From the NCBI RefSeq assembly GCF_027000115.1, contig NZ_JALTON010000029.1, positions 1 through 57,645 on the forward strand: a stretch of DNA of 57,645 nucleotides. Direction: 5' to 3'. The position numbers and the translations under genes were made by a program. Positions within the stretch are counted from its first letter, which is position 1. Each line of letters opens with the position of its first letter. This document shows positions 1-57,645 of this stretch, piece by piece. The notes beneath the pieces are model-generated. The model saw only the letters and a list, made by a program, of their open reading frames with translations, did not search any database and was not told the DNA's origin. Source of the DNA: Thiohalobacter sp. (GTDB taxonomy: Bacteria; Pseudomonadota; Gammaproteobacteria; Thiohalobacterales; Thiohalobacteraceae).

Positions 1-149
1 AAGGGGCAATCAACGTCCCCGTTCCGCTGACCCGGACGCTGAACGGCCATTACCGTGGATTCAGTGGATACCGTGGCTATCATGCATGGTGGATGCTGTG
101 CCACACGGCTGTCGGGCAGCCCGGCAATATCCACCAGGCCGCCGCGCGC
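1..149. other. Window-edge intergenic stretch downstream of sspB with a repeat remnant
   Basis: No convincing gene. Positions 59-80 read as a shortened copy of the right arm of the inverted-repeat elements at 6177-6516: they share TTCAGTGG and CCGTGGCTATC, but the middle of the arm is missing. No clear terminator for sspB is visible; the GC-rich hairpin-like bases near 95-125 have no U tract. Confidence 0.4.
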
Positions 150-530
150 TTACTTCACGACCTTGAGCGCGGGCCGGCCACCGCCGGCACCGTCATCGCC
201 CTGCGGCGGCGGCTCGTCGCCCTCTTCCTCGTTGAACATCATGCCGCGGCCGTTTTCCTGGGCATAGATGGCCAGCACGGCACGGGTGGGGATGAGCACC
301 TGCCAGGGCGTGCCCTGGAATCGCGCACTGAAAGTGATCTCGTCGTTGCCGAGATGCAGGCCATGAACGGCCTGCGGATTGATGTTGAGCACGATCTTGC
401 CGTTCTCGACAAACTGGCGGGGCACCTCGACGCCGGGCGCATCGGCATCCACCAGCAGATAGGGCGTCAGGCCATTGTCGAGTATCCACTCGTTGATGGC
501 CCGCAGCAGATAGGGACGGCTGGGCGTCAT
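150..530 (-). CDS. sspB: ClpXP protease specificity-enhancing factor SspB
   Basis: SspB is an adaptor that binds ssrA-tagged polypeptides released from stalled ribosomes and delivers them to ClpXP. The 126-residue product has the family's globular N-terminal part (start MTPSRPYLLRAINEWILDN), then an acidic, glycine-rich linker. It ends in RPALKVVK, the short tail by which SspB docks on the ClpX zinc-binding domain, so both functional ends are present. It lies downstream of sspA on the same strand, the usual order, but the two are separated by about 140 bases of repeat sequence. The start at 530 is the first ATG and aligns with the family N-terminus as I recall it. Confidence 0.95.
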   Translation of the reverse strand: MTPSRPYLLRAINEWILDNGLTPYLLVDADAPGVEVPRQFVENGKIVLNINPQAVHGLHLGNDEITFSARFQGTPWQVLIPTRAVLAIYAQENGRGMMFNEEEGDEPPPQGDDGAGGGRPALKVVK

Positions 531-546
531 CGGCCTGCCGCGGCCA

Positions 547-676
547 GCCCCGCATACTGCATCGAGGGCTGCGGATGATGGCGGATCTGCAGCCGGACCC
601 GAGATGCACTCTGGAACAAGGGGACTGAAATCCGGTTCATCGCCTGCTTCCGCCTCGGTGCAATTTTCGGGCTAGT
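547..676. repeat. Palindromic intergenic repeat between sspA and sspB
   Basis: The gap between sspA and sspB is an imperfect inverted repeat. The left part (549-596) holds a GGGCTGCGG-type core at 566-596 that recurs, inverted, at 17978-18008 with 29 of 31 bases identical. The right part (652-674) contains GCCTCGGTGCAA then GGGCTA, a core that recurs at 28480-28502 and 18006-18028. The outer bases provide the TAG stop of sspA (672-674). No protein-coding content is seen. Confidence 0.6.
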
Positions 677-1298
677 CCCGCATCTCGCGCTCGGCCTCGG
701 TGAGACTCTCGCGGAAGGATTCCCGTGAAAAAATGCGCTCGGCATAGTCGAGCACGGGCTTCGCCTGCCTGGGCAGATCGACCCGCAGCGCCGGCAGCCG
801 CCACAGCAGCGGCGCGACGTAGCAGTCGACCAGGCTGAATTCCTCGTTCAGAAAGAACGGCATGGCGGCGAACACCTCGGCGCTGGAGGCTATGCTCTCA
901 CGCAGCATCTTGCGCGCCCTGGCCGCGGCCTTCTCGCCCTTGTTCTCGATTTCCTCGAGCAGGCCGTACCAGTCCGTCTCGATGCGGTGCATGGCCAGGC
1001 GCGCCTTGGCACGCGATACAGGGTCCACCGGCATCAGCGGAGGATGCGGGAAACGCTCGTCCAGATACTCCATGATGACGCGCGAATCATAGAGCACCAG
1101 CTCCCGGTCCACCAGCGTGGGCACGGACTGGTAGGGATTGAGATCGATCAGATCTTCCGGCTTGTTGTCCGGATCGATGTTGACGATCTCGACCGTAATA
1201 CCCTTTTCCGCCAGCACCATGCGAGCACGATGGCTGTACGGACAGGTCGGATTGGAATAGAGCGTCATCACCGAACGACGGTTGGCAACCACTGCCAT
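672..1298 (-). CDS. sspA: Stringent starvation protein A (GST-fold, RNA-polymerase-associated)
   Basis: SspA is a glutathione-transferase-fold protein that binds RNA polymerase and alters transcription during starvation and acid stress; it has no known GST catalysis. The N-terminal thioredoxin-like domain is clear (SVMTLYSNPTCPYSHRARM), followed by the conserved SVPTLVDRELVLYDSRVI stretch and an all-helical C-terminal domain. An upstream in-frame ATG exists at 1319, but the ATG at 1298 has a strong GGGAGGG Shine-Dalgarno sequence 6 bases upstream and matches the family N-terminus, giving 208 residues. The stop codon lies in the flanking repeat. It follows the bc1 operon, as in Pseudomonas. 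Confidence 0.95.
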   Translation of the reverse strand: MAVVANRRSVMTLYSNPTCPYSHRARMVLAEKGITVEIVNIDPDNKPEDLIDLNPYQSVPTLVDRELVLYDSRVIMEYLDERFPHPPLMPVDPVSRAKARLAMHRIETDWYGLLEEIENKGEKAAARARKMLRESIASSAEVFAAMPFFLNEEFSLVDCYVAPLLWRLPALRVDLPRQAKPVLDYAERIFSRESFRESLTEAEREMRD

Positions 1299-1339
1299 GC
1301 GATCCCTCCCAGACGGCACACATCGCTCTTGCCGAGCGA

Positions 1340-1384
1340 ATCAAAACACAATGAGCCGGGGCGGGTCAGGCCCGCCACCGGCTC
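1340..1384 (-). terminator. Rho-independent terminator of the petABC operon
   Basis: Read on the minus strand just after the petC stop, the arms GAGCCGG-t-GGCGGG (1372-1384 side) and CCCGCC-CCGGCTC (1353-1365 side) form a 13-bp GC stem with one bulged base and a five-base loop. The stem is followed by ATTGTGTTTT. Position and U-rich tail fit termination between petC and sspA. Confidence 0.8.
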
Positions 1385-1407
1385 TTCACGGGTTCCGGAA
1401 ACGCCGC

Positions 1408-2151
1408 TCAATGGACGTCTTTCCAGTACTCCTTCTTGAGGAAGTAGGCAAACACGAACAGCACGGCCAGGAACAGCAGCACCCAGATGCCGATGCGCTT
1501 GCGTTCCAGCTGCACGGGCTCGCCCATGTAGGACAGGAAGGCCACCAGATCGCGGGCCGCCTGCTCGTACTCGGCCGGGGTCATGCTGCCTTCGCTGACC
1601 AGTTCCAGTTTCTCGATCTCCTGCTTCTCGTGCCCGTCGGCATCGGTCACCGTCTTGTAGACCGGCTTCTGCCAGCCCTGCAGTTCCCACAGCACGTGCG
1701 GCATGCCGACATTGGGGAAGCGCCAGTTGTTGACGCCGAAGGGACGGCTGTCGTCCAGGTAGAAGGTCAGCAGATAGGTGTAGAGCCAGTCCTCGCCCCG
1801 CACCCGTGCCACCAGGGTCAGATCGGGCGGCGGCGCGCCGAACCACGCCTTGGCTTCCTTCGGATCCATGGCGATGGTCATCTGCTCGCCGATCTTCTCG
1901 CTGGCAAACATGAGATTGTCGATGACCTGCTGGTCGGTCAGCCCCAGATCGCGCGCCATGCGGTTATAGCGCTGATACTGGGCGGAGTGGCAACTCAGGC
2001 AGTAGTTCACGAACAGCCGCGCACCCCGCTGCAGTGACTGCTTGTTGCTGACATCCACGTCCGCCTTGTACAGCGGCAGGTGCCCCCCGCCGGCAGCCAT
2101 CGCCAGCGCCGGGAAAAAGGCAATAACGAAGCTCAGGATCATCTTTTTCAT
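1408..2151 (-). CDS. petC: Cytochrome c1 subunit of the cytochrome bc1 complex
   Basis: This subunit takes electrons from the Rieske protein and passes them to a soluble cytochrome c on the periplasmic side of complex III. A cleavable signal peptide (MKKMILSFVIAFFPALAMAA) is followed by the heme-c site CLSCH (Cys51, Cys54, His55). A single C-terminal membrane anchor follows and ends near the last charged residues KKEYWKDVH. Length 247 fits the family. The ATG overlaps the petB stop (TAATG), indicating translational coupling in a petABC operon, and a terminator follows directly. Confidence 0.97.
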   Translation of the reverse strand: MKKMILSFVIAFFPALAMAAGGGHLPLYKADVDVSNKQSLQRGARLFVNYCLSCHSAQYQRYNRMARDLGLTDQQVIDNLMFASEKIGEQMTIAMDPKEAKAWFGAPPPDLTLVARVRGEDWLYTYLLTFYLDDSRPFGVNNWRFPNVGMPHVLWELQGWQKPVYKTVTDADGHEKQEIEKLELVSEGSMTPAEYEQAARDLVAFLSYMGEPVQLERKRIGIWVLLFLAVLFVFAYFLKKEYWKDVH

Positions 2152-3401
2152 TAGTGCGTCACCCTTTCCGGTACCGGCTTGGTCTTGTCGATCTTGGTGT
2201 AGATGGGCATCAGCAGGAAGAAGGCAAAGTAGTAGGCGGTGCAGACCTGTGCCAGCAGCGTCTTGCCCGGAGTCGCCGGCTGGGTACCGAGATAGCCCAG
2301 AACGACGAAGGCCACCACGAACAGCGCCAGTGCACCCTTGAACAGCGGCCCCTTGTAGCGGATGGACTTCACCGGACTGCGATCCAGCCAGGGCAGGAAG
2401 AACAGGATGACTACCGCGGCACCCATCGCGGCCACGCCCGGGAAGGCGGAGCCGGCAATCGAAGGCACCGCACGTAGGATGGCGTAGAAAGGCGTGAAGT
2501 ACCAGACGGGCGCGATGTGCTCGGGCGTCTTCAGCGGATTGGCCGCCTCGAAGTTGGGATGCTCAAGGAAGAAGCCGCCCATTTCCGGCGCGAAAAACAC
2601 CACCGCAGAGAAGAACATCAGGAACACCACCACGCCGACGATGTCCTTCACCGTGTAATAGGGGTGGAAGGGAATACCGTCCAGAGGAACACCATTCGCG
2701 TCCTTCTTCTGCTTGATCTCGATGCCGTCGGGGTTGTTCGAACCCACCTCGTGCAGGGCCATGATGTGCGCCACGATCAGGCCGATCAGCACCAGCGGCA
2801 CGGCGATGACATGGAATGCAAAGAAGCGGTTGAGCGTCGCGTCTGCCACCACATAGTCACCGCGAATCCACAGCGCCAGGTCGTCACCGATGACCGGAAT
2901 GGCCGCGAACAGGTTGATGATTACCTGCGCGCCCCAGTAGGACATCTGTCCCCAGGGCAGCAGATAGCCGAAGAAGGCCTCGGCCATCAGGCACAGGTAG
3001 ATCAGCATGCCGAAGATCCAGATCAGCTCACGCGGCTTGCGGTAGGAACCGTAGAGCAGCCCCCGGAACATGTGCAGGTAGACCACCACGAAGAAGGCCG
3101 ATGCTCCGGTCGAATGGATGTAGCGTATCAGCCAGCCCCAGTCCACATCGCGCATGATGTACTCGACCGAGGCAAAGGCACGCTCCGCGTCCGGCTTGAA
3201 ATTCATGGTGAGGAAAATGCCGGAGACGATCTGGATAACCAGCACCAGCAGCGCCAGCGAGCCGAAGAAGTACCAGAAATTGAAGTTCTTGGGGGCGTAG
3301 TACTTCGCCAGATGTTCGTTCCAGAGTTGGCTCAGGGGGAAGCGGGCATCGATCCAGCCGAGAATGCCGCCCTGCCACTTTTCAGTGCTCGAACCAGCCA
3401 T
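2151..3401 (-). CDS. petB: Cytochrome b subunit of the cytochrome bc1 complex
   Basis: This is the membrane core of complex III, holding the two b hemes and the Qo and Qi quinone sites. The 416-residue protein has eight to nine hydrophobic helices. The family hallmarks GASAFFVVVYLHMFRGLLYGSY and the heme-ligating histidines in FHVIAVPLVLIGLIVAHIM are present. The Qo-site PEW-type motif reads PVWYF after LKTPEHIA, in the place of the usual PEWY segment. The start ATG overlaps the petA stop as TAATG. It is the full-length mitochondrial-type form, not split into b6 and subunit IV. Confidence 0.96.
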   Translation of the reverse strand: MAGSSTEKWQGGILGWIDARFPLSQLWNEHLAKYYAPKNFNFWYFFGSLALLVLVIQIVSGIFLTMNFKPDAERAFASVEYIMRDVDWGWLIRYIHSTGASAFFVVVYLHMFRGLLYGSYRKPRELIWIFGMLIYLCLMAEAFFGYLLPWGQMSYWGAQVIINLFAAIPVIGDDLALWIRGDYVVADATLNRFFAFHVIAVPLVLIGLIVAHIMALHEVGSNNPDGIEIKQKKDANGVPLDGIPFHPYYTVKDIVGVVVFLMFFSAVVFFAPEMGGFFLEHPNFEAANPLKTPEHIAPVWYFTPFYAILRAVPSIAGSAFPGVAAMGAAVVILFFLPWLDRSPVKSIRYKGPLFKGALALFVVAFVVLGYLGTQPATPGKTLLAQVCTAYYFAFFLLMPIYTKIDKTKPVPERVTH

Positions 3402-3991
3402 TACGCAGCTCCTTGATCTTCACCGACCAGAATCACGGTCTTGCCAATGTAACGGTGCGGCGGCACCACCAGGTTCTTCGGCGCCGGCACGCCCTTGAAG
3501 ACACGGCCGGCAAGGTCGAACTTGGAACCATGGCAGGGGCAGAAGAAGCCGCCCTTCCAGTCCTTGCCCAGATCGTCCGGGGCAACCTCGGGCCGATAGG
3601 TCGGCGAACAGCCCAGGTGGGTGCAGATACCCACCAGCACAAGGATCTCGGGCTTGATGGAGCGGTACTCGTTCTTCGCGTACTCGGGCTGCTGCGGCAT
3701 TTCCGAAGCGGGATCGAGAACGACGGGATCCATTTCCTTGAGCAGGCCCAGCATCTCGTCGGTGCGCCTGACGATCCACACCGGCTTGCCGCGCCACTCG
3801 ACGTTGATCTTCTGGCCCGGTTCCAGCTTGCTGATGTCCACCTCGACCGGGGCACCGGCGGCCTGGGCGCGTGCGCTGGGCATCATGGACTTGACGAAGG
3901 GTACGGCGACAAAGACCGCCCCGACGCCGCCAACCACCGTGGTCGCCGCAGTCAGGAAGCGGCGTCGGCTGGTATCTACGCCATCACTCAT
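3401..3991 (-). CDS. petA: Ubiquinol-cytochrome c reductase Rieske iron-sulfur subunit
   Basis: This subunit carries the 2Fe-2S cluster that accepts the first electron from ubiquinol. The N-terminus has a twin-arginine signal-anchor ([10 protein letters not shown]) leading into one membrane helix. The cluster motifs are complete: C-T-H-L-G-C (Cys123, His125, Cys128) and C-P-C-H (Cys151, Cys153, His154), the second followed by [10 protein letters not shown]. Length 196 is typical. First gene of petABC; the ATG at 3991 is preceded by GGAGATC on the minus strand. Confidence 0.97.
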
Positions 3992-4056
3992 TGAACGGAT
4001 CTCCAGATTTGGTTACCCAAGAATTCGGTTCGGATCGGGCCCGGAACTGGCGGGAC

Positions 4057-4088
4057 ATTGTAGACGATCCCCCCGCCCGGCATTTGAC
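4057..4088 (-). promoter_or_regulatory. Putative sigma-70 promoter for petABC
   Basis: In the 182-base gap upstream of petA the minus strand carries TACAAT (4057-4062), a good -10, about 65 bases before the ATG. The -35 region is weak: GTCAAA lies a little too far upstream. The remainder of the gap shows no other gene or structure. Confidence 0.4.
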
Positions 4089-4173
4089 GTGGATCAGGCA
4101 GCCAGCCGGGGCGGGTCTCGCAAAGGCCGGAATTTTCCAACAACAGGGGCGCGAGGTCAAACGCGGGGCGCGC

Positions 4174-4929
4174 TCAGACGGGCACGTAGAGATCGATAAA
4201 TCGGTGATCCAGATCGAACTTCCGGGCCAGATGTTCCCCCAGGGCACGCGGGCCGTGGCGCTCGGTGACATGATGGCCGGCGGCCAGAAACTGGATGCCG
4301 CGTTCGGCAGCCACATGAGCGGTGGGCTCGGATACCTCGCCGCTGATGAAGGCATCCAGCCCCAGATCGGCGGCGGCGTCGATAAAGGACTGGGCTGCGC
4401 CGGTGCACCAGCCCAGCCGGCGGATGGGGCCACGTGGCCCCAGATGCAGTGGCGGGTGACCCAGTCGGACCCGCAGCCGTTCCATCAGCGCCTCGGTGGC
4501 CAGCGGCTCCGCCAGCTCGCCCCAGCAGGCCAGCGCGGGCCCGCCCGGCAGACCGAAGTGGCCGGATACCGGAAGCTCCAGCAACCGCGCCAGCCGGGCA
4601 TTGTTGCCCAGCTCGGGATGGGCATCCAGGGGCAGGTGGTAGGCCAGCAGGTTCATGTCCGCGGCCAGCAGGGCGCCAATGCGGCGGCGTTTCATGCCGG
4701 TGATGCGCGCATCCTCGCCCTTCCAGAAGAAGCCGTGATGGACCAGCAGCAGATCGGCCTCGGCCGCCACCGCCGCGTCGATCAGTGCCTGGCTGGCGGT
4801 GACGCCGGAGACGATGCGGCGGATCTCCTCGCGCCCCTCGACTTGCAGGCCGTTGGGACAGTAGTCGCTGAAACCCGCGACATCGAGCAGCGTGTCACAG
4901 TAGCTCACCAGTTCGTCCCGTTTCACCAC
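4174..4929 (-). CDS. Nif3-like dinuclear metal-center protein (YbgI family)
   Basis: Members form hexameric rings with a two-metal site; the physiological role is unsettled (GTP cyclohydrolase I type 2 annotation, or a DNA/redox-linked role). Family features include CPNGLQVEGREEI near the start, LLVHHGFFWKG (metal-ligating His-His), MNLLAYHLPLDAHPELGNN in the middle and the C-terminal GHHVTERHG with further ligands. The furthest-upstream start is a GTG at 4944, but GGAGGGCAGGGGC sits just before GTG 4929, giving VVKRDELVSYC as the likely N-terminus (251 residues). It is divergent from the DegS-type protease, with a gap of only about 40 bases. Confidence 0.9.
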   Translation of the reverse strand: MVKRDELVSYCDTLLDVAGFSDYCPNGLQVEGREEIRRIVSGVTASQALIDAAVAAEADLLLVHHGFFWKGEDARITGMKRRRIGALLAADMNLLAYHLPLDAHPELGNNARLARLLELPVSGHFGLPGGPALACWGELAEPLATEALMERLRVRLGHPPLHLGPRGPIRRLGWCTGAAQSFIDAAADLGLDAFISGEVSEPTAHVAAERGIQFLAAGHHVTERHGPRALGEHLARKFDLDHRFIDLYVPV

Positions 4930-4967
4930 GCCCCTGCCCTCCACAACATGGATTCCCGGCCCGAATC

Positions 4968-6161
4968 ATGCTCAAATCGGACCCCCGTCAACAGCCTACC
5001 CCACTCATGAAACTGCGCAACCTGATCGGCTTCCTGTTCCAGTCCCTGTTCGTCGGCCTGCTCGCCGCCGTGGCGCTGTTCCTGATCAAGCCCGAACTGT
5101 TCCGCGGCAACGGTGCCGTGGTCGAGGTGCACGAAGCGGCCCCCGCGCCCCGCCCGGCGGTCGCCAGCGGCCCGGTGTCCTATGCCGACGCCGTGGACCG
5201 CGCCGCGCCGGCGGTGGTGAACATCTACACCGCCAAGGTGGTCACCGAACCCGGCAACCCGCTGTTCAACGATCCCCTGTTCCGCTATTTCTTCGGCGAC
5301 CGCTTCTCCGGTGCGCGCAAGCGGCTGCAGACCAGCCTGGGTTCCGGTGTCATCCTCAGCCCCCAGGGTTATCTGCTTACCAACCACCATGTGGTCAAGG
5401 GTGCCGACCAGATCCAGGTCCTGCTGGCCGACGGCCGCGGCCTGGCCGCGGAGGTGGTGGGCTCCGACCCCGATACCGATCTCGCCGTGCTGCGCATCGA
5501 GGCCGACGATCTGCCCAGCATCGTCATCGGCGATTCCGAGGCGCTGCGGGTGGGCGACGTGGTGCTGGCCATCGGCAACCCCTTTGGCGTAGGCCAGACG
5601 GTCACCCAGGGCATCGTCAGCGCCACCGGCCGCAACCAGCTCGGGCTGAACACCTTCGAGAACTTCATCCAGACCGATGCCGCCATCAACCCGGGCAACT
5701 CCGGCGGCGCCCTGGTCAATGCCTTCGGCGAACTGGTCGGGATCAACACCGCCATCTTCAGCCGCTCCGGCGGTTCCCAGGGCATCGGCTTCGCCATCCC
5801 CGTGAGCCTGGCGCGCGGGGTGATGGAACAGATCATCGAGCACGGCCGCGTGGTGCGCGGCTGGCTGGGCATCGAGGCCCAGGACCTCACCCCCGCGCTG
5901 GCCGAGTCCTTCGGCCTGGACCGGCCGCGCGGCATGCTCATCGCCGGCGTGCTGCGCGGCGGGCCGGCCGACCGCGCCGGCCTGGAACCCGGCGACCTGG
6001 TACTGGAGATCGACGGCAAGCCCGTCGCCAATGCCCGCGACGCCATGAACCGCATCGCCCAGACTCCGCCCGGCAGCCGGGTCGGGCTCTCGATCCTGCG
6101 CGGCGGCCAGCCCCTGCAACTCGAGGCCCGCATCGGCCAGCGGCCGCAGATGCGGCCCTGA
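4968..6161 (+). CDS. DegS/AlgW-type periplasmic serine protease with one PDZ domain
   Basis: This is a trimeric inner-membrane-anchored protease of the kind that cleaves the anti-sigma factor RseA/MucA to release sigma-E (AlgU). One N-terminal membrane anchor (about residues 18-40) is followed by a trypsin-like domain with the triad His141 (TNHHVV), Asp171 (DTDLAVL) and Ser245 (NPGNSGGALV). A single PDZ domain (about 285-380) follows, which separates DegS from two-PDZ DegP. Two starts are possible, 4968 and 5007 (MKLRNLIGF); neither has a strong Shine-Dalgarno sequence. Located beyond hisC, as algW is in Pseudomonas. Whether its substrate here is MucA-like cannot be seen. Confidence 0.92.
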   Translation: MLKSDPRQQPTPLMKLRNLIGFLFQSLFVGLLAAVALFLIKPELFRGNGAVVEVHEAAPAPRPAVASGPVSYADAVDRAAPAVVNIYTAKVVTEPGNPLFNDPLFRYFFGDRFSGARKRLQTSLGSGVILSPQGYLLTNHHVVKGADQIQVLLADGRGLAAEVVGSDPDTDLAVLRIEADDLPSIVIGDSEALRVGDVVLAIGNPFGVGQTVTQGIVSATGRNQLGLNTFENFIQTDAAINPGNSGGALVNAFGELVGINTAIFSRSGGSQGIGFAIPVSLARGVMEQIIEHGRVVRGWLGIEAQDLTPALAESFGLDRPRGMLIAGVLRGGPADRAGLEPGDLVLEIDGKPVANARDAMNRIAQTPPGSRVGLSILRGGQPLQLEARIGQRPQMRP

Positions 6162-6176
6162 TGCAGCTCGAAGATC

Positions 6177-6340
6177 AAGAGCGCCACTGAATCCACTGAA
6201 GGCACGGAAAAGAGGCAAGGGACCAGCCGGTCGCGTGATCCGACAGGTACCTGGATGCGCCAACCTGGTCGATTTCGCCCGACACACGCCAGGCAACAAT
6301 CGACTTTCAGTGGTTTCGGCGGGTTCCGTGGCTATCGATT
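6177..6340. repeat. 164-bp inverted-repeat element, copy 1
   Basis: First unit of a tandem pair (period 176). It begins AAGAGCGCCACTGAATCC and ends CCGTGGCTATCGATT. The outer 30 bases of each end are imperfect inverted repeats of each other and are built from roughly 9-base steps of CCACNGAAN. Centre: CAGGTACCTG and CAACCTGGTTG palindromes. Non-coding, MITE-like; no transposase nearby. Confidence 0.8.
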
Positions 6341-6352
6341 GGCCTTGCCCTG

Positions 6353-6516
6353 AAGAGCGCCACGGAATCCACCGAAGGCACGGAAAAGAAGCAAAGGACC
6401 AGCCGGTCGCGTGATATGACAGGTACCTGGATGCGCCAACCTGGTTGATTTTGCGCGACACACGCCAGGCGACAATCGGTCTTCAGTGGTTTCGGTGGGT
6501 TCCGTGGCTATCGATT
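6353..6516. repeat. 164-bp inverted-repeat element, copy 2
   Basis: Second unit, same length as copy 1 and separated from it by 12 bases. Left arm GCCACGGAATCCACCGAA starts at 6359; the right arm, complemented, reads GCCACGGAACCCACCGAA and ends at 6508. It differs from copy 1 at scattered positions, so the duplication is not brand new. The right edge abuts the hisC stop region (6520). Confidence 0.8.
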
Positions 6517-6519
6517 TTT

Positions 6520-7608
6520 TCAGGCCAGGCAGGACTGCAAGGCCTCGAGGAAGGCCCGGTTTTCCTCGGGCGTACCGACCGTCACCCGCAGGCAATCGGC
6601 GAGCGCACCACCGGCGCCGTTCAGGTTCTTGATCAGCACGCCCCGTTCGAGCAGGCCTCGGTGGATGGCATCGGCGCGCCCGGCCGGCAGCCGGAACAGG
6701 ATGAAGTTGGCCTCGGAGGGGAAGGGCTCGATGCCGGGCAGCGCGGCCAGGGCCTCGAACAGCAGGCCACGATCGCGGCGGATGGCCGCGGTCTGTTCGT
6801 CGAGCACCGCGCGGTGCTCGAGCGCGAACTCGGCGCTGACCTGGGTGAGCACGTTGATGTTGTAGGGCAGCCGCGTCTTGTCGATCTCGGCCAGCCATTC
6901 GGGCGCGCCGATCAACATGCCCAGCCGCAATCCGGCGAGTCCCGTCTTGGACAGGGTGCGCAGGAGGAGTAGGTTGTCGTATTCCGCCAGCGCATCGACA
7001 AAGCTGTCGCGGGCAAAGGCGGCATAGGCCTCGTCCACCACCACGATGCCCGGCGCGGCCTCGATGACGGCGCGCATGGCCTCGGTATCGAACAGGTTGC
7101 CGGTGGGGTTGTTGGGATAGGCCAGGAACACCAGCGCCGGCTGTTCGCGCTCGATGGCCTCGTGCATGGCCGGCAGGTCCAGTGCAAAGCCCTCGCCCAG
7201 CGGCACGCCGACATAGCGCAGACCGATGATCTCGGCCAGCATCCGGTACATGACGAAGGTCGGTTCCGGGGCCAGCACCGTTCGCCCCGGTTCGGCCACG
7301 GCCAGGATCAGCATCTGGATCAGCTCGTCGGAGCCGTTGCCCAGCAGGATATCCATGCCGGGCGGCATGTCCATGGCCTCGCCCAGCCGCCGGCGCAGGG
7401 CGCGGGCGGCAGGATCGGGATAGCGGTTGAGGCTGACCTGGCGCAGCCGCTCCAGCCAGGCATCGACCAGGGTCTCCGGCCAGCGGTAGGGATTCTCCAT
7501 GGCATCCAGCTTGATGGCACTGCCGGGATCGGGGACATGATAGGCGGACAGCCGCCGCACCTCCGGCCGGATCCAGCGCGCCACCCGCTCCGCGCGACCG
7601 TCAGTCAT
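6520..7608 (-). CDS. hisC: Histidinol-phosphate aminotransferase
   Basis: PLP enzyme converting imidazole-acetol phosphate and glutamate to histidinol phosphate, the seventh step of histidine synthesis. The fold-type-I landmarks are present: [20 protein letters not shown] (Asp that pairs with the PLP nitrogen) and [11 protein letters not shown], whose lysine forms the Schiff base. Length 362 is standard. Its ATG lies 8 bases inside the 3' end of hisD, so hisG-hisD-hisC form one unit. The stop is directly next to the 164-bp repeats. Other his genes are not in the window. Confidence 0.95.
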
Positions 7609-8914
7609 CGTCGCCCTCGCCCAGCCGGTACTCGGCGGAACGCGCGTGCGCGGTCAGTCCCTCGCCCCGCGCCAGCACCGAGGCGGTGCGGCCCAGATCG
7701 GCCGCGCCCCCGGGCGAGCAGAAGATCAGGCTGGAGCGTTTCTGGAAGTCGTACACGCCCAGCGGCGAGGAGAAGCGCGCGGTGCGCGAGGTCGGCAGCA
7801 CATGATTGGGGCCGGCGCAGTAGTCGCCCAGCGCCTCGGCGGTATAACGGCCCATGAAGATGGCGCCGGCGTGACGGATGCGCGGCAGCAGGGCCTCGGG
7901 GTCGGCGACCGAGAGTTCGAGGTGCTCGGGAGCGATGAAGTTGGCGACCTCGGCGGCCTCGTCGAGGTCACGCACCTGGATCAGCGCGCCGCGCCGGGTC
8001 AGCGAGGCGCGGATGATGTCGGCGCGTTCCATCTCCGGCAGCAGGCGCTCGATGCTGGCGCGCACGGCATCGAGGAACCCGGCATCGGGACTGATCAGCA
8101 GCGGCTGGGCATCCTCGTCGTGCTCGGCCTGCGAGAACAGGTCCATGGCGATCCAGTCCGGGTCGGTGCCGCCGTCGCAGATGACCAGGATTTCGGAAGG
8201 ACCGGCGATCATGTCGATGCCGACGGTCCCGAACACCATGCCCTTGGCAGTGGCGACGTAGATGTTGCCGGGACCGACGATCTTGTCCACCTGCGGCACC
8301 GTCTCGGTGCCATAGGCCAGCGCCGCCACGGCCTGGGCGCCGCCGATGGCGAAGATGCGGTCGACGCCGGCGATGGCGGCAGCCGCCAGCACCAGGTCGT
8401 TCACCTCGCCATCCGGGGTCGGCACCACCATGATGACCTCGGGCACGCCGGCGACCTTGGCCGGCACCGCATTCATCAGCACCGAGGACGGATAGGCGGC
8501 CTTGCCACCGGGCACGTACAGGCCCACCCGGTCCAGCGGCGTGACCTGCTGGCCGAGCACGGTGCCGTCGGCCTCGGTGTAGGTCCAGGATTCGAGCTTC
8601 TGGTGTTCGGCATAGGCGCGGATGCGCTCTGCGGCCCGGGCCAGGGCCTCACGCTGCGACTCGGGTATGGCGGCCAGCGCCTGCTCGATCCTTGCCGTGC
8701 CGATTTCCAGCGCCGCCATGTCCTCGGCCTCGAGGCGGTCGAAACGGCGGGTGTACTCGACCACGGCCGCATCGCCGCGGGCACGCACGTCGGCAAGGAT
8801 GTCGCGCACCCGCTGCTGCACCTCGGCATCGGACACGCCCTCCCAGGCCAGCAGGTTCTCCAGTTCCGGCCAGAAGCCGGCATCGGCGGTGTTGAGCTGT
8901 CGCAGTTCGATCAT
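7601..8914 (-). CDS. hisD: Histidinol dehydrogenase
   Basis: NAD- and zinc-dependent enzyme that oxidises histidinol to histidine in two steps, ending the pathway. The 437-residue sequence has the central [18 protein letters not shown] stretch, the [16 protein letters not shown] signature and [12 protein letters not shown]. The metal/catalytic region is [10 protein letters not shown], and the conserved GPNHVLPTS follows late in the protein. It overlaps hisC and follows hisG by 16 bases. The ATG at 8914 has a modest GGGAGC ribosome-binding site. Confidence 0.97.
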
Positions 8915-8930
8915 GGAGATGCTCCCGGCC

Positions 8931-9569
8931 TCAGGCGGCCTGGCTAACCGCCTCGCGCAGACGGTCCACCAGCGCGGTGATGGCGGCGTGTTTCATCTTC
9001 ATCGCGGCCTTGTTCACGATCAGCCGGGAACTGATGTCGGCAATGTGCTCGAGCGGCACCAGGCCGTTGGCCTTGAGGGTGTTGCCGGTATCGACCAGGT
9101 CCACGATCAGGTCGGCGAGCCCGACCAGCGGCGCCAGCTCCATGGAGCCGTAGAGCTTGATGATCTCCACCTGCCGTCCCTGCGCCGCGTAGTGGCGGCG
9201 CGCGCTCTCCACGTACTTGGTGGCGATGCGCAGCCGTCCCGGCCCCTCGCCCGCACCCGGGCGGCCAGCCACCATCAGCCGGCAGCGCGCGATGCCGAGA
9301 TCCAGCGGCTCGTACAGGCCGTTGCCGCCGTGTTCGAGCAGTACGTCCTTGCCGGCGATACCCAGATCGGCGGCGCCCAGCTCGACATAGGTGGGCACAT
9401 CGGTGGTACGGATGATGACCAGCTTCACCTCGGGCACGCTGGTGTCGAGGATCAGCTTGCGGCTGGTGGCCGGATCGTCCAGCGGCTCTATGCCGGCATG
9501 GGCGAGCAGCGGCAACGCGTCCTTGAAGATGCGGCCCTTGGAAACGGCGATGGTCAGCGGCTGGCTCAT
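8931..9569 (-). CDS. hisG: ATP phosphoribosyltransferase, short form
   Basis: First committed step of histidine synthesis, joining ATP and PRPP. The 212-residue product lacks the C-terminal regulatory ACT-like domain, so it is the short HisG type that normally needs HisZ as regulatory partner; HisZ is not in this window. The PRPP-binding loop region is [17 protein letters not shown]. The reading frame is open to 9692, but GGGGAGGATTC directly precedes the ATG at 9569 and [13 protein letters not shown] is the family N-terminus. It sits 16 bases after murA and shares the murA-hisGDC order of Pseudomonas. Confidence 0.96.
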
Positions 9570-9585
9570 GAATCCTCCCCGGCCC

Positions 9586-11092
<1,507 letters not shown>

Positions 11093-11186
11093 GGCTTCCT
11101 CGCGAATCGGGATCCCGGCACCGGCAGTCGGCACCCAAAGGGAGGAATGATAGCGAAATCGGACGCGCCGGGTAAGCGCCACGGAC

Positions 11187-11495
11187 TCAGCCGCGCCCCA
11201 GGGGCAGGACCCGGTCCAGACTGGCCGCCCGCGCGATCTCCAGCATCTGCGGTGGCAGGTTGAGAAAACGCACCGCCCGCCCTGCCCGCCGAGCCCGGCG
11301 CATCCACTCGATCAGCAGCGCCAGGCCGGCACTGTCGGCCCGCTCGACCCCGCTCAGATCGAACACCAGGGTCCCCTCGCCGGCGTCGAACAGCGGTTCG
11401 GTCCCGGCCAGTGCCGAGGTGACCGTGGCGAAGCCCAGCTCGCCCCCGACCCGGACCCGTCCATCCGGTGCCGCTTCGATGACCAGCCCATTCAC
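11187..11495 (-). CDS. mlaB: STAS-domain protein MlaB of the Mla lipid transporter
   Basis: Cytosolic STAS protein that binds the ATPase MlaF and is needed for activity of the MlaFEDB complex. The 102-residue product shows the STAS core [23 protein letters not shown] with the conserved aspartate-serine turn. The best start is GTG 11495, which overlaps the mlaC stop as GTGA; the open frame further upstream lies inside mlaC and is ignored. About 95 bases without clear features separate it from ibaG. Confidence 0.88.
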
Positions 11496-12097
11496 AGGGT
11501 CCCGTCCCGGTTGCGCTCGGCGAGCCGGGCGATCAGACCGTCCAGCCCCCGTTGCCTGATCTCGGCGGCAAAGGTGCTGCGGTAGTTGGTGACCAGGCTG
11601 ACGCCATTGATGGCCACGTCGTAGACCTTCCACTCACTGCCGTCCCAGTACATGCGGTAGTCGATGGGAATGGGCGGCCCGCCGGGCTGGACGACCTCGG
11701 TCCGCACGGTCGCGTCGGACGCGCCCTCCGGCAGCTTCAGCGGCAGGTAATGGATCTCCTGGTCGGTGTAGTCCAGCAGGGCCGTGCTGTAGGTGCGCAC
11801 CAGCAGGGTCCGGAACTCGGAGGTGAAGCGTTCCCTTTCCTCGGGCGTGGCCCTGCGCCAGTACTTGCCCAGTACCCACTGCGCCATGCGCCGGAAGTCG
11901 AAATGCGGCAACACGATGTCCTCGACCAGGCCATACAACCGCGCCGGCTCGGCCTCGATCAGGCTGCGTTCGGCCCGCAACCGGTCGAGCATCTGTTCCG
12001 AGGTGCTGCGCACCACCTCCAGCGGCGACACCGGCGCGGCGAGGGCGGGGTTCCAGCCGAGCAGCGCCAGCAGCAGAAGAAAACCACGCCGGTTCAT
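11492..12097 (-). CDS. mlaC: Periplasmic phospholipid-binding protein MlaC
   Basis: Soluble shuttle moving phospholipid between the outer-membrane MlaA complex and the inner-membrane MlaFEDB complex. It has a signal peptide (MNRRGFLLLLALLGWNPALAA, cut after ALA), then the Tol-Tol-type ABC_trans_aux fold: a helical N-terminal part (DIVLPHFDFRRMAQWVLGKYW) and the conserved DVAINGVSLVTNYRSTFA near the end. ATGA overlap with mlaD. mlaA is absent from the window, as usual, being encoded elsewhere. Confidence 0.94.
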   Translation of the reverse strand: MNRRGFLLLLALLGWNPALAAPVSPLEVVRSTSEQMLDRLRAERSLIEAEPARLYGLVEDIVLPHFDFRRMAQWVLGKYWRRATPEERERFTSEFRTLLVRTYSTALLDYTDQEIHYLPLKLPEGASDATVRTEVVQPGGPPIPIDYRMYWDGSEWKVYDVAINGVSLVTNYRSTFAAEIRQRGLDGLIARLAERNRDGTL

Positions 12098-12570
12098 GGC
12101 GCGCCTCCCCCGGCCGCCTTGCCGTAGAGGAACTGGCCGATGATCTGCTCCAGCACCAGCGCCGACTGGGTGAGCCTGATCTCGTCCCCTTCCTTGAGGA
12201 CCTCGGCCGCGCCGCCGGGTTCCAGCCCGACGTACTGCTCGCCGAGCAGACCGGCGGTGTAGATCTGGGCGGAGGTATCCACGGGAAAGCGGTCATAGCG
12301 CCGGGCGATGGCCAGCGTGACCACCGCCTCGAAGGTCTCGTTGTCGAAGTCGATGGCCGCCACCCGCCCCACGCGCACCCCGGCCACCGACACCGGCGAG
12401 CGGACCTTGAGGCCGCCCACATTGTCGAAGCGGGCGGTCACCCGGTAGGTATCGTTCTCGTCGGCATAGGTGCTCAGGTTGCTGACCTTCATGGCCAGCA
12501 CGAACAGCGCCGCCAGCCCGGCCGCCACGAACAGCCCGACCCCGATTTCCATTATCCTGACTCGTTCCAT
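12094..12570 (-). CDS. mlaD: MCE-domain protein MlaD
   Basis: Hexameric MCE ring that sits on the MlaE permease in the periplasm and contacts MlaC. One N-terminal membrane helix (IMEIGVGLFVAAGLAALFVLA) precedes the MCE domain (VTARFDNVGGLKVRSPVSVAGVRVGRV). The C-terminal helix that closes the pore follows (TQSALVLEQIIGQFLYG). Length 158 is normal. Spacing to mlaE is about 40 bases, with a coupled stop/start to mlaC downstream. Confidence 0.95.
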   Translation of the reverse strand: MERVRIMEIGVGLFVAAGLAALFVLAMKVSNLSTYADENDTYRVTARFDNVGGLKVRSPVSVAGVRVGRVAAIDFDNETFEAVVTLAIARRYDRFPVDTSAQIYTAGLLGEQYVGLEPGGAAEVLKEGDEIRLTQSALVLEQIIGQFLYGKAAGGGAP

Positions 12571-12609
12571 TGCACCCTGTGCCCCTGCGCGGCCGTCATC
12601 GGCCCCTGC

Positions 12610-13389
12610 CTATTCGTTGAACATGAGCGCGGTCAGCACGAAGTCCAGCCCCAGCACCGCCAGCGCCGCATGCACCACTGTGCGCGTGGTCGCCCGGCTC
12701 ACCCCTTCCGACGTGGGCACGGCATCGTAGCCCTCGAACACCGCGATCCAGGTCACCACGAAACCGAACACCAGGCTCTTGATGACCCCGTTGTAGACAT
12801 CCTCGTGCAGGTCCACCTTGGCCTGCATCTGCGACCAGAAGGCGCCATCGTCCACGCCCAGCAGCCCAACGCCCACGAAATAGCCGCCGGCCACGCCCAC
12901 CGCGCTGAAGATGGCCGCCAGCAGCGGCAGGCTGATGAAGCCGGCCAGGAAGCGGGGCGCCACCACCCGCTTGACCGGGTCCACCGCCATCATCTCCATG
13001 CCCGAGAGCTGCTCGGTCGCCTTCATCAGGCCGATCTCGGCCGTCAGCGCCGAACCCGCGCGACCCGCGAACAGCAAGGCCGCCACCACCGGCCCCAGCT
13101 CGCGCACCAGCGACAGCGCAACCATCACGCCGAGAGACTCCTCGGCGCCGAAATCGACCAGCGTATTGTACCCCTGCAGGCCGAGCACCATGCCCACGAA
13201 CAGCCCGGACACCAGGATGATCAGCAGCGACAGCACGCCGACCGAGTACAGCTCCTTGATCAGCAGCCGAAACCGCCACAGGGTCTCGGGGATGCCGCCG
13301 AGCACCGCCAGCAGGAACAGGCTGCCCCGGCCCAGCCGTTCGAAGAAGCCGAGCCCGGCCCGGCCCAGTTGCCGCAGTCCCTCCAGCAT
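12610..13389 (-). CDS. mlaE: Mla permease MlaE
   Basis: Integral membrane permease of the ABC complex that maintains outer-membrane lipid asymmetry. The 259-residue protein has a membrane-parallel N-terminal helix and five hydrophobic segments. The family's [21 protein letters not shown] loop, which contacts MlaF, is intact, as is [23 protein letters not shown]. Its ATG at 13389 follows the mlaF stop by 3 bases, so the two are certainly co-translated. Confidence 0.96.
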
Positions 13390-13392
13390 CGT

Positions 13393-14223
13393 TCAGGCCC
13401 CCGCCAGCAGGTCGTCGAGGTAGTCCGGCGCCGGGTAGTGGAAGGGTACCGGGCCGTCCGGCAGGCCATGCATGAACTGCATCACCCAGGGCGAGCTGGA
13501 ACTGTTGAGCTGCTCCGGGGTGCCGTGATCGACCACCCGCCCCTCGGACAGCACATAGATGTGATCGGCAATGGCCGCGGTCTCCTGGACATCGTGGGAG
13601 ACGATGATGGTGGTCAGGCCCAGGGCATCGTTGAGCAGGCGGATGAGCTGCACCAGCGCCCCCATGGAGATCGGGTCCTGGCCGGTGAAGGGCTCGTCGT
13701 ACATGATCATCATCGGATCCAGGGCAATGGCCCGGGCCAACGCCACGCGACGCGCCATGCCGCCCGACAGCTCGCTGGGCATCAGGTCGCGCGCCCCCCG
13801 CAGGCCCACGCACTGGAGCTTCATCAGCACCAGGTCGCGGATCATGGCCTCGGGCAGATCGGTGTGCTCGCGCAACGGAAAGGCGACGTTGTCGAAGACG
13901 TTGAGATCGGTGAGCAGGGCCCCGCTCTGGAACAGCATGCCCATGCGCTTGCGCAGCCGGTAGAGCGCCCGCCGTCCGAGGTCCGGCACTGATTGACCGT
14001 CTACCTCGATCGTGCCCGCATGCGGCCGGAGCTGACCGCCGATCAGCCGCAGCAGCGTGGTCTTGCCCGTGCCGCTGGGCCCCATGATGGCGGTCACGCG
14101 CCCGCGCGGAATGTCGAGGTCAACTCCGTCAAAGATCCAGCGACTGCCCCGCGCGAACCGCAGCCCGCGCACGCGGACGAGCACATCATTCTGTTTTTCT
14201 TGGTTTTCTTCGTGGGCATCCAT
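13393..14223 (-). CDS. mlaF: Mla ABC transporter ATPase MlaF
   Basis: ATPase driving phospholipid transport by MlaFEDB. The 276-residue product has Walker A GPSGTGKTTLL, the signature LSGGMARRVALARAI, Walker B MIMYDEPFTGQDP and a switch histidine in IIVSHDV. The frame is open to 14343, but the ATG at 14223 (MDAHEENQEKQ) gives the expected N-terminus. It is the first gene of the mla-ibaG-murA-his run and faces the kds/lpt operon across a shared promoter region. Confidence 0.96.
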   Translation of the reverse strand: MDAHEENQEKQNDVLVRVRGLRFARGSRWIFDGVDLDIPRGRVTAIMGPSGTGKTTLLRLIGGQLRPHAGTIEVDGQSVPDLGRRALYRLRKRMGMLFQSGALLTDLNVFDNVAFPLREHTDLPEAMIRDLVLMKLQCVGLRGARDLMPSELSGGMARRVALARAIALDPMMIMYDEPFTGQDPISMGALVQLIRLLNDALGLTTIIVSHDVQETAAIADHIYVLSEGRVVDHGTPEQLNSSSSPWVMQFMHGLPDGPVPFHYPAPDYLDDLLAGA

Positions 14224-14290
14224 GTTTCTGCCTGTGTTTCGCCTGCCGCGCACCCCTGCCGGCCGCCCCTTATGGCGAAATCCCGGCTCC

Positions 14291-14319
14291 AGTCTTGGCC
14301 AAGCGCCCCGGGCCGTCAA
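14291..14319 (-). promoter_or_regulatory. Putative sigma-70 promoter for mlaF
   Basis: On the minus strand, TTGACG (14314-14319) and AAGACT (14291-14296) are spaced by 17 bases, about 70 bases before the mlaF ATG. The -35 is good; the -10 matches the consensus at only three positions. Confidence 0.4.
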
Positions 14320-14346
14320 CCGTTGGTGTCGCCCGGACCGCAATCA

Positions 14347-14364
14347 TGTCGTGAAAACACGACA
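14347..14364. promoter_or_regulatory. Perfect 7-4-7 palindrome between the divergent mla and kds/lpt operons
   Basis: TGTCGTGAAAACACGACA has perfect 7-base arms around an AAAA centre. It lies between the two divergent candidate promoters, roughly 28 bases upstream of the mlaF -35 and 30 upstream of the plus-strand -35. The spacing and symmetry resemble a dimeric repressor/activator site. As an RNA hairpin it would be short and has no terminator tail. Confidence 0.4.
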
Positions 14365-14393
14365 GACACCCCGGCACCGCCTCATGATCGCCC

Positions 14394-14421
14394 TTGGCAG
14401 TCGCCCGCAAACGGGTATCAT
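14394..14421 (+). promoter_or_regulatory. Putative sigma-70 promoter for the yrbG-kds-lpt operon
   Basis: TTGGCA (14394-14399) and TATCAT (14416-14421) are spaced by 16 bases, with a predicted transcript start near 14428, about 26 bases before the small zinc-ribbon ATG. This is the best plus-strand promoter in the 230-base divergent gap. Confidence 0.5.
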
Positions 14422-14453
14422 GCGTGCCCAGAGGTCGGCCCAGGACAATTGCC

Positions 14454-14639
14454 ATGACTGACGTGGTCCCCTTCAAGCGCCCGCGTGCCAGCGACCGCCA
14501 CAAGGGCAACACCCTGTGCCGGCGCGGTTTTCACAAGTGGGAGGTGGTCCCGGGCACGCCCTTCGACAGCCAGCGGGGCCGGCTGGTGACCCGCTACCGC
14601 TGCAAGCGCTGTGGGGCCACCCGGGTCGAGGGTCGCTGA
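14454..14639 (+). CDS. Small zinc-ribbon-like protein, 61 residues
   Basis: Uncharacterised. The frame is open from 14394, but MTDVVPFKRPRASDRHKG at 14454 is downstream of the promoter and is the likely start. Two metal-binding half sites are visible: C-R-R-G-F-H-K-W-E and Y-R-C-K-R-C-G-A. Together they read as a C/H plus CxxC ribbon like the short ribbons of DUF1660-type proteins. It is rich in Arg/Lys, so nucleic-acid contact is possible. It leads the yrbG-kds-lpt run with a 35-base gap to yrbG. Function unknown; the gene is supported by composition and motif pairing rather than recognised homology. Confidence 0.6.
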   Translation: MTDVVPFKRPRASDRHKGNTLCRRGFHKWEVVPGTPFDSQRGRLVTRYRCKRCGATRVEGR

Positions 14640-14674
14640 CCGCCTTTCCCGAGCCCGACCGGACAATCGAATCC

Positions 14675-15658
14675 ATGACACTGTTCCTGCTCGCCGTGAT
14701 CGGCGGCTTCATCCTGCTGGTCTGGGGTGCAGACCGTTTCGTGGTCGGTGCCGCGGCCACCGCCCGCAACCTGGGCGTGAGCCCGCTGATCATCGGCCTG
14801 ACCGTGGTCGGCTTCGGGACCTCCGCGCCCGAGATGCTGGTCTCCGGGGTGGCCGCCTGGCAGGGCAATCCCGGGCTGGCGGTGGGCAATGCCATCGGCT
14901 CCAACGTCACCAACATCGCCCTGATCCTCGGCTTCACCGCCCTGATCTGCCCGCTCAAGGTCGCCTCCCAGACCCTGCGCCGCGAGATGCCGGTGCTGCT
15001 GGGCGTCATGCTGGCCAGCCTGCTGCTGCTCTCCGACCAGCGCCTCGACTTCAGCGACGGCCTCATCCTGCTCGGCGGGCTGGTGCTGATGGTGATCTGG
15101 ATGACCCACCTGGGGTTGCGCGACCGCAATCGCACGCCGGACCCGCTGCTGGCCGAGTTCACCGACGAAATCCCCGCCGACATGCGCCTGCCGGTGGCCC
15201 TGACCTGGCTGGCGCTGGGCCTGGGCGTGCTGCTGGCGAGTTCGCGCATGCTGGTCTGGGGCGCGGTGGGCATCGCCGAGGCCATCGGCGTCTCCGATCT
15301 GGTGATCGGGCTGACCATCGTCGCCCTGGGCACCAGCCTGCCGGAGCTGGCCGCCTCGGTGATGAGCGCGCTCAAGGGCGAACACGACATCGCCGTGGGC
15401 AACGTCATTGGCTCCAACCTGTTCAACCTGCTCGGCGTGCTGGGCCTGCCGGGCGTGCTCGCGCCCCTGGACATATCTCCGGGCGTGCTCGAACGCGACT
15501 ACCCGGTCATGATCGGCCTCACTGTGCTGTTCCTGCTCATGGCCTACCGCTTCCGCGACCGGCCGCGGCGCATCAACCGCTTCGAGGGCGGGCTGCTGCT
15601 GGCCTGCTATGCGGCCTATCAGGGGCTGTTATACTGGCAGTCCCAGCCTCAATTCTGA
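14675..15658 (+). CDS. yrbG: Calcium/sodium antiporter (YrbG, K-dependent NCX family)
   Basis: Inner-membrane cation antiporter. The 327-residue protein has ten hydrophobic helices with the two alpha repeats of the CaCA superfamily. Repeat 1 has GFGTSAPEMLVS and GNAIGSNVTNIALILG; repeat 2 has ALGTSLPELAASV and GNVIGSNLFNLLGVLG. The acidic residues that bind Ca/Na are therefore present in both halves. The start ATG at 14675 (MTLFLLAVIGG) is chosen because the upstream part of the frame overlaps the zinc-ribbon gene. It precedes kdsD as in E. coli, here separated by a repeat and an HMA gene. Confidence 0.95.
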   Translation: MTLFLLAVIGGFILLVWGADRFVVGAAATARNLGVSPLIIGLTVVGFGTSAPEMLVSGVAAWQGNPGLAVGNAIGSNVTNIALILGFTALICPLKVASQTLRREMPVLLGVMLASLLLLSDQRLDFSDGLILLGGLVLMVIWMTHLGLRDRNRTPDPLLAEFTDEIPADMRLPVALTWLALGLGVLLASSRMLVWGAVGIAEAIGVSDLVIGLTIVALGTSLPELAASVMSALKGEHDIAVGNVIGSNLFNLLGVLGLPGVLAPLDISPGVLERDYPVMIGLTVLFLLMAYRFRDRPRRINRFEGGLLLACYAAYQGLLYWQSQPQF

Positions 15659-15674
15659 TCATCATGCTTCAGGA

Positions 15675-15849
15675 GTCTCATCATTGTCTGAACGCGTTCT
15701 GTCTGATCGTGGCGGACTGGGTAGGATGGGCAAAGGCGCGCAGCGACGTACCCATCAGCATCCCGTGACCATCATGGTGGGCACGGCCCTTCGGGCCTTT
15801 GCCCATCCTACAAATTCACAGGATTTCCATGTTCAGACAATTGTGAGAC
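15675..15849. repeat. Nested palindromic repeats between yrbG and the HMA gene
   Basis: Outer arms at 15675-15693 and 15831-15849 are inverted repeats with 17 of 19 bases matching (GTCTCA..ATTGTCTGAAC). Nested inside is a perfect 17-base inverted repeat, GTAGGATGGGCAAAGGC at 15721-15737 and its complement at 15795-15811, with a further partial palindrome between. The inner unit resembles a short palindromic repeat seen in many proteobacterial genomes. No CDS is supported in 15659-15874. Confidence 0.75.
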
Positions 15850-15874
15850 GACTGATAACGGGAAACGGGTAGTC

Positions 15875-16072
15875 ATGCAGGAAGAATTCACCGTGCAGAA
15901 CGTCAAGTGCGGCGGCTGCGTCAAGGCCATCCAGGACGGTCTCGCCACCCTGCCCGGGGTTGACGAGGTCGAGGTCACCATTGACGGCGGCCGGGTGCGG
16001 GTCACCGGCGAGGCGCTCGATCGCACCGCTCTGGCCGCGAAGCTGGCGGAACTCGGCTACCCGGAAGCCTGA
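15875..16072 (+). CDS. Orphan heavy-metal-associated (HMA) domain protein, CopZ-like
   Basis: A 65-residue single HMA domain with the metal-binding pair in KCGGC (Cys12, Cys15) and the beta-alpha-beta pattern of copper chaperones (VDEVEVTIDGGRVRVTGEAL). In the family, such proteins carry Cu(I) or other soft metals to P-type ATPases. No ATPase, CueR-type regulator or other metal gene lies nearby, so the partner is unknown. The stop codon is immediately followed by the kdsD ATG, implying coupled translation. It lies in the yrbG-kdsD gap with repeats upstream, so it may be a later insertion in a conserved operon. Confidence 0.85.
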   Translation: MQEEFTVQNVKCGGCVKAIQDGLATLPGVDEVEVTIDGGRVRVTGEALDRTALAAKLAELGYPEA

Positions 16073-17044
16073 ATGACCGCCGAGACCCTGCGCCGGCTGG
16101 GGCGCGCCGTGATCGACACCGAGGCCGCCGCCGTGGCGGCGCTGGCCGGGCGCATCGACGAGCGCTTCGTGCAGGCCTGCCGCCACATGCTCGACTGCCG
16201 CGGCCGCGTGGTGGTGCTGGGCATGGGCAAGTCCGGCCACATCGGCGGCAAGATCGCCGCCACCCTGGCCAGTACCGGCACGCCGGCCTTCTTCGTGCAC
16301 CCTGGAGAGGCCAGCCATGGCGATCTGGGCATGATCACCGGCCAGGACGTGGTGCTGGCCCTGTCCAATTCGGGCGAGACCCCCGAGATCCTCACCATTC
16401 TGCCCCTGATCAAGCGCCTCGGCGTGCCGCTGATCGCCCTGACCGGCAAGCCGGAATCGACCCTGGGCCGCGCCGCCGAAGTCACCCTGGACGTCAGCGT
16501 GGCCCGCGAGGCCTGTCCGCTGGGACTGGCCCCGACCGCCAGCACCACCGCGGCGCTGGCCATGGGTGACGCCCTGGCCATCGCCCTGCTGGAGGTGCGC
16601 GGCTTCACCGAGGAGGACTTCGCGCTGTCGCACCCGGGCGGCAGCCTCGGCCGGCGTCTGCTGCTGCGCATCGACGACCTGATGCACACCGGCGAGGGCA
16701 TACCCCGGGTGCGGCTGGACACCCCGCTCAGCGAGGCCCTGCACGAGATGACGCGCAAGGGCCTGGGCATGACCGCGGTACTGGACGCGGACGAGCGGGT
16801 GACCGGCATCTTCACCGACGGTGATCTGCGCCGCGCCGTGGACCGCAACCTCGACCTGCACGATACCCGGGTCGAGGCCCTGATGACGCCCGATCCCAAG
16901 ACGGTCCAGCCGGGATTGCTGGCGGCCGAGGCGCTGGCGCTGATGGAAAAGCACAAGATCAACGCCCTGCTGATCACGGACGCGGAGGGTCACCTGGTCG
17001 GCGCCCTGGGCATGCACGACCTGCTGCGGGCCGGCGTGGTCTGA
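16073..17044 (+). CDS. kdsD: Arabinose-5-phosphate isomerase
   Basis: Interconverts ribulose 5-phosphate and arabinose 5-phosphate, feeding KDO synthesis for LPS. N-terminal SIS domain (about 30-200) with GMGKSGHIGGKIAATLAST, HPGEASHGDLGMI and the sugar-phosphate loop SNSGETPEI; C-terminal pair of CBS domains (about 205-323). Length 323 is typical. It abuts the HMA gene and precedes kdsC by 34 bases, as in E. coli and Pseudomonas. Confidence 0.96.
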   Translation: MTAETLRRLGRAVIDTEAAAVAALAGRIDERFVQACRHMLDCRGRVVVLGMGKSGHIGGKIAATLASTGTPAFFVHPGEASHGDLGMITGQDVVLALSNSGETPEILTILPLIKRLGVPLIALTGKPESTLGRAAEVTLDVSVAREACPLGLAPTASTTAALAMGDALAIALLEVRGFTEEDFALSHPGGSLGRRLLLRIDDLMHTGEGIPRVRLDTPLSEALHEMTRKGLGMTAVLDADERVTGIFTDGDLRRAVDRNLDLHDTRVEALMTPDPKTVQPGLLAAEALALMEKHKINALLITDAEGHLVGALGMHDLLRAGVV

Positions 17045-17078
17045 ACCCGCAACAGGGCAAGAGGAGAACCCGGAAATC

Positions 17079-17606
17079 ATGCAAGACATCATGGAAAGGG
17101 CCGCCGCCATCGAGCTGGTCATCTTCGACGTCGATGGCGTGCTCACCGACGGCTCGCTGTTCTACGGCGACGACGGGCAGGAATACAAGGCCTTCAATTC
17201 GCGTGACGGCCACGGCATGAAGATGCTCAAGAAACATGGCGTGGAACTCGGCATCATCACCGGCCGCACCTCGCAGGTGGTCGAGCACCGGGTCAAGAAC
17301 CTCGGCATCGAGCACGTGTACCAGGGCCAGCTGGACAAGCGCCCGGCATTCCGCGAACTGATTGCCAAACTGGGCATCGATGCCGCTGCCACGGCCTATG
17401 TCGGCGACGACGTGGTCGATCTGCCGATCATGCGCCAGGTCGGACTGGCCATCGCCGTGCAGGACGCCCATCCCTTCGTCAAGCAGCACGCGCACTGGAT
17501 CACCCCCAGCTGCGGCGGGCGCGGCGCGGCCCGCGACGTCTGCGAACTGCTGCTGGAGGCGCGCGGCAAGCTGAACGCGGAGTTCGAGAGTTACCTTGAA
17601 CCTTAG
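17079..17606 (+). CDS. kdsC: 3-deoxy-D-manno-octulosonate 8-phosphate phosphatase
   Basis: HAD-family, cap-less phosphatase that dephosphorylates KDO-8-P. HAD motif I is DVDGVLTDG, motif II lies in GIITGRTS, a conserved lysine follows in the LDKRPAF stretch, and motif IV is YVGDDVVDLP. It ends GKLNAEFESYLEP. The stop TAG (17604-17606) is formed by the first bases of the inverted-repeat element that starts at 17603, so the original C-terminus may have been slightly different. Starts at 17079 or 17091 are both possible. Confidence 0.95.
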   Translation: MQDIMERAAAIELVIFDVDGVLTDGSLFYGDDGQEYKAFNSRDGHGMKMLKKHGVELGIITGRTSQVVEHRVKNLGIEHVYQGQLDKRPAFRELIAKLGIDAAATAYVGDDVVDLPIMRQVGLAIAVQDAHPFVKQHAHWITPSCGGRGAARDVCELLLEARGKLNAEFESYLEP

Positions 17607-17771
17607 CAGCCTGTCGGACTCTGGCCGAATCTACTGCGCAGGCGGGAGAGCGGCCCGAATTTCCCCGATTTCTCGTTGCGTAGTACCCACTATGCGCCTC
17701 GCAATCGTGAAAATTCGCTCTCGCTCTCCCACCTTGCTCGCTACGATCTCCAAAGCCCGACAGGCTGCTAA
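17603..17771. repeat. 169-bp MITE-like hairpin element with perfect 15-bp terminal inverted repeats
   Basis: The left end TTAGCAGCCTGTCGG (17603-17617) and the right end at 17757-17771 are exact inverted repeats. The interior is also self-complementary: GGGAGAGCG-GCCCGAATTT at about 17645 pairs with AAAATTCGCTCTCGCTCTCCC near 17710. The whole unit can therefore fold into one long hairpin. No ORF inside. Its left end supplies the kdsC stop codon. Confidence 0.8.
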
Positions 17772-17889
17772 CCCGCATATTGCTCCAGGGCGGAAGCGGG
17801 CGGCGGATAACCTGTTGCGTCGTCATCTGTTGAGCCGGATGTCATGCTTATAGTCGAGAGCACAATTTGGGACCGCCCGCTTCCTGCTG

Positions 17890-18028
17890 CGGCCCTGGCG
17901 GATTTTCGCTCGGCCTCGGGGGCGCTTCACTCAAGCCGTAGCGACGGCTACGGCTTGAGCGCCAGCCCTCCCCGAGCCCGGCTGCAAATCCGCCATCACC
18001 CGCAGCCCCTGGTGCACCATGCGGGCTA
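17890..18028. repeat. Second palindromic repeat directly upstream of lptC
   Basis: A perfect 13-base inverted repeat, CTCAAGCCGTAGC (17930-17942) with its complement at 17947-17959, is the tip of a larger imperfect palindrome whose arms contain GGCGGATTTT and AAATCCGCC. The right arm (17978-18008) matches 566-596 inverted. The edge core at 18006-18028 contains the lptC start codon. The stretch 17772-17889 shows only a -10-like TATAGT at 17849 without a well-spaced -35. Confidence 0.65.
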
Positions 18029-18594
18029 GCCCCCTGCTCTGGCTGCTTGCCGCGCTCGGCGCCGCCGCGCTGAGCGGCTGGCTCTATCGCGAGGCGCTGG
18101 ACTACCGGGCCTCCGCATCCCGCGAGGGCCATGTGCCCGATGCCTTCGTCGAGGGCATGGTCCTCTCCACCCTGGATGCCGGCGGTCGCCTGCGGCACCG
18201 CGTGTGGGCCGAACGCGGCCGCCACTTCGCCGACGACGACAGCACCGAACTGGAGGCCCCGCGCGCCGAACTCTATCGGCCCGACGAGCCGGCCTGGCAG
18301 GCGCGGGCGCGGCAGGGCTGGCTGTCCAGCGATGGAGAACGGATCAGGCTGGAGGGCGCGGTGGACATCCGGCGGCCGGCTGCAGCCCGCCTGCGCCCGG
18401 TCTCGCTGCGCACCGAATCGCTGACGCTCTATCCCGAATGCGACTACGCCGAGACCGACGTCGCCGTACACTACCGCACCACCGGCCTGGCAGTGGACAG
18501 CGTGGGCATGCGTGCCTTCCTGGGCCAGGGCCGGGTAGAATTGCGCTCCCGGGTGCGCGGCACCTACCGGCCCACGGACAGCCCCCGAACATGA
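18019..18594 (+). CDS. lptC: LPS export protein LptC
   Basis: Bitopic inner-membrane protein that passes LPS from the LptB2FG transporter to periplasmic LptA. One N-terminal membrane helix (SPLLWLLAALGAAALSGWL) is followed by a beta-jellyroll periplasmic domain; TGLAVDSVGMRAFLGQGRVELRSRVRGTYRP is the family's C-terminal region (split here: TGLAVDSVGM, then FLGQGRVEL). The start codon sits inside the edge of the upstream repeat, and the N-terminal ATG-CGG-GCT codons are repeat-derived. ATGA overlap with lptA. Confidence 0.9.
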   Translation: MRASPLLWLLAALGAAALSGWLYREALDYRASASREGHVPDAFVEGMVLSTLDAGGRLRHRVWAERGRHFADDDSTELEAPRAELYRPDEPAWQARARQGWLSSDGERIRLEGAVDIRRPAAARLRPVSLRTESLTLYPECDYAETDVAVHYRTTGLAVDSVGMRAFLGQGRVELRSRVRGTYRPTDSPRT

Positions 18595-19097
18595 ACCCGA
18601 TCCTGCGCATGAAGCCGATCCTGCCCCTGCTCGCCCTGCTGCTGGGCTGGAGCCCGCCGGCGTCGGCGCTGTCGACCGACCGCCAGCAGCCGGCCTACAT
18701 CGAGGCCGACCGGGCGGAGCTCGACGACCGTACCGGTGTCAGCATTTATATCGGCAACGTGCGCATCACCCAGGGCAGCATGCGCCTGACCGCCGACCGC
18801 CTCACGGTGCACAGCGAGGACGGCGAGATCGTCAAGGCCCATGCCGTCGGCAGCCCCGCGACCTTCCGCCAGCGCCCGGACGGCAAGGACACCGACGTCG
18901 AGGCCGAGGCGCTGGAAATGGACTACCTCGCCCGCGAGGGTCGCATCGTGCTCATGAAGAAGGCCGAGGTCCGCCAGGACGGCGACCGCTTCCGCAGCGA
19001 GCGCATCGTCTACGACCTCGAACGCGACCAGGTCAACGCCGGCGGCGGCGGGAATGACCGGGTACGCATTATCCTCCAGCCACGTCAGCAGCCCTGA
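18591..19097 (+). CDS. lptA: LPS periplasmic bridge protein LptA
   Basis: Soluble jellyroll protein that polymerises into the periplasmic bridge between LptC and LptD. A signal peptide ending SPPASA is followed by the OstA_N-type domain with [19 protein letters not shown] and the [18 protein letters not shown] region. The ATG at 18591 overlaps the lptC stop (ATGA); the longer frame upstream lies in another gene. 168 residues; its stop overlaps lptB as TGATG. Confidence 0.94.
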
Positions 19098-19828
19098 TGC
19101 CGATGGCGGGTCTGGTCGCCGATTCCCTGGTCAAGCAGTACCGTGACCGCCGCGTGGTCGACGGGGTGTCGCTGGAGGTCGCGCCCGGCGAGGTGGTCGG
19201 CCTGCTGGGGCCGAACGGGGCCGGCAAGACCACCTGCTTCTACATGATCGTCGGCCTGATCGGCTGCGACGGCGGTCGTATCCTGCTCGATGACCGCGAC
19301 CTCACCGCCGCCCCCATGCATCGGCGCGCCCGCCAGGGACTGGGGTACCTCCCCCAGGAGGCCTCGGTATTTCGCCGCCTGACGGTGCGCGAGAACATCC
19401 TCGCCATCCTCGAGACCCGTCCCGGCCTGGACGCCGCCGCGCGCCGGCGGCGGCTGGAGGAACTGCTGGCCGAACTGCACATCGGCCACCTCGCCGACCA
19501 GCCCGGCATCAGCCTGTCCGGCGGCGAGCGCCGGCGGGTGGAGATCGCCCGCGCCCTGGCCAGCGAACCGCGCTTCATGCTGCTGGACGAGCCCTTCGCC
19601 GGCGTCGATCCCATCTCGGTCGGCGACATACGCGCCATCGTCGCCCACCTGTGCGACCGCGGCATCGGCGTGCTCATCACTGACCACAATGTGCGCGAGA
19701 CGCTGGGCCTGTGCGGCCGCGCCTACATCCTCGGCGAGGGCCGCCTGATCAAGGCCGGCAGCCCGGAGGAAATCCTCGCCGACCAGCGGGTCCGGGAGAT
19801 CTATCTGGGTCAGGACTTCCGGATGTAG
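19097..19828 (+). CDS. lptB: LPS export ABC transporter ATPase LptB
   Basis: Cytoplasmic ATPase of LptB2FGC. It contains Walker [14 protein letters not shown], the Q-loop in [17 protein letters not shown], signature [14 protein letters not shown], Walker [14 protein letters not shown] and switch His in [10 protein letters not shown]. Length 243 is standard. LptF and LptG are not in the window. Translationally coupled to lptA. About 90 bases with regulatory sites separate it from rpoN. Confidence 0.97.
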
Positions 19829-19835
19829 CGGGCAA

Positions 19836-19849
19836 CTGATCCGGATCAA
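19836..19849. promoter_or_regulatory. FNR/Anr-like palindrome upstream of rpoN
   Basis: CTGATCCGGATCAA, read on the minus strand as TTGATCCGGATCAG, matches the FNR/Anr consensus TTGAT-N4-ATCAA at nine of ten positions. It lies 10 bases upstream of the sigma-54-like element and 72 bases before the rpoN ATG. Confidence 0.45.
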
Positions 19850-19858
19850 AAGAATGAC

Positions 19859-19874
19859 TGGCACAATAAATGCT
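19859..19874 (+). promoter_or_regulatory. Sigma-54-type (-24/-12) promoter-like element upstream of rpoN
   Basis: TGGCACAATAAATGCT has the GG and GC dinucleotides at exactly the spacing of the sigma-54 consensus TGGCAC-N5-TTGCW, with one mismatch (A for T before TGC). A transcript would start near 19885, about 36 bases before the rpoN ATG. A TATAGG just downstream could instead serve as a weak sigma-70 -10. Confidence 0.45.
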
Positions 19875-19920
19875 ATAGGGGTAAATTGGCAGTCATGAAC
19901 AGGGCTTCCAGCGACCACCG

Positions 19921-21390
19921 ATGAAGCAGTCGATCCAGCTCAAGCTCGGCCAGCACCTCACCATGACGCCGCAGCTGCAGCAGGCCATCCGGCTGTTGCA
20001 GCTGTCCACCGTGGAACTGCAGCTGGAGATCCAGCAGGCGCTGGAATCCAACCTCATGCTCGAGGTCGCCGAGAGCGAGACCACGGAAACCGAGGCGGAA
20101 ACCACCGCTGAAGACACCCAGGAGGCACCTGCCGAGAAGGCCGAGACCGAGCAGGAACTCAACACCGCCGACGACCAGATCCCCGACGACCTGCCGGTGG
20201 ACACCGGCTGGGACGACATCTACGACTCCGGCAGCACCAGCTACAGTGCGCCGGCCGGGGACGACGACCGCGATTTCTTCGAGACCCACAACGCCGGGGG
20301 GGAAACCCTGCAGGAACACCTGCGCTGGCAGATGGAGCTCACCCCCTTCAGCGACACCGACCAGGCCGTTGCGGATGCCATCATCGACGCCATCAATGAC
20401 GACGGCTACCTGACCCTGCCGCTGGAGGAGATCCACCAGGGACTACTGGAAAGCTTTCCCGAACTGGAGCTGGACGAGGTGGAGGCCGTGCTGCACCGGG
20501 TGCAGCAGTTCGACCCCATCGGCGTTGGCGCCCGTGATCCCGGCGAGTGCCTGGCCCTGCAACTGCGCCAGATGCCGGAGGACACGCCCTGGCGCGATGC
20601 CGCACTGACCCTGGTGGAACAGCATCTGGACCTGCTCGGCGGCCGTGACTTCAACCAGCTCATGCGGCGCATGAAGCTGTCGCAGGAGGAGCTGCAGCAG
20701 GTCATCGCCCTGATCCAGGGACTCAATCCCCGCCCCGGCTCGCAGATCTCGCCCAGCAATGCGCAGTACGTGATTCCCGACGTGTTCGTCACCAAGCGCA
20801 ACGGCGTGTGGCGGGTGGATCTCAACCCGGAGGCGGCGCCGCGGCTGCGCATCAACGCGCAGTATGCCGGGATGGTCAAGCGCGCCGACAACAGTGCCGA
20901 CAACAACTACCTGCGCAACCACCTGCAGGAGGCCCGCTGGTTTCTCAAGAGTCTGCAGAGCCGCAACGAGACCCTGCTCAAGGTGGCGCGCTGCATCGTC
21001 GAGCGCCAGCGCGCCTTCTTCGACTATGGAGAGGAGGCCATGAAGCCGCTGGTATTGCGCGATGTCGCCGAGGCGGTGGAAATGCACGAATCCACCATCT
21101 CCCGCGTCACCACCCAGAAATACATGCACACTCCCCGGGGCATCTTCGAGTTCAAGTACTTCTTCTCGAGCCACGTGGGCACGGCCGACGGGGGAGAATG
21201 CTCCGCCACGGCCATCCGCGCGATGATCAAGAAACTGGTCGCCGCGGAAAACCCGGCCAAGCCGCTCAGCGACAGCAAGATCGCCGATTTGCTGGCGAAG
21301 GAAGGCATCAAGGTGGCACGCCGCACCATTGCCAAGTATCGCGAAGCCCTGGCCATTCCACCCTCCAACGAACGCAAACGCCTTGCATGA
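19921..21390 (+). CDS. rpoN: RNA polymerase sigma-54 factor
   Basis: Alternative sigma factor that binds -24/-12 promoters and needs enhancer-binding ATPases. Region I is the glutamine/leucine-rich [23 protein letters not shown]. An acidic region II (about 55-120) follows, then the core-binding domain and the HTH in [19 protein letters not shown]. The C-terminal RpoN box reads [10 protein letters not shown]. 489 residues. The lptB-rpoN-hpf-ptsN order matches other gammaproteobacteria. Confidence 0.97.
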
Positions 21391-21412
21391 CGATCCAAGA
21401 AGGAGTGGCACC

Positions 21413-21736
21413 ATGCAGATCATACTCACCGGGCACCATGTCGACATCACCCAGCCGCTGCGTGACTACGTCAACGAAAAGATGAAGCGCCTGGAACGCC
21501 ATTTCGACCATGTCACCGACGTTCACGTGGTCCTCAGCGTCGAGAAGCTTCGCCACAAGGCCGAGGCCACCATGCACCTCGCCGGCAACGACCTGTTCGC
21601 CGACCACACCGAGGAAGACATGTACGCCGCCATCGACAGCCTGGTCGACAAGCTCGACCGTCAGCTCAAGAAACACAAGGAAAAGCTCAAGGACCATCAT
21701 CGCGGCGAGGCGCCGCTCAAGCACCAGGAAACCTGA
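21413..21736 (+). CDS. hpf: Ribosome hibernation promoting factor, short form
   Basis: Binds the 30S decoding region in stationary phase and promotes 100S dimers. The 107-residue product has the beta-alpha-beta HPF fold (MQIILTGHHVDITQPLRDYV, then KHKEKLKDHHRG at the basic end) and lacks the long-form C-terminal dimerisation domain. An AAGGAGTGG ribosome-binding site precedes the ATG at 21413. It follows rpoN by 22 bases. Confidence 0.95.
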   Translation: MQIILTGHHVDITQPLRDYVNEKMKRLERHFDHVTDVHVVLSVEKLRHKAEATMHLAGNDLFADHTEEDMYAAIDSLVDKLDRQLKKHKEKLKDHHRGEAPLKHQET

Positions 21737-21764
21737 GCGGGACGCACACGAAGGGAACAGGTCC

Positions 21765-22238
21765 GTGACCGACATTGTCGATATCATCACGCCCGACCGC
21801 GTCGCCTGCGGTGTCGAGGCAGGCAGCAAGAAACGCGCGCTGGAACTGCTCAGTGAACGACTGGCCAGCGCCGCCCCGGACCTCACGACCGAGGAAATCT
21901 TCGAAGCCCTGCTGGCACGGGAACGACTGGGCAGCACCGGCATGGGGGAAGGCGTCGCCCTCCCCCATGGCCGTCTCGATGGCATCAGCAAGCCCATTGC
22001 CGCCTGCATCACACTGCGCGAGCCGGTCGACTTCGATGCCCTGGACAAGCGCCCCGTCGACCTGCTGTTCGCGCTTTTGGTTCCCGAAGCGGCCACGGAG
22101 GAACATCTTCGGCTGCTCGCCCAGCTCGCCCAGATGTTCGGCAAACCGGAATTCCGTGCCGAACTGCGCGCCTGCCACGACAGCGCCGATCTGATGGAAG
22201 CCATCCGACGCGGACAGCCTCAGCGCGTCAGCGCATGA
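21765..22238 (+). CDS. ptsN: PTS-Ntr EIIA component
   Basis: EIIA of the nitrogen-type PTS, a regulator that is phosphorylated on histidine and controls targets such as potassium transport and stress pathways. The phosphorylation site is in GEGVALPHGRLDGI (His68 when counted from GTG 21765). The GTG start (VTDIVDIITPDRV) is chosen because the upstream part of the frame overlaps hpf. The ATGA overlap with hprK couples the two. Confidence 0.94.
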   Translation: MTDIVDIITPDRVACGVEAGSKKRALELLSERLASAAPDLTTEEIFEALLARERLGSTGMGEGVALPHGRLDGISKPIAACITLREPVDFDALDKRPVDLLFALLVPEAATEEHLRLLAQLAQMFGKPEFRAELRACHDSADLMEAIRRGQPQRVSA

Positions 22239-23188
22239 CCAGCGCACCCTTCAGTCCGGCCGAACTGCATGGCACGCTGGGCGAAAGGCTGGCACTGAGC
22301 TGGATTGCAGGTCGGGGTGGAGGGGATCGCCCGATCCGTTTCCAGCCCGGTAGCGACCCGGCCGCCAGTTCGCTCATCGGTCATCTGAACTTCATCCACA
22401 CCCATCGCATCCAGACCATCGGCGCCACCGAACTGCAGTATCTGGAAAACCTGGATCCCGTGTTCCGCGAGGAAGCCATCGGGATGCTGTTTTCCACCAA
22501 CACCGACGCCATCATCGTCGCCGACGGCGTGACGCCGCCGGATGACATCATCGCCCGCGCCGATGCCAGCGACATCCCGTTGTTCACCACGCCCTGGCCC
22601 ACGCACGAGGTCATCAACCACCTGCAGTACTTCTATGCCCATCATTACTCGGAGCGGGTTACGCTGCATGGCGTCTATCTCGAGGTCATGGGCATCGGCG
22701 TCCTCATCACCGGCGACCCGGCAATCGGCAAGAGCGAACTGGCACTGGAACTCATCAACCGCGGCCACCGGCTGATTGCCGACGACTCACCGGAATTTGC
22801 ACGCGTGGCGCCCGACCTGATCGCGGGCAGCTGCCCGGCGGTGCTCAAGGACTTCCTGGAGGTACGCGGGCTCGGCATTCTCAACATCCGCGCCATGTTC
22901 GGTGACAATGCCATCAAGGATACCAAGTACCTGCGACTGATCATTCGCCTGGCCCAGTTCAGTGACGAGGAACTCGCAGCGATCGACCGCCTCGCAGGCG
23001 AACGCCGCAGCCGTGACATCCTTGGGGTAGCAGTCCCCGAGGTCACGGTACCGGTCGCACCCGGCCGCAACCTCGCGGTGCTGGTGGAGGCCGCGGCGCG
23101 CAACCATATTCTGCTGATGAGCGGCTACGACGCCGGCGCCGATTTCATCACCCGCCAGCGCCAGCACATCGAGAACGGCGGCGCATGA
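22235..23188 (+). CDS. hprK: HPr kinase/phosphorylase
   Basis: Bifunctional enzyme that phosphorylates HPr on Ser46 and removes the phosphate. The N-terminal domain (1-125) is followed by the catalytic domain with P-loop GDPAIGKSELALELINRGH (160-178) and the family signature EVRGLGILNIRAMFG. The P-loop reads G-D-P-A-I-G-K-S, whereas the usual form as I recall it is G-x-S-G-x-G-K-S, a small deviation. Enterobacteria lack hprK. Here it sits between ptsN and rapZ, with overlapping stop/start codons on both sides. Its substrate HPr, two genes on, keeps Ser46. Confidence 0.93.
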   Translation: MTSAPFSPAELHGTLGERLALSWIAGRGGGDRPIRFQPGSDPAASSLIGHLNFIHTHRIQTIGATELQYLENLDPVFREEAIGMLFSTNTDAIIVADGVTPPDDIIARADASDIPLFTTPWPTHEVINHLQYFYAHHYSERVTLHGVYLEVMGIGVLITGDPAIGKSELALELINRGHRLIADDSPEFARVAPDLIAGSCPAVLKDFLEVRGLGILNIRAMFGDNAIKDTKYLRLIIRLAQFSDEELAAIDRLAGERRSRDILGVAVPEVTVPVAPGRNLAVLVEAAARNHILLMSGYDAGADFITRQRQHIENGGA

Positions 23189-24039
23189 AACTGGTCATCG
23201 TCAGCGGCCTGTCGGGCTCCGGCAAGAGCATAGCACTCAACACCCTCGAGGATCTGGGCTACTACTGCGTGGACAACCTGCCCGTCGGCCTGCTGGCGCC
23301 ATTTGCCGCCCAGCTCCACGCTTCGCTGCATCCCAGCCAGGAACTGGCCGCCGTGGGCATCGATGCCCGCAACCACCCCGAGGACCTGCAGCGCTTCCGC
23401 GACATCCTGCGTGAGCTGGGTGACAATATCGATGTCGAGGTCATCTTCCTGCAGGCCGATGACGAAACCCTGCTCAAGCGTTTCAGCGAAACCCGTCGCC
23501 GCCATCCCCTCACCGGGGAAGGTGTCTCTCTGGCCGACGCCATCCGCCGCGAGCGCGATCTGCTGGAACCCATCTCCGCCAGCGCCGCCCTGCACATCGA
23601 CACCACCCACACCAACGTCCACCAGCTGCGTGATCTCGTTCAGGAACGCGTGGCCGGCGAGGCCAGCGGGCGCCTCTCCCTGCTGTTCAAGTCCTTCGGC
23701 TTCAAGCATGGCGTGCCGGAGGACGCCGACTTCGTGTTCGACGTCCGCTGCCTGCCGAATCCCCACTGGGAAGCCCACCTGCGCCCACTCACCGGCCGCG
23801 ATGCGGCCGTGGCGGAATATCTCGAAACCCAGCCGGGCGTGGAACGGATGTTCGAGCAGATCCGGGATTTCCTGGTCGAGTGGATCCCGCAGTTCGAACG
23901 CGAGAAACGCCGCTACCTGACCGTCGCCATGGGCTGCACGGGCGGACAGCACCGTTCCGTCTATCTTGCCGAAAGGCTGGGCAAGTACTTCGCGAGCCGC
24001 TATCCTTCCGTGCTGGTCAGACACCGCGAACTCTCATGA
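23185..24039 (+). CDS. rapZ: RNase adapter protein RapZ
   Basis: RapZ is a P-loop protein that, in E. coli, senses glucosamine-6-phosphate and delivers the sRNA GlmZ to RNase E. Walker A is SGLSGSGKSIALNTLEDLGY; the C-terminal domain has MGCTGGQHRSVYLAERLG. Length 284 is standard. Whether GlmZ-type RNAs exist here is not visible. ATGA overlaps with hprK upstream and the EIIA gene downstream. Confidence 0.95.
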   Translation: MKLVIVSGLSGSGKSIALNTLEDLGYYCVDNLPVGLLAPFAAQLHASLHPSQELAAVGIDARNHPEDLQRFRDILRELGDNIDVEVIFLQADDETLLKRFSETRRRHPLTGEGVSLADAIRRERDLLEPISASAALHIDTTHTNVHQLRDLVQERVAGEASGRLSLLFKSFGFKHGVPEDADFVFDVRCLPNPHWEAHLRPLTGRDAAVAEYLETQPGVERMFEQIRDFLVEWIPQFEREKRRYLTVAMGCTGGQHRSVYLAERLGKYFASRYPSVLVRHRELS

Positions 24040-24446
24040 GCGTAGGCCTCCTCATCATTACCCACGGCGCCATCGGCGAGGATCTTCTGGCCACTGCCAC
24101 GCAGATGCTGGGGGTGTGTCCGCTTGCCACCGATACCCTGGCCGTCGCCTTCGACTGCGACCCGGATGTCGTGCTGGAACAGGCCATGGAGAAGGCACGG
24201 CGCCTGGAAGCCGGGCTCGGGGTGCTGGTATTGACGGACATGTATGGCTCGACCCCCAGCAATATCGCCAACCGCCTGCCGGAGCAGTTGCCGGTCACCG
24301 TGGTGGCCGGGATCAACCTGCCGATGCTCGTTCGCGTTCTCAACTACCCGCGCCTCAGCCTGAACGAACTGGCCCAGAAGGCGCTGAGCGGCGGGCGGGA
24401 CGGCGTTCTGCTGTGCAGCCCCCGACTGGACCGAGTCCATGACTGA
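24036..24446 (+). CDS. PTS mannose-family EIIA component
   Basis: Small EIIA of the mannose/fructose superfamily, 136 residues. The active-site histidine is His10 in LLIITHGAIGEDL. The TDMYGSTPSNIANRL stretch is also typical. No EIIB, IIC or IID genes follow, so it probably acts as a phosphorylatable regulator rather than part of a sugar permease, as proposed for similar truncated PTS systems in beta- and gammaproteobacteria. It overlaps HPr by 8 bases. Confidence 0.92.
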   Translation: MSVGLLIITHGAIGEDLLATATQMLGVCPLATDTLAVAFDCDPDVVLEQAMEKARRLEAGLGVLVLTDMYGSTPSNIANRLPEQLPVTVVAGINLPMLVRVLNYPRLSLNELAQKALSGGRDGVLLCSPRLDRVHD

Positions 24447-24708
24447 GAAGGAAGTCACCATAAGCAATAAGCTGGGCCTGCATGCCCGGGCGGCGGCCAA
24501 GTTCGTCACCCTGGCCTCGCAGTTCGCCAGCGACATCACGGTTGCGCGCGATGGCCAGGAAGTGAACGGCAAGAGCATCATGGGGGTAATGATGCTGGCA
24601 GCCTCCCAGGGCACGCCCATCGTGATTCGTGCCGACGGCCCGGACGAGGCCGAGGCCATCGAGCAACTGGAAGCATTGATCGAGGACAAGTTCGGCGAGG
24701 GCGAGTAG
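24439..24708 (+). CDS. Phosphocarrier protein HPr (NPr/PtsO-like position)
   Basis: Carries phosphate from enzyme I to the EIIA proteins. Of 89 residues, His15 lies in NKLGLHARAAAKFV and the regulatory Ser46 in GKSIMGVMML. This is the complete pair of sites needed for both the PTS relay and HprK control. By position it corresponds to npr/ptsO of other species. Forty bases separate it from enzyme I. Confidence 0.95.
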   Translation: MTEKEVTISNKLGLHARAAAKFVTLASQFASDITVARDGQEVNGKSIMGVMMLAASQGTPIVIRADGPDEAEAIEQLEALIEDKFGEGE

Positions 24709-24748
24709 ACGCACAGGCCGAACGCCACCAGAGGGAAAGTCGCGCCAC

Positions 24749-26488
24749 ATGAGCGTGCAACTGACAGGCATCGGGGTATCCCGGGGCATCGCCATTGGCG
24801 AGGCCCATGTGCTGCAACGTGGCGAGATCGAGGTCACCGAATATGCCATCCCGCAGGAACTGCTGGATGACGAGGTAAGGCGCTTCCGCCAGGCCCTGGA
24901 GATCGCCCGCGGCCAGCTGCGCGACATCCGCAACCGCATCCCCGAGGGCACCCGCGCCGACATCGTCGAATTCATCGACACCCACCTGCTCATGCTCGAG
25001 GATTCCACCCTCACGGTGGCACCGGAACACCTGATCGTCGAACAGCAGGTCAATGCGGAATGGGCACTGAAACAGCAGCGTGACGCTCTGGTCCAGGTGT
25101 TCGAGGAAATGGACGATCCCTATCTGCGCACCCGCAAGGATGACATCGACCATGTAGTGTCGCGCATCCAGCGCATCCTCCAGTCCGGCGACGTGCACAA
25201 CGGCATCACCGAGGATGTCAGCCTGGAAGGCAGCATTCTGTTTGCAGACGAACTGACTCCGGCCGATACCGTGCTGATGCAGCACCAGGGCATCGCGGCC
25301 TTCGTCACCGAGTATGGCGGCCCGCTGTCCCATACCGCCATCATCGCCCGCTCGCTGCACATACCCGCAGTGGTCGGCGCCCACGAGGTGCGGCGCTATG
25401 TACGCGACCGGGAACTGGTGATCGTCGACGGCGAGCGCGGCGTCGTGATCGCAGATCCCGACGAACGCACTCTGGCCGAGTACCGCGCCCGGCAGGCCGC
25501 GGAACAGGCCCGGGTCGCCGGCCTGGTCAGCCTCCGCGATCAGGCCGCGCGCACGCGCGATGGCCTCTCCATCCGTCTGCTGGGCAACATCGAGCTGACC
25601 GAAGATGTTGCGGAGGTGCTGAACAACGGCGCCGAGGGTGTTGGCCTGTACCGCACCGAATTCCTGTTCATGAACCGCGACGACCTGCCCGGCGAGGAAG
25701 AACAGCTCGAACAGTACACCCGCGTAATGGCGGCGCTCGGCGGCCGGCCACTGACCATCCGCACCCTCGACCTGGGCGCGGACAAGCCGCTGGAGGGTCA
25801 CGAGCGGCCCTGCACCAATCCGGCCCTGGGCCTGCGTGCCATTCGCCTGTGCCTGCATGATCCGGCCCTGTTCCTGCCCCAGCTGCGCGCCATCCTGCGC
25901 GCCTCGGCACGCGGCCCGGTGCGAATGATGATTCCGATGCTGTCCGGCATCAGCGAACTGGAACAGGTGCTGGCACTGGTCCGCGAGGCGCGTGCCCAGC
26001 TCGATGCCGAGGGTCTCGAACACGACCCCAGGCTGCCGATCGGCGCCATGATCGAGGTACCCTCGGCGGCGCTCACCGCGCGGGCCTTCGCGCGGCGGCT
26101 GGATTTCCTGTCCATCGGCACCAACGACCTCATCCAGTACACCCTCGCCATCGACCGCGTCGACGACGAGGTGAACTATCTCTACGACCCCACCCACCCG
26201 GCCGTGCTGGAACTCATCCACCGGGTGATCGAGGCCGGCCGGGCCGAGAACACGCCGGTCGCCATGTGCGGCGAGATGGCCGGCGACCCAAACTACACCC
26301 GGCTGCTTCTCGGACTGGGGCTGACCGAGTTCAGCATGCAGCCGGCGGCACTGCTCGAAGTCAAGGGCATCGTCAACAACAGCGAGGCCAGCAGGCTGAG
26401 ACCGCTGGCACTGGCCCTGCTCGAAGCCGACGAGGCGTCGGAGCGGCGACGGCTGCTGGCACACCTCGGCCCGGGGCAGACCCACTGA
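24749..26488 (+). CDS. ptsI: Phosphoenolpyruvate-protein phosphotransferase, enzyme I
   Basis: Starts the PTS relay by taking phosphate from PEP. The 579-residue protein has the HPr-binding helical domain, the swivelling phosphohistidine domain with His195 in GGPLSHTAIIAR, and the PEP-binding TIM barrel (LYRTEFLFMNRDDLPGEEEQ, then SIGTNDLIQYTLAIDR). There is no N-terminal GAF domain, so it is EI rather than the PtsP form. It completes an EI-HPr-EIIA/PtsN-HprK set. No sugar permease is seen. Confidence 0.96.
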   Translation: MSVQLTGIGVSRGIAIGEAHVLQRGEIEVTEYAIPQELLDDEVRRFRQALEIARGQLRDIRNRIPEGTRADIVEFIDTHLLMLEDSTLTVAPEHLIVEQQVNAEWALKQQRDALVQVFEEMDDPYLRTRKDDIDHVVSRIQRILQSGDVHNGITEDVSLEGSILFADELTPADTVLMQHQGIAAFVTEYGGPLSHTAIIARSLHIPAVVGAHEVRRYVRDRELVIVDGERGVVIADPDERTLAEYRARQAAEQARVAGLVSLRDQAARTRDGLSIRLLGNIELTEDVAEVLNNGAEGVGLYRTEFLFMNRDDLPGEEEQLEQYTRVMAALGGRPLTIRTLDLGADKPLEGHERPCTNPALGLRAIRLCLHDPALFLPQLRAILRASARGPVRMMIPMLSGISELEQVLALVREARAQLDAEGLEHDPRLPIGAMIEVPSAALTARAFARRLDFLSIGTNDLIQYTLAIDRVDDEVNYLYDPTHPAVLELIHRVIEAGRAENTPVAMCGEMAGDPNYTRLLLGLGLTEFSMQPAALLEVKGIVNNSEASRLRPLALALLEADEASERRRLLAHLGPGQTH

Positions 26489-26591
26489 GTGTGACAATCC
26501 GCAGCGTTTCCGCGGTGACGGGCTTTCGCCGGCCCTGTTAAACTGCACGCCCAGAACACACGGACCAGCCACGGACCGCGCGGATCCTTCC

Positions 26592-27953
26592 ATGCCCGAA
26601 ACCCAGACCGAACAGCACGAAACCCAACAGCATCTCAGCCGGATCTCCGAGGCCCTGGCCTCGGGAGCCGCCGGCCGCGTGCGCAGGCTGATCCACAACC
26701 TGCATCCCGCCGAGATCGCCCACCTGCTGGAATCGCTGCCCAAGGGGCCCCGCTTCATACTCTGGGAACTGGTCGACCCCGAGGACCGGGGCGAGATCCT
26801 GCTGCACGTCAACGACGAGGTCCGCTCCGGCCTGATCGAGGAAATGGAGACCGGCGACCTGATCGCCGCCACCGAGGGACTCGATACCGACGATCTCGCC
26901 GACCTGCTGCAGGACCTGCCCAGCACCGTGATCGACGAGGTGCTGCGCTCGCTGGACCAGCAGAACCGTCACCGCCTCGAGTCGGTGCTCTCCTACCCGG
27001 AGGATACCGCCGGTGGCCTGATGAACGTCGATACGGTGACGGTCCGCGCCGATGTCACCCTGGACGTGGTGCTGCGCTACCTGCGCCTGCGCGGCAGCAT
27101 CCCGGATCTCACCGACAGCCTGTTCGTGGTCGACCGCGAGGACCGCTATCTCGGCCTGCTGCCGCTGACCACCCTGCTCACCCGGGACCCCGACCTGACC
27201 GTGGCCGAGGTCATGGAACGCGGCGTGGAAGGCATACCCGCCGATACGCCCGCGGACCAGGTGGCCAAGCTGTTCGAGGACCGCGACCTGGTGTCCGCGC
27301 CGGTCGTGGACGAAAACGGCCGCCTGCTCGGTCGCATCACCATCGACGACGTGGTGGACGTCATCCGCGACGAGGCCGAGCACTCGCTGATGAGCATGGC
27401 CGGTCTGGACGAGGAAGACGACATCTTCGCCCCGGTGGTGCCCAGCGCCACCCGCCGCGCGGTCTGGCTGGGTATCAACCTGGTCACCGCCTTCATGGCC
27501 TCCTGGGTGATCGGCCTGTTCGAGGGCACCCTGCAACAGGTGGTCGCCCTGGCCGTGCTCATGCCCATCGTGGCCAGCATGGGCGGCATCGCCGGCAGCC
27601 AGACCCTGACCATCGTGATCCGCGGCCTGGCCCTGGGACAGATCGGCCAGAGCAATGCCCGCTGGCTGATGTTCAAGGAACTGGCCGTGGGTGCTCTCAA
27701 CGGTGTTCTCTGGGCCCTGGTAGTAGCGGTGATCGCCACTGCCTGGTTCCAGGACATGGACATAGGGCTGGTCATCGCCGCTGCCCTGATCCTCAACCTG
27801 CTGGCCGCCGCGCTGGCCGGTTTCAGTATCCCCATGATCCTGCACCGGGTCGGCATCGACCCCGCACTGGCCGGCAGCGTGCTGCTCACCACCGTCACCG
27901 ACGTCATCGGCTTCATGGCCTTCCTGGGCCTGGGCACGCTCATCCTGCTCTAG
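26592..27953 (+). CDS. mgtE: Magnesium transporter MgtE
   Basis: Magnesium-gated Mg2+ channel. A helical cytosolic N domain (about 20-130, LHPAEIAHLLESLP) is followed by two CBS domains (about 135-260) that sense Mg2+ and five C-terminal helices carrying the selectivity region PIVASMGGIAGSQTLTIVIRG. Length 453 is typical. The 103-base gap after ptsI has no clear terminator. Its last 14 bases overlap the 3' end of the convergent dsbB. Confidence 0.95.
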   Translation: MPETQTEQHETQQHLSRISEALASGAAGRVRRLIHNLHPAEIAHLLESLPKGPRFILWELVDPEDRGEILLHVNDEVRSGLIEEMETGDLIAATEGLDTDDLADLLQDLPSTVIDEVLRSLDQQNRHRLESVLSYPEDTAGGLMNVDTVTVRADVTLDVVLRYLRLRGSIPDLTDSLFVVDREDRYLGLLPLTTLLTRDPDLTVAEVMERGVEGIPADTPADQVAKLFEDRDLVSAPVVDENGRLLGRITIDDVVDVIRDEAEHSLMSMAGLDEEDDIFAPVVPSATRRAVWLGINLVTAFMASWVIGLFEGTLQQVVALAVLMPIVASMGGIAGSQTLTIVIRGLALGQIGQSNARWLMFKELAVGALNGVLWALVVAVIATAWFQDMDIGLVIAAALILNLLAAALAGFSIPMILHRVGIDPALAGSVLLTTVTDVIGFMAFLGLGTLILL

Positions 27954-28452
27954 CCCGGAGGCTTGCCCAGGCGAGCAGTGCAGAAACCAGGCCCAACAGC
28001 AGGCTCATCACCAGCAGCGCCTCGGCCATGGTGATGCCGAAGGCCAGTTCCGGGGTATAGCCGCAGGGCTCCCAGGGCTCGAACACCTGCGGCCACCAGC
28101 GATCCAGCGCCAGCCAGTCGGGGAGGCCGGCATCCATCTCGCAACTGCCTTCGATGAAACCCCGTTCCACACCCAGCAGCCGCCAGGAACGCTCGACCAG
28201 AATGGCCATGACCAGAGTATTGAGCCCGTGCAACAGGCGACGCACGTGAGGACGGTCGTCCAGCAACAGGCCGAGCACTGCCAGCAGCATCCAGGCCGCG
28301 ATCCACAACCGGACGTGGATGCAGAGGACGCAGGGGCCGTAGTCGAGCCGATACTGGTAATAAAGGGCGACGGCCTCCAAGGCAATGCCAAGCAGCAGCA
28401 GGAATCCCCACCAGGCCCGGCCTCGTGCCAGCCGTTCGATCAATGGCCGCAT
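27940..28452 (-). CDS. dsbB: Disulfide bond formation protein B
   Basis: Inner-membrane quinone reductase that re-oxidises DsbA. Four hydrophobic segments are present. The first periplasmic loop has the redox pair C-V-L-C (Cys41, Cys44). The second loop has the exchanging pair Cys104 and Cys130. All four catalytic cysteines are present. The ATG at 28452 with GGAGGAGAG directly upstream is better than the start at 28491. Upstream lies a copy of the dispersed repeat (28480-28502). Divergent from nhaD. Confidence 0.94.
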   Translation of the reverse strand: MRPLIERLARGRAWWGFLLLLGIALEAVALYYQYRLDYGPCVLCIHVRLWIAAWMLLAVLGLLLDDRPHVRRLLHGLNTLVMAILVERSWRLLGVERGFIEGSCEMDAGLPDWLALDRWWPQVFEPWEPCGYTPELAFGITMAEALLVMSLLLGLVSALLAWASLRARAG

Positions 28453-28479
28453 CTCTCCTCCGCAGCGTCTTCCGCTCCC

Positions 28480-28502
28480 GCCTCGGTGCAACAGGCGGGC
28501 TA
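28480..28502. repeat. Short dispersed repeat core upstream of dsbB
   Basis: Matches 652-674 at 19 of 23 bases and 18006-18028 at 18 of 23, in the same orientation (GGTGCA-N5-CGGGCTA core). Only this edge is present; the larger palindromic body seen at the other two sites is not evident here. Confidence 0.5.
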
Positions 28503-28510
28503 ACGCCGAC

Positions 28511-28516
28511 TATACT
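28511..28516 (+). promoter_or_regulatory. Candidate -10 element (TATACT) for nhaD
   Basis: TATACT is a strong -10 hexamer 118 bases upstream of the nhaD ATG. The -35 is poorly defined because it would fall in the repeat copy. A transcript from here would include the stem-loop at 28548-28578. Confidence 0.4.
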
Positions 28517-28547
28517 GTCTTCCACCCGAGCATGCCGCAAAAACTTC

Positions 28548-28578
28548 CGAGGTTCCATAGGCTTGACCCTAAACCTCG
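28548..28578 (+). promoter_or_regulatory. Stem-loop in the nhaD 5' leader
   Basis: CGAGGTT (28548-28554) pairs with AACCTCG (28572-28578); after a three-base CCA bulge, TAGG pairs with CCTA around a six-base loop. That gives 11 base pairs with one bulge. There is no following U tract, so it is not a simple terminator. It lies 56 bases before the ATG. Confidence 0.45.
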
Positions 28579-28634
28579 ATCACCGACGGCCGTTAACTCC
28601 CAGAACAGGCACCCTCTCAAGGAGCAACCACGAC

Positions 28635-30113
28635 ATGAACGGAAATCGCCCCCTCAAGAGCATTCTGGCGCTGAGCCTTCTCTCGTTCCCTGCCTCGACC
28701 TGGGCCGGGGAAAATGCACAACTCATGGATTTCACCGCCCACTGGGCAGGCTGGCTGGCCATCGGCCTGTTCGTGGCCGCCTATTCCCTGGTGGTGGCCG
28801 AGGAAGCCATCCACATGCGCAAGTCCAAGCCGGTCATGGTCGCGGCAGGTTTCATCTGGCTGATCGTGGCCCTGCTCTACGGCGCGGCGGGCGACACTCA
28901 CACCGCCGAGATCCAGGTTCGCCACAACCTGCTGGAATTCGCCGAACTGTTCCTGTTTCTGCTGGCGGCCATGACCTACATCAACACCATGGACGAGCGC
29001 GGCATCTTCGATGTGCTGCGCGCCTGGCTGGTGTCGCGCGGCTTTTCCCTGCGCACCATCTTCTGGCTCACCGGCGTGCTGGCCTTCTTCATCTCGCCGG
29101 TGGCCGACAACCTGACCACTGCCCTGCTGATGGCCACCGTCGCCATGGCAGTGGGCGGCAGCAACACCGGCTTCGTGGTGGTCGCCTGCATCAATATCGT
29201 CGTCGCCGCCAATGCCGGTGGCGCCTTCAGCCCCTTCGGCGACATCACCACGCTGATGGTATGGCAGAAGGGTATCGTCCAGTTTCAGGAATTCTTCGCG
29301 CTGTTCGTGCCCTCGCTGGTCAACTGGCTGGTGCCTGCTGCGATTCTCAGCCTGACCGTACCCAAAACCCAGCCCGACCCGATCGAGGCCGAGGTCGAGG
29401 TCCAGGCGGGTGGCTGGGTAGTGGTTGGCCTGTTCATCGTCACCATCGCCATGGCCGTGTCCGCGCACAATTTCCTGCACCTGCCGCCGGTGCTGGGCAT
29501 GATGACCGGCCTGGGCTTCCTCAAACTCTATGGCTACTACCTGAAGCGACAGGCCGGCGTGCATTTCGATCCGGAAGACAGCGAACTGCTGACCGAGGCC
29601 CTGGAAAGCGAGCACGAGGTGGGCGGGGGCCCGCGGGGAGGTGGCAGCCGTATCAAGGCCTTCAACGTGTTCCGTTCCATGGAACGCGCGGAGTGGGACA
29701 CGCTGATGTTCTTCTATGGCATTATCCTGTGCGTCGGCGGCCTGGGCACCCTGGGTTATCTGTCCATTGTGTCCGAATTCATGTACACCGACCTGGGCGC
29801 AACCCGGGCCAACATTCTGGTCGGCCTGCTGTCGGCCATCATCGACAACATCCCGGTGATGTTCGCGGTGCTGGCCATGTACCCGGACATGAGTCACGGG
29901 CAGTGGCTGCTGGTCACGCTCACCGCGGGCGTGGGCGGATCCATGCTGTCCATCGGGTCCGCCGCGGGCGTGGCCGTCATGGGCCAGGCGCGCGGGATCT
30001 ATACCTTCTTCGCCCATCTCAAGTGGGCATGGGCCATTGCACTGGGCTATGCCGCGAGCATCTGGGTACACTTCCTGATCAACGCCGAGATGTTCCAGCG
30101 CGCCGGCGGGTGA
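28635..30113 (+). CDS. nhaD: Sodium:proton antiporter NhaD
   Basis: IT-superfamily Na+/H+ antiporter, common in marine and salt-tolerant bacteria, that expels sodium at alkaline pH. A leading hydrophobic segment ending PASTWAGE looks like a signal peptide. Many membrane helices follow with conserved polar stretches ISPVADNLTTALLMATVAM, ANAGGAFSPFGDITTLMVW, and near the end SAIIDNIPVMFAVLAM. The ATG at 28635 follows AAGGAGCAACC. 492 residues. Its stop lies one base from the stop of the convergent LplA-DUF116 gene. Confidence 0.94.
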   Translation: MNGNRPLKSILALSLLSFPASTWAGENAQLMDFTAHWAGWLAIGLFVAAYSLVVAEEAIHMRKSKPVMVAAGFIWLIVALLYGAAGDTHTAEIQVRHNLLEFAELFLFLLAAMTYINTMDERGIFDVLRAWLVSRGFSLRTIFWLTGVLAFFISPVADNLTTALLMATVAMAVGGSNTGFVVVACINIVVAANAGGAFSPFGDITTLMVWQKGIVQFQEFFALFVPSLVNWLVPAAILSLTVPKTQPDPIEAEVEVQAGGWVVVGLFIVTIAMAVSAHNFLHLPPVLGMMTGLGFLKLYGYYLKRQAGVHFDPEDSELLTEALESEHEVGGGPRGGGSRIKAFNVFRSMERAEWDTLMFFYGIILCVGGLGTLGYLSIVSEFMYTDLGATRANILVGLLSAIIDNIPVMFAVLAMYPDMSHGQWLLVTLTAGVGGSMLSIGSAAGVAVMGQARGIYTFFAHLKWAWAIALGYAASIWVHFLINAEMFQRAGG

Positions 30114-30114
30114 A

Positions 30115-31692
30115 TCATTTCCCCGCGGCGGCGCGCTTCGGCTCCGGTCGCAGCAGGTGGCGGATCGGCGACTGCTCCAGCCGGACCTGGCGCCGGAAGC
30201 GGCCGGCATAGCCCTCGGCTTCCTGGCCCAGCCGGTGGCAGTTTGCACCCGCCAGGTCCAGCATCACCAACGGCAGACCAATGGCAATCAGGCGTTCCCG
30301 ATGCTTGGCCACAAAGGGCTCGCAGAGATTGACAATGACCGCACGGGCACCCTGTTCACGCAACGCTTCGAGCTGGCCGAACAGGTCGTCATGCCCCACC
30401 AGGGTATGCAGCGAGAGGCCTGCCTGCCGCGCCAGGGCGCGCACCTCGCCCACCTCGCAGCGTCCGCACTCATGGCAGCCATCGGCATGGCGCTCGCTGC
30501 AGTCCGGGGCCTTCGCACAATAGGGCACGAGCACCGCATCCGCCTGCGCCGCCAGCTCGAGCGCGGTCCGACCCTCGCCACCGACGGCCTGCAGCCCGTC
30601 CAGTAACCCGGGTGGCAGACCGAGGCGTCGTGCCAGAAGTGCATGCGAAAGGGCTTCGGTACATACCGCTACCAGGTCCCCCGTGTCGGCACCGGCCACA
30701 TGGGCATCCAGCGCCGCGCACTGCGCGCGGGCGCGTGCCGCGAGTTCCGCCACCGGAATACCCGCCAGCGCATCGCCGAACCGTTGCGGCAGGTCCGCGG
30801 GCTCGAAATGCACATCGCCACCCAGCGTCAGCTCCGAAACCACTTCGCCATCCGTTGAAAGCGCCAGCCGCGCATACAGCAGACCGGCCGAGGTGACCCG
30901 GATAGCCTCGCTCTGTGACGGCCCGCGGGTGACAGCTCGCTCTTCAACCTCTGCCGGCAAGCCGGTAGGGAGACGTTCGGGGCTGTCTTCGAAGGAACGC
31001 AGTCCGACGTAGATGCTCTTGCTGGGCTTGCGCGACTTGAGTTGCAGCCCTTCCAGCAGCGCGTCGGTGAGCTGTCGGCGCAGACGCATCAGCGAGGGCC
31101 TGCGACCAGTCTCCTGCGCAAGACCGGTGAGCCAGTCCCGTGCCGGGCGCGGCCTGCCATCGTGCCCCTCGGAGGCGTAGCGGAGCACATGCGCGATCCG
31201 CCCGCCATCTATGTCGACCAGCACGAAGCCCTGCAGCAGCACTGCGGCCCCGTAGCGCGCGCCGAACACGCCGGCGACCTTGCGCGCGCCGATCAGCACG
31301 TCATTCGGTGCCTCGAAGCGCGCATCCAGCCCTGTCTCGCACAGGGCCACGGCCATGGCCCGGCCAGCGGCCTCCAACATTTCAGGGAGATCGCGGCGGC
31401 TGCGGCCCAGCACCAGCGACCAGCAAAGCTGCCGGGAATCGACGTAGAGCGCACTGCCACCGGTAGCGCGGCGTAGCACCGGCAGACGATGCCGGCGCAC
31501 GAAAGCCGTATCCAGGGTACGGTCCGGCCACTGATGGCGGCCGAGCCACACGGATGTCGTACTGCGGTGAAAACGCAACAGGTTGGGCCGGGCGCCACGC
31601 GCGGCCTCCGCCAGCCAGTTGCGATCGATGAGCAGATTGCTATGCGCCGATCCGAGCCCGGTATCGACGACCATGACCTGCGGCCGGGGCAT
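30115..31692 (-). CDS. Lipoate-protein ligase-like protein fused to a C-terminal DUF116 domain
   Basis: Three parts can be read. Residues 1-215 are an LplA/BPL catalytic domain with RRATGGSALY (ATP/lipoate loop, Gly78-Gly79) and a catalytic-type lysine Lys138 in IGARKVAGVFGARYG. Residues 262-315 resemble the LplA accessory (LplB-like) domain (LTLGGDVHFEPADLP). Residues 385-500 are DUF116-like, with cysteines 392, 398, 406, 409, 412, then 457 and 485, including CHECGRC, suggestive of a metal or iron-sulfur site. GGAGGTG precedes the ATG at 31692. Substrate unknown; lipoyl attachment is predicted from family only. It lies downstream of pmbA across a 105-base gap. Confidence 0.8.
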   Translation of the reverse strand: MPRPQVMVVDTGLGSAHSNLLIDRNWLAEAARGARPNLLRFHRSTTSVWLGRHQWPDRTLDTAFVRRHRLPVLRRATGGSALYVDSRQLCWSLVLGRSRRDLPEMLEAAGRAMAVALCETGLDARFEAPNDVLIGARKVAGVFGARYGAAVLLQGFVLVDIDGGRIAHVLRYASEGHDGRPRPARDWLTGLAQETGRRPSLMRLRRQLTDALLEGLQLKSRKPSKSIYVGLRSFEDSPERLPTGLPAEVEERAVTRGPSQSEAIRVTSAGLLYARLALSTDGEVVSELTLGGDVHFEPADLPQRFGDALAGIPVAELAARARAQCAALDAHVAGADTGDLVAVCTEALSHALLARRLGLPPGLLDGLQAVGGEGRTALELAAQADAVLVPYCAKAPDCSERHADGCHECGRCEVGEVRALARQAGLSLHTLVGHDDLFGQLEALREQGARAVIVNLCEPFVAKHRERLIAIGLPLVMLDLAGANCHRLGQEAEGYAGRFRRQVRLEQSPIRHLLRPEPKRAAAGK

Positions 31693-31797
31693 CCGGCACC
31701 TCCTGCATCAGCTTATTCTGATACGGGGAAGTGTGCCGTGGCGGACCCCCGCGGCCCATGACCCAGATCAAGAGCAGGTTCACACGCATATGCAGGT

Positions 31798-33159
31798 TCA
31801 GTCCCCGGCGATGGTCATGGATTCGATCAGCACCGAACCGGTGCGGATGTTGCCGCGCAGGTCGACATCGGACCCGACCCGCAGGATCTGACGGAACATG
31901 TCACGCAGGTTGCCGGCCACGGTGATCTCCTCCACCGGGTACTGGATTTCGCCGTTCTCCACCCAGAAGCCGGCACAGCCGCGCGAGTAATCACCGGTGA
32001 CGATGTTCACGCCCTGCCCCATCAATTCGGTAATCAGCAGGCCGCGATCCATTTCACGCAGCAGGCCGTCGAGCCCGGGGCCGTTGCTGTCGATGGTGAG
32101 ATTGTGCACGCCGCCGGCGTTGCCGGTGGTCTGCATCCCCAGCTTGCAGGCGGAGTAACTGTCCAGCACATAGCCGCGCAGGATGCCTTCGCTGACCAGG
32201 TCACGCTCTCGGGTGGCCACGCCCTCGCTGTCGAAGGGCGCGCTGCCCAGTGCCTGCGGCAGGTGCGGCTGCTCGTGGATATGCATGAAGGCGGGAAAGA
32301 CGGCATGGTCGAGCTGGTCGAGCAGGAAGCTGGAACGACGGTACAGGTTCGAACCCCGCACCGCGGCCACGAAACTGCGGAACAGGCCGGAGGCCAGCTC
32401 GGCACTGAAGATCACCGGCGCCTTGCAGGTAGCAATCTTGCGCCCGCCCAGCCGGCGCAGGGTGCGCTGGGCCGCGCGCTCGCCGACCGCCTCCGCCGCC
32501 TCCAGGGCATCGGGCCGGCGCGACACCGTGTACCAGTAGTCGCGCTCCATGCGTCCGTCCTCGGCGGCGACCACGGCGCAGCTCAGGCTGTGACGGCTGG
32601 AACGGTAACCGCCGACGAAGCCATGGCTGTTGCCGTAGACGCGCAGACCCTCGTGACTGGACAGGGTCGCGCCCTCGGAGTTGCTGATGCGCGGGTCCAG
32701 CTCGCGTGCGGCCTGTTCGCAACGCAGGGCCAGCGTGGTCGCCGCCTCGGGTCCGATGTGCCAGGGGTGATACAGATCCAGATCCGGCACCTCGCGCGCC
32801 ATCAGCTCGGCCGGCGCCAGGCCGGCGCAGTCGTCCTCGTGGGTGTAGCGCGCGATGTCGCAGGCAGCCTCTACCGTCTCCGCCAGCGAACGCTCGGAAA
32901 GATCCGAGGTACTGGCGCTGCCCTTGCGCCACCCGTAGTAGACGGTCACGCCGACGCCGCGATCGCGGTGGAACTCGAGCGTCTCGACATCTCCGAGGCG
33001 GACCGTGACCGAGAGCCCCTGGTCCAGGGTCAGGCCGGCCTCGGCAGCCGTCGCACCCCGTTCGCTGGCAAGATCCAGTACCTGGCGGATGGTCTGCTCG
33101 AGTGCCTCGACCGCTGGCAACGGCACTTCGGTATGGGACAGGCCTTCCAGTTCATTCAT
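31798..33159 (-). CDS. pmbA: TldE/PmbA metallopeptidase subunit
   Basis: Partner of TldD in a heterodimeric metalloprotease that degrades unfolded peptides and matures some modified peptides and CcdA. 453 residues from the ATG at 33159 (MNELEGLSHTEVPL). The frame runs open further upstream but lies over the divergent darP start. Family stretches include GVGVTVYYGWRKGSAS, SNSEGATLSSHEG and NAGGVHNLTIDSNG. As in the family, it has no HExxxH of its own. Divergent from darP. Confidence 0.95.
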   Translation of the reverse strand: MNELEGLSHTEVPLPAVEALEQTIRQVLDLASERGATAAEAGLTLDQGLSVTVRLGDVETLEFHRDRGVGVTVYYGWRKGSASTSDLSERSLAETVEAACDIARYTHEDDCAGLAPAELMAREVPDLDLYHPWHIGPEAATTLALRCEQAARELDPRISNSEGATLSSHEGLRVYGNSHGFVGGYRSSRHSLSCAVVAAEDGRMERDYWYTVSRRPDALEAAEAVGERAAQRTLRRLGGRKIATCKAPVIFSAELASGLFRSFVAAVRGSNLYRRSSFLLDQLDHAVFPAFMHIHEQPHLPQALGSAPFDSEGVATRERDLVSEGILRGYVLDSYSACKLGMQTTGNAGGVHNLTIDSNGPGLDGLLREMDRGLLITELMGQGVNIVTGDYSRGCAGFWVENGEIQYPVEEITVAGNLRDMFRQILRVGSDVDLRGNIRTGSVLIESMTIAGD

Positions 33160-33194
33160 AATCGTTTTCCCGAATCCCGAGACATGGGGCTGCC

Positions 33195-33704
33195 GTGAGC
33201 GACGAACCCCTCCAAACTGAATCTCCCGAGCAGCCGCCGAGCAAATCGCAGCGCAAGCGCGAAGCCGGGGCCCTGCAGGCGCTGGGCGAACGCCTGGTCG
33301 CCCTGCCCGCTGCGACCCTCGCCGGCATGCCGTTGGACGGAGAACTGCGCGAAGCCGTGGCACTGGCAAGGCGCATCAAGGCCCGCGGCGGGCGCCGTCG
33401 CCAGCTCCAGTACATCGGCAAGCTCATGCGCCAGCGCGACACGACCGCCATCCAGGCCGCGTTGGCCGATCTCGATCGTGGCCGCCAGGCCGAAGCCCGC
33501 CGCCAGCGGGAACTGGAGGCCCTGCGCGACCGCCTGATCGAGATGGGCGATGCGGCGCTGGGCGAGGTCATCGAGCGCCACCCGGACGTGGACCGGCAAC
33601 AGTTGCGCCAGCTCATCCGGCAGGCCCGCCGCGATCAGGCCGCCGGCAAGGCGGCCGGTCCGCGCGCACTCTTTCGCCACCTGCGGGCGCTGGAGGAGGA
33701 CTGA
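33195..33704 (+). CDS. darP: DarP/YjgA family 50S assembly factor (DUF615)
   Basis: Associates with late 50S ribosomal precursors and assists peptidyl-transferase-centre maturation. Highly charged, helical 169-residue protein with SKSQRKREAGALQALGERLV at the N-terminus and the family's RRRQLQYIGKLMRQRD. Translation begins with GTG at 33195. The pmbA/darP divergent pair with tldD nearby is a conserved arrangement. It converges on tldD with a 52-base gap lacking a clear terminator. Confidence 0.92.
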   Translation: MSDEPLQTESPEQPPSKSQRKREAGALQALGERLVALPAATLAGMPLDGELREAVALARRIKARGGRRRQLQYIGKLMRQRDTTAIQAALADLDRGRQAEARRQRELEALRDRLIEMGDAALGEVIERHPDVDRQQLRQLIRQARRDQAAGKAAGPRALFRHLRALEED

Positions 33705-33756
33705 CACCGGAAGCCGCCGGGGCACACGCAATACATCCGCGAAGCCGGCTCATGCC

Positions 33757-35202
33757 TCACGCGCTCGTCCCGCCCACCGTCAGGTTATCCACCTTCAGGG
33801 TCGGCTGCCCCACGCCCACCGGCACGCTCTGGCCCTCCTTGCCGCAGGTCCCCACACCGCGGTCCAGCGCCAGGTCGTTGCCGACCATGGAGACCTGCTT
33901 GAGCACCTCGGGGCCGTTGCCGATCAGGGTGGCACCCTTGACCGGCCGTGTCACCCGGCCCTTCTCGATCAGGTAGGCCTCGCTGGCCGAGAACACGAAC
34001 TTGCCCGAGGTGATGTCCACCTGGCCGCCGCCGAAGTTGACGGCGTACAGCCCCTTCTCCACCGAGGCGATGATTTCTTCCGGATCGTGCTCGCCGGCCA
34101 GCATGTAGGTATTGGTCATGCGCGGCATGGGCTGGTGGGCATAGGACTCGCGGCGACCGTTCCCGGTGGAGCGGGTGTTCATCAGCCGCGCGTTCATCTT
34201 GTCCTGCATGTAGCCCTTGAGGATGCCGTTCTCTATCAGCACCGTGCACTCGGTGGGCGTACCCTCGTCGTCGATGTTGAGCGAACCGCGCCTGCCTTCG
34301 AGGGTGCCATCGTCCACCACCGTGCATTGCGGCGAGGCCACCTGCTCGCCGATACGGCCGGCGAATGCGGACGTGCCCTTGCGGTTGAAGTCGCCCTCCA
34401 GGCCATGGCCCACGGCCTCGTGCAGCAGGACGCCCGGCCAGCCCGGCCCGAGCACCACGGTCATGTTGCCGGCCGGCGCCTCCACCGCCTCCAGGTTCAC
34501 CAGCGCCTGGCGCACCGCCTCGCGTGCGTGCCACAGGCAGCTGTCGTCATCGGTCAGCAGCGCATAGCCACCGCGCCCGCCGCCACCGGAACTGCCCTGT
34601 TCGCGCCGCCCGTCGTGCTCGGCAATGACGCTTACGCTCATGCGTACCAGCGGGCGCACGTCACCGGCCAGGGTACCGTCGGAAGCGGCCACCAGCACCG
34701 CCTCGTGCACGCCGGCGAGACTGACGATGACCTGCTTCACGCGGGGATCCTGGCGCCGCGCCTCGGCATCCACCCGCCGCAACAGGTCCACCTTGTCGTC
34801 AGCGCTCAGGGTCTCCAGGGGGTCCACCGGGGCGTAGAGGCTTCGCCCCGCCGTGGGTGTCCAGGCCCGCACCGTGCCCGCCTGCCCGGCATGGGCGATC
34901 GCCCGGGCCGCCTCCGAGGCCTGCAGCAGTGCCGGCAGCACGATTTCGTCGGAATAGGCCAGGCCGGTCTTTTCACCGCTGATGGCACGCACGCCGACGC
35001 CCTGCTCGATGCTGTGGCTGCCTTCCTTGACGATGCCGTCCTCCAGCACCCAGGACTCGAAACGGGTGGACTGGAAATAGAGGTCGGCGGCATCCACCTG
35101 CCGCCCCATGAGGCGATCCAGCACCCGGGCGAGGTCGCCCTGATCCAGGCCGCCCGGTTCGAGCAGCAGTTGCGTGGCCAGTTGCAGTCGGTTGTCGTTC
35201 AT
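33757..35202 (-). CDS. tldD: TldD metalloprotease subunit
   Basis: Catalytic subunit of TldD/TldE. The zinc site [11 protein letters not shown] (HExxxH) is present around residue 255, and the gatekeeping glycine-rich stretch [14 protein letters not shown] precedes it. The C-terminal part contains [21 protein letters not shown]. 481 residues, standard. Last gene of the long leuS-to-tldD minus-strand run; 114 bases without notable structure separate it from the amidase gene. Confidence 0.96.
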
Positions 35203-35316
35203 GCGTGTATTCGAAGATTCAGGTTCCGCTCCAGCTTACGCGTCCCCCTGCCACAGTAAAGATCCGCCAGCGGGCGCGCGGCTATTCCGCCCCGCAGGCA
35301 GAAAGCGGCCGGGCCG

Positions 35317-36132
35317 TCAGGAACAGTGCAGGCGTCGATGGTCCAGGCTGGGAAAGTTGCGCCGCGTGGTCCGCAGTTGCTCGATGTCGATGGCCGCGCT
35401 GACCACGCCGGTACCGCGCGGCAGGCGGTCGAGGACATTGCCCCAGGGATCGACCACCATGGAGTCGCCGAAGGTCTCGCGGCCGTTGACATGATAGCCG
35501 CCCTGCGCCGCGGCGATGACATAGCAGAGGTTCTCCAGGGCACGGGTCCGCACCAGCAGTTCCCAGTGCGCCTTGCCGGTGACCGCGGTGAAGGCCGAGG
35601 GCACGGCCAGCACCTCCGCGCCCTGATCGAGCATGGCACGGAACAGCTCGGGAAAGCGCAGGTCGTAGCAGACCGCGAGGCCAAGGCGGCCGACGGGGCT
35701 GTCGATCACCACCACCCGGTCGCCCGGCTCGATGGTCTCGGACTCGACATAGCGCTCCTCGTCCCCGACCTGCACATCGAACAGGTGCATCTTGTCATAA
35801 CGCGCAACCCGTTCTCCCGCGGCATCATAGACCAGGCAGGCAGCACGCACCTTGTCGGGCACGCTCGCCTCCAGCGGCAGGGTGCCCCCGACCAGCCACA
35901 CGCCGTTCTGGCGCGCCTGCTGGGCGAGAAAATTCTGCATGGGACCCTCGCCGTCGGGTTCGCGGATGGCGACCTTCTCCTGCTCGGTCATGCCCATGAT
36001 GGCGAAATTCTCGGGCAGCACCACCAACTCGGCGCCGGTCTCCGACGCGCGCGCGATCAGGCGCTCGGCCTCCAGCAGATTGGCGCCAACCTTCGGGCTG
36101 GACGCCATCTGAATGCTCGCCACCCGGCTCAC
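35317..36132 (-). CDS. Carbon-nitrogen hydrolase (Nit1/YbeM-like amidase)
   Basis: Nitrilase-superfamily enzyme with the Glu-Lys-Cys triad: Glu in LVVLPENFAIMG, Lys in RYDKMHLFDV and Cys in LGLAVCYDLRFPELFR. The DLRFPELFR context and gene position next to tldD and yhdP fit the Nit1/YbeM branch, some members of which hydrolyse deaminated glutathione. 271 residues. It begins with GTG at 36132, overlapping the stop of the small secreted protein (GTGA). Confidence 0.92.
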   Translation of the reverse strand: MSRVASIQMASSPKVGANLLEAERLIARASETGAELVVLPENFAIMGMTEQEKVAIREPDGEGPMQNFLAQQARQNGVWLVGGTLPLEASVPDKVRAACLVYDAAGERVARYDKMHLFDVQVGDEERYVESETIEPGDRVVVIDSPVGRLGLAVCYDLRFPELFRAMLDQGAEVLAVPSAFTAVTGKAHWELLVRTRALENLCYVIAAAQGGYHVNGRETFGDSMVVDPWGNVLDRLPRGTGVVSAAIDIEQLRTTRRNFPSLDHRRLHCS

Positions 36133-36467
36133 GGCGCCCGCCCGTGCAACAGTTCCAGGCGCAGCTCGGCGCCGTCCACGCCGCCCGGCAGCAGCCGTAT
36201 GCGCTGCCCCGGCAGGCCCAGGGCGATCAGCCAGCCGCGCAGTTCATGCGCCCACAGCCCGCCGGTCTCGCCACCGGGATAACGAATGGCCAGCTCGGCT
36301 GCCGGCGCCGAATCCAGTGCCGCGAGCGCCGAACGCAAGGCGGGCATCTGCAGGATCTCCTCGCCGCCACGTGGCCGCGCCCAATCCTCTCCGGCAATGC
36401 GCCAGCCCGCCGCCTGGACGGCGGGGATGGTCGCGAACAGTAGGGTCATGAACAGCCTCGTTTTCAT
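36129..36467 (-). CDS. Small predicted secreted protein of unknown function
   Basis: 112 residues, unrecognised. A signal peptide (MKTRLFMTLLFATIPAVQA) is clear. The mature part starts GWRIAGEDWARPRGGEEIL, then a helical stretch, then AELAIRYPGGETGGLWAHELRGWLIALGL (a predicted alpha/beta half domain) and LPGGVDGAELRLELL. Arg/Gly/Glu-rich, no cysteines. It sits between yhdP and the amidase and overlaps the latter by four bases, so it is a real, coupled gene. A periplasmic role alongside YhdP is a guess from position only. Confidence 0.75.
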   Translation of the reverse strand: MKTRLFMTLLFATIPAVQAAGWRIAGEDWARPRGGEEILQMPALRSALAALDSAPAAELAIRYPGGETGGLWAHELRGWLIALGLPGQRIRLLPGGVDGAELRLELLHGRAP

Positions 36468-36498
36468 GAACGAGAGAATACCACAGCCGCACGCCTGC

Positions 36499-39400
36499 TC
36501 ATCGCCGTCCCTCCGTTTCCGCTTCGTCGTCCTGGATTCGCGTGAACACGGGTGCCTCCCAGCTTCCGGTCACGCTGTACTGGTAACGGGTCAGGGCCTC
36601 CACCTGTTTCGACAGCAGGCGGTCGGCCAGGAACAGGGCCGCCCCCACCGCCGGCCCACCGGCAATGGCACCGGCCAGCGGAAGACCCGAAGTCACCTCG
36701 GGAATGACTGTCACGAGCTGGTCGTAGTCACGTGCGGCCAGTCCGGTGCGTCCGGAGATCTCGATGCGCGCTGCCGGCCCTTCGATGACCAGGTCGTTGG
36801 TATAAGCGTTGCCGTCTATCAGGGTAAAGCGCCCCTCGATGCGGTCGAAGGAAAAGCCCCGTCTGAACAGATCGGAGAAGTCCAGGCTCAGACGCCGAGG
36901 CAGCGCATGCAGGCTGAGCAGGCCGAACACGCGGCCGGCGCCCGGATCGAGCGAGGTCAGGCTGCCCTTGCCGATGCGCAACGCCAGGGTACCCTCCACC
37001 TTCGCCAATTCGAAGTCCATGGGCGCACCCGGCCAGTTGGCGTTGATCTCGGCGCGCGTTTCGCCGCCCCGCACGTTGCCGGCATAGCCAAAGGCCTCCA
37101 GCAGCCGGCCGAGATCGCCGCCGGTGATGTTGATGTCGAACCGCGAGCGTTCGCGCTTCGCGTCCCTTTGCCACTGTCCGCGTGCCGTCAGTTGCAGCCA
37201 CTCGCTGTCCACTTCCAGTGGTGCCACCGCCAGGCCACTGCCGTCGTCCAGCGGCCGGGTCCGCAGGCGCACCTTGCCCAGCTCGCGACCGGCCAGCCGC
37301 AGGGCGTCGGCAGAGAAGTCCAGCGGCGGCAGGCTGCGGGGGTCCAGGTCACGGTCGGAGAGCCTGCCATCCGGCTCGGGTATCACCAGCCGCGCGAAGC
37401 GCGCCGACAGGGGGCGCGCGACGGTCGCAACCCCGGGCAGCCGCACTTCGCCCCTCAGGTCCTCGCCCGTCAGCGCGATCTCCCAGCCACCGGCTGCGGG
37501 TCGGGCGGCAATCGCCGCGGCGCCGAATGTCCTGCCGGCGTAGCGAATCCGGCCGCACTGGACATCGACCCCCAGCAGGCGCCTGGTCTCGAAGCTGCTA
37601 CCCGAACCCGGTGCCAGTGCCCGCCAGGCATCGACCGGACACACCGCCAGCCGCCCGCGGATGCGTATGCCGGGCACGTCCAGCAACCGCGCATCGTTTC
37701 CGCCCAGCACCAGTTCGGCCCGTTCCAGCGCCAGCCGCCGCGTATCGCCGCTGAGCAGGAAGACGGCGGAATGGCCGTCGAGCCGCGCCCGGAACAGGTC
37801 CGGCCGGCCATCGACCAGCCGGGTCTGCAACCGGAAGGGCATGGCCGCGTCGGCAGCCTTGCTGAAAGGTTCCGGGAACGCCAGCGCCGTGCCCCGCAGG
37901 TCGCTGGACAGGGACAGGCCCAGGTCGGCCTCGCCGGGTCGCAGATCCAGCGCCAGCATCCATTCGCTGCGGCCACGTATGCGATCGCGCAGACCGCTCA
38001 GCGCCGCAGGCAGGTGGTCGTAGAGCGGCCAGCGCCCGCGCAGGCGCACCTGCCGGCCCTGGGACGTCGGACCAATGTCGAGCCGGGTCGGCGTCTCCCA
38101 CAGCCGCGCCTCGATACCCGAGGCATCGAGGCCCGCCTCGCTGAAACCCAGCTCGCCACGCAAATCACTCAGCACGAGTCCCCAGTCGCGCAGCTCGAGG
38201 GCATTGCCGGCCAGCGTCACCTGCCCATCGAGCTTCAGCGGCCGGCGATCGACGCGACGGATGGGCAGATCGAGCACAAGTTCGAGACGCGCCTGCCCCC
38301 GCCCCCTGAGCGGATCCAACGGATAGCCGCGCCGGCCCAGCGGACTCTCGCGCACATAGCGCAGCATGTCGTCGAAGGGTCCCGTGGCGTGGCCGCTGAT
38401 CCCGAGCCGGGCGCGCCTGAGGTCGGCGATGGTCACCCGCACGTCTTCGGCCGTCGCGCCCAGCAGACGCGCCGACGGTGCGTGGATGTCCATGGACGCG
38501 TTGACAAAGGCGACCTCGGCCTCGATTTCCTCGATGCGATGCCAGTCGGGATGGTAGTCGAGCACCCCGTCGCGCACCTGGGCACGAATCTCCATGCGCC
38601 CCTCGCCATGGCGGAAGGGAAAGTCGGCGAGCCGGCCACGGAACAGCATGGCGGCGACCGGGATGTCCCCGCTCACCAGTGACCGGTCCAGCCAGGCCAG
38701 GGTCCGGGCCGGCATGCGGCCAACGGGCAGATAGTCGCGCACGGCCGCCACCCGGGCACCGGTCACCTGGGCCTGCATGTCCAGCAGCGGCGACTGACCC
38801 GGCAGCCGTTGCAGCGTCAGCCGCAGGGCGCCGGCGAGATCGGGATTGCGGATCTTCAGTTCGCCGGCATGCAGCCAGATCCCGTGCGTCTCGTCACGCC
38901 CCCAGTCGAGCCGGCCATCGACCGCAGTCAGCCCGAGCGCACCACGGAACAGCCCCGGTGCCACGAGAACCAGCGGCGTCCCTTCCAGGGTCAGCCGACC
39001 GCCACGGTCCGTGCCCTCGATAGCCAGTTCGCCCCCGGCCAGGCCCGGCAGGCCTCCGAACGGTCGGGTGGAGAAGGCGTCCAGCCGACCCTGGTAACGC
39101 AGGTCCTGCAGCCTGTGCCCGACCAACGCCGCGGTCAGGCGCAGGTCGCGCAGGGCACCGCGTGGTGCCAGTCCTTCGAGCAGCTCGCGATCGCCCGGTG
39201 CCAGGGGCATGAACCCGGCAGCCAGCCGTCGCAACAAGCCGATATCGAGGCGGCCCACCCGCAGATTGATGCGGCGTTCCTCTGCTGCCCCGGCAACGGC
39301 CAGCACCAGCCGGTTGCCGGAACGGCCACCGTCTTCGGACTCGATCTCCAGCGAGCGCAGTGCCAGTGACCAGCCTTCCGGACCACGCGTCCACTCGAAG

Positions 39401-40281
39401 GCTCCGTTGAGTCGGCGCGCCGCGAACAGGGGCAGGGGCGTATCCGCTCGCGACAGCATCGGCAACCGCACATCCAGCACCCCGGCCAGTGCCCGCAAGC
39501 GCCCCTGGTCGAGGGCGGCCCGGACATTGATATCGGAGAGTCCCCCGACCTGCAGTTCGTCCAGCAGCCGCCACTCTGCAAGCCGGGCCAGCCGAAAGGC
39601 GGAGGCAGCCACATGGATGTTGCCGGACAGGGACGCCGGCTTGCGGGGGTCGCCAGTGACATCGGCCGCCAGCTCCAGCGTCGACCCCCGCTGCGAATCG
39701 AGCACCAGGGAAAGATTGAGCTGGCGCCGCTGGCGCAGGCGACGCAGCGTGCCGGCCATGTCGGTCACCCGCAGCTCGGGCAGCCGTTGCTGCCGGTCGT
39801 GGAAGACCAGACTGATGTCACTCAGTTGCAGCCGCGACTGGCCCAGCAGCAGCCCCCAGGGATCGGCATGCGGGGGCAGCGCCTCGGTGCCCGCCAGCCG
39901 CAGGCGCCCCGCTTCGTCGCGCACCAGCCGCAGGTCGACACCGGAAAGCCGCAACTGGCGGACGCGGGGCTGACCGCCGGAGAGCAGCGGCCACAGGTCC
40001 AGTCCCACCCCGACCTCGGCTGCGTCCAGCAGCGGCCGGCCATCCACGGGATGCCGCCACTGCACGCCAAGCAGGCGCAGCTCCGGCCCCAGGCCATGCC
40101 AGGCGAGATCGAGTTCGCGGATGCGGACACGCTGGCCGCTGCGGTCATGGACCCAGTCCTCCAGCCACGACTGGTATCCCTCCATCAGCGGCAGGGCAAG
40201 GCGTGCCGTGCTGAGCAGCACCGCCAGCAGGATCACCAGCGCCGCGACACCGTACCAGAGGGCACGCATCAGCGTGCGCAT
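36499..40281 (-). CDS. yhdP: YhdP family AsmA-like envelope protein
   Basis: Very large AsmA-family protein implicated with TamB and YdbH in anterograde phospholipid transport to the outer membrane. 1260 residues: one N-terminal membrane helix (ALWYGVAALVILLAVLLSTARL), then a long periplasmic beta-rich groove domain (DUF3971 type), ending with the conserved AGPAARIEISGRTGLAARDYDQLV and a hydrophobic GLPLAGAIAGGPAVGAALFLAD. Follows rng by 30 bases, as in E. coli and Pseudomonas. Confidence 0.94.
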   Translation of the reverse strand: MRTLMRALWYGVAALVILLAVLLSTARLALPLMEGYQSWLEDWVHDRSGQRVRIRELDLAWHGLGPELRLLGVQWRHPVDGRPLLDAAEVGVGLDLWPLLSGGQPRVRQLRLSGVDLRLVRDEAGRLRLAGTEALPPHADPWGLLLGQSRLQLSDISLVFHDRQQRLPELRVTDMAGTLRRLRQRRQLNLSLVLDSQRGSTLELAADVTGDPRKPASLSGNIHVAASAFRLARLAEWRLLDELQVGGLSDINVRAALDQGRLRALAGVLDVRLPMLSRADTPLPLFAARRLNGAFEWTRGPEGWSLALRSLEIESEDGGRSGNRLVLAVAGAAEERRINLRVGRLDIGLLRRLAAGFMPLAPGDRELLEGLAPRGALRDLRLTAALVGHRLQDLRYQGRLDAFSTRPFGGLPGLAGGELAIEGTDRGGRLTLEGTPLVLVAPGLFRGALGLTAVDGRLDWGRDETHGIWLHAGELKIRNPDLAGALRLTLQRLPGQSPLLDMQAQVTGARVAAVRDYLPVGRMPARTLAWLDRSLVSGDIPVAAMLFRGRLADFPFRHGEGRMEIRAQVRDGVLDYHPDWHRIEEIEAEVAFVNASMDIHAPSARLLGATAEDVRVTIADLRRARLGISGHATGPFDDMLRYVRESPLGRRGYPLDPLRGRGQARLELVLDLPIRRVDRRPLKLDGQVTLAGNALELRDWGLVLSDLRGELGFSEAGLDASGIEARLWETPTRLDIGPTSQGRQVRLRGRWPLYDHLPAALSGLRDRIRGRSEWMLALDLRPGEADLGLSLSSDLRGTALAFPEPFSKAADAAMPFRLQTRLVDGRPDLFRARLDGHSAVFLLSGDTRRLALERAELVLGGNDARLLDVPGIRIRGRLAVCPVDAWRALAPGSGSSFETRRLLGVDVQCGRIRYAGRTFGAAAIAARPAAGGWEIALTGEDLRGEVRLPGVATVARPLSARFARLVIPEPDGRLSDRDLDPRSLPPLDFSADALRLAGRELGKVRLRTRPLDDGSGLAVAPLEVDSEWLQLTARGQWQRDAKRERSRFDINITGGDLGRLLEAFGYAGNVRGGETRAEINANWPGAPMDFELAKVEGTLALRIGKGSLTSLDPGAGRVFGLLSLHALPRRLSLDFSDLFRRGFSFDRIEGRFTLIDGNAYTNDLVIEGPAARIEISGRTGLAARDYDQLVTVIPEVTSGLPLAGAIAGGPAVGAALFLADRLLSKQVEALTRYQYSVTGSWEAPVFTRIQDDEAETEGRR

Positions 40282-40311
40282 GCTGCCCCCGGCGCCATCG
40301 GGCGCGGGCGG

Positions 40312-41775
40312 TCAGAGCAGTACGACGTCATACTGCTCCTGGGTGTACAGGGACTCGACCTGGAAACGGATGGGGCGGCCGATGAAGGTCTCCAGTTCGG
40401 CAAGACTGGTGGACTCCTCGTCGACCAGCAGATCGACCACCTCCTGGGAGGCCAGCACCAGCAGTTCCTGGGCATCGAACTGGCGTGCCTCGCGCAGGAT
40501 CTCGCGAAAGATCTCGTAGACGACCGTCTCGGGCGTCTTCAGCGAGCCACGGCCGCCGCAGGTGGGACAGGTCTCGCAGAGCACGTGTTCCAGGCTCTCT
40601 CGCGTGCGCTTGCGCGTCATCTGCACCAGGCCCAGGCTGGACACCTCGCTGATGTGGCTCTTGGCGTGATCGCGTTCCAGGCTCTTTTCCAGCGCCCGCA
40701 GCACCTGCCGCTTGTGCTCCTCGTCGGTCATGTCGATGAAGTCGATGATGATGATGCCGCCGAGATTGCGCAGCCTGAGCTGCCGGGCGATGGCCTGGGC
40801 CGCCTCCAGGTTGGTCTTGAAGATGGTCTCCTCGAGGTTGCGATGCCCCACATAGGCGCCGGTGTTGACGTCGATGGTGGTCATGGCCTCGGTCTGGTCG
40901 ATGATGAGATAGCCGCCGGACTTGAGCTGCACCTTGCGTTCCAGCGCCTTCTGGATCTCGTCCTCGATGCCATACAGGTCAAAGATGGGTCGCTCGCCCG
41001 GATAGTACTCGAGCTTGTCGGCTACCTCGGGCACATATTCGGCGGCGAAGGACTGCAGCTTCTGGAAGGTCTCGCGCGAATCCACCCGCACCTTCTCGAC
41101 CTCGCTGCCGACCAGGTCACGCAGCACCCGCGAGCCCAGCGGCAGGTCCTCGTGGACGATGCTGCCCGGACTGGCCCCGGCCGCGCGATCGCGGATCGAA
41201 TGCCAGAGGCGGATCAGGAAATCCATGTCGGCGCGCAGGGCGTCGGCATCGACGCCCTCGGCCGCGGTGCGCACGATGAAGCCGTGCCCCTCTGCCTGCG
41301 CACCTTCGGCAATGATCTGGCGCAGGCGCTGGCGCTCGGCCTCGTCCTCGATGCGCTGGGAAACCCCGACATTGCCGGCATTGGGCATGAACACCAGGTA
41401 GCGTGAGGGAATGGTGATGTGGGTGGTCAGGCGCGCGCCCTTGGTGCCTAGGGGGTCCTTGATCACCTGGACCAGCAGTTCCTGGCCCTCGTGCAGCAAT
41501 TCGTTGATGGTGCCGCCGTTGCGGGCGGTGGCCACGCCCTCGATCTCCGAGGTCGCAATGTCCGAGGCATGCAGGAAGGCCGCGCGCTCCAGCCCCGCGT
41601 CGATGAAGGCCGCCTGCATGCCGGGCAACACCCGGCAGACCACGCCCTTGTAGATGTTGCCCACCAGTCCGCGGCAGCGAGCGCGCTCGATCAGCACCTC
41701 CTGCAGGACACCGTTCTCGACCACGGCCACGCGGGTCTCCTGCGGGGTGACATTGATCAGGATTTCTTCACTCAT
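40312..41775 (-). CDS. rng: Ribonuclease G
   Basis: Endoribonuclease that matures the 16S rRNA 5' end and degrades mRNAs. An N-terminal S1 domain (GNIYKGVVCRVLPGMQAAFID) is followed by the catalytic domain with magnesium-binding aspartates in GGIIIIDFIDMTDEEHK. The zinc-link cysteines are in CETCPTCGGRG. 487 residues, without the RNase E C-terminal scaffold, which identifies it as RNase G. Its ATG lies 10 bases after maf. Confidence 0.96.
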   Translation of the reverse strand: MSEEILINVTPQETRVAVVENGVLQEVLIERARCRGLVGNIYKGVVCRVLPGMQAAFIDAGLERAAFLHASDIATSEIEGVATARNGGTINELLHEGQELLVQVIKDPLGTKGARLTTHITIPSRYLVFMPNAGNVGVSQRIEDEAERQRLRQIIAEGAQAEGHGFIVRTAAEGVDADALRADMDFLIRLWHSIRDRAAGASPGSIVHEDLPLGSRVLRDLVGSEVEKVRVDSRETFQKLQSFAAEYVPEVADKLEYYPGERPIFDLYGIEDEIQKALERKVQLKSGGYLIIDQTEAMTTIDVNTGAYVGHRNLEETIFKTNLEAAQAIARQLRLRNLGGIIIIDFIDMTDEEHKRQVLRALEKSLERDHAKSHISEVSSLGLVQMTRKRTRESLEHVLCETCPTCGGRGSLKTPETVVYEIFREILREARQFDAQELLVLASQEVVDLLVDEESTSLAELETFIGRPIRFQVESLYTQEQYDVVLL

Positions 41776-41785
41776 GCAGTTGCCT

Positions 41786-42382
41786 TCAGGACTCCAGTAC
41801 CGGGACGCCGAAGCGGCCCAGAAGTTCCGCGGTTTCGAACAGGGGCAGCCCCATCACGCCGGAGTAACTGCCCACCAGGTCCGCGACGAAAATGGCACCC
41901 AGTCCCTGGATGGCATACCCTCCCGCCTTGTCGCGCGGCTCGCCGCTCGCCCAGTAGGCCCGCCGCTCCTCGGGGGTGATCTCCCGGAAACGGACCTCGC
42001 TGCGACTGAGGCACACCTCGGAACGATCACCGTCCGTCATCGCCACCGCCGTCAGTACCTCGTGGGTGCGCCCGGACAGGCGTTCAAGCATGGCCAGGCC
42101 CTCCTCGGCTCCGGCCGGCTTGCCCAGCGGCTCGCCATCGAGCACCACCAGGGTATCGGCCCCCAGTACCGGTACCGCAAGGCCATCGGGCCGGAGCGCC
42201 AGACCGGCCCGGGCCTTGGCCGCTGCCAGCCGCTGCACCAGCGCCGCCACCGACTCGCCGGGACGCCGCAACTCGTCGACCCCGGGCCGTACCACGCGGT
42301 GGCGTACGCCGATCTGGCGCAGCAGTTCGGCGCGCCGCGGCGAGGCGGAGGCCAGGCACAGGCGGGGCGCATCAGGGCTCAT
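41786..42382 (-). CDS. maf: Maf-family nucleoside triphosphate pyrophosphatase (YhdE type)
   Basis: Cleaves non-canonical or UTP/dTTP nucleotides to monophosphates. It begins [20 protein letters not shown], containing the conserved SxSPRR loop, and has [16 protein letters not shown] and the [13 protein letters not shown] end. 198 residues from the ATG at 42382; the frame extends upstream but lies within rlmH. Five bases from the rlmH stop. Confidence 0.95.
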
Positions 42383-42386
42383 GACC

Positions 42387-42857
42387 TCATTCCCGATGGT
42401 AGGGGTGACCGGTGAGCAGGGTCCAGGCCCGGTACAACGCCTCGGCGACCAGCACCCGTACCAGCGGGTGCGGCAGGGTGAGCGGCGACAGCGACCAGGC
42501 GAAGTCGGCGCGTTCGCGCACGGCCGCATCCAGGCCCTCGGGGCCGCCCACCATCAGCGCAAGGTCCCGGCCATCGCTCATCCAGCCTTCCAGTTGCCGT
42601 GACAGCTGCGGGGTGCTCCAGGCGCGGCCCTCGACCTCCAGCGCCCCGACCAGCGCTCCGCGCGGCACGGCGGCCAGCATGCGCTCGCCTTCCTCGCGCA
42701 GCAGCCGCGCGACATCGGCATGCCTGCCGCGGCGGCCGGCCGCGATCTCGGTGAGTTCCAGCCGGCACTCGCGCGGCAGCCGCCGGGCATAGGTCTCGTA
42801 GCCCTCGTTCACCCAACCGGGCATGCGGGTGCCGACGGCGATCAGCCGGATGCGCAT
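42387..42857 (-). CDS. rlmH: 23S rRNA pseudouridine-1915 N3-methyltransferase
   Basis: SPOUT methyltransferase acting on helix 69 of assembled 70S ribosomes. It begins [28 protein letters not shown], the family N-terminus (read [16 protein letters not shown] then [11 protein letters not shown]). The SAM-binding knot is [12 protein letters not shown], and the end reads [20 protein letters not shown] with HPYHRE. 156 residues. The rsfS-rlmH order is conserved. Confidence 0.95.
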
Positions 42858-42866
42858 GCGCCGGCC

Positions 42867-43241
42867 TCAGCGCGCCTCTTCGCCACGATGGCCGGCGGCC
42901 TCCTCGGAAACCGACCAGAGCTTTTCCAGATTGTAGAAGGCACGGGTCTGCGGCAGCATCAGGTGCACGATCACGTCGCCCAGATCGACCAGTACCCAGT
43001 CGCTGCCGCCCTCGCCCTCCACACCCAGCGGCGGGAAACCGGCCTTTTTCGCCTGCTCGACCACATTGTCGGCAATGGCCTTCACATGGCGGTCGGAGGT
43101 GCCGCTGGCGACGATCATGAGATCCGCGATGGAGGTCATGTCGCGCACGTCCGCGACCCAGATGTCCTGGGCCTTGAGATCCTCGAGCGCGTCGATGACG
43201 CAGCCGCGGATCCGGTCGGTGGTTTCGTTGAAGGGTTTCAC
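42867..43241 (-). CDS. rsfS: Ribosomal silencing factor RsfS
   Basis: Binds uL14 and blocks 30S/50S joining when nutrients are scarce. 124 residues from GTG 43241 (VKPFNETTDRIRG), preceded by GGAGCTGGAAG; the upstream frame is inside nadD. Family stretches are ALEDLKAQDIWVADVRDMTS and DWVLVDLGDVIVHLMLPQTR. The GTG start is inferred from length and context. Confidence 0.93.
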   Translation of the reverse strand: MKPFNETTDRIRGCVIDALEDLKAQDIWVADVRDMTSIADLMIVASGTSDRHVKAIADNVVEQAKKAGFPPLGVEGEGGSDWVLVDLGDVIVHLMLPQTRAFYNLEKLWSVSEEAAGHRGEEAR

Positions 43242-43275
43242 GTCGTCTTCCAGCTCCTGCCGCCCGGGGACGGCC

Positions 43276-43902
43276 TCAGTTCCGATACAGGCCCTCGGCC
43301 TCGATGTAGTCCAGCACGGCATCCGGCAGCAGCCAGCGCGGGCTGCGGCCGGCGGCGCAGAGTGCGCGGATACGGGTCGCCGAGATGTCCAGCGCCGTCA
43401 CCGGGCAGGGCCAGATATCCCCCGCGGGCCGCGCGCGCAGGGCCTCGGCGTCGTCCACCCGGTGCGCCGAGAGCAGGTCAGCGACCGGTCCCGACACCGG
43501 CAGCGCACCGCCCGGCCGGGTCATGACCACCAGATGCGCCCGTTCGATCAGCCGCTCCCATTGGTGCCAGCGGTCCAGATGAGCAAAGGCATCCAGACCC
43601 AGCACCAGCGCCAGCGGTGTCTGCCCGGCTTCCTCGCGCAGCGACGCCAGGGTATCCACCATGTAGGAGACACCGCCACGATCGAGTTCCCGGGTGTCGA
43701 CGCGCAGCCGGTTCTGGCCAGGCAGCGCACGCTCCAGCATGGCCAGCCGCTGCGAGGGACTGGCGACGGGCTGCGCCCGATGCGGGGGCCGGTACGCGGG
43801 CAGCAGCCGCACCTCGGCCTCCAGCGTCTCGGCAACCTCGAAGGCCGTGCGCAGGTGTCCGAAGTGGATGGGATCGAAGGTGCCGCCGTAGATGCAGATC
43901 AT
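43276..43902 (-). CDS. nadD: Nicotinate-nucleotide adenylyltransferase
   Basis: Makes deamido-NAD from nicotinate mononucleotide and ATP. The nucleotidyltransferase motif is GGTFDPIHFGHLRTA (HxGH), and the second motif is ISATRIRALCAAG. 208 residues. Sixty-nine bases without features separate it from proA. The proA-nadD-rsfS-rlmH order is widely conserved. Confidence 0.96.
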   Translation of the reverse strand: MICIYGGTFDPIHFGHLRTAFEVAETLEAEVRLLPAYRPPHRAQPVASPSQRLAMLERALPGQNRLRVDTRELDRGGVSYMVDTLASLREEAGQTPLALVLGLDAFAHLDRWHQWERLIERAHLVVMTRPGGALPVSGPVADLLSAHRVDDAEALRARPAGDIWPCPVTALDISATRIRALCAAGRSPRWLLPDAVLDYIEAEGLYRN

Positions 43903-43971
43903 GGGGCCGGCAACCGGGACGGCGGGCCACTGACAGGCACGGCTGAGGCAGCCCGCACGGGCGCCCGGCGC

Positions 43972-45255
43972 TCACTCGCGGATGTGGCCATCGCCGAGCA
44001 CGACGAACTTCTGCGTGGTCAGCCCCTCCAGGCCGACCGGGCCGCGGGCGTGCAGCTTGTCGGTGCTGATACCGATTTCGGCACCCAACCCGTACTCGAA
44101 GCCGTCGGCAAAGCGTGTGGAGGCATTGACCATCACCGAACTGGAATCGACCTCGCGCAGGAAGCGCCGCGCATGGCCATAGTCCTCGGTGACGATGCTG
44201 TCGGTGTGGCCCGAACCATGGCGGGTGATGTGCTCGATGGCGGCATCGAGACCGTCCACCACGCGAATGGCGAGGATGGGCGCCAGGTACTCGGTGCCCC
44301 AGTCCGCCTCGGTCGCAGGCACGGCATCGGGCACCAGTTCGAGGGTGCGCGGGCATCCGCGCAGCTCCACCCCGGCCTCGCGATAGGCCTCGGCCAGCCG
44401 CGGCAGCAACGTCTCCGCCACCATTGCATCCACCAGCAGGGTCTCCATGGTGTTGCAGGTGCCGTAGCGCTGGGTCTTGGCGTTCACCGCCACCCGTATC
44501 GCCTTGTCCGGATCGCAGGCGGCGTCGAGATACACATGACAGACACCATCCAGGTGTTTGATGACAGGCACGCGCGACTCCTCGGCGACGCGCTCGATCA
44601 GTCCCTTGCCACCCCGGGGCACGATCACGTCCACGTACTGCTTCATGCGCAACAGCTCGCCGACGGCGGCGCGGTCGGTGGTTTCCACCACCTGCACCGC
44701 GTCCAGCGGCAGGCCGGCGGCCTCGAGCCCGCGACGGATGCAGGCGGCGATGGCCTGGTTGGAGTGCAGAGCCTCGGAACCGCCGCGCAGGATAGCGGCA
44801 TTGCCCGACTTCAGGCACAGGCCGGCGGCATCGGCGGTCACGTTGGGCCGCGACTCATAGATGATGCCGATGACACCCAGCGGCACCCGCATGCGTCCGA
44901 CCTGGATGCCCGACGGGCGGTAGTCGAGGCCGGTGATGGCCCCCACGGGATCGGCCAGCGCGGCGATCTGGCGCAGGCCCTCGGCCATGGTGGCGATGCG
45001 GGCATCGTTCAGTGCCAGCCGGTCCAGCAGCGCCTCGTCCAGGCCGCGGGCGCGGCCGGCCTCCAGGTCGCGGGCATTCTCGACCTTCAGCCGCTCGGCA
45101 TCGGCCTCGATGGCGTCGGCCATGGCCAGCAGCGCGGCATTCTTGGCCGCGGTCGACGCCACGCCCATGCGTCGCGAGGCAGCGCGGGCGCGCTCGCCCA
45201 CGGCCTGCATGTAGGCAGGGATGTTCAGATCGAGGGTATCCGGTGTTGCGTTCAT
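43972..45255 (-). CDS. proA: Glutamate-5-semialdehyde dehydrogenase
   Basis: Second step of proline synthesis, reducing glutamyl phosphate. An aldehyde-dehydrogenase fold with the catalytic cysteine in [14 protein letters not shown], and [20 protein letters not shown] earlier. 427 residues. proB is not in this window. It lacks a clear Shine-Dalgarno sequence, and the bases just upstream are unusually AT-rich. Confidence 0.96.
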
Positions 45256-45265
45256 CCGCGTCGAA

Positions 45266-45293
45266 TAATTACAAATAAATCAGTTAGTTGAAA
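45266..45293 (-). promoter_or_regulatory. Possible internal promoter before proA
   Basis: On the minus strand TTTCAA (45288-45293) and TAATTA (45266-45271) are spaced by 16 bases in an AT-rich pocket unusual for this region. The predicted transcript start is only a few bases before the proA ATG, which would give an almost leaderless message. Confidence 0.3.
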
Positions 45294-45310
45294 GGCAACC
45301 CGGCGATTGC

Positions 45311-46342
45311 TCAGGCGGCCGGGCGCGGCGGCAGCCCGAGCCGGCGGCCGGCCAGGGCGAGGCTCAATTGTACCAGCTCGTCCCAGGGGTTGCCCGGCGC
45401 CTGGCCCTTGATGACCCGGTCGATCAGGGCACAGCGCGCCAGCAGGGCCTGCCAGGCCCGCGGCCGGAAGCGCTTCAGGGCCGCGCCGACCGGCCCCTGC
45501 CGGGATTGCCAGACGCGGAAACGCCGCAGCACCGCCGCCGGCGCCTCGCCGCCGGCGACCGCTTCGGCCATGCCGGCAAGGTTGCGGATCTCGCGCGCCA
45601 GCGCCCACAGCACCAGCACCGGTTCCACACCCTCGCCGCGCAGGCCCTCCAGCATGCGCAGGGCCCGGGCTGCCTCTCCGGCAAGGGCACTGTCGACCAG
45701 CCCGAACACGTCGTAGCGCGCGCTGTCCGCCACCGCCGCCGCAACCGCGGCCTCGTCCACCTCGCCGGCGACCAGCAGCGCCAGCTTGTCGATTTCCTGT
45801 GCCGCGGCGAGCAGATTGCCCTCGACCCGTTCCGCCAGCAGCTGCACCGCGCCGGGGGTGGGCTTCAGGCCCCGGGCCTGCATGCGCTGGCGGATCCAGC
45901 CCGGCAGTTCGCGCATGCCCACCGGCCAAACCGGCACACTGACCCCGGCGCCCTCCAGCGCCTGCACCCATTTCGACTTGCGCTGGCCGGCGTCCAGCTT
46001 GCCGCTGACGATCAGCAGCAGGGTGTCCTCGGGCGGACGCTCGGCCCAGGCCCGCAGGGTGCGGGCACCGACATCACCGGGTTTCGCGCCGGGCATGCGC
46101 AGCTCGAGGATGCGTCGCTCGGCGAACAGCGACAGGCTGGCCGCCGCCTCGTCCAGCCTGGCCCAGTCGAAGCCCGGTTCCACCGTGTAGACCTCGCGTT
46201 CCGCATGGCCGGCCTTGCGCGCGGCATGGCGCACGGCATCGGCGGCCTCCTGCACCAGGAGGGGCTCGTCGCCATGAATGAAATAGAGGGGCGCGAGCGC
46301 TCCGCCCAGATGCTCCGCAAGCTGGTCTGGACGGAGCTGCAT
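45311..46342 (-). CDS. holA: DNA polymerase III delta subunit
   Basis: Clamp-loader subunit that opens the beta ring. 343 residues, with PLYFIHGDEPLLVQEAADAVR near the N-terminus and the AAA-like helical regions typical of HolA (LLAAAQEIDKLALL). Three bases downstream of lptE and upstream of proA. The leuS-lptE-holA order is conserved in gammaproteobacteria. Confidence 0.95.
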   Translation of the reverse strand: MQLRPDQLAEHLGGALAPLYFIHGDEPLLVQEAADAVRHAARKAGHAEREVYTVEPGFDWARLDEAAASLSLFAERRILELRMPGAKPGDVGARTLRAWAERPPEDTLLLIVSGKLDAGQRKSKWVQALEGAGVSVPVWPVGMRELPGWIRQRMQARGLKPTPGAVQLLAERVEGNLLAAAQEIDKLALLVAGEVDEAAVAAAVADSARYDVFGLVDSALAGEAARALRMLEGLRGEGVEPVLVLWALAREIRNLAGMAEAVAGGEAPAAVLRRFRVWQSRQGPVGAALKRFRPRAWQALLARCALIDRVIKGQAPGNPWDELVQLSLALAGRRLGLPPRPAA

Positions 46343-46345
46343 GGC

Positions 46346-46852
46346 TCAGTCCCGGCCCTCGAGCCGCCGCAGCAGCAGGCGCACCAGATCGGACTGCATC
46401 TCGCGATACAGGATCGCCTCCTCCCCCGACTTGCCCAGCGGATCGTTGGGGTCGTAGAGATAGTCGCGCGTGGCGCGCAGGGTCTGCCGCGGCAACAGGG
46501 TGCTGCCGTCCGCGGCCCGCACCTCGAACGCCAGGCGCTGCGCCAACTCGTATTCCTGGACCTTGCCGGTCGCGCGCACCGACAGCACCCGCCGCTGGCG
46601 ACCGGTATCGAGTATGCGCAGTTCGGTAGCCGGGCCGGTTGCGTCGGGGCCCAGCACCCGGGCACCGGCACCTTCGAGCCCGCGGACCAGCATCCGCCCC
46701 AGCTCGGAATGGGGGCTGACGCCGGACAGGCGTACCTGCTCCAGCCCCGGGCGCAGCTTGACCTCTCCGCGCAGATGGAATCCGCAGGCGCTCAGTCCAC
46801 CCAGTACCAGCAGCAGCACCAGGCTGCGAAAGAACACCTGCATCAACGGCAT
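46346..46852 (-). CDS. lptE: LPS-assembly lipoprotein LptE
   Basis: Outer-membrane lipoprotein that plugs the LptD barrel. The lipobox is LGGLSACG with Cys23 as the lipidated residue, directly followed by GFHLRGEVKLRP, the family hallmark. 168 residues from the ATG at 46852 (AGGGACAGGA upstream); a second ATG at 46843 is also possible. A much longer frame upstream is a shadow of leuS. Links to lptCAB elsewhere in the window. Confidence 0.94.
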   Translation of the reverse strand: MPLMQVFFRSLVLLLVLGGLSACGFHLRGEVKLRPGLEQVRLSGVSPHSELGRMLVRGLEGAGARVLGPDATGPATELRILDTGRQRRVLSVRATGKVQEYELAQRLAFEVRAADGSTLLPRQTLRATRDYLYDPNDPLGKSGEEAILYREMQSDLVRLLLRRLEGRD

Positions 46853-46866
46853 GTTCCTGTCCCTGT

Positions 46867-49557
<2,691 letters not shown>

Positions 49558-49582
49558 TCAACCGCAGGTGGACGGACAGACG

Positions 49583-50110
49583 ATGAGCGAAGGTCAGCAG
49601 CACGACGAAGGCTCGATCGAACGACTGGTCCAGGGCTACCGGCGCATGATGGAGCGCCTCAAGGCCGCCATCGAGGAGGCCGGCGAGGAGGCGAAACCCA
49701 CGCTGGAGGAAAACCTGCGCCGCGCCCAGGAAAAGGCGGTCGAGCTGGGCGAACTGACCCGCGAGGAGGCCGAGAAGGTCGCCGGCTACCTCCGCCGCGA
49801 TCTGGAGGACGCCGCCCACTACCTCGAGGACACCGGCAGCGAGCTGGCGCAGTGGCTGCGCTTCGACCTGGAACTGATCGAGGACCGGCTGCTGGACATG
49901 CTGCTCACGGTGGCCGACCGCACCCGCCTGGAGCTGGCCGAGTTCGAGCGCCAGATGCAGCGGGCGGCCAGCTACCACACCGGCGAGATCACTGGTCCCG
50001 GCGTGCTGCGCTGCACCACCTGCGGCGAGGAACTGCATTTCCGCGAGCCCGGCCACATCCCGCCCTGCCCGCGCTGCCACGGCACCGAGTTCCAGCGCGT
50101 CAGCGCCTGA
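49583..50110 (+). CDS. YbeL-like zinc-ribbon protein (DUF1451 family)
   Basis: 175 residues from MSEGQQHDEGS. A long charged alpha-helical, probably coiled-coil part (about 10-135) is followed by a C-terminal zinc ribbon, C-T-T-C-G-E and C-P-R-C-H-G. E. coli ybeL is also a leuS neighbour. Function unknown; the acidic helix plus ribbon suggests a structural or adaptor role. The frame is open from 49475, but the extended -10 element places the start after it. Confidence 0.85.
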   Translation: MSEGQQHDEGSIERLVQGYRRMMERLKAAIEEAGEEAKPTLEENLRRAQEKAVELGELTREEAEKVAGYLRRDLEDAAHYLEDTGSELAQWLRFDLELIEDRLLDMLLTVADRTRLELAEFERQMQRAASYHTGEITGPGVLRCTTCGEELHFREPGHIPPCPRCHGTEFQRVSA

Positions 50111-50139
50111 AAGATACCCCCCGGCCGGATTCCGTTCCT

Positions 50140-51180
50140 TCAGCCGGTTACGGCCACTGCTGCCAGTGCAGCCTCGATCTCGCCTGCCGACAGCGCGTCA
50201 TAGGCAGCGCGGCTGGCCGTGATCATGCGGCCCGACAGTTCGCACCAGGTGAGTCCGACGCTCCAGGCCGGCACCTCGACCGTGCCCTGCATGGCACGTG
50301 GCACCACCCAGGCGCCCGAGCCCCTCAGCAGCAGATTGTAAGGACAGCCCCTCGCGTGCAACGCATGGAGTGCCGCACGAAGATCCGCCTCGCTGCTGCA
50401 GCGCAGCACCTCGAGCGGATAGGCCTCAACACCCCCGTTGTGCACCCACCGATCCGATTCCACCGGCAGCGGCGTGGCATCGACGAACAGCTGCAGGTGC
50501 AGGTGATTGACCGAGGCATAGCCGCCAAAACTGTTGTAACCGATGCCGAACCCGGGCAGCGCGCCGGACAACAGCTCACCGAGCGCCCACAGGTATGCCG
50601 TCAGTTCCGGGGTGAGGAACTGCGGATGACCGGCTTCGCGCTCGGGTACCAGCAGGCCGTGCAGCGGCGCGAAGGGATACTTGTTGTAGTAGAGATCCAG
50701 CGGCCGGCCCAGCAGCTCGCCCGACCAGAGCCGCTCGCGGAGCATGAAGGGCTTGTTGAAATTGAATCGGTGGGGATCGAAGGGCGCGCGGATGTCTTCC
50801 GGCACGAGATCGGTGATGCGGCGCGGGCGCAATGACCGCAGCAGGTTGAACACCAGTTGCCAGGGTCCCTCCGCGCGCTGCTCGGTGGGCGCCAGCCGTT
50901 CCAGACCCAGCGCCATCAGCTTCAGGAACACCATCAGGTCCTCATCGACCACGGCGAAGGGGCGACCCTCGGCCAGGGTCTCGCGCACCTCGGATGCCAG
51001 CACGCGGAAACGGGCCTCGAGCACGGGCCCCAGCCGCGCGGCCAGCTCGGGCTCGGCGGTGGCGTTGGCGCACACCAGGATGAAGCCGCTGAGGTCCGCG
51101 CCCTCGAGCAGATCGCCCAGCCCGCGGGCGAAGGCATCGCGCAGGGCCCGCGGCGAGGCCAGCGGCGCGGGCAGGCTCAT
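50140..51180 (-). CDS. HIT-superfamily protein resembling VTC2/GDPGP-type GDP-sugar phosphorylases
   Basis: 346 residues, not a standard neighbour of lnt. The key motif is GYNSFGGYASVNHLHLQLF (about 213-232), which contains the H-x-H-x-Q of the GalT/Ap4A-phosphorylase branch of HIT proteins. As I recall it, it matches the NSLG..ATINHLHFQ motif of plant GDP-L-galactose phosphorylase VTC2 and animal GDP-glucose phosphorylase. NKYPFAPLHGLLVPE (166-180) is the accompanying strand motif. It therefore probably cleaves or transfers a nucleotide sugar, with substrate unknown. It overlaps lnt by four bases (ATGA) and is last in the miaB-phoH-ybeY-corC-lnt run. Confidence 0.7.
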   Translation of the reverse strand: MSLPAPLASPRALRDAFARGLGDLLEGADLSGFILVCANATAEPELAARLGPVLEARFRVLASEVRETLAEGRPFAVVDEDLMVFLKLMALGLERLAPTEQRAEGPWQLVFNLLRSLRPRRITDLVPEDIRAPFDPHRFNFNKPFMLRERLWSGELLGRPLDLYYNKYPFAPLHGLLVPEREAGHPQFLTPELTAYLWALGELLSGALPGFGIGYNSFGGYASVNHLHLQLFVDATPLPVESDRWVHNGGVEAYPLEVLRCSSEADLRAALHALHARGCPYNLLLRGSGAWVVPRAMQGTVEVPAWSVGLTWCELSGRMITASRAAYDALSAGEIEAALAAVAVTG

Positions 51181-52667
51181 GCGCGCCGCCCCCGCCGCAG
51201 CGCCACCCCCACCAGCGCCAGGGCCAGCGCCAGCACCGGCAGCTCGCCGAGCTGCACATAGGGTGTCGCGCCCCGGCGCGGCTGGATCGTCTCCCGTACC
51301 ACCGCCGGCTCGAACTGCGGCGCCCGGCCCAGGATTCGTCCGTGGTGATCGATGACCGCGGTGATGCCGGTGTTGGTGGCGCGCAGCAGCGGACGCCCGG
51401 TCTCCAGCGCCCGCATCCGCGCCATTTCCAGGTGCTGGGGGGGGCCCAGCGAGGCGCCGAACCAGGCGTCGTTGGAGACATTCACCAGCAGTCCCGCCTC
51501 CGGGAGCATCTGCCGGACTTCTTCGGGGAATATGATTTCGTAGCAGACCGAGGGACCCACGGCGACACCGCGCACCTGCAGCGGTGGCTGCTGCGGATCA
51601 CCGGCGGAGAAGTCCGCCACCGGCAGCGGCATCACCGCCAGCAGGTCGCCCAGCCAGCGCCGCAGCGGCAGGTACTCGCCGAAGGGCACCAGGTGCCGCT
51701 TGTAGTAGACGCCCCCGCCCGCTCCCACATGCAGCACCCCGTTGTAGTAGCGCCAGTCCTCGCGGTCCAGTACCGGAATGCCGACCAGCAGATCACTGTC
51801 GGCGGCCGCCGCCTCGCGCCGGAGCTGCGCCAGGAAGCTGTCGGCCACCTCGTGCAGAAAGGCCGGAATGGCCGTCTCCGGCCACACCACCAGTTGCGCA
51901 TGCCAGCCCGGCGCGCGCCACTCGTTGCGGGTCATGAGCAGGTAGCGTTCCAGGGTGGCGAGCCGTTCCTCGGGCTGCCACTTGCGCTCCTGGGGGATGT
52001 TGCCCTGGATCAGGCTCACCCGCAGCGGCTCGCCGTCCGTCTCCGTCCATTCCACCGGCCTGAGCAGGGTGCCGAGCAGCGGCAACAGGAGCACCAGTGC
52101 CCAGGCCATCGGGCTGCGGCCGGCGCGCCGCAGCAGCAGGGCCAGCGCACCGGCCAGCGCCGCTGCCGCCATGCCCACCCCATACACCCCCACCAGCGGC
52201 GCCATGCCGGCCAGCGGTCCGTCGATCTGGCTGTAGCCCAGGCTCAGCCAGGGGAAGCCAGTGAACAACCGGCCGCGCAGCCACTCCGCCAGCAACCACA
52301 GGGCCGGGAAGAGCAGCAGCAGGCTCGCGGCCTCGGATCGGCGCCACCAGGCCAGCAGGGCGGCAACGGCGGCGGGGAACAGGGCCAGGAAGGCGGCCAG
52401 CAGGGCGGCAACGGCGATCGCGACTGGCAGGGGGGAATGGCCAAACACGTGGATGCTGACATGCACCCACGAAACTCCGGCACCGAACAGGCCAAGACCG
52501 AACAGCCAGCCATGAAGAAAGGCCGCGCGCACGCCTTGCGGCCGCCACAGCAGCCACAGCGCCAGCGCAGCAACCGGCAGCGGGTGCAGCCCGAAGGGCG
52601 CAAAGCCCGCCACCGAGACGGCGCCCAGCAGCGGCGGCAACAGCCAGCGTGCCAGCACCCCGTTCAC
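51177..52667 (-). CDS. lnt: Apolipoprotein N-acyltransferase
   Basis: Inner-membrane enzyme adding the third acyl chain to lipoproteins. Six to eight membrane helices are followed by a nitrilase-like periplasmic domain with the triad Glu in VVWPETAIPAF, Lys in VYYKRHLVPFGEYLPL and Cys in VGPSVCYEIIFPEEV. A last membrane helix ends in RRGRRA. 496 residues. Twelve bases after corC, the typical order. Confidence 0.96.
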   Translation of the reverse strand: MNGVLARWLLPPLLGAVSVAGFAPFGLHPLPVAALALWLLWRPQGVRAAFLHGWLFGLGLFGAGVSWVHVSIHVFGHSPLPVAIAVAALLAAFLALFPAAVAALLAWWRRSEAASLLLLFPALWLLAEWLRGRLFTGFPWLSLGYSQIDGPLAGMAPLVGVYGVGMAAAALAGALALLLRRAGRSPMAWALVLLLPLLGTLLRPVEWTETDGEPLRVSLIQGNIPQERKWQPEERLATLERYLLMTRNEWRAPGWHAQLVVWPETAIPAFLHEVADSFLAQLRREAAAADSDLLVGIPVLDREDWRYYNGVLHVGAGGGVYYKRHLVPFGEYLPLRRWLGDLLAVMPLPVADFSAGDPQQPPLQVRGVAVGPSVCYEIIFPEEVRQMLPEAGLLVNVSNDAWFGASLGPPQHLEMARMRALETGRPLLRATNTGITAVIDHHGRILGRAPQFEPAVVRETIQPRRGATPYVQLGELPVLALALALVGVALRRGRRA

Positions 52668-52679
52668 GCCCTTCCCGCC

Positions 52680-53552
52680 TCAGCCCGCAGCGGAGGCATC
52701 GGAGGCCGGCAGGGGTTCCGGCAGTTCCAGTTCCAGCATGTGAATGCGACGGGTATCGGCGCGCAGCACCCTGAATCGCAGGCCGTCCAGGGTCACCGTT
52801 TCGCCGCGCTTGGGCAGGTGGCCGAAGGTACGTGCCACCAGGCCGCCGATGGTGTCGAACTCCTCGTCGTCGAGATGGGTCCCGAAATACTCGTTGAAGT
52901 CCTCGACCGGCGTGAGCGCCTTGACCACATACCGGGTATCCGAACGGCGCAGTATGAAGCTGCCTTCCTCGATGTCGTGCTCGTCGGCGATCTCGCCAAC
53001 GATCTGCTCCAGCACGTCCTCGATGGTGACCATGCCGGCGACCCCGCCATACTCGTCGACCACGATGGCCATGTGATTGCGACTGGCGCGAAACTCCTTG
53101 AGCAGCACGTTGAGGCGCTTGCTCTCGGGAATGAACACCGCCGGCCGCATGACGTCGCGGATGTCGAAGCCGGCGGACTCGTCCAGCCGGTAGCGCAGCA
53201 TGTCCTTGGCCAGCAGGATGCCGACGACCTCGTCGCGGCTCTCGCCAATGACCGGAAAGCGGGAGTGGCCGGATTCGATGATCACCGGCAGGATATCCTC
53301 CGGGCTGTCATCGCGCTCCACCACCACCATCTGCGCCCGCGGGATCATGATGTCGCGGACCTGCATGTCGGCGACCTGCAGCACCGCCTCGATCATGGAC
53401 AGGGCATCGGCATCGAACAGGTTCCGGCGCTGAGCGTCGCGCAGCAGCTCGATCAGCTCCTCGCGATTGCGGGGCTCGCCCGAGAAGGCCTGGCTCAGTC
53501 TCTCCAGCCAGGACTTCTGCCCGGAACCGTTGCTGGATCGGTCTTCGTTCAT
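52680..53552 (-). CDS. corC: CorC/YbeX-type CBS-domain protein
   Basis: Linked to Mg/Co efflux and, as YbeX, to ribosome metabolism. 290 residues from MNEDRSSNGSGQK. Two CBS domains (about 65-190) with RDIMIPRAQMVVVERDDSPEDI are followed by the C-terminal CorC_HlyC transporter-associated domain (DDEEFDTIGGLVARTFGHLP). There is no membrane domain, so it is the soluble short form. A strong hairpin lies between it and ybeY. Confidence 0.93.
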   Translation of the reverse strand: MNEDRSSNGSGQKSWLERLSQAFSGEPRNREELIELLRDAQRRNLFDADALSMIEAVLQVADMQVRDIMIPRAQMVVVERDDSPEDILPVIIESGHSRFPVIGESRDEVVGILLAKDMLRYRLDESAGFDIRDVMRPAVFIPESKRLNVLLKEFRASRNHMAIVVDEYGGVAGMVTIEDVLEQIVGEIADEHDIEEGSFILRRSDTRYVVKALTPVEDFNEYFGTHLDDEEFDTIGGLVARTFGHLPKRGETVTLDGLRFRVLRADTRRIHMLELELPEPLPASDASAAG

Positions 53553-53572
53553 GTTGCCTCGAACAGGTTGCA

Positions 53573-53610
53573 CAGGGCCCGATGCCACGCACGCATGGCA
53601 TCGGGTCCTG
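53573..53610. other. Strong 15-bp stem hairpin between ybeY and corC
   Basis: CAGGGCCCGATGCCA (53573-53587) pairs with 53596-53610 around an eight-base loop, with one G-T wobble. There is no U tract in either direction, so it is unlikely to be a simple terminator. It may be an mRNA-processing or stability element inside the operon. Confidence 0.6.
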
Positions 53611-53618
53611 GGCCGCCC

Positions 53619-54080
53619 TCAGTAAGGATCACCATAGCCCAACCCGGCAAGGATCTCGCGTTCCAGAGCCTCCATGCGCTCGGCCTCTGCGGCCTCCAGG
53701 TGATCGTGACCCTGCAGGTGCAGCATGCCGTGCACCAGCATATGCGCCCAGTGCGCGTCTGGCGTCTTGCCCTGCGCCTTCGCCTCGCGTGCCACCACCG
53801 GTGCGCACACTACCAGATCGCCGATCAGGGTGGTGGGGACGCCCGGCGGCGCCTCGAAGGGAAAGGACAGCACGTTGGTCGGCCCCTGCCGGCCACGGTA
53901 GCGCGCGTTGAGTTCCGCGCTCTCCGCCTCGTCGACGATGCGCACCGTCACCTCGGCCGGTCGCGCCCGCAGCCAGGCGGCCTGCGCCCAGCGCCGGACA
54001 TCGGCAGCCGCAGGCAAGTCCCCGGCAGCACTGGCGACCTGCAGGTCGACCTCGACGTCGGCGCGGATCTCAGGAAGCAT
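53619..54080 (-). CDS. ybeY: Endoribonuclease YbeY
   Basis: Single-strand RNase for 16S 3'-end maturation and 70S quality control. The metal site H-x3-H-x5-H is in [15 protein letters not shown]. 153 residues from the ATG at 54080 ([12 protein letters not shown]). The first bases overlap the end of phoH by 11 bases. phoH-ybeY-corC-lnt is a conserved cluster. Confidence 0.95.
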
Positions 54081-55050
54081 CGTCCCCGTTCCCCTGACGA
54101 TAGCGGTCGTACGCGGAGACGATGCGCTGCACCAGCGGATGCCGCACCACGTCGCGGGCATTGAAGAAGGTGAAGTTCACACCCTCGATGTCGCGCAGCA
54201 CCTCGGTGGCCTGGCGCAGCCCGGACCGGGTGCCGCGCGGCAGGTCGATCTGGGTCACGTCGCCGGTCACCACCACGCTCGACCCGAAGCCGATGCGGGT
54301 CAGGAACATCTTCATCTGCTCGACGGTGGTGTTCTGCGCCTCGTCGAGGATGATGAAGGATTCGTTCAGGGTACGCCCGCGCATGAAGGCCAGCGGCGCC
54401 ACCTCGATGATGTTGCGCTCGATCAGCCGCGCCACCTGCTCGAAGCCCAGCATTTCATAGAGGGCGTCGTACAGCGGCCGCAGGTAGGGATCGACCTTCT
54501 GCGCCATGTCGCCGGGCAGGAAACCGAGCCGCTCGCCGGCCTCCACCGCGGGCCGGACCAGGATCAGCCGCCGCACCTGTTCGCGCTGCAGTGCATCCAC
54601 GGCACAGGCCACCGCAAGATAGGTCTTGCCGGTACCGGCCGGACCGATGCCGAAGTTGAGATCGAAATCACGGATGCCGGCCAGGTAGCGGCGCTGGTTG
54701 GGACCGCGGCCGCGGATCTCGCCGGCACGGGTGCGGATGACGACTTCCTCGGTATCGGCCGCCTCTTCCCCGGTCTCGGCCTCGGCCTGCTGCAGGCACA
54801 GGTGCACGCGCTCGGGCGTGAGCGGGCTGCGTCCGGCCTCGTCGTACAGCGCCTGCAGCACGGCACCGGCGCGCCGCGCCGCGGCCGGCTCGCCGATGAC
54901 GTGAAAGCGGTTGCCGCGGTTGTTGATCTCGACTCCGAGCCGGCCCTCGATCTGTCTGAGGTTCTGGTCGAACTGGCCGCACAGTTGCGCCAGCCGCTCG
55001 TTGTCGGCCGGCTCCAGGGTGAGATCATGTACGGCGGGTTTCGGGGTCAA
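54070..55050 (-). CDS. PhoH-family ATPase (PhoL/YbeZ)
   Basis: P-loop ATPase related to superfamily I helicases, co-occurring with YbeY and likely helping RNA processing. Walker A is [13 protein letters not shown] and Walker [12 protein letters not shown]. An N-terminal small domain precedes these. 326 residues. The frame's only plausible start is TTG at 55050, since a stop codon lies four codons upstream and no ATG or GTG is near. A rare TTG start is therefore inferred. Confidence 0.93.
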
Positions 55051-55076
55051 GGCAGGATCAGGTCAAGAGCGCGTAT

Positions 55077-56438
55077 TCAGGCCCAGTTGGCAGCGGAATC
55101 GCCGGCAGGCTCGTCCAGGCCCAGCAGCTCGCCGCGCAGCGAGTTCGGCAGCGCCTCGGTGATGCGCACGCGCACGAAACGTCCGACCAGTGCGGCATCG
55201 CCATCGAAGTTCACCACGCGATTGTTCTCGGTGCGGCCTGCGATCTGCCGCGGATCCTTGCGCGAGGGGCCTTCGACCAGAATCCGCTGCTCGCTGCCGA
55301 CCATGCCGGCGCTGATGGCCGCGGACATCTCGCTGATGCGTGCCTGCAGCCGCGACAGCCGCGACTTCTTCACCGACAACGGCACATCGTCGGGGAGTGC
55401 GGCTGCCGGGGTGCCGGGGCGGGGACTGTAGATGAAACTGAAGGAGGCATCGAAGCCGATGTCCTCGATCAGCGCCATGGTGGCCTCGAAGTCGGCCTCG
55501 GTTTCGCCGGGGAAGCCGACGATGAAATCGGACGACAGGCTGAGATCCGGTCGTGCCTCGCGCAGGCGACGCACGATGGCCTTGTATTCGAGCGCGGTGT
55601 GATTGCGCTTCATCAGCGCCAGGATGCGATCCGAACCCGACTGCACGGGCAGATGCAGATGACCGACCAGCTCGGGTATCTCGGCATGGGCCTGGATCAG
55701 GCTGTCGTTCATCTCCAGCGGATGTGAGGTGGTGTAGCGGATGCGGTCGATGCCGTCGATGGCGGCAACATAGGTAATGAGCAGGCCGAGATCGGCGATC
55801 TCGCCGTCGTGCATCGGGCCACGATAGGCATTGACGTTCTGGCCCAGCAAGGTGATCTCGCGCACGCCCTGTTCGGCCAGCGCCGCGACCTCGGCGATGA
55901 TGTCGTCGAAGGGACGGCTGACCTCCTCGCCACGGGTATAGGGCACCACGCAGAAACTGCAGTACTTGCTGCAGCCTTCCATGATGGAGACAAAGGCCGT
56001 CACGCCGTCGGCCCGCGGCTCGGGCAGACGATCGAACTTCTCGATTTCGGGAAAGGAGACGTCGACCACGGGCTGCCGTTCCGCCTCGAGCGCGTCCAGC
56101 ATCTCCGGCAACCGGTGCAGGGTCTGGGGCCCGAAGACCAGGTCCACGTAGGGCGCGCGCTCGCGCAGGGCCTCGCCCTCCTGGCTCGCCACGCAGCCCC
56201 CGACGCCGATCACCAGCTCCGGCCGCGTACGCTTCCAGTCCTTCCACTGGCCGAGCTGCGAAAAGACCTTTTCCTGCGCCTTTTCCCGGATGGAACAGGT
56301 GTTGAGCAACAACACATCGGCCTCTTCCGGCCTGGCTGTCAGTTCCAGGCCGCGCGCGGAACCCAGCACGTCGGCAATCTTCGCCGAATCGTACTCGTTC
56401 ATCTGGCAGCCGAAGGTCTTTATGTAAAGTTTCTTCAT
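55077..56438 (-). CDS. miaB: tRNA-2-methylthio-N6-isopentenyladenosine methylthiotransferase MiaB
   Basis: Radical-SAM enzyme adding methylthio to A37 of tRNAs. N-terminal UPF0004 domain with cluster cysteines in [14 protein letters not shown] and GVGGCVA; radical-SAM cluster [17 protein letters not shown]-terminal TRAM domain. 453 residues from [10 protein letters not shown] (56438); the upstream frame is repeat sequence. No obvious Shine-Dalgarno; the leader contains palindromic GTGAGGC repeats. Confidence 0.96.
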
Positions 56439-56448
56439 GTCACTAAGG

Positions 56449-56511
56449 GGTGAGGCGTGAGGCGAAGGGAGCCAGTGCCTGCCCCTCACGCCTCACTGCC
56501 TCACGCCTCAC
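56449..56511. repeat. Palindromic GTGAGGC repeats between rnpB and miaB
   Basis: GTGAGGCGTGAGG at 56450-56462 is the exact complement of CCTCACGCCTCAC found twice, at 56484-56496 and 56499-56511. Either downstream copy can pair with the upstream one, giving alternative 13-bp stems. It lies after the rnpB 3' end and just before the miaB ATG. Confidence 0.75.
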
Positions 56512-56522
56512 TCGAATAACTT

Positions 56523-56863
56523 GAGTCGGCCTGTAAGCCGGGTTCTGTCGAAGACAGCCATTCATCTGGGATGCCCGTCACCGGACACCTCTAGCGACCT
56601 ACCCGGGATCGGCGCGGGCCACGCCATCGATCCCCTATTTGGTCTTGCTCCAGGTGGGGTTTACCGTGCCGCGGCGTGTTGCCACCCGCGCGGTGCGCTC
56701 TTACCGCACCTTTTCACCCTTGCCTGTGCCCGAAGGCCATCGGCGGTCTGTTTTCTGTGGCACTTTCCGTGGGCTCGCGCCCCCCAGGCGTTACCTGGCA
56801 CCCTGCCCTGCGGAGCCCGGACTTTCCTCGAGGGCCTGGCCCCCGCGGCTGTCCGACCGACTC
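56523..56863 (-). ncRNA. rnpB: RNase P RNA, bacterial class A
   Basis: Catalytic RNA of RNase P, which cleaves tRNA 5' leaders. Read on the minus strand, the 5' end GAGTCGGTCGGAC pairs with the 3' end GGCCGACTC as helix P1. The conserved GAGGAAAGTCCGGGCTCC follows early, then CAGAAAACAGACCGCC. AGGGTGAAAAGGTGCGGTAAGAGCGCACC (read in parts) lies mid-molecule, and ACAGAACCCGGCTTACAGG ends the molecule. About 341 bases, the normal size. Boundaries are set from P1 pairing and may be off by a few bases. It contains no real CDS. Confidence 0.95.
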
Positions 56864-56872
56864 GAACCAAAG

Positions 56873-56901
56873 ATTGTACCATGGGGTCGAACAACCGGAA
56901 A
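56873..56901 (-). promoter_or_regulatory. Promoter of rnpB
   Basis: On the minus strand TACAAT (56873-56878) with TTTCCG (56896-56901) 17 bases upstream. The predicted start is within a few bases of the RNase P 5' end. The -10 is strong and the -35 weak. Confidence 0.6.
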
Positions 56902-56914
56902 TCAATGAGTTGTA

Positions 56915-57385
56915 TCAACGCCGCCGGTAGGTCAGCCGGCCCAGCACCCGGTTCAGGGGATTGTCGCGATCGAGGAAGGGCAAGGGTGGCGTGCGCCGCA
57001 CCCCCAACCGCAACCGGAGCTGGCGCAGGCCGGCATGATTGGGATCGATGCGCAGACCGCGGCCGATGGCCGCGCAGGCCTCGCGGCGCTGGCCCAGCTT
57101 GATGTGGGCGCGGGCCAGACATTCGTGGGGCTCGGCAAACAGCAGCGCCAGCGCGGCCGCCTCCTGGCACAGCGCCAGCCCGTGCCGCTCGCCGACCATC
57201 ACCAACGCCAGCCCCTCCCAGGCGCGCACCCGGGCATAGGCCGGGGTCTCCCGGTCCAGCACCCGGCTCGCCAGTGCAAAGCTGCGCACCGCGGCCTGCC
57301 AGTTGCCGGCGCCGGCCTCGGCGACGCCGCGATCGAAGTCGGCCACCGCCGGCCCCATGGACAGATCGAGAACTTCGTTCATCAT
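56915..57385 (-). CDS. TPR-like small protein of unknown function
   Basis: About 156 residues. Alpha-helical repeats with TPR-like character are visible: ADFDRGVAEAGAGNWQAAVRSFALA, then ALALLFAEPHECLARAHIKLGQRREACAAIGRGLRIDP (consensus-like A..G...A pattern, the last motif ending in the usual DPNH), then a basic tail PLNRVLGRLTYRRR. Start at 57385 or 57382 (tandem ATGATG) preceded by AGGGAGG. No signal peptide, so cytosolic; resembles short chaperone-like scaffolds. It ends 52 bases upstream of rnpB. Confidence 0.75.
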   Translation of the reverse strand: MMNEVLDLSMGPAVADFDRGVAEAGAGNWQAAVRSFALASRVLDRETPAYARVRAWEGLALVMVGERHGLALCQEAAALALLFAEPHECLARAHIKLGQRREACAAIGRGLRIDPNHAGLRQLRLRLGVRRTPPLPFLDRDNPLNRVLGRLTYRRR

Positions 57386-57477
57386 CGCCTCCCTGCTGTC
57401 GAATCCCGAAACCGTTCCTTTCAGAACCCCATGCGCTTCCATGGCGTGGGGCGCCGCCAATCATGACCCATTGCCGC

Positions 57478-57540
57478 GCCCGGCGCCAGTTTGCGCCGGG
57501 CTGCATCCGGATGCAACGCAGAGTACGCGGAGACGCGGAG
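57478..57540. repeat. Hairpin, 14-bp palindrome and short tandem repeat near the window end
   Basis: GCCCGGCGC (57478-57486) and its exact complement (57493-57501) form a 9-bp stem. TGCATCCGGATGCA at 57502-57515 is a perfect palindrome. Three copies of ACGCRGAG follow at 57516-57540. Together they form a compact repeat cluster upstream of the possible gene at 57561. Confidence 0.65.
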
Positions 57541-57560
57541 GACACCGGGCAGAAAGGGCA

Positions 57561-57645
57561 ATGAAAACCCTGTCCATGCGCACCGAGCGCTTCAATGCTG
57601 CCGTCATGGCAAGCGCACCGACCGTGCTCGCTGCCATGACCGACA
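57561..57645 (+). CDS. Possible 5' end of a CDS cut by the window edge
   Basis: ATG at 57561 follows AGAAAGGGC and stays open for 28 codons (MKTLSMRTERFNAAVMAS...). The composition is ordinary. Too short to assign; it could be a chance frame. Confidence 0.3.
   Translation, partial: MKTLSMRTERFNAAVMASAPTVLAAMTD

Follow-up and report, generated by a model that had tools for sequence, protein, structure and literature searches.

We present an analysis of the 92-bp gap between lptB and rpoN in a gammaproteobacterial genome and propose that the rpoN operon has its promoter in this gap and that the -24/-12 element found there is a binding site for the sigma-54 holoenzyme kept by selection, most likely for negative autoregulation (a reading to which we give a probability of roughly 0.6). 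The element is found in all gaps examined from the family of the genome and in many gaps outside it, where it generally overlaps a hexamer resembling the -10 box of sigma-70 promoters. Of the by-products of the work, the most interesting is the apparent fusion, over many families, of sigma-54 and sigma-70 signals in a fixed register at rpoN.

Background

The pool of core RNA polymerase is limited and contested by sigma-54 and sigma-70, and the setting of the sigma-54 level is therefore of consequence to nitrogen, flagellar, and PTS control. A conserved fused promoter at rpoN would, if our reading is true, constitute a simple and testable feedback that needs the sigma factor alone. It would also mean that the sigma-54-type sites reported upstream of rpoN in genome surveys are not automatically activated promoters.

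Methods

The rpoN loci were collected from three sources, namely 56 relatives, GTDB contigs (the best 80 of 295), and 274 genomes of the class. The resulting 231 loci yielded 217 gaps that are distinct in their last 120 bp; lptB was placed at most 500 bp away in 202 of these, and for the others the scan covered 200 bp. The class sample was drawn from the better rpoN matches (100 places plus automatic loci, out of 224 genomes with a match), rpoN matches without the N-terminus were mostly left out, and the rates obtained are rates within this sample and not class-wide frequencies. The family of the window comprises 11 genomes, one of which (G007, in which rpoN is incomplete at the edge of a contig) was excluded, leaving 10 gaps. 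At one locus (L010) the lptB stop was set too early, so that the scan took in the lptB tail (225 bp instead of 86 bp).

The flank tables hold 63 rows, one of the 64 positive gaps having been dropped for a missing flank, and the counts of 39 and 40 gaps with the composite pattern given below differ through different length filters. The placement of matches in the shifted control was compared by eye with the list of rpoN matches. Synonymous conservation of lptB was computed from 17 sequences, 7 of them from outside the family.

Results

The rpoN locus

The window, i.e., the whole stretch of 57,645 nucleotides that was analysed, sits in a gammaproteobacterial genome of 2.65 Mb (G000). Among the rpoN matches listed (the best 80 of 295 GTDB contigs), the closest named relatives include Thiohalobacter and Thiogranum MAGs. 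The features relevant to this study are as follows.

19097-19828, plus strand: lptB, the upstream gene (TIGR04406, 372.9 bits, cut-off 240)
19829-19920, plus strand: lptB-rpoN gap of 92 bp, proposed to hold the promoter (lptB stop at 19828, rpoN ATG at 19921)
19836-19849, no strand assigned: FNR/Anr-like box CTGATCCGGATCAA, 9 of 10 positions of TTGATNNNNATCAA
19858-19863, plus strand: possible sigma-70 -35 box CTGGCA, 4 of 6, weak; coincides with the -24 box, 18-base spacer
19859-19874, plus strand: putative sigma-54 -24/-12 element TGGCACAATAAATGCT, with GG at 19860-19861 and GC at 19872-19873
19882-19887, plus strand: possible sigma-70 -10 box TAAATT, 4 of 6; the family conserves this position, with the consensus TARANT
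19921-21390, plus strand: rpoN, sigma-54, intact, with the AID, CBD, and DBD domains all found
21413-21736, plus strand: hpf, ribosome hibernation promoting factor (TIGR00741, 116 bits, cut-off 40.9)
21765-22238, plus strand: ptsN, EIIA-Ntr (TIGR01419, 145.1 bits, cut-off 138.7)
22235-23188, same strand as rpoN: hprK, HPr kinase/phosphatase (TIGR00679, 328.8 bits)

The next frame (23185-24039) we take to be rapZ, judging from its sequence and position. The order on the same strand after rpoN is thus hpf, ptsN, hprK, rapZ, and then more PTS genes, of which HPr was the one checked. Profile matches bear out the gene content that a sequence-only reading of this DNA had assigned downstream of rpoN, and any control exerted in the gap would consequently extend to hpf and the PTS genes. 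Within the rpoN operon, hprK is flanked by ptsN and rapZ; according to the available part of a 2026 review, hprK is missing from most non-alpha proteobacteria (PMC13104625). In one family member (locus L005 of genome G004, represented by a single contig) an in-frame TAA interrupts rpoN towards its end, ahead of the RpoN box, and the remaining frame is intact; either the sequence is in error or the gene is broken.

Motif matches in the gap

As the sequence-only reading had claimed, both an FNR-like and a -24/-12 motif are found in the lptB-rpoN gap, the latter with exact GG-GC spacing; the distance between them is nine bases rather than the ten it had given. The -24/-12 element scores 11 of 12 against TGGCAYRNNNNTTGCW, has the exact GG-N10-GC arrangement, and carries C at position -12 (C19873). 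The FNR-like box includes a perfect 12-bp palindrome, TGATCCGGATCA, at 19837-19848. Each motif is the sole match in the window at its stringency. At the same stringencies, dinucleotide shuffles yield 1.61 sigma-54-like and 0.35 FNR-like matches per window by chance, and bare motif matching therefore has no significance for either site, in line with the earlier warning that two such short sites could be chance matches. Since the motifs alone do not exceed chance, conservation is needed to decide. In its own genome the pattern TGGCAYRNNNNWTGCW has 13 matches, which translates to 0.0005 expected per 92 bp, and there are 49 FNR-like sites matching at least 9 of 10 positions, or 0.0017 per 92 bp.

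Conservation of the sigma-54 element

Of the 217 distinct gaps sampled, 64 carry, on the coding strand, an element matching at least 11 of 12 positions with the fixed GG-GC spacing, compared to a mean of 0.25 of 217 in 20 dinucleotide shuffles. The positive gaps are spread over at least 24 family codes, including that of the window, related sequences among them not being independent. In the window family the element occurs in 10 of 10 gaps, and its specified positions are invariant except for the last W (T in nine, A in one). Loss of the GG-GC spacing in relatives had been named as evidence that would speak against the site; the spacing is retained in every family gap. The sequence before the element and well after it carries little information, and conservation outside the element is confined to the -10-like region beside it. 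Invariant positions amid variable flanks, together with the count of 64 gaps against the shuffled expectation, indicate that the -24/-12 element is a real, conserved sigma-54 site under selection, as far as sequence comparison can tell.

No element with at least 10 of 12 matches was found in 141 of the 217 gaps, nor is there an element in the 47-bp lptB-rpoN gap of E. coli K-12, which is why the device is not universal. E. coli K-12 was considered as a model and dropped because its gap lacks the element. On the minus strand, elements matching at least 11 of 12 positions occur in 8 of the 217 gaps, although shuffled gaps (scored on the plus strand) average 0.25; in three of the loci (L021, L086, and L178) the start codon of rpoN is 10-11 bases away from such a minus-strand site.

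A -10-like hexamer next to the element

Of 53 gaps from outside the window family, 39 have a -10-like hexamer (TAGAAT, TATAAT, and TAAAAT being examples that resemble the sigma-70 -10 box) that starts exactly one base past the end of the element, whereas base-shuffled tails have a hexamer at that offset in 1.6 gaps on average and in 7 of 53 at most. When a single gap per family is counted, the hexamer is found at the fixed offset in 15 of 23 families. The composite pattern TGGCAYRNNNNWTGCNNTANANT has 40 matches in the 274 class genomes; 19 are located directly upstream of rpoN, 16 elsewhere, and 5 are without a listed rpoN place. A control pattern with the hexamer shifted by 3 bases has 22 matches in the same genomes, with 15 elsewhere, none at rpoN, 4 for which the rpoN place is not listed, and 3 in genomes without an rpoN match. 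The composite thus appears to be largely specific to rpoN, and the control implies that sigma-54-like sites elsewhere have no special preference for this offset. The class set was used because a slightly stricter composite had too few matches among the 56 relatives (3, of which 2 at rpoN). The sequence TGC-N2-TANAAT is also kept in 11 of the 141 gaps without a sigma-54 element (0.5 in shuffles), as one would predict were the sigma-70 part the underlying promoter.

In the window family the hexamer, with consensus TARANT, is found 7-8 bases past the element, i.e., 6-7 bases beyond the common offset, and nine of the ten gaps have, at one of these two offsets, a hexamer with at least 4 of 6 matches to TATAAT. 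The candidate sigma-70 promoter in the window is weak, matching 8 of 12 consensus positions, and a consensus scan of the region, which needs 9 of 12, reported no sigma-70 promoter. No clear -35 signal was found at any spacing in the 40 composite gaps from relatives outside the family, so that the sigma-70 promoter is put forward as a hypothesis. Comparison of the gaps thus makes a good case for the sigma-70 part among relatives and does no more than hint at it in the window.

Discussion

Mechanism and alternatives

The element, its conservation, and its overlap with a -10-like hexamer in relatives are directly observed in the gaps, and we infer from them the binding of sigma-54 polymerase, its mutual exclusion with sigma-70 polymerase, and a repressive sign. 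Under the proposed mechanism, the sigma-54 form of RNA polymerase would make a closed complex on the element, unable to begin transcription unless an activator is present, and while bound it would shut sigma-70 polymerase out of the overlapping housekeeping promoter. Two polymerase forms cannot share overlapping sites, and such an arrangement placed at rpoN would amount to negative feedback, holding sigma-54, and with it the products of the downstream hpf-ptsN genes, within a set level. Counting against occlusion in the window itself, the hexamer is off the common offset and matches 4 of 6 positions, accompanied by a -35 box that also matches 4 of 6.

The sequence-only reading had instead proposed a positive loop, in which sigma-54 and an enhancer-binding protein raise expression of rpoN and the PTS genes from an activator-driven sigma-54 promoter. 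The sigma-54 site of that proposal is borne out by its conserved spacing; the positive sign is doubtful. A near-consensus element with exact spacing is what an activated promoter would have, and the genome encodes, besides sigma-54, ten strong enhancer-binding proteins in a family search, so activation is possible, a point against the repressive reading. On the other hand, a co-located -10-like hexamer would be unexpected if sigma-54 were the sole driver. A search for an enhancer by way of synonymous conservation in lptB found none at its 3' end, where the final 37 codons score 0.40-0.48 and belong to the least conserved stretches of the gene, a weak argument given that enhancers can be distant. 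The overlapping conserved hexamer and the failure to see a conserved enhancer in lptB are the reasons why we regard repression as more likely than activation at rpoN and the positive loop as unlikely. The element also includes a GCA-N7-TGC inverted repeat, which could mark it as the operator of another DNA-binding protein instead of a sigma-54 site. A dyad, however, would keep both ends conserved, whereas 62 of 63 sequences have the T that opens the element and the mirror positions 16-17 are free to vary outside the family; the asymmetric TGGCAYR-N4-WTGC is the sigma-54 consensus, and we consider an operator of this kind very unlikely. The C at -12 occurs in 63 of 63 rows of the flank table, but the search demanded GC, so that this base is informative in the window alone. 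That the element is a functionless chance match, as the shuffled expectation per window might suggest, is contradicted by its invariance in ten family gaps with variable flanks and by its frequency among the 217 gaps, and its probability is close to negligible.

Autorepression could be part of a broader picture that we offer tentatively, as possible rather than probable: a fused rpoN promoter present in many Gammaproteobacteria, re-phased in the window family, with an Fnr box added in this lineage. An old -24/-12 element and a sigma-70 -10 box would be locked in one register, such that sigma-54 and sigma-70 polymerases compete for nearly the same start and sigma-54 sets its own level with no dedicated repressor. 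The window family would have retained the sigma-54 part and shifted the phase of the sigma-70 box, the -24 box serving as a -35 box as well, and the Fnr box would link the set point to oxygen.

Relation to known systems

The idea that rpoN is autoregulated is sound and already known in kind. Pseudomonas rpoN presumably has the same operon neighbours as the gene studied here, and Kohler et al. reportedly described in 1994 that rpoN of P. putida is autoregulated, with a negative effect. A mechanistic parallel comes from E. coli, where, according to the part of the report available, sigma-54 polymerase represses sigma-70 promoters that it overlaps, always with C at -12 (PMC4551910). The promoter discussed here resembles those class I/II repressed promoters in having its -24/-12 element within a candidate sigma-70 footprint and C at -12, and differs from them in that the target is rpoN itself, that relatives keep one register, and that the repression is predicted. 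Excerpts from other studies report a ChIP-seq signal of RpoN upstream of rpoN in P. aeruginosa (PMC8855297), which resembles the binding upstream of its own gene that is predicted from sequence here, and cite negative autoregulation of rpoN1 in Rhizobium etli (PMC3916325). The likeness in the latter case is that sigma-54 lowers expression of its own gene, there under aerobic growth; the difference is that R. etli is an alphaproteobacterium with two rpoN genes. In a 2025 computational survey (PMC12316311), predicted sigma-54 promoters show enrichment in front of rpoN both in gamma-Proteobacteria and in further classes, "implying autoregulation", which is the same observation at the survey level; the accessible part of its text makes no mention of a sigma-70 overlap at rpoN or of the sign of control. 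The accessible parts of five further papers (PMC2725144, PMC4641369, PMC2937029, PMC8577284, and PMC4591121) contain no statement on rpoN autoregulation, and literature searches covering open-licence papers did not find a fixed sigma-54/sigma-70 register at rpoN.

The FNR-like box and possible oxygen control

Binding of Fnr at 19836-19849, tuning rpoN by oxygen, would be compatible with either sign of the sigma-54 effect. The response of rpoN and the PTS genes to oxygen that the sequence-only reading had suggested finds no support in conservation, none of the other 9 family gaps having a box with at least 9 of 10 matches (the best match 4-8 of 10). The box is one of 49 such sites in the genome, most of the 15 inspected falling within open frames, and 0.35 matches are expected by chance in the window. 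It is centred 42.5 bases ahead of the sigma-54 start predicted at 19885 and 51.5 bases ahead of the sigma-70 start predicted, off the only conserved -10-like hexamer, at 19894; neither is known as a standard activating position. In favour of oxygen control are the palindromic 9 of 10 box in the gap itself, a true Fnr encoded in the genome (NF008365, 299.7 bits, cut-off 228, with CX2CX5C and one more Cys), and a modest excess of FNR-like boxes among the distinct gaps (8 of 217 versus 1.6 in shuffles, maximum 5), three of which, from different lineages, have the common core GATCCGGAT. Considering both sides, the box looks like a local or chance feature that probably lies outside the conserved device, and oxygen control through it is doubtful; given the presence of fnr and of the GATCCGGAT core in other lineages, a lineage-specific role of FNR may still exist. 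A different oxygen regulator, ArcA, binds the rpoN promoter region in Plesiomonas, as stated in the available part of the report (PMC8489083).

FNR-like boxes upstream of rpoN were also seen at loci L015, L067, and L011, two of them with the GATCCGGAT core of the window, and the gap of L011 has a perfect TTGAT-N4-ATCAA. In the genome of the window, a perfect FNR box, TTGATCCCGATCAA, lies just upstream of the fnr gene (contig C30 of G000, 12484-12497), which suggests autoregulation of Fnr.

Follow-up and report, generated by a model that had tools for sequence, protein, structure and literature searches.

A lipoate ligase–DUF116 fusion protein linked to the genes of O2-independent ubiquinone synthesis

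Why a lipoate-protein ligase should carry a cysteine-rich domain of the DUF116 family, and which pathway such a protein serves, is the question raised by a gene in the window, the whole stretch of 57,645 nucleotides of Thiohalobacter sp. that was analyzed here. An earlier note on this DNA had proposed that a redox- or metal-sensing domain gates lipoyl attachment or that the protein serves a special lipoyl carrier. The comparative evidence leads elsewhere: the real context of the fusion is the ubiUVT pathway of O2-independent ubiquinone synthesis and not lipoate metabolism, and this was the strongest link found. The features of the locus are as follows.

30115..31692, minus strand: Lpl(AB)-DUF116 fusion gene, 525 aa (profile matches; full-length relatives)
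31057..31644, minus strand: lipoate-protein ligase catalytic domain PF21948, residues 17–212 (profile and fold)
31279..31281, minus strand: Lys138, equivalent of the lipoate-ligase catalytic lysine; lost in G150, G247, and G284
30625..30930, minus strand: LplA-type accessory domain, approximately residues 255–356 (structure model, Foldseek)
30235..30552, minus strand: DUF116 domain PF01976, residues 381–486, with C392, C398, C406, C409, C412, and C457 inside and C485 at its end (profile)
31699..31704, minus strand: Shine-Dalgarno sequence AGGAGG
31758..31771, minus strand: FNR-like box TTGATCTGGGTCAT, 65 bp before the fusion start codon (2 mismatches)
28425..30113, plus strand: nhaD antiporter gene, convergent with the fusion gene; outside the proposed function
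31798..33159, minus strand: pmbA (tldE), upstream neighbor, kept in G004; outside the proposed function

The open reading frame of the fusion is intact and starts with ATG, preceded at a distance of 6 bp by AGGAGG. It converges with nhaD, and a single base separates the two stop codons, as had been read from the sequence before. The suspicion of an assembly or frameshift artefact can be laid aside, since the same fusion occurs in at least 24 related genomes from many genera. The C-terminal domain is indeed DUF116: the profile matches residues 381–486 with 31.5 bits (31.5–34.3 bits overall) against a Pfam gathering cut-off of 25, and this is the only occurrence of DUF116 in the window genome. 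With the domain matched and the fusion recurring in many genera, neither of the two outcomes that the earlier note had set against its own reading (absence of the match; confinement to this genome) was found. Genes in the neighborhoods compared were called with a simple ORF picker and BLAST against reference proteins. As functional partners, nhaD and pmbA were considered and rejected, because the adjacency to them is limited to the family of the window and is incomplete even there (the fusion does not have both as neighbors in G002).

The N-terminal half is a lipoate ligase by both profile and fold. A Pfam search of the window protein recovers LplA-B_cat (PF21948; residues 17–212; E 4.4e-28) and PF03099 (residues 68–162; E 3.6e-5); the accessory domain of this protein matched no Pfam family separately. 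Its predicted structure (mean pLDDT 78.7), however, aligns in Foldseek with full-length LplA (5icl, 1x2g) over approximately 350 columns with an E value of about 1e-20 (best 3.7e-21); because these templates comprise both catalytic and accessory domains, the accessory domain assigned in the earlier note is present too. The GG loop and Lys138 are likewise where they had been placed, except that the loop reads GGS instead of GGG; R74, R75, G78, G79, N130, D131, and K138 are all kept, and only the third glycine is replaced by serine. Most fusion copies, including that of the window, retain the ligase residues, and ligase activity may therefore still matter.

This retention does not extend to the entire fused family. 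In an alignment of 25 DUF116-bearing Lpl proteins, whose blocks flanking the ligase sites are clean, the position of K138 is occupied by threonine in G150 and G247 and by arginine in G284, so that three ubi-linked relatives have lost the catalytic lysine. The Asn-Asp pair has disappeared along with it in all three and is also missing in G220. By contrast, the seven cysteines of the DUF116 part, arranged as predicted (C392-x5-C398-x7-C406-x2-C409-x2-C412, followed by C457 and C485), are invariant in 25/25 proteins; they comprise the CxxCxxC motif (C406-C409-C412) and the at least six conserved cysteines that characterize the DUF116 family. Of 300 pairs compared, 285 also show the DUF116 part to be better conserved than the ligase part (mean identity 59.5% vs 40.3%). 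The invariance of the cysteines in the face of decayed ligase sites suggests that the conserved function, at least in those relatives, resides in DUF116 and not in lipoyl transfer. Thus, the idea of a redox or metal domain that gates lipoylation stands only in its first part: such a domain is likely, whereas a family that lost the lysine in three members and kept the cysteines cannot have gating of lipoylation as its conserved function. In the window copy, DUF116 is less conserved and the ligase residues are kept (save for GGS), so that this copy, judged by its residues, may be active as a ligase.

The model of the DUF116 part (pLDDT 75, with low confidence in the cysteine loops) has a Rossmann-like arrangement; folded alone and compared with the PDB, it yielded no significant match, the best Foldseek hit being to Argonaute (E 6e-3), and the best scores in VIA-align (Z 7.5) were to a designed Rossmann protein and type II dehydroquinases. 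These resemblances reflect nothing beyond a common arrangement. For DUF116 proteins, a role in electron transfer and metal binding by the CxxCxxC motif have been proposed, and a fusion of DUF116 to a polyprenyl synthetase has been described in Pirellula (PMC5898192). The domain studied here most likely binds a metal or an Fe-S cluster, as predicted for DUF116 proteins.

Full-length relatives of the window protein occur in two further genera of its family (45% and 39–40% identity) and in another gammaproteobacterial family (35–36% identity). A scan of bacterial genomes added 14 fusions, among them those of Sulfuricella, a member of Gallionellaceae, a member of Hydrogenophilales, a member of Chromatiales, Burkholderiales, and Kiloniellales. 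In a draw of 276 gammaproteobacterial genomes (completeness at least 90%), 11 carried DUF116, each time in a long open frame shared with the ligase; there was also one weak, short match. One genome (G196) has, in addition to the copy in its ubi cluster, an isolated second Lpl-DUF116 gene (L046:6442-7986), and a gene for a WbuC-family cupin follows the fusion in Sulfuricella-type genomes (L014:7581, L020:7605, L021:7605, L022:7850).

The association with ubiquinone synthesis is most evident from gene order. The fusion lies directly after ubiV in 11 clusters, with the order mnmL-ubiU-ubiV-fusion in G036, G165, G196, G220, G141, G150, G247, L014, L016, and L017, and ubiU-ubiV-fusion in G284, where mnmL does not adjoin ubiU; ubiT is often found beside these clusters. 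In L020, and probably in L021, the fusion is located a few genes beyond ubiUV. UbiU, UbiV, and UbiT scored above the NCBIfam equivalog cut-offs in the representative members scanned. The stop codon of ubiV overlaps a fusion start codon by 4 bp in nine of the 11 clusters, which suggests translational coupling.

Co-occurrence leads to the same conclusion. UbiV is encoded in 11/11 fusion-bearing genomes of the draw but in only 73 of all 276 (p=2.5e-7); the 11 genomes represent seven families, and the association persists with family as the unit (p about 9e-5). Within the draw, the fusion is found only in ubiUV-bearing genomes. Among further fusion-bearing genomes, 10/11 encode UbiV, the exception being an incomplete assembly whose near-twin has the gene; G594 (see below) also has UbiV. 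The co-occurrence with lipoate genes, which the earlier note had suggested as a check, is only partly reflected in the data: LipA is present in 11/11 and LipS2 in 8/11 fusion-bearing genomes, but the window genome has neither LipS2, which is absent from its entire family, nor an LbpA-type carrier, and the association with UbiV is stronger. A general anaerobic island does not suffice as the explanation, because the anaerobic NrdD is encoded in just 5/11 of these genomes; together with the figure for LipS2, this indicates that the link to UbiV exceeds what a mere anaerobic or sHdr lifestyle would produce.

Most ubiUV-bearing genomes of the draw (62/73) lack the fusion, so that the pathway is able to work without it. 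To our knowledge, there is no protein of the fusion type in E. coli. UbiU, UbiV, and UbiT synthesize ubiquinone without O2, and UbiU and UbiV each require a [4Fe-4S] cluster (PMC6747719); the ubiUVT genes are under the control of FNR (PMC10470549, PMC11707229). A comparison of the cysteines of UbiU and UbiV in fusion-bearing genomes revealed neither losses nor gains, and the cluster cysteines are intact. The open-access full texts searched contain no mention of the fusion as a UbiTUV component or of DUF116 together with ubiUV.

Several other genes accompany ubiUV. In four genomes with fusion-free ubiUV clusters, a gene for a TauD-family (Fe/2-oxoglutarate-type) dioxygenase lies directly after ubiV, and a similar gene is located a few kilobases further on in L061, which is odd in the neighborhood of an O2-independent pathway.

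L052:3852-4733, L053:5516-6448, L057:5579-6499, L059:5584-6480: TauD-family genes after ubiV

Genes for a TatD-linked radical SAM protein and MnmL recur in ubiUV clusters (L038-L040, L016, L017); nrdDG are found in L038-L040, moaA in L038-L039, and hemN and ubiD in L058. This gene set looks like a collection of O2-independent counterparts of O2-using enzymes.

In the family of the window, the fusion is no longer part of the ubi cluster: the window genome (G000) encodes it on contig C29 and ubiV on contig C60. G004 has it flanked by pmbA and nhaD, the arrangement also seen in the window, and in G002 that neighborhood survives only in an interrupted version. The separated genes are nevertheless preceded by FNR-like boxes in 3/3 genomes of the family: the 14-mer TTGATCTGGGTCAT of the window recurs identically in G004, 70 bp before the fusion start in an otherwise diverged spacer, and G002 has TTGACCCATATCAA (1 mismatch). 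The same is true of the separated fusions in Kiloniellales (3/3; TTGACTTAGATCAA), and boxes with 0–2 mismatches were found upstream of 8/11 clusters examined. Background matches in these loci number about 0.1 per 250 bp with at most two mismatches and 0.02 with one mismatch; taken alone, the box in the window is thus a weak sign of FNR control, which gains its weight from recurrence across genomes.

The window genome encodes LipA next to LipB and a single GcvH, and LipA and LipB are present in all 11 fusion-bearing genomes. Because LipB, LipA, and GcvH are encoded elsewhere in the window genome, the fusion is, by gene content, dispensable there for ordinary lipoylation. A special GcvH-like carrier was sought, but G000 and G004 each have only one GcvH, and neither LipS2 nor a second carrier of the LbpA type was found in the window genome; the dedicated lipoyl carrier postulated earlier is therefore not borne out for the window. 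Third GcvH-like proteins are encoded in G036 and G196 (L081:4110-4556, L084:4523-5032), not near the fusion; that of G196 (L081) has a Crp-type regulator and a further Lpl nearby.

Kinship to the dedicated ligases of sulfur oxidizers, to which the earlier note had pointed, is supported. In a tree of the ligase half, the fusions (24 rows, support 99/94) are the sister group of sLpl(AB) (12 rows, 98/96) and fall outside that clade; characterized sLpl(AB) lipoylate LbpA in sulfur oxidizers (PMC10332631). In G286, an sLpl(AB) with a C-terminal DUF116 (L072:7445-9088) lies inside an sHdr-LbpA-LipS2 cluster, in a genome without UbiV, and in G594 a long-branch Lpl-DUF116 gene of unsure placement in the tree (L071:7060-8679) adjoins an LbpA-like gene, with genes for LipS2 and an FAD-dependent reductase nearby. 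Either DUF116 was present in the common ancestor of fusions and sLpl(AB) and was mostly lost from the latter, or it was gained twice. These two loci and the LipS2 of 8/11 fusion-bearing genomes are what one would expect if the fusion were an sHdr-LbpA ligase that has been relocated within the genome. Since the family of the window lacks both LipS2 and an LbpA-type carrier, and eight other fusion-bearing genomes encode a separate, DUF116-free sLpl(AB) in their LbpA cluster, this reading is mostly refuted for the window and highly improbable.

An anaerobic lipoate or octanoate ligase for ordinary or dedicated acceptors, with DUF116 as a redox sensor or as an Fe-S or sulfur donor to the octanoyl group and with the adjacency to ubiUV reflecting shared FNR control only, would accommodate the retention of K138, R74-R75, GG, and N130-D131 in the window and most relatives, the sister relationship to ligases acting on LbpA, and the presence of nrdDG and moaA in some clusters. 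It is unlikely in view of the lost lysine and Asn-Asp residues of relatives with intact cysteines, the ubiquity of LipA and LipB, the single GcvH of G000 and G004, and the excess of UbiV over NrdD. Less likely still is a role of DUF116 in carrying or assembling Fe-S clusters for UbiU and UbiV or in scaffolding the Ubi complex: the operon evidence (ubiV-fusion order, 4-bp overlaps) applies to it equally, and both hydroxylases need [4Fe-4S] clusters whose ligands are intact in fusion-bearing genomes, but ISC and SUF are enough for E. coli to make ubiquinone anaerobically (PMC10470549). Nothing in the present data separates a carrier from an electron shuttle.

The preferred reading, held with even confidence, is that the fusion assists UbiU-UbiV-UbiT as an accessory factor induced under anaerobic conditions, with DUF116 as its conserved working part. 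Its ancestor, a lipoate ligase of the sLpl(AB) type that ended in DUF116, would have been recruited to the UbiUVT pathway and placed under FNR-type anaerobic induction; the Rossmann-like DUF116 with its seven invariant cysteines most likely holds an Fe-S cluster and probably has UbiU and UbiV, both [4Fe-4S] hydroxylases, as its partners in electron exchange, cluster loading being less likely, while the ligase half would bind a partner or ligand and may remain catalytically competent in the window copy. The narrower proposal that DUF116 is the electron-transfer partner of prephenate-dependent UbiU/UbiV and that the former lipoate ligase docks it to the Ubi complex is tentative and, as it stands, doubtful. 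By our own calculation, the balance of atoms in R-H + prephenate -> R-OH + phenylpyruvate + CO2 has two reducing equivalents left over, which makes an electron acceptor plausible but does not speak for this protein in particular.

DUF116, without an assigned function since it was named, is now genetically linked to a defined and assayable pathway, which makes the question of its role directly testable and suggests a lineage-specific fourth component of O2-independent ubiquinone synthesis. The fusion also exemplifies a lipoate ligase that sheds catalytic residues while the fused cysteine domain stays fixed.

The fusion model shares its two-domain fold with the LplA proteins of E. coli (1x2g) and E. 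faecalis (5icl), as well as the RR-x-x-GG and RK motifs, but has the additional DUF116 domain; the histidine of the LplA motif GGGAVxHD is replaced by V or L in the fusions and, likewise, mostly by F in sLpl(AB). Catalytic and accessory domains are common to sLpl(AB) and the fusions at about 30% identity, whereas the latter differ by the presence of DUF116, by neighbors that are ubiUV instead of LbpA and LipS genes, and by the loss of the catalytic lysine in some members. With DUF116 proteins (PF01976, COG1852, arCOG02078), the fusion has in common the CxxCxxC motif, at least six cysteines, and a flavodoxin- or Rossmann-like arrangement (PMC5898192), although the archaeal representatives have N-terminal transmembrane helices where a ligase precedes the domain here. 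While it stands outside the described components of the UbiT/UbiU/UbiV pathway, the fusion shares with them an operon and, as the recurrent boxes suggest, FNR-type control.
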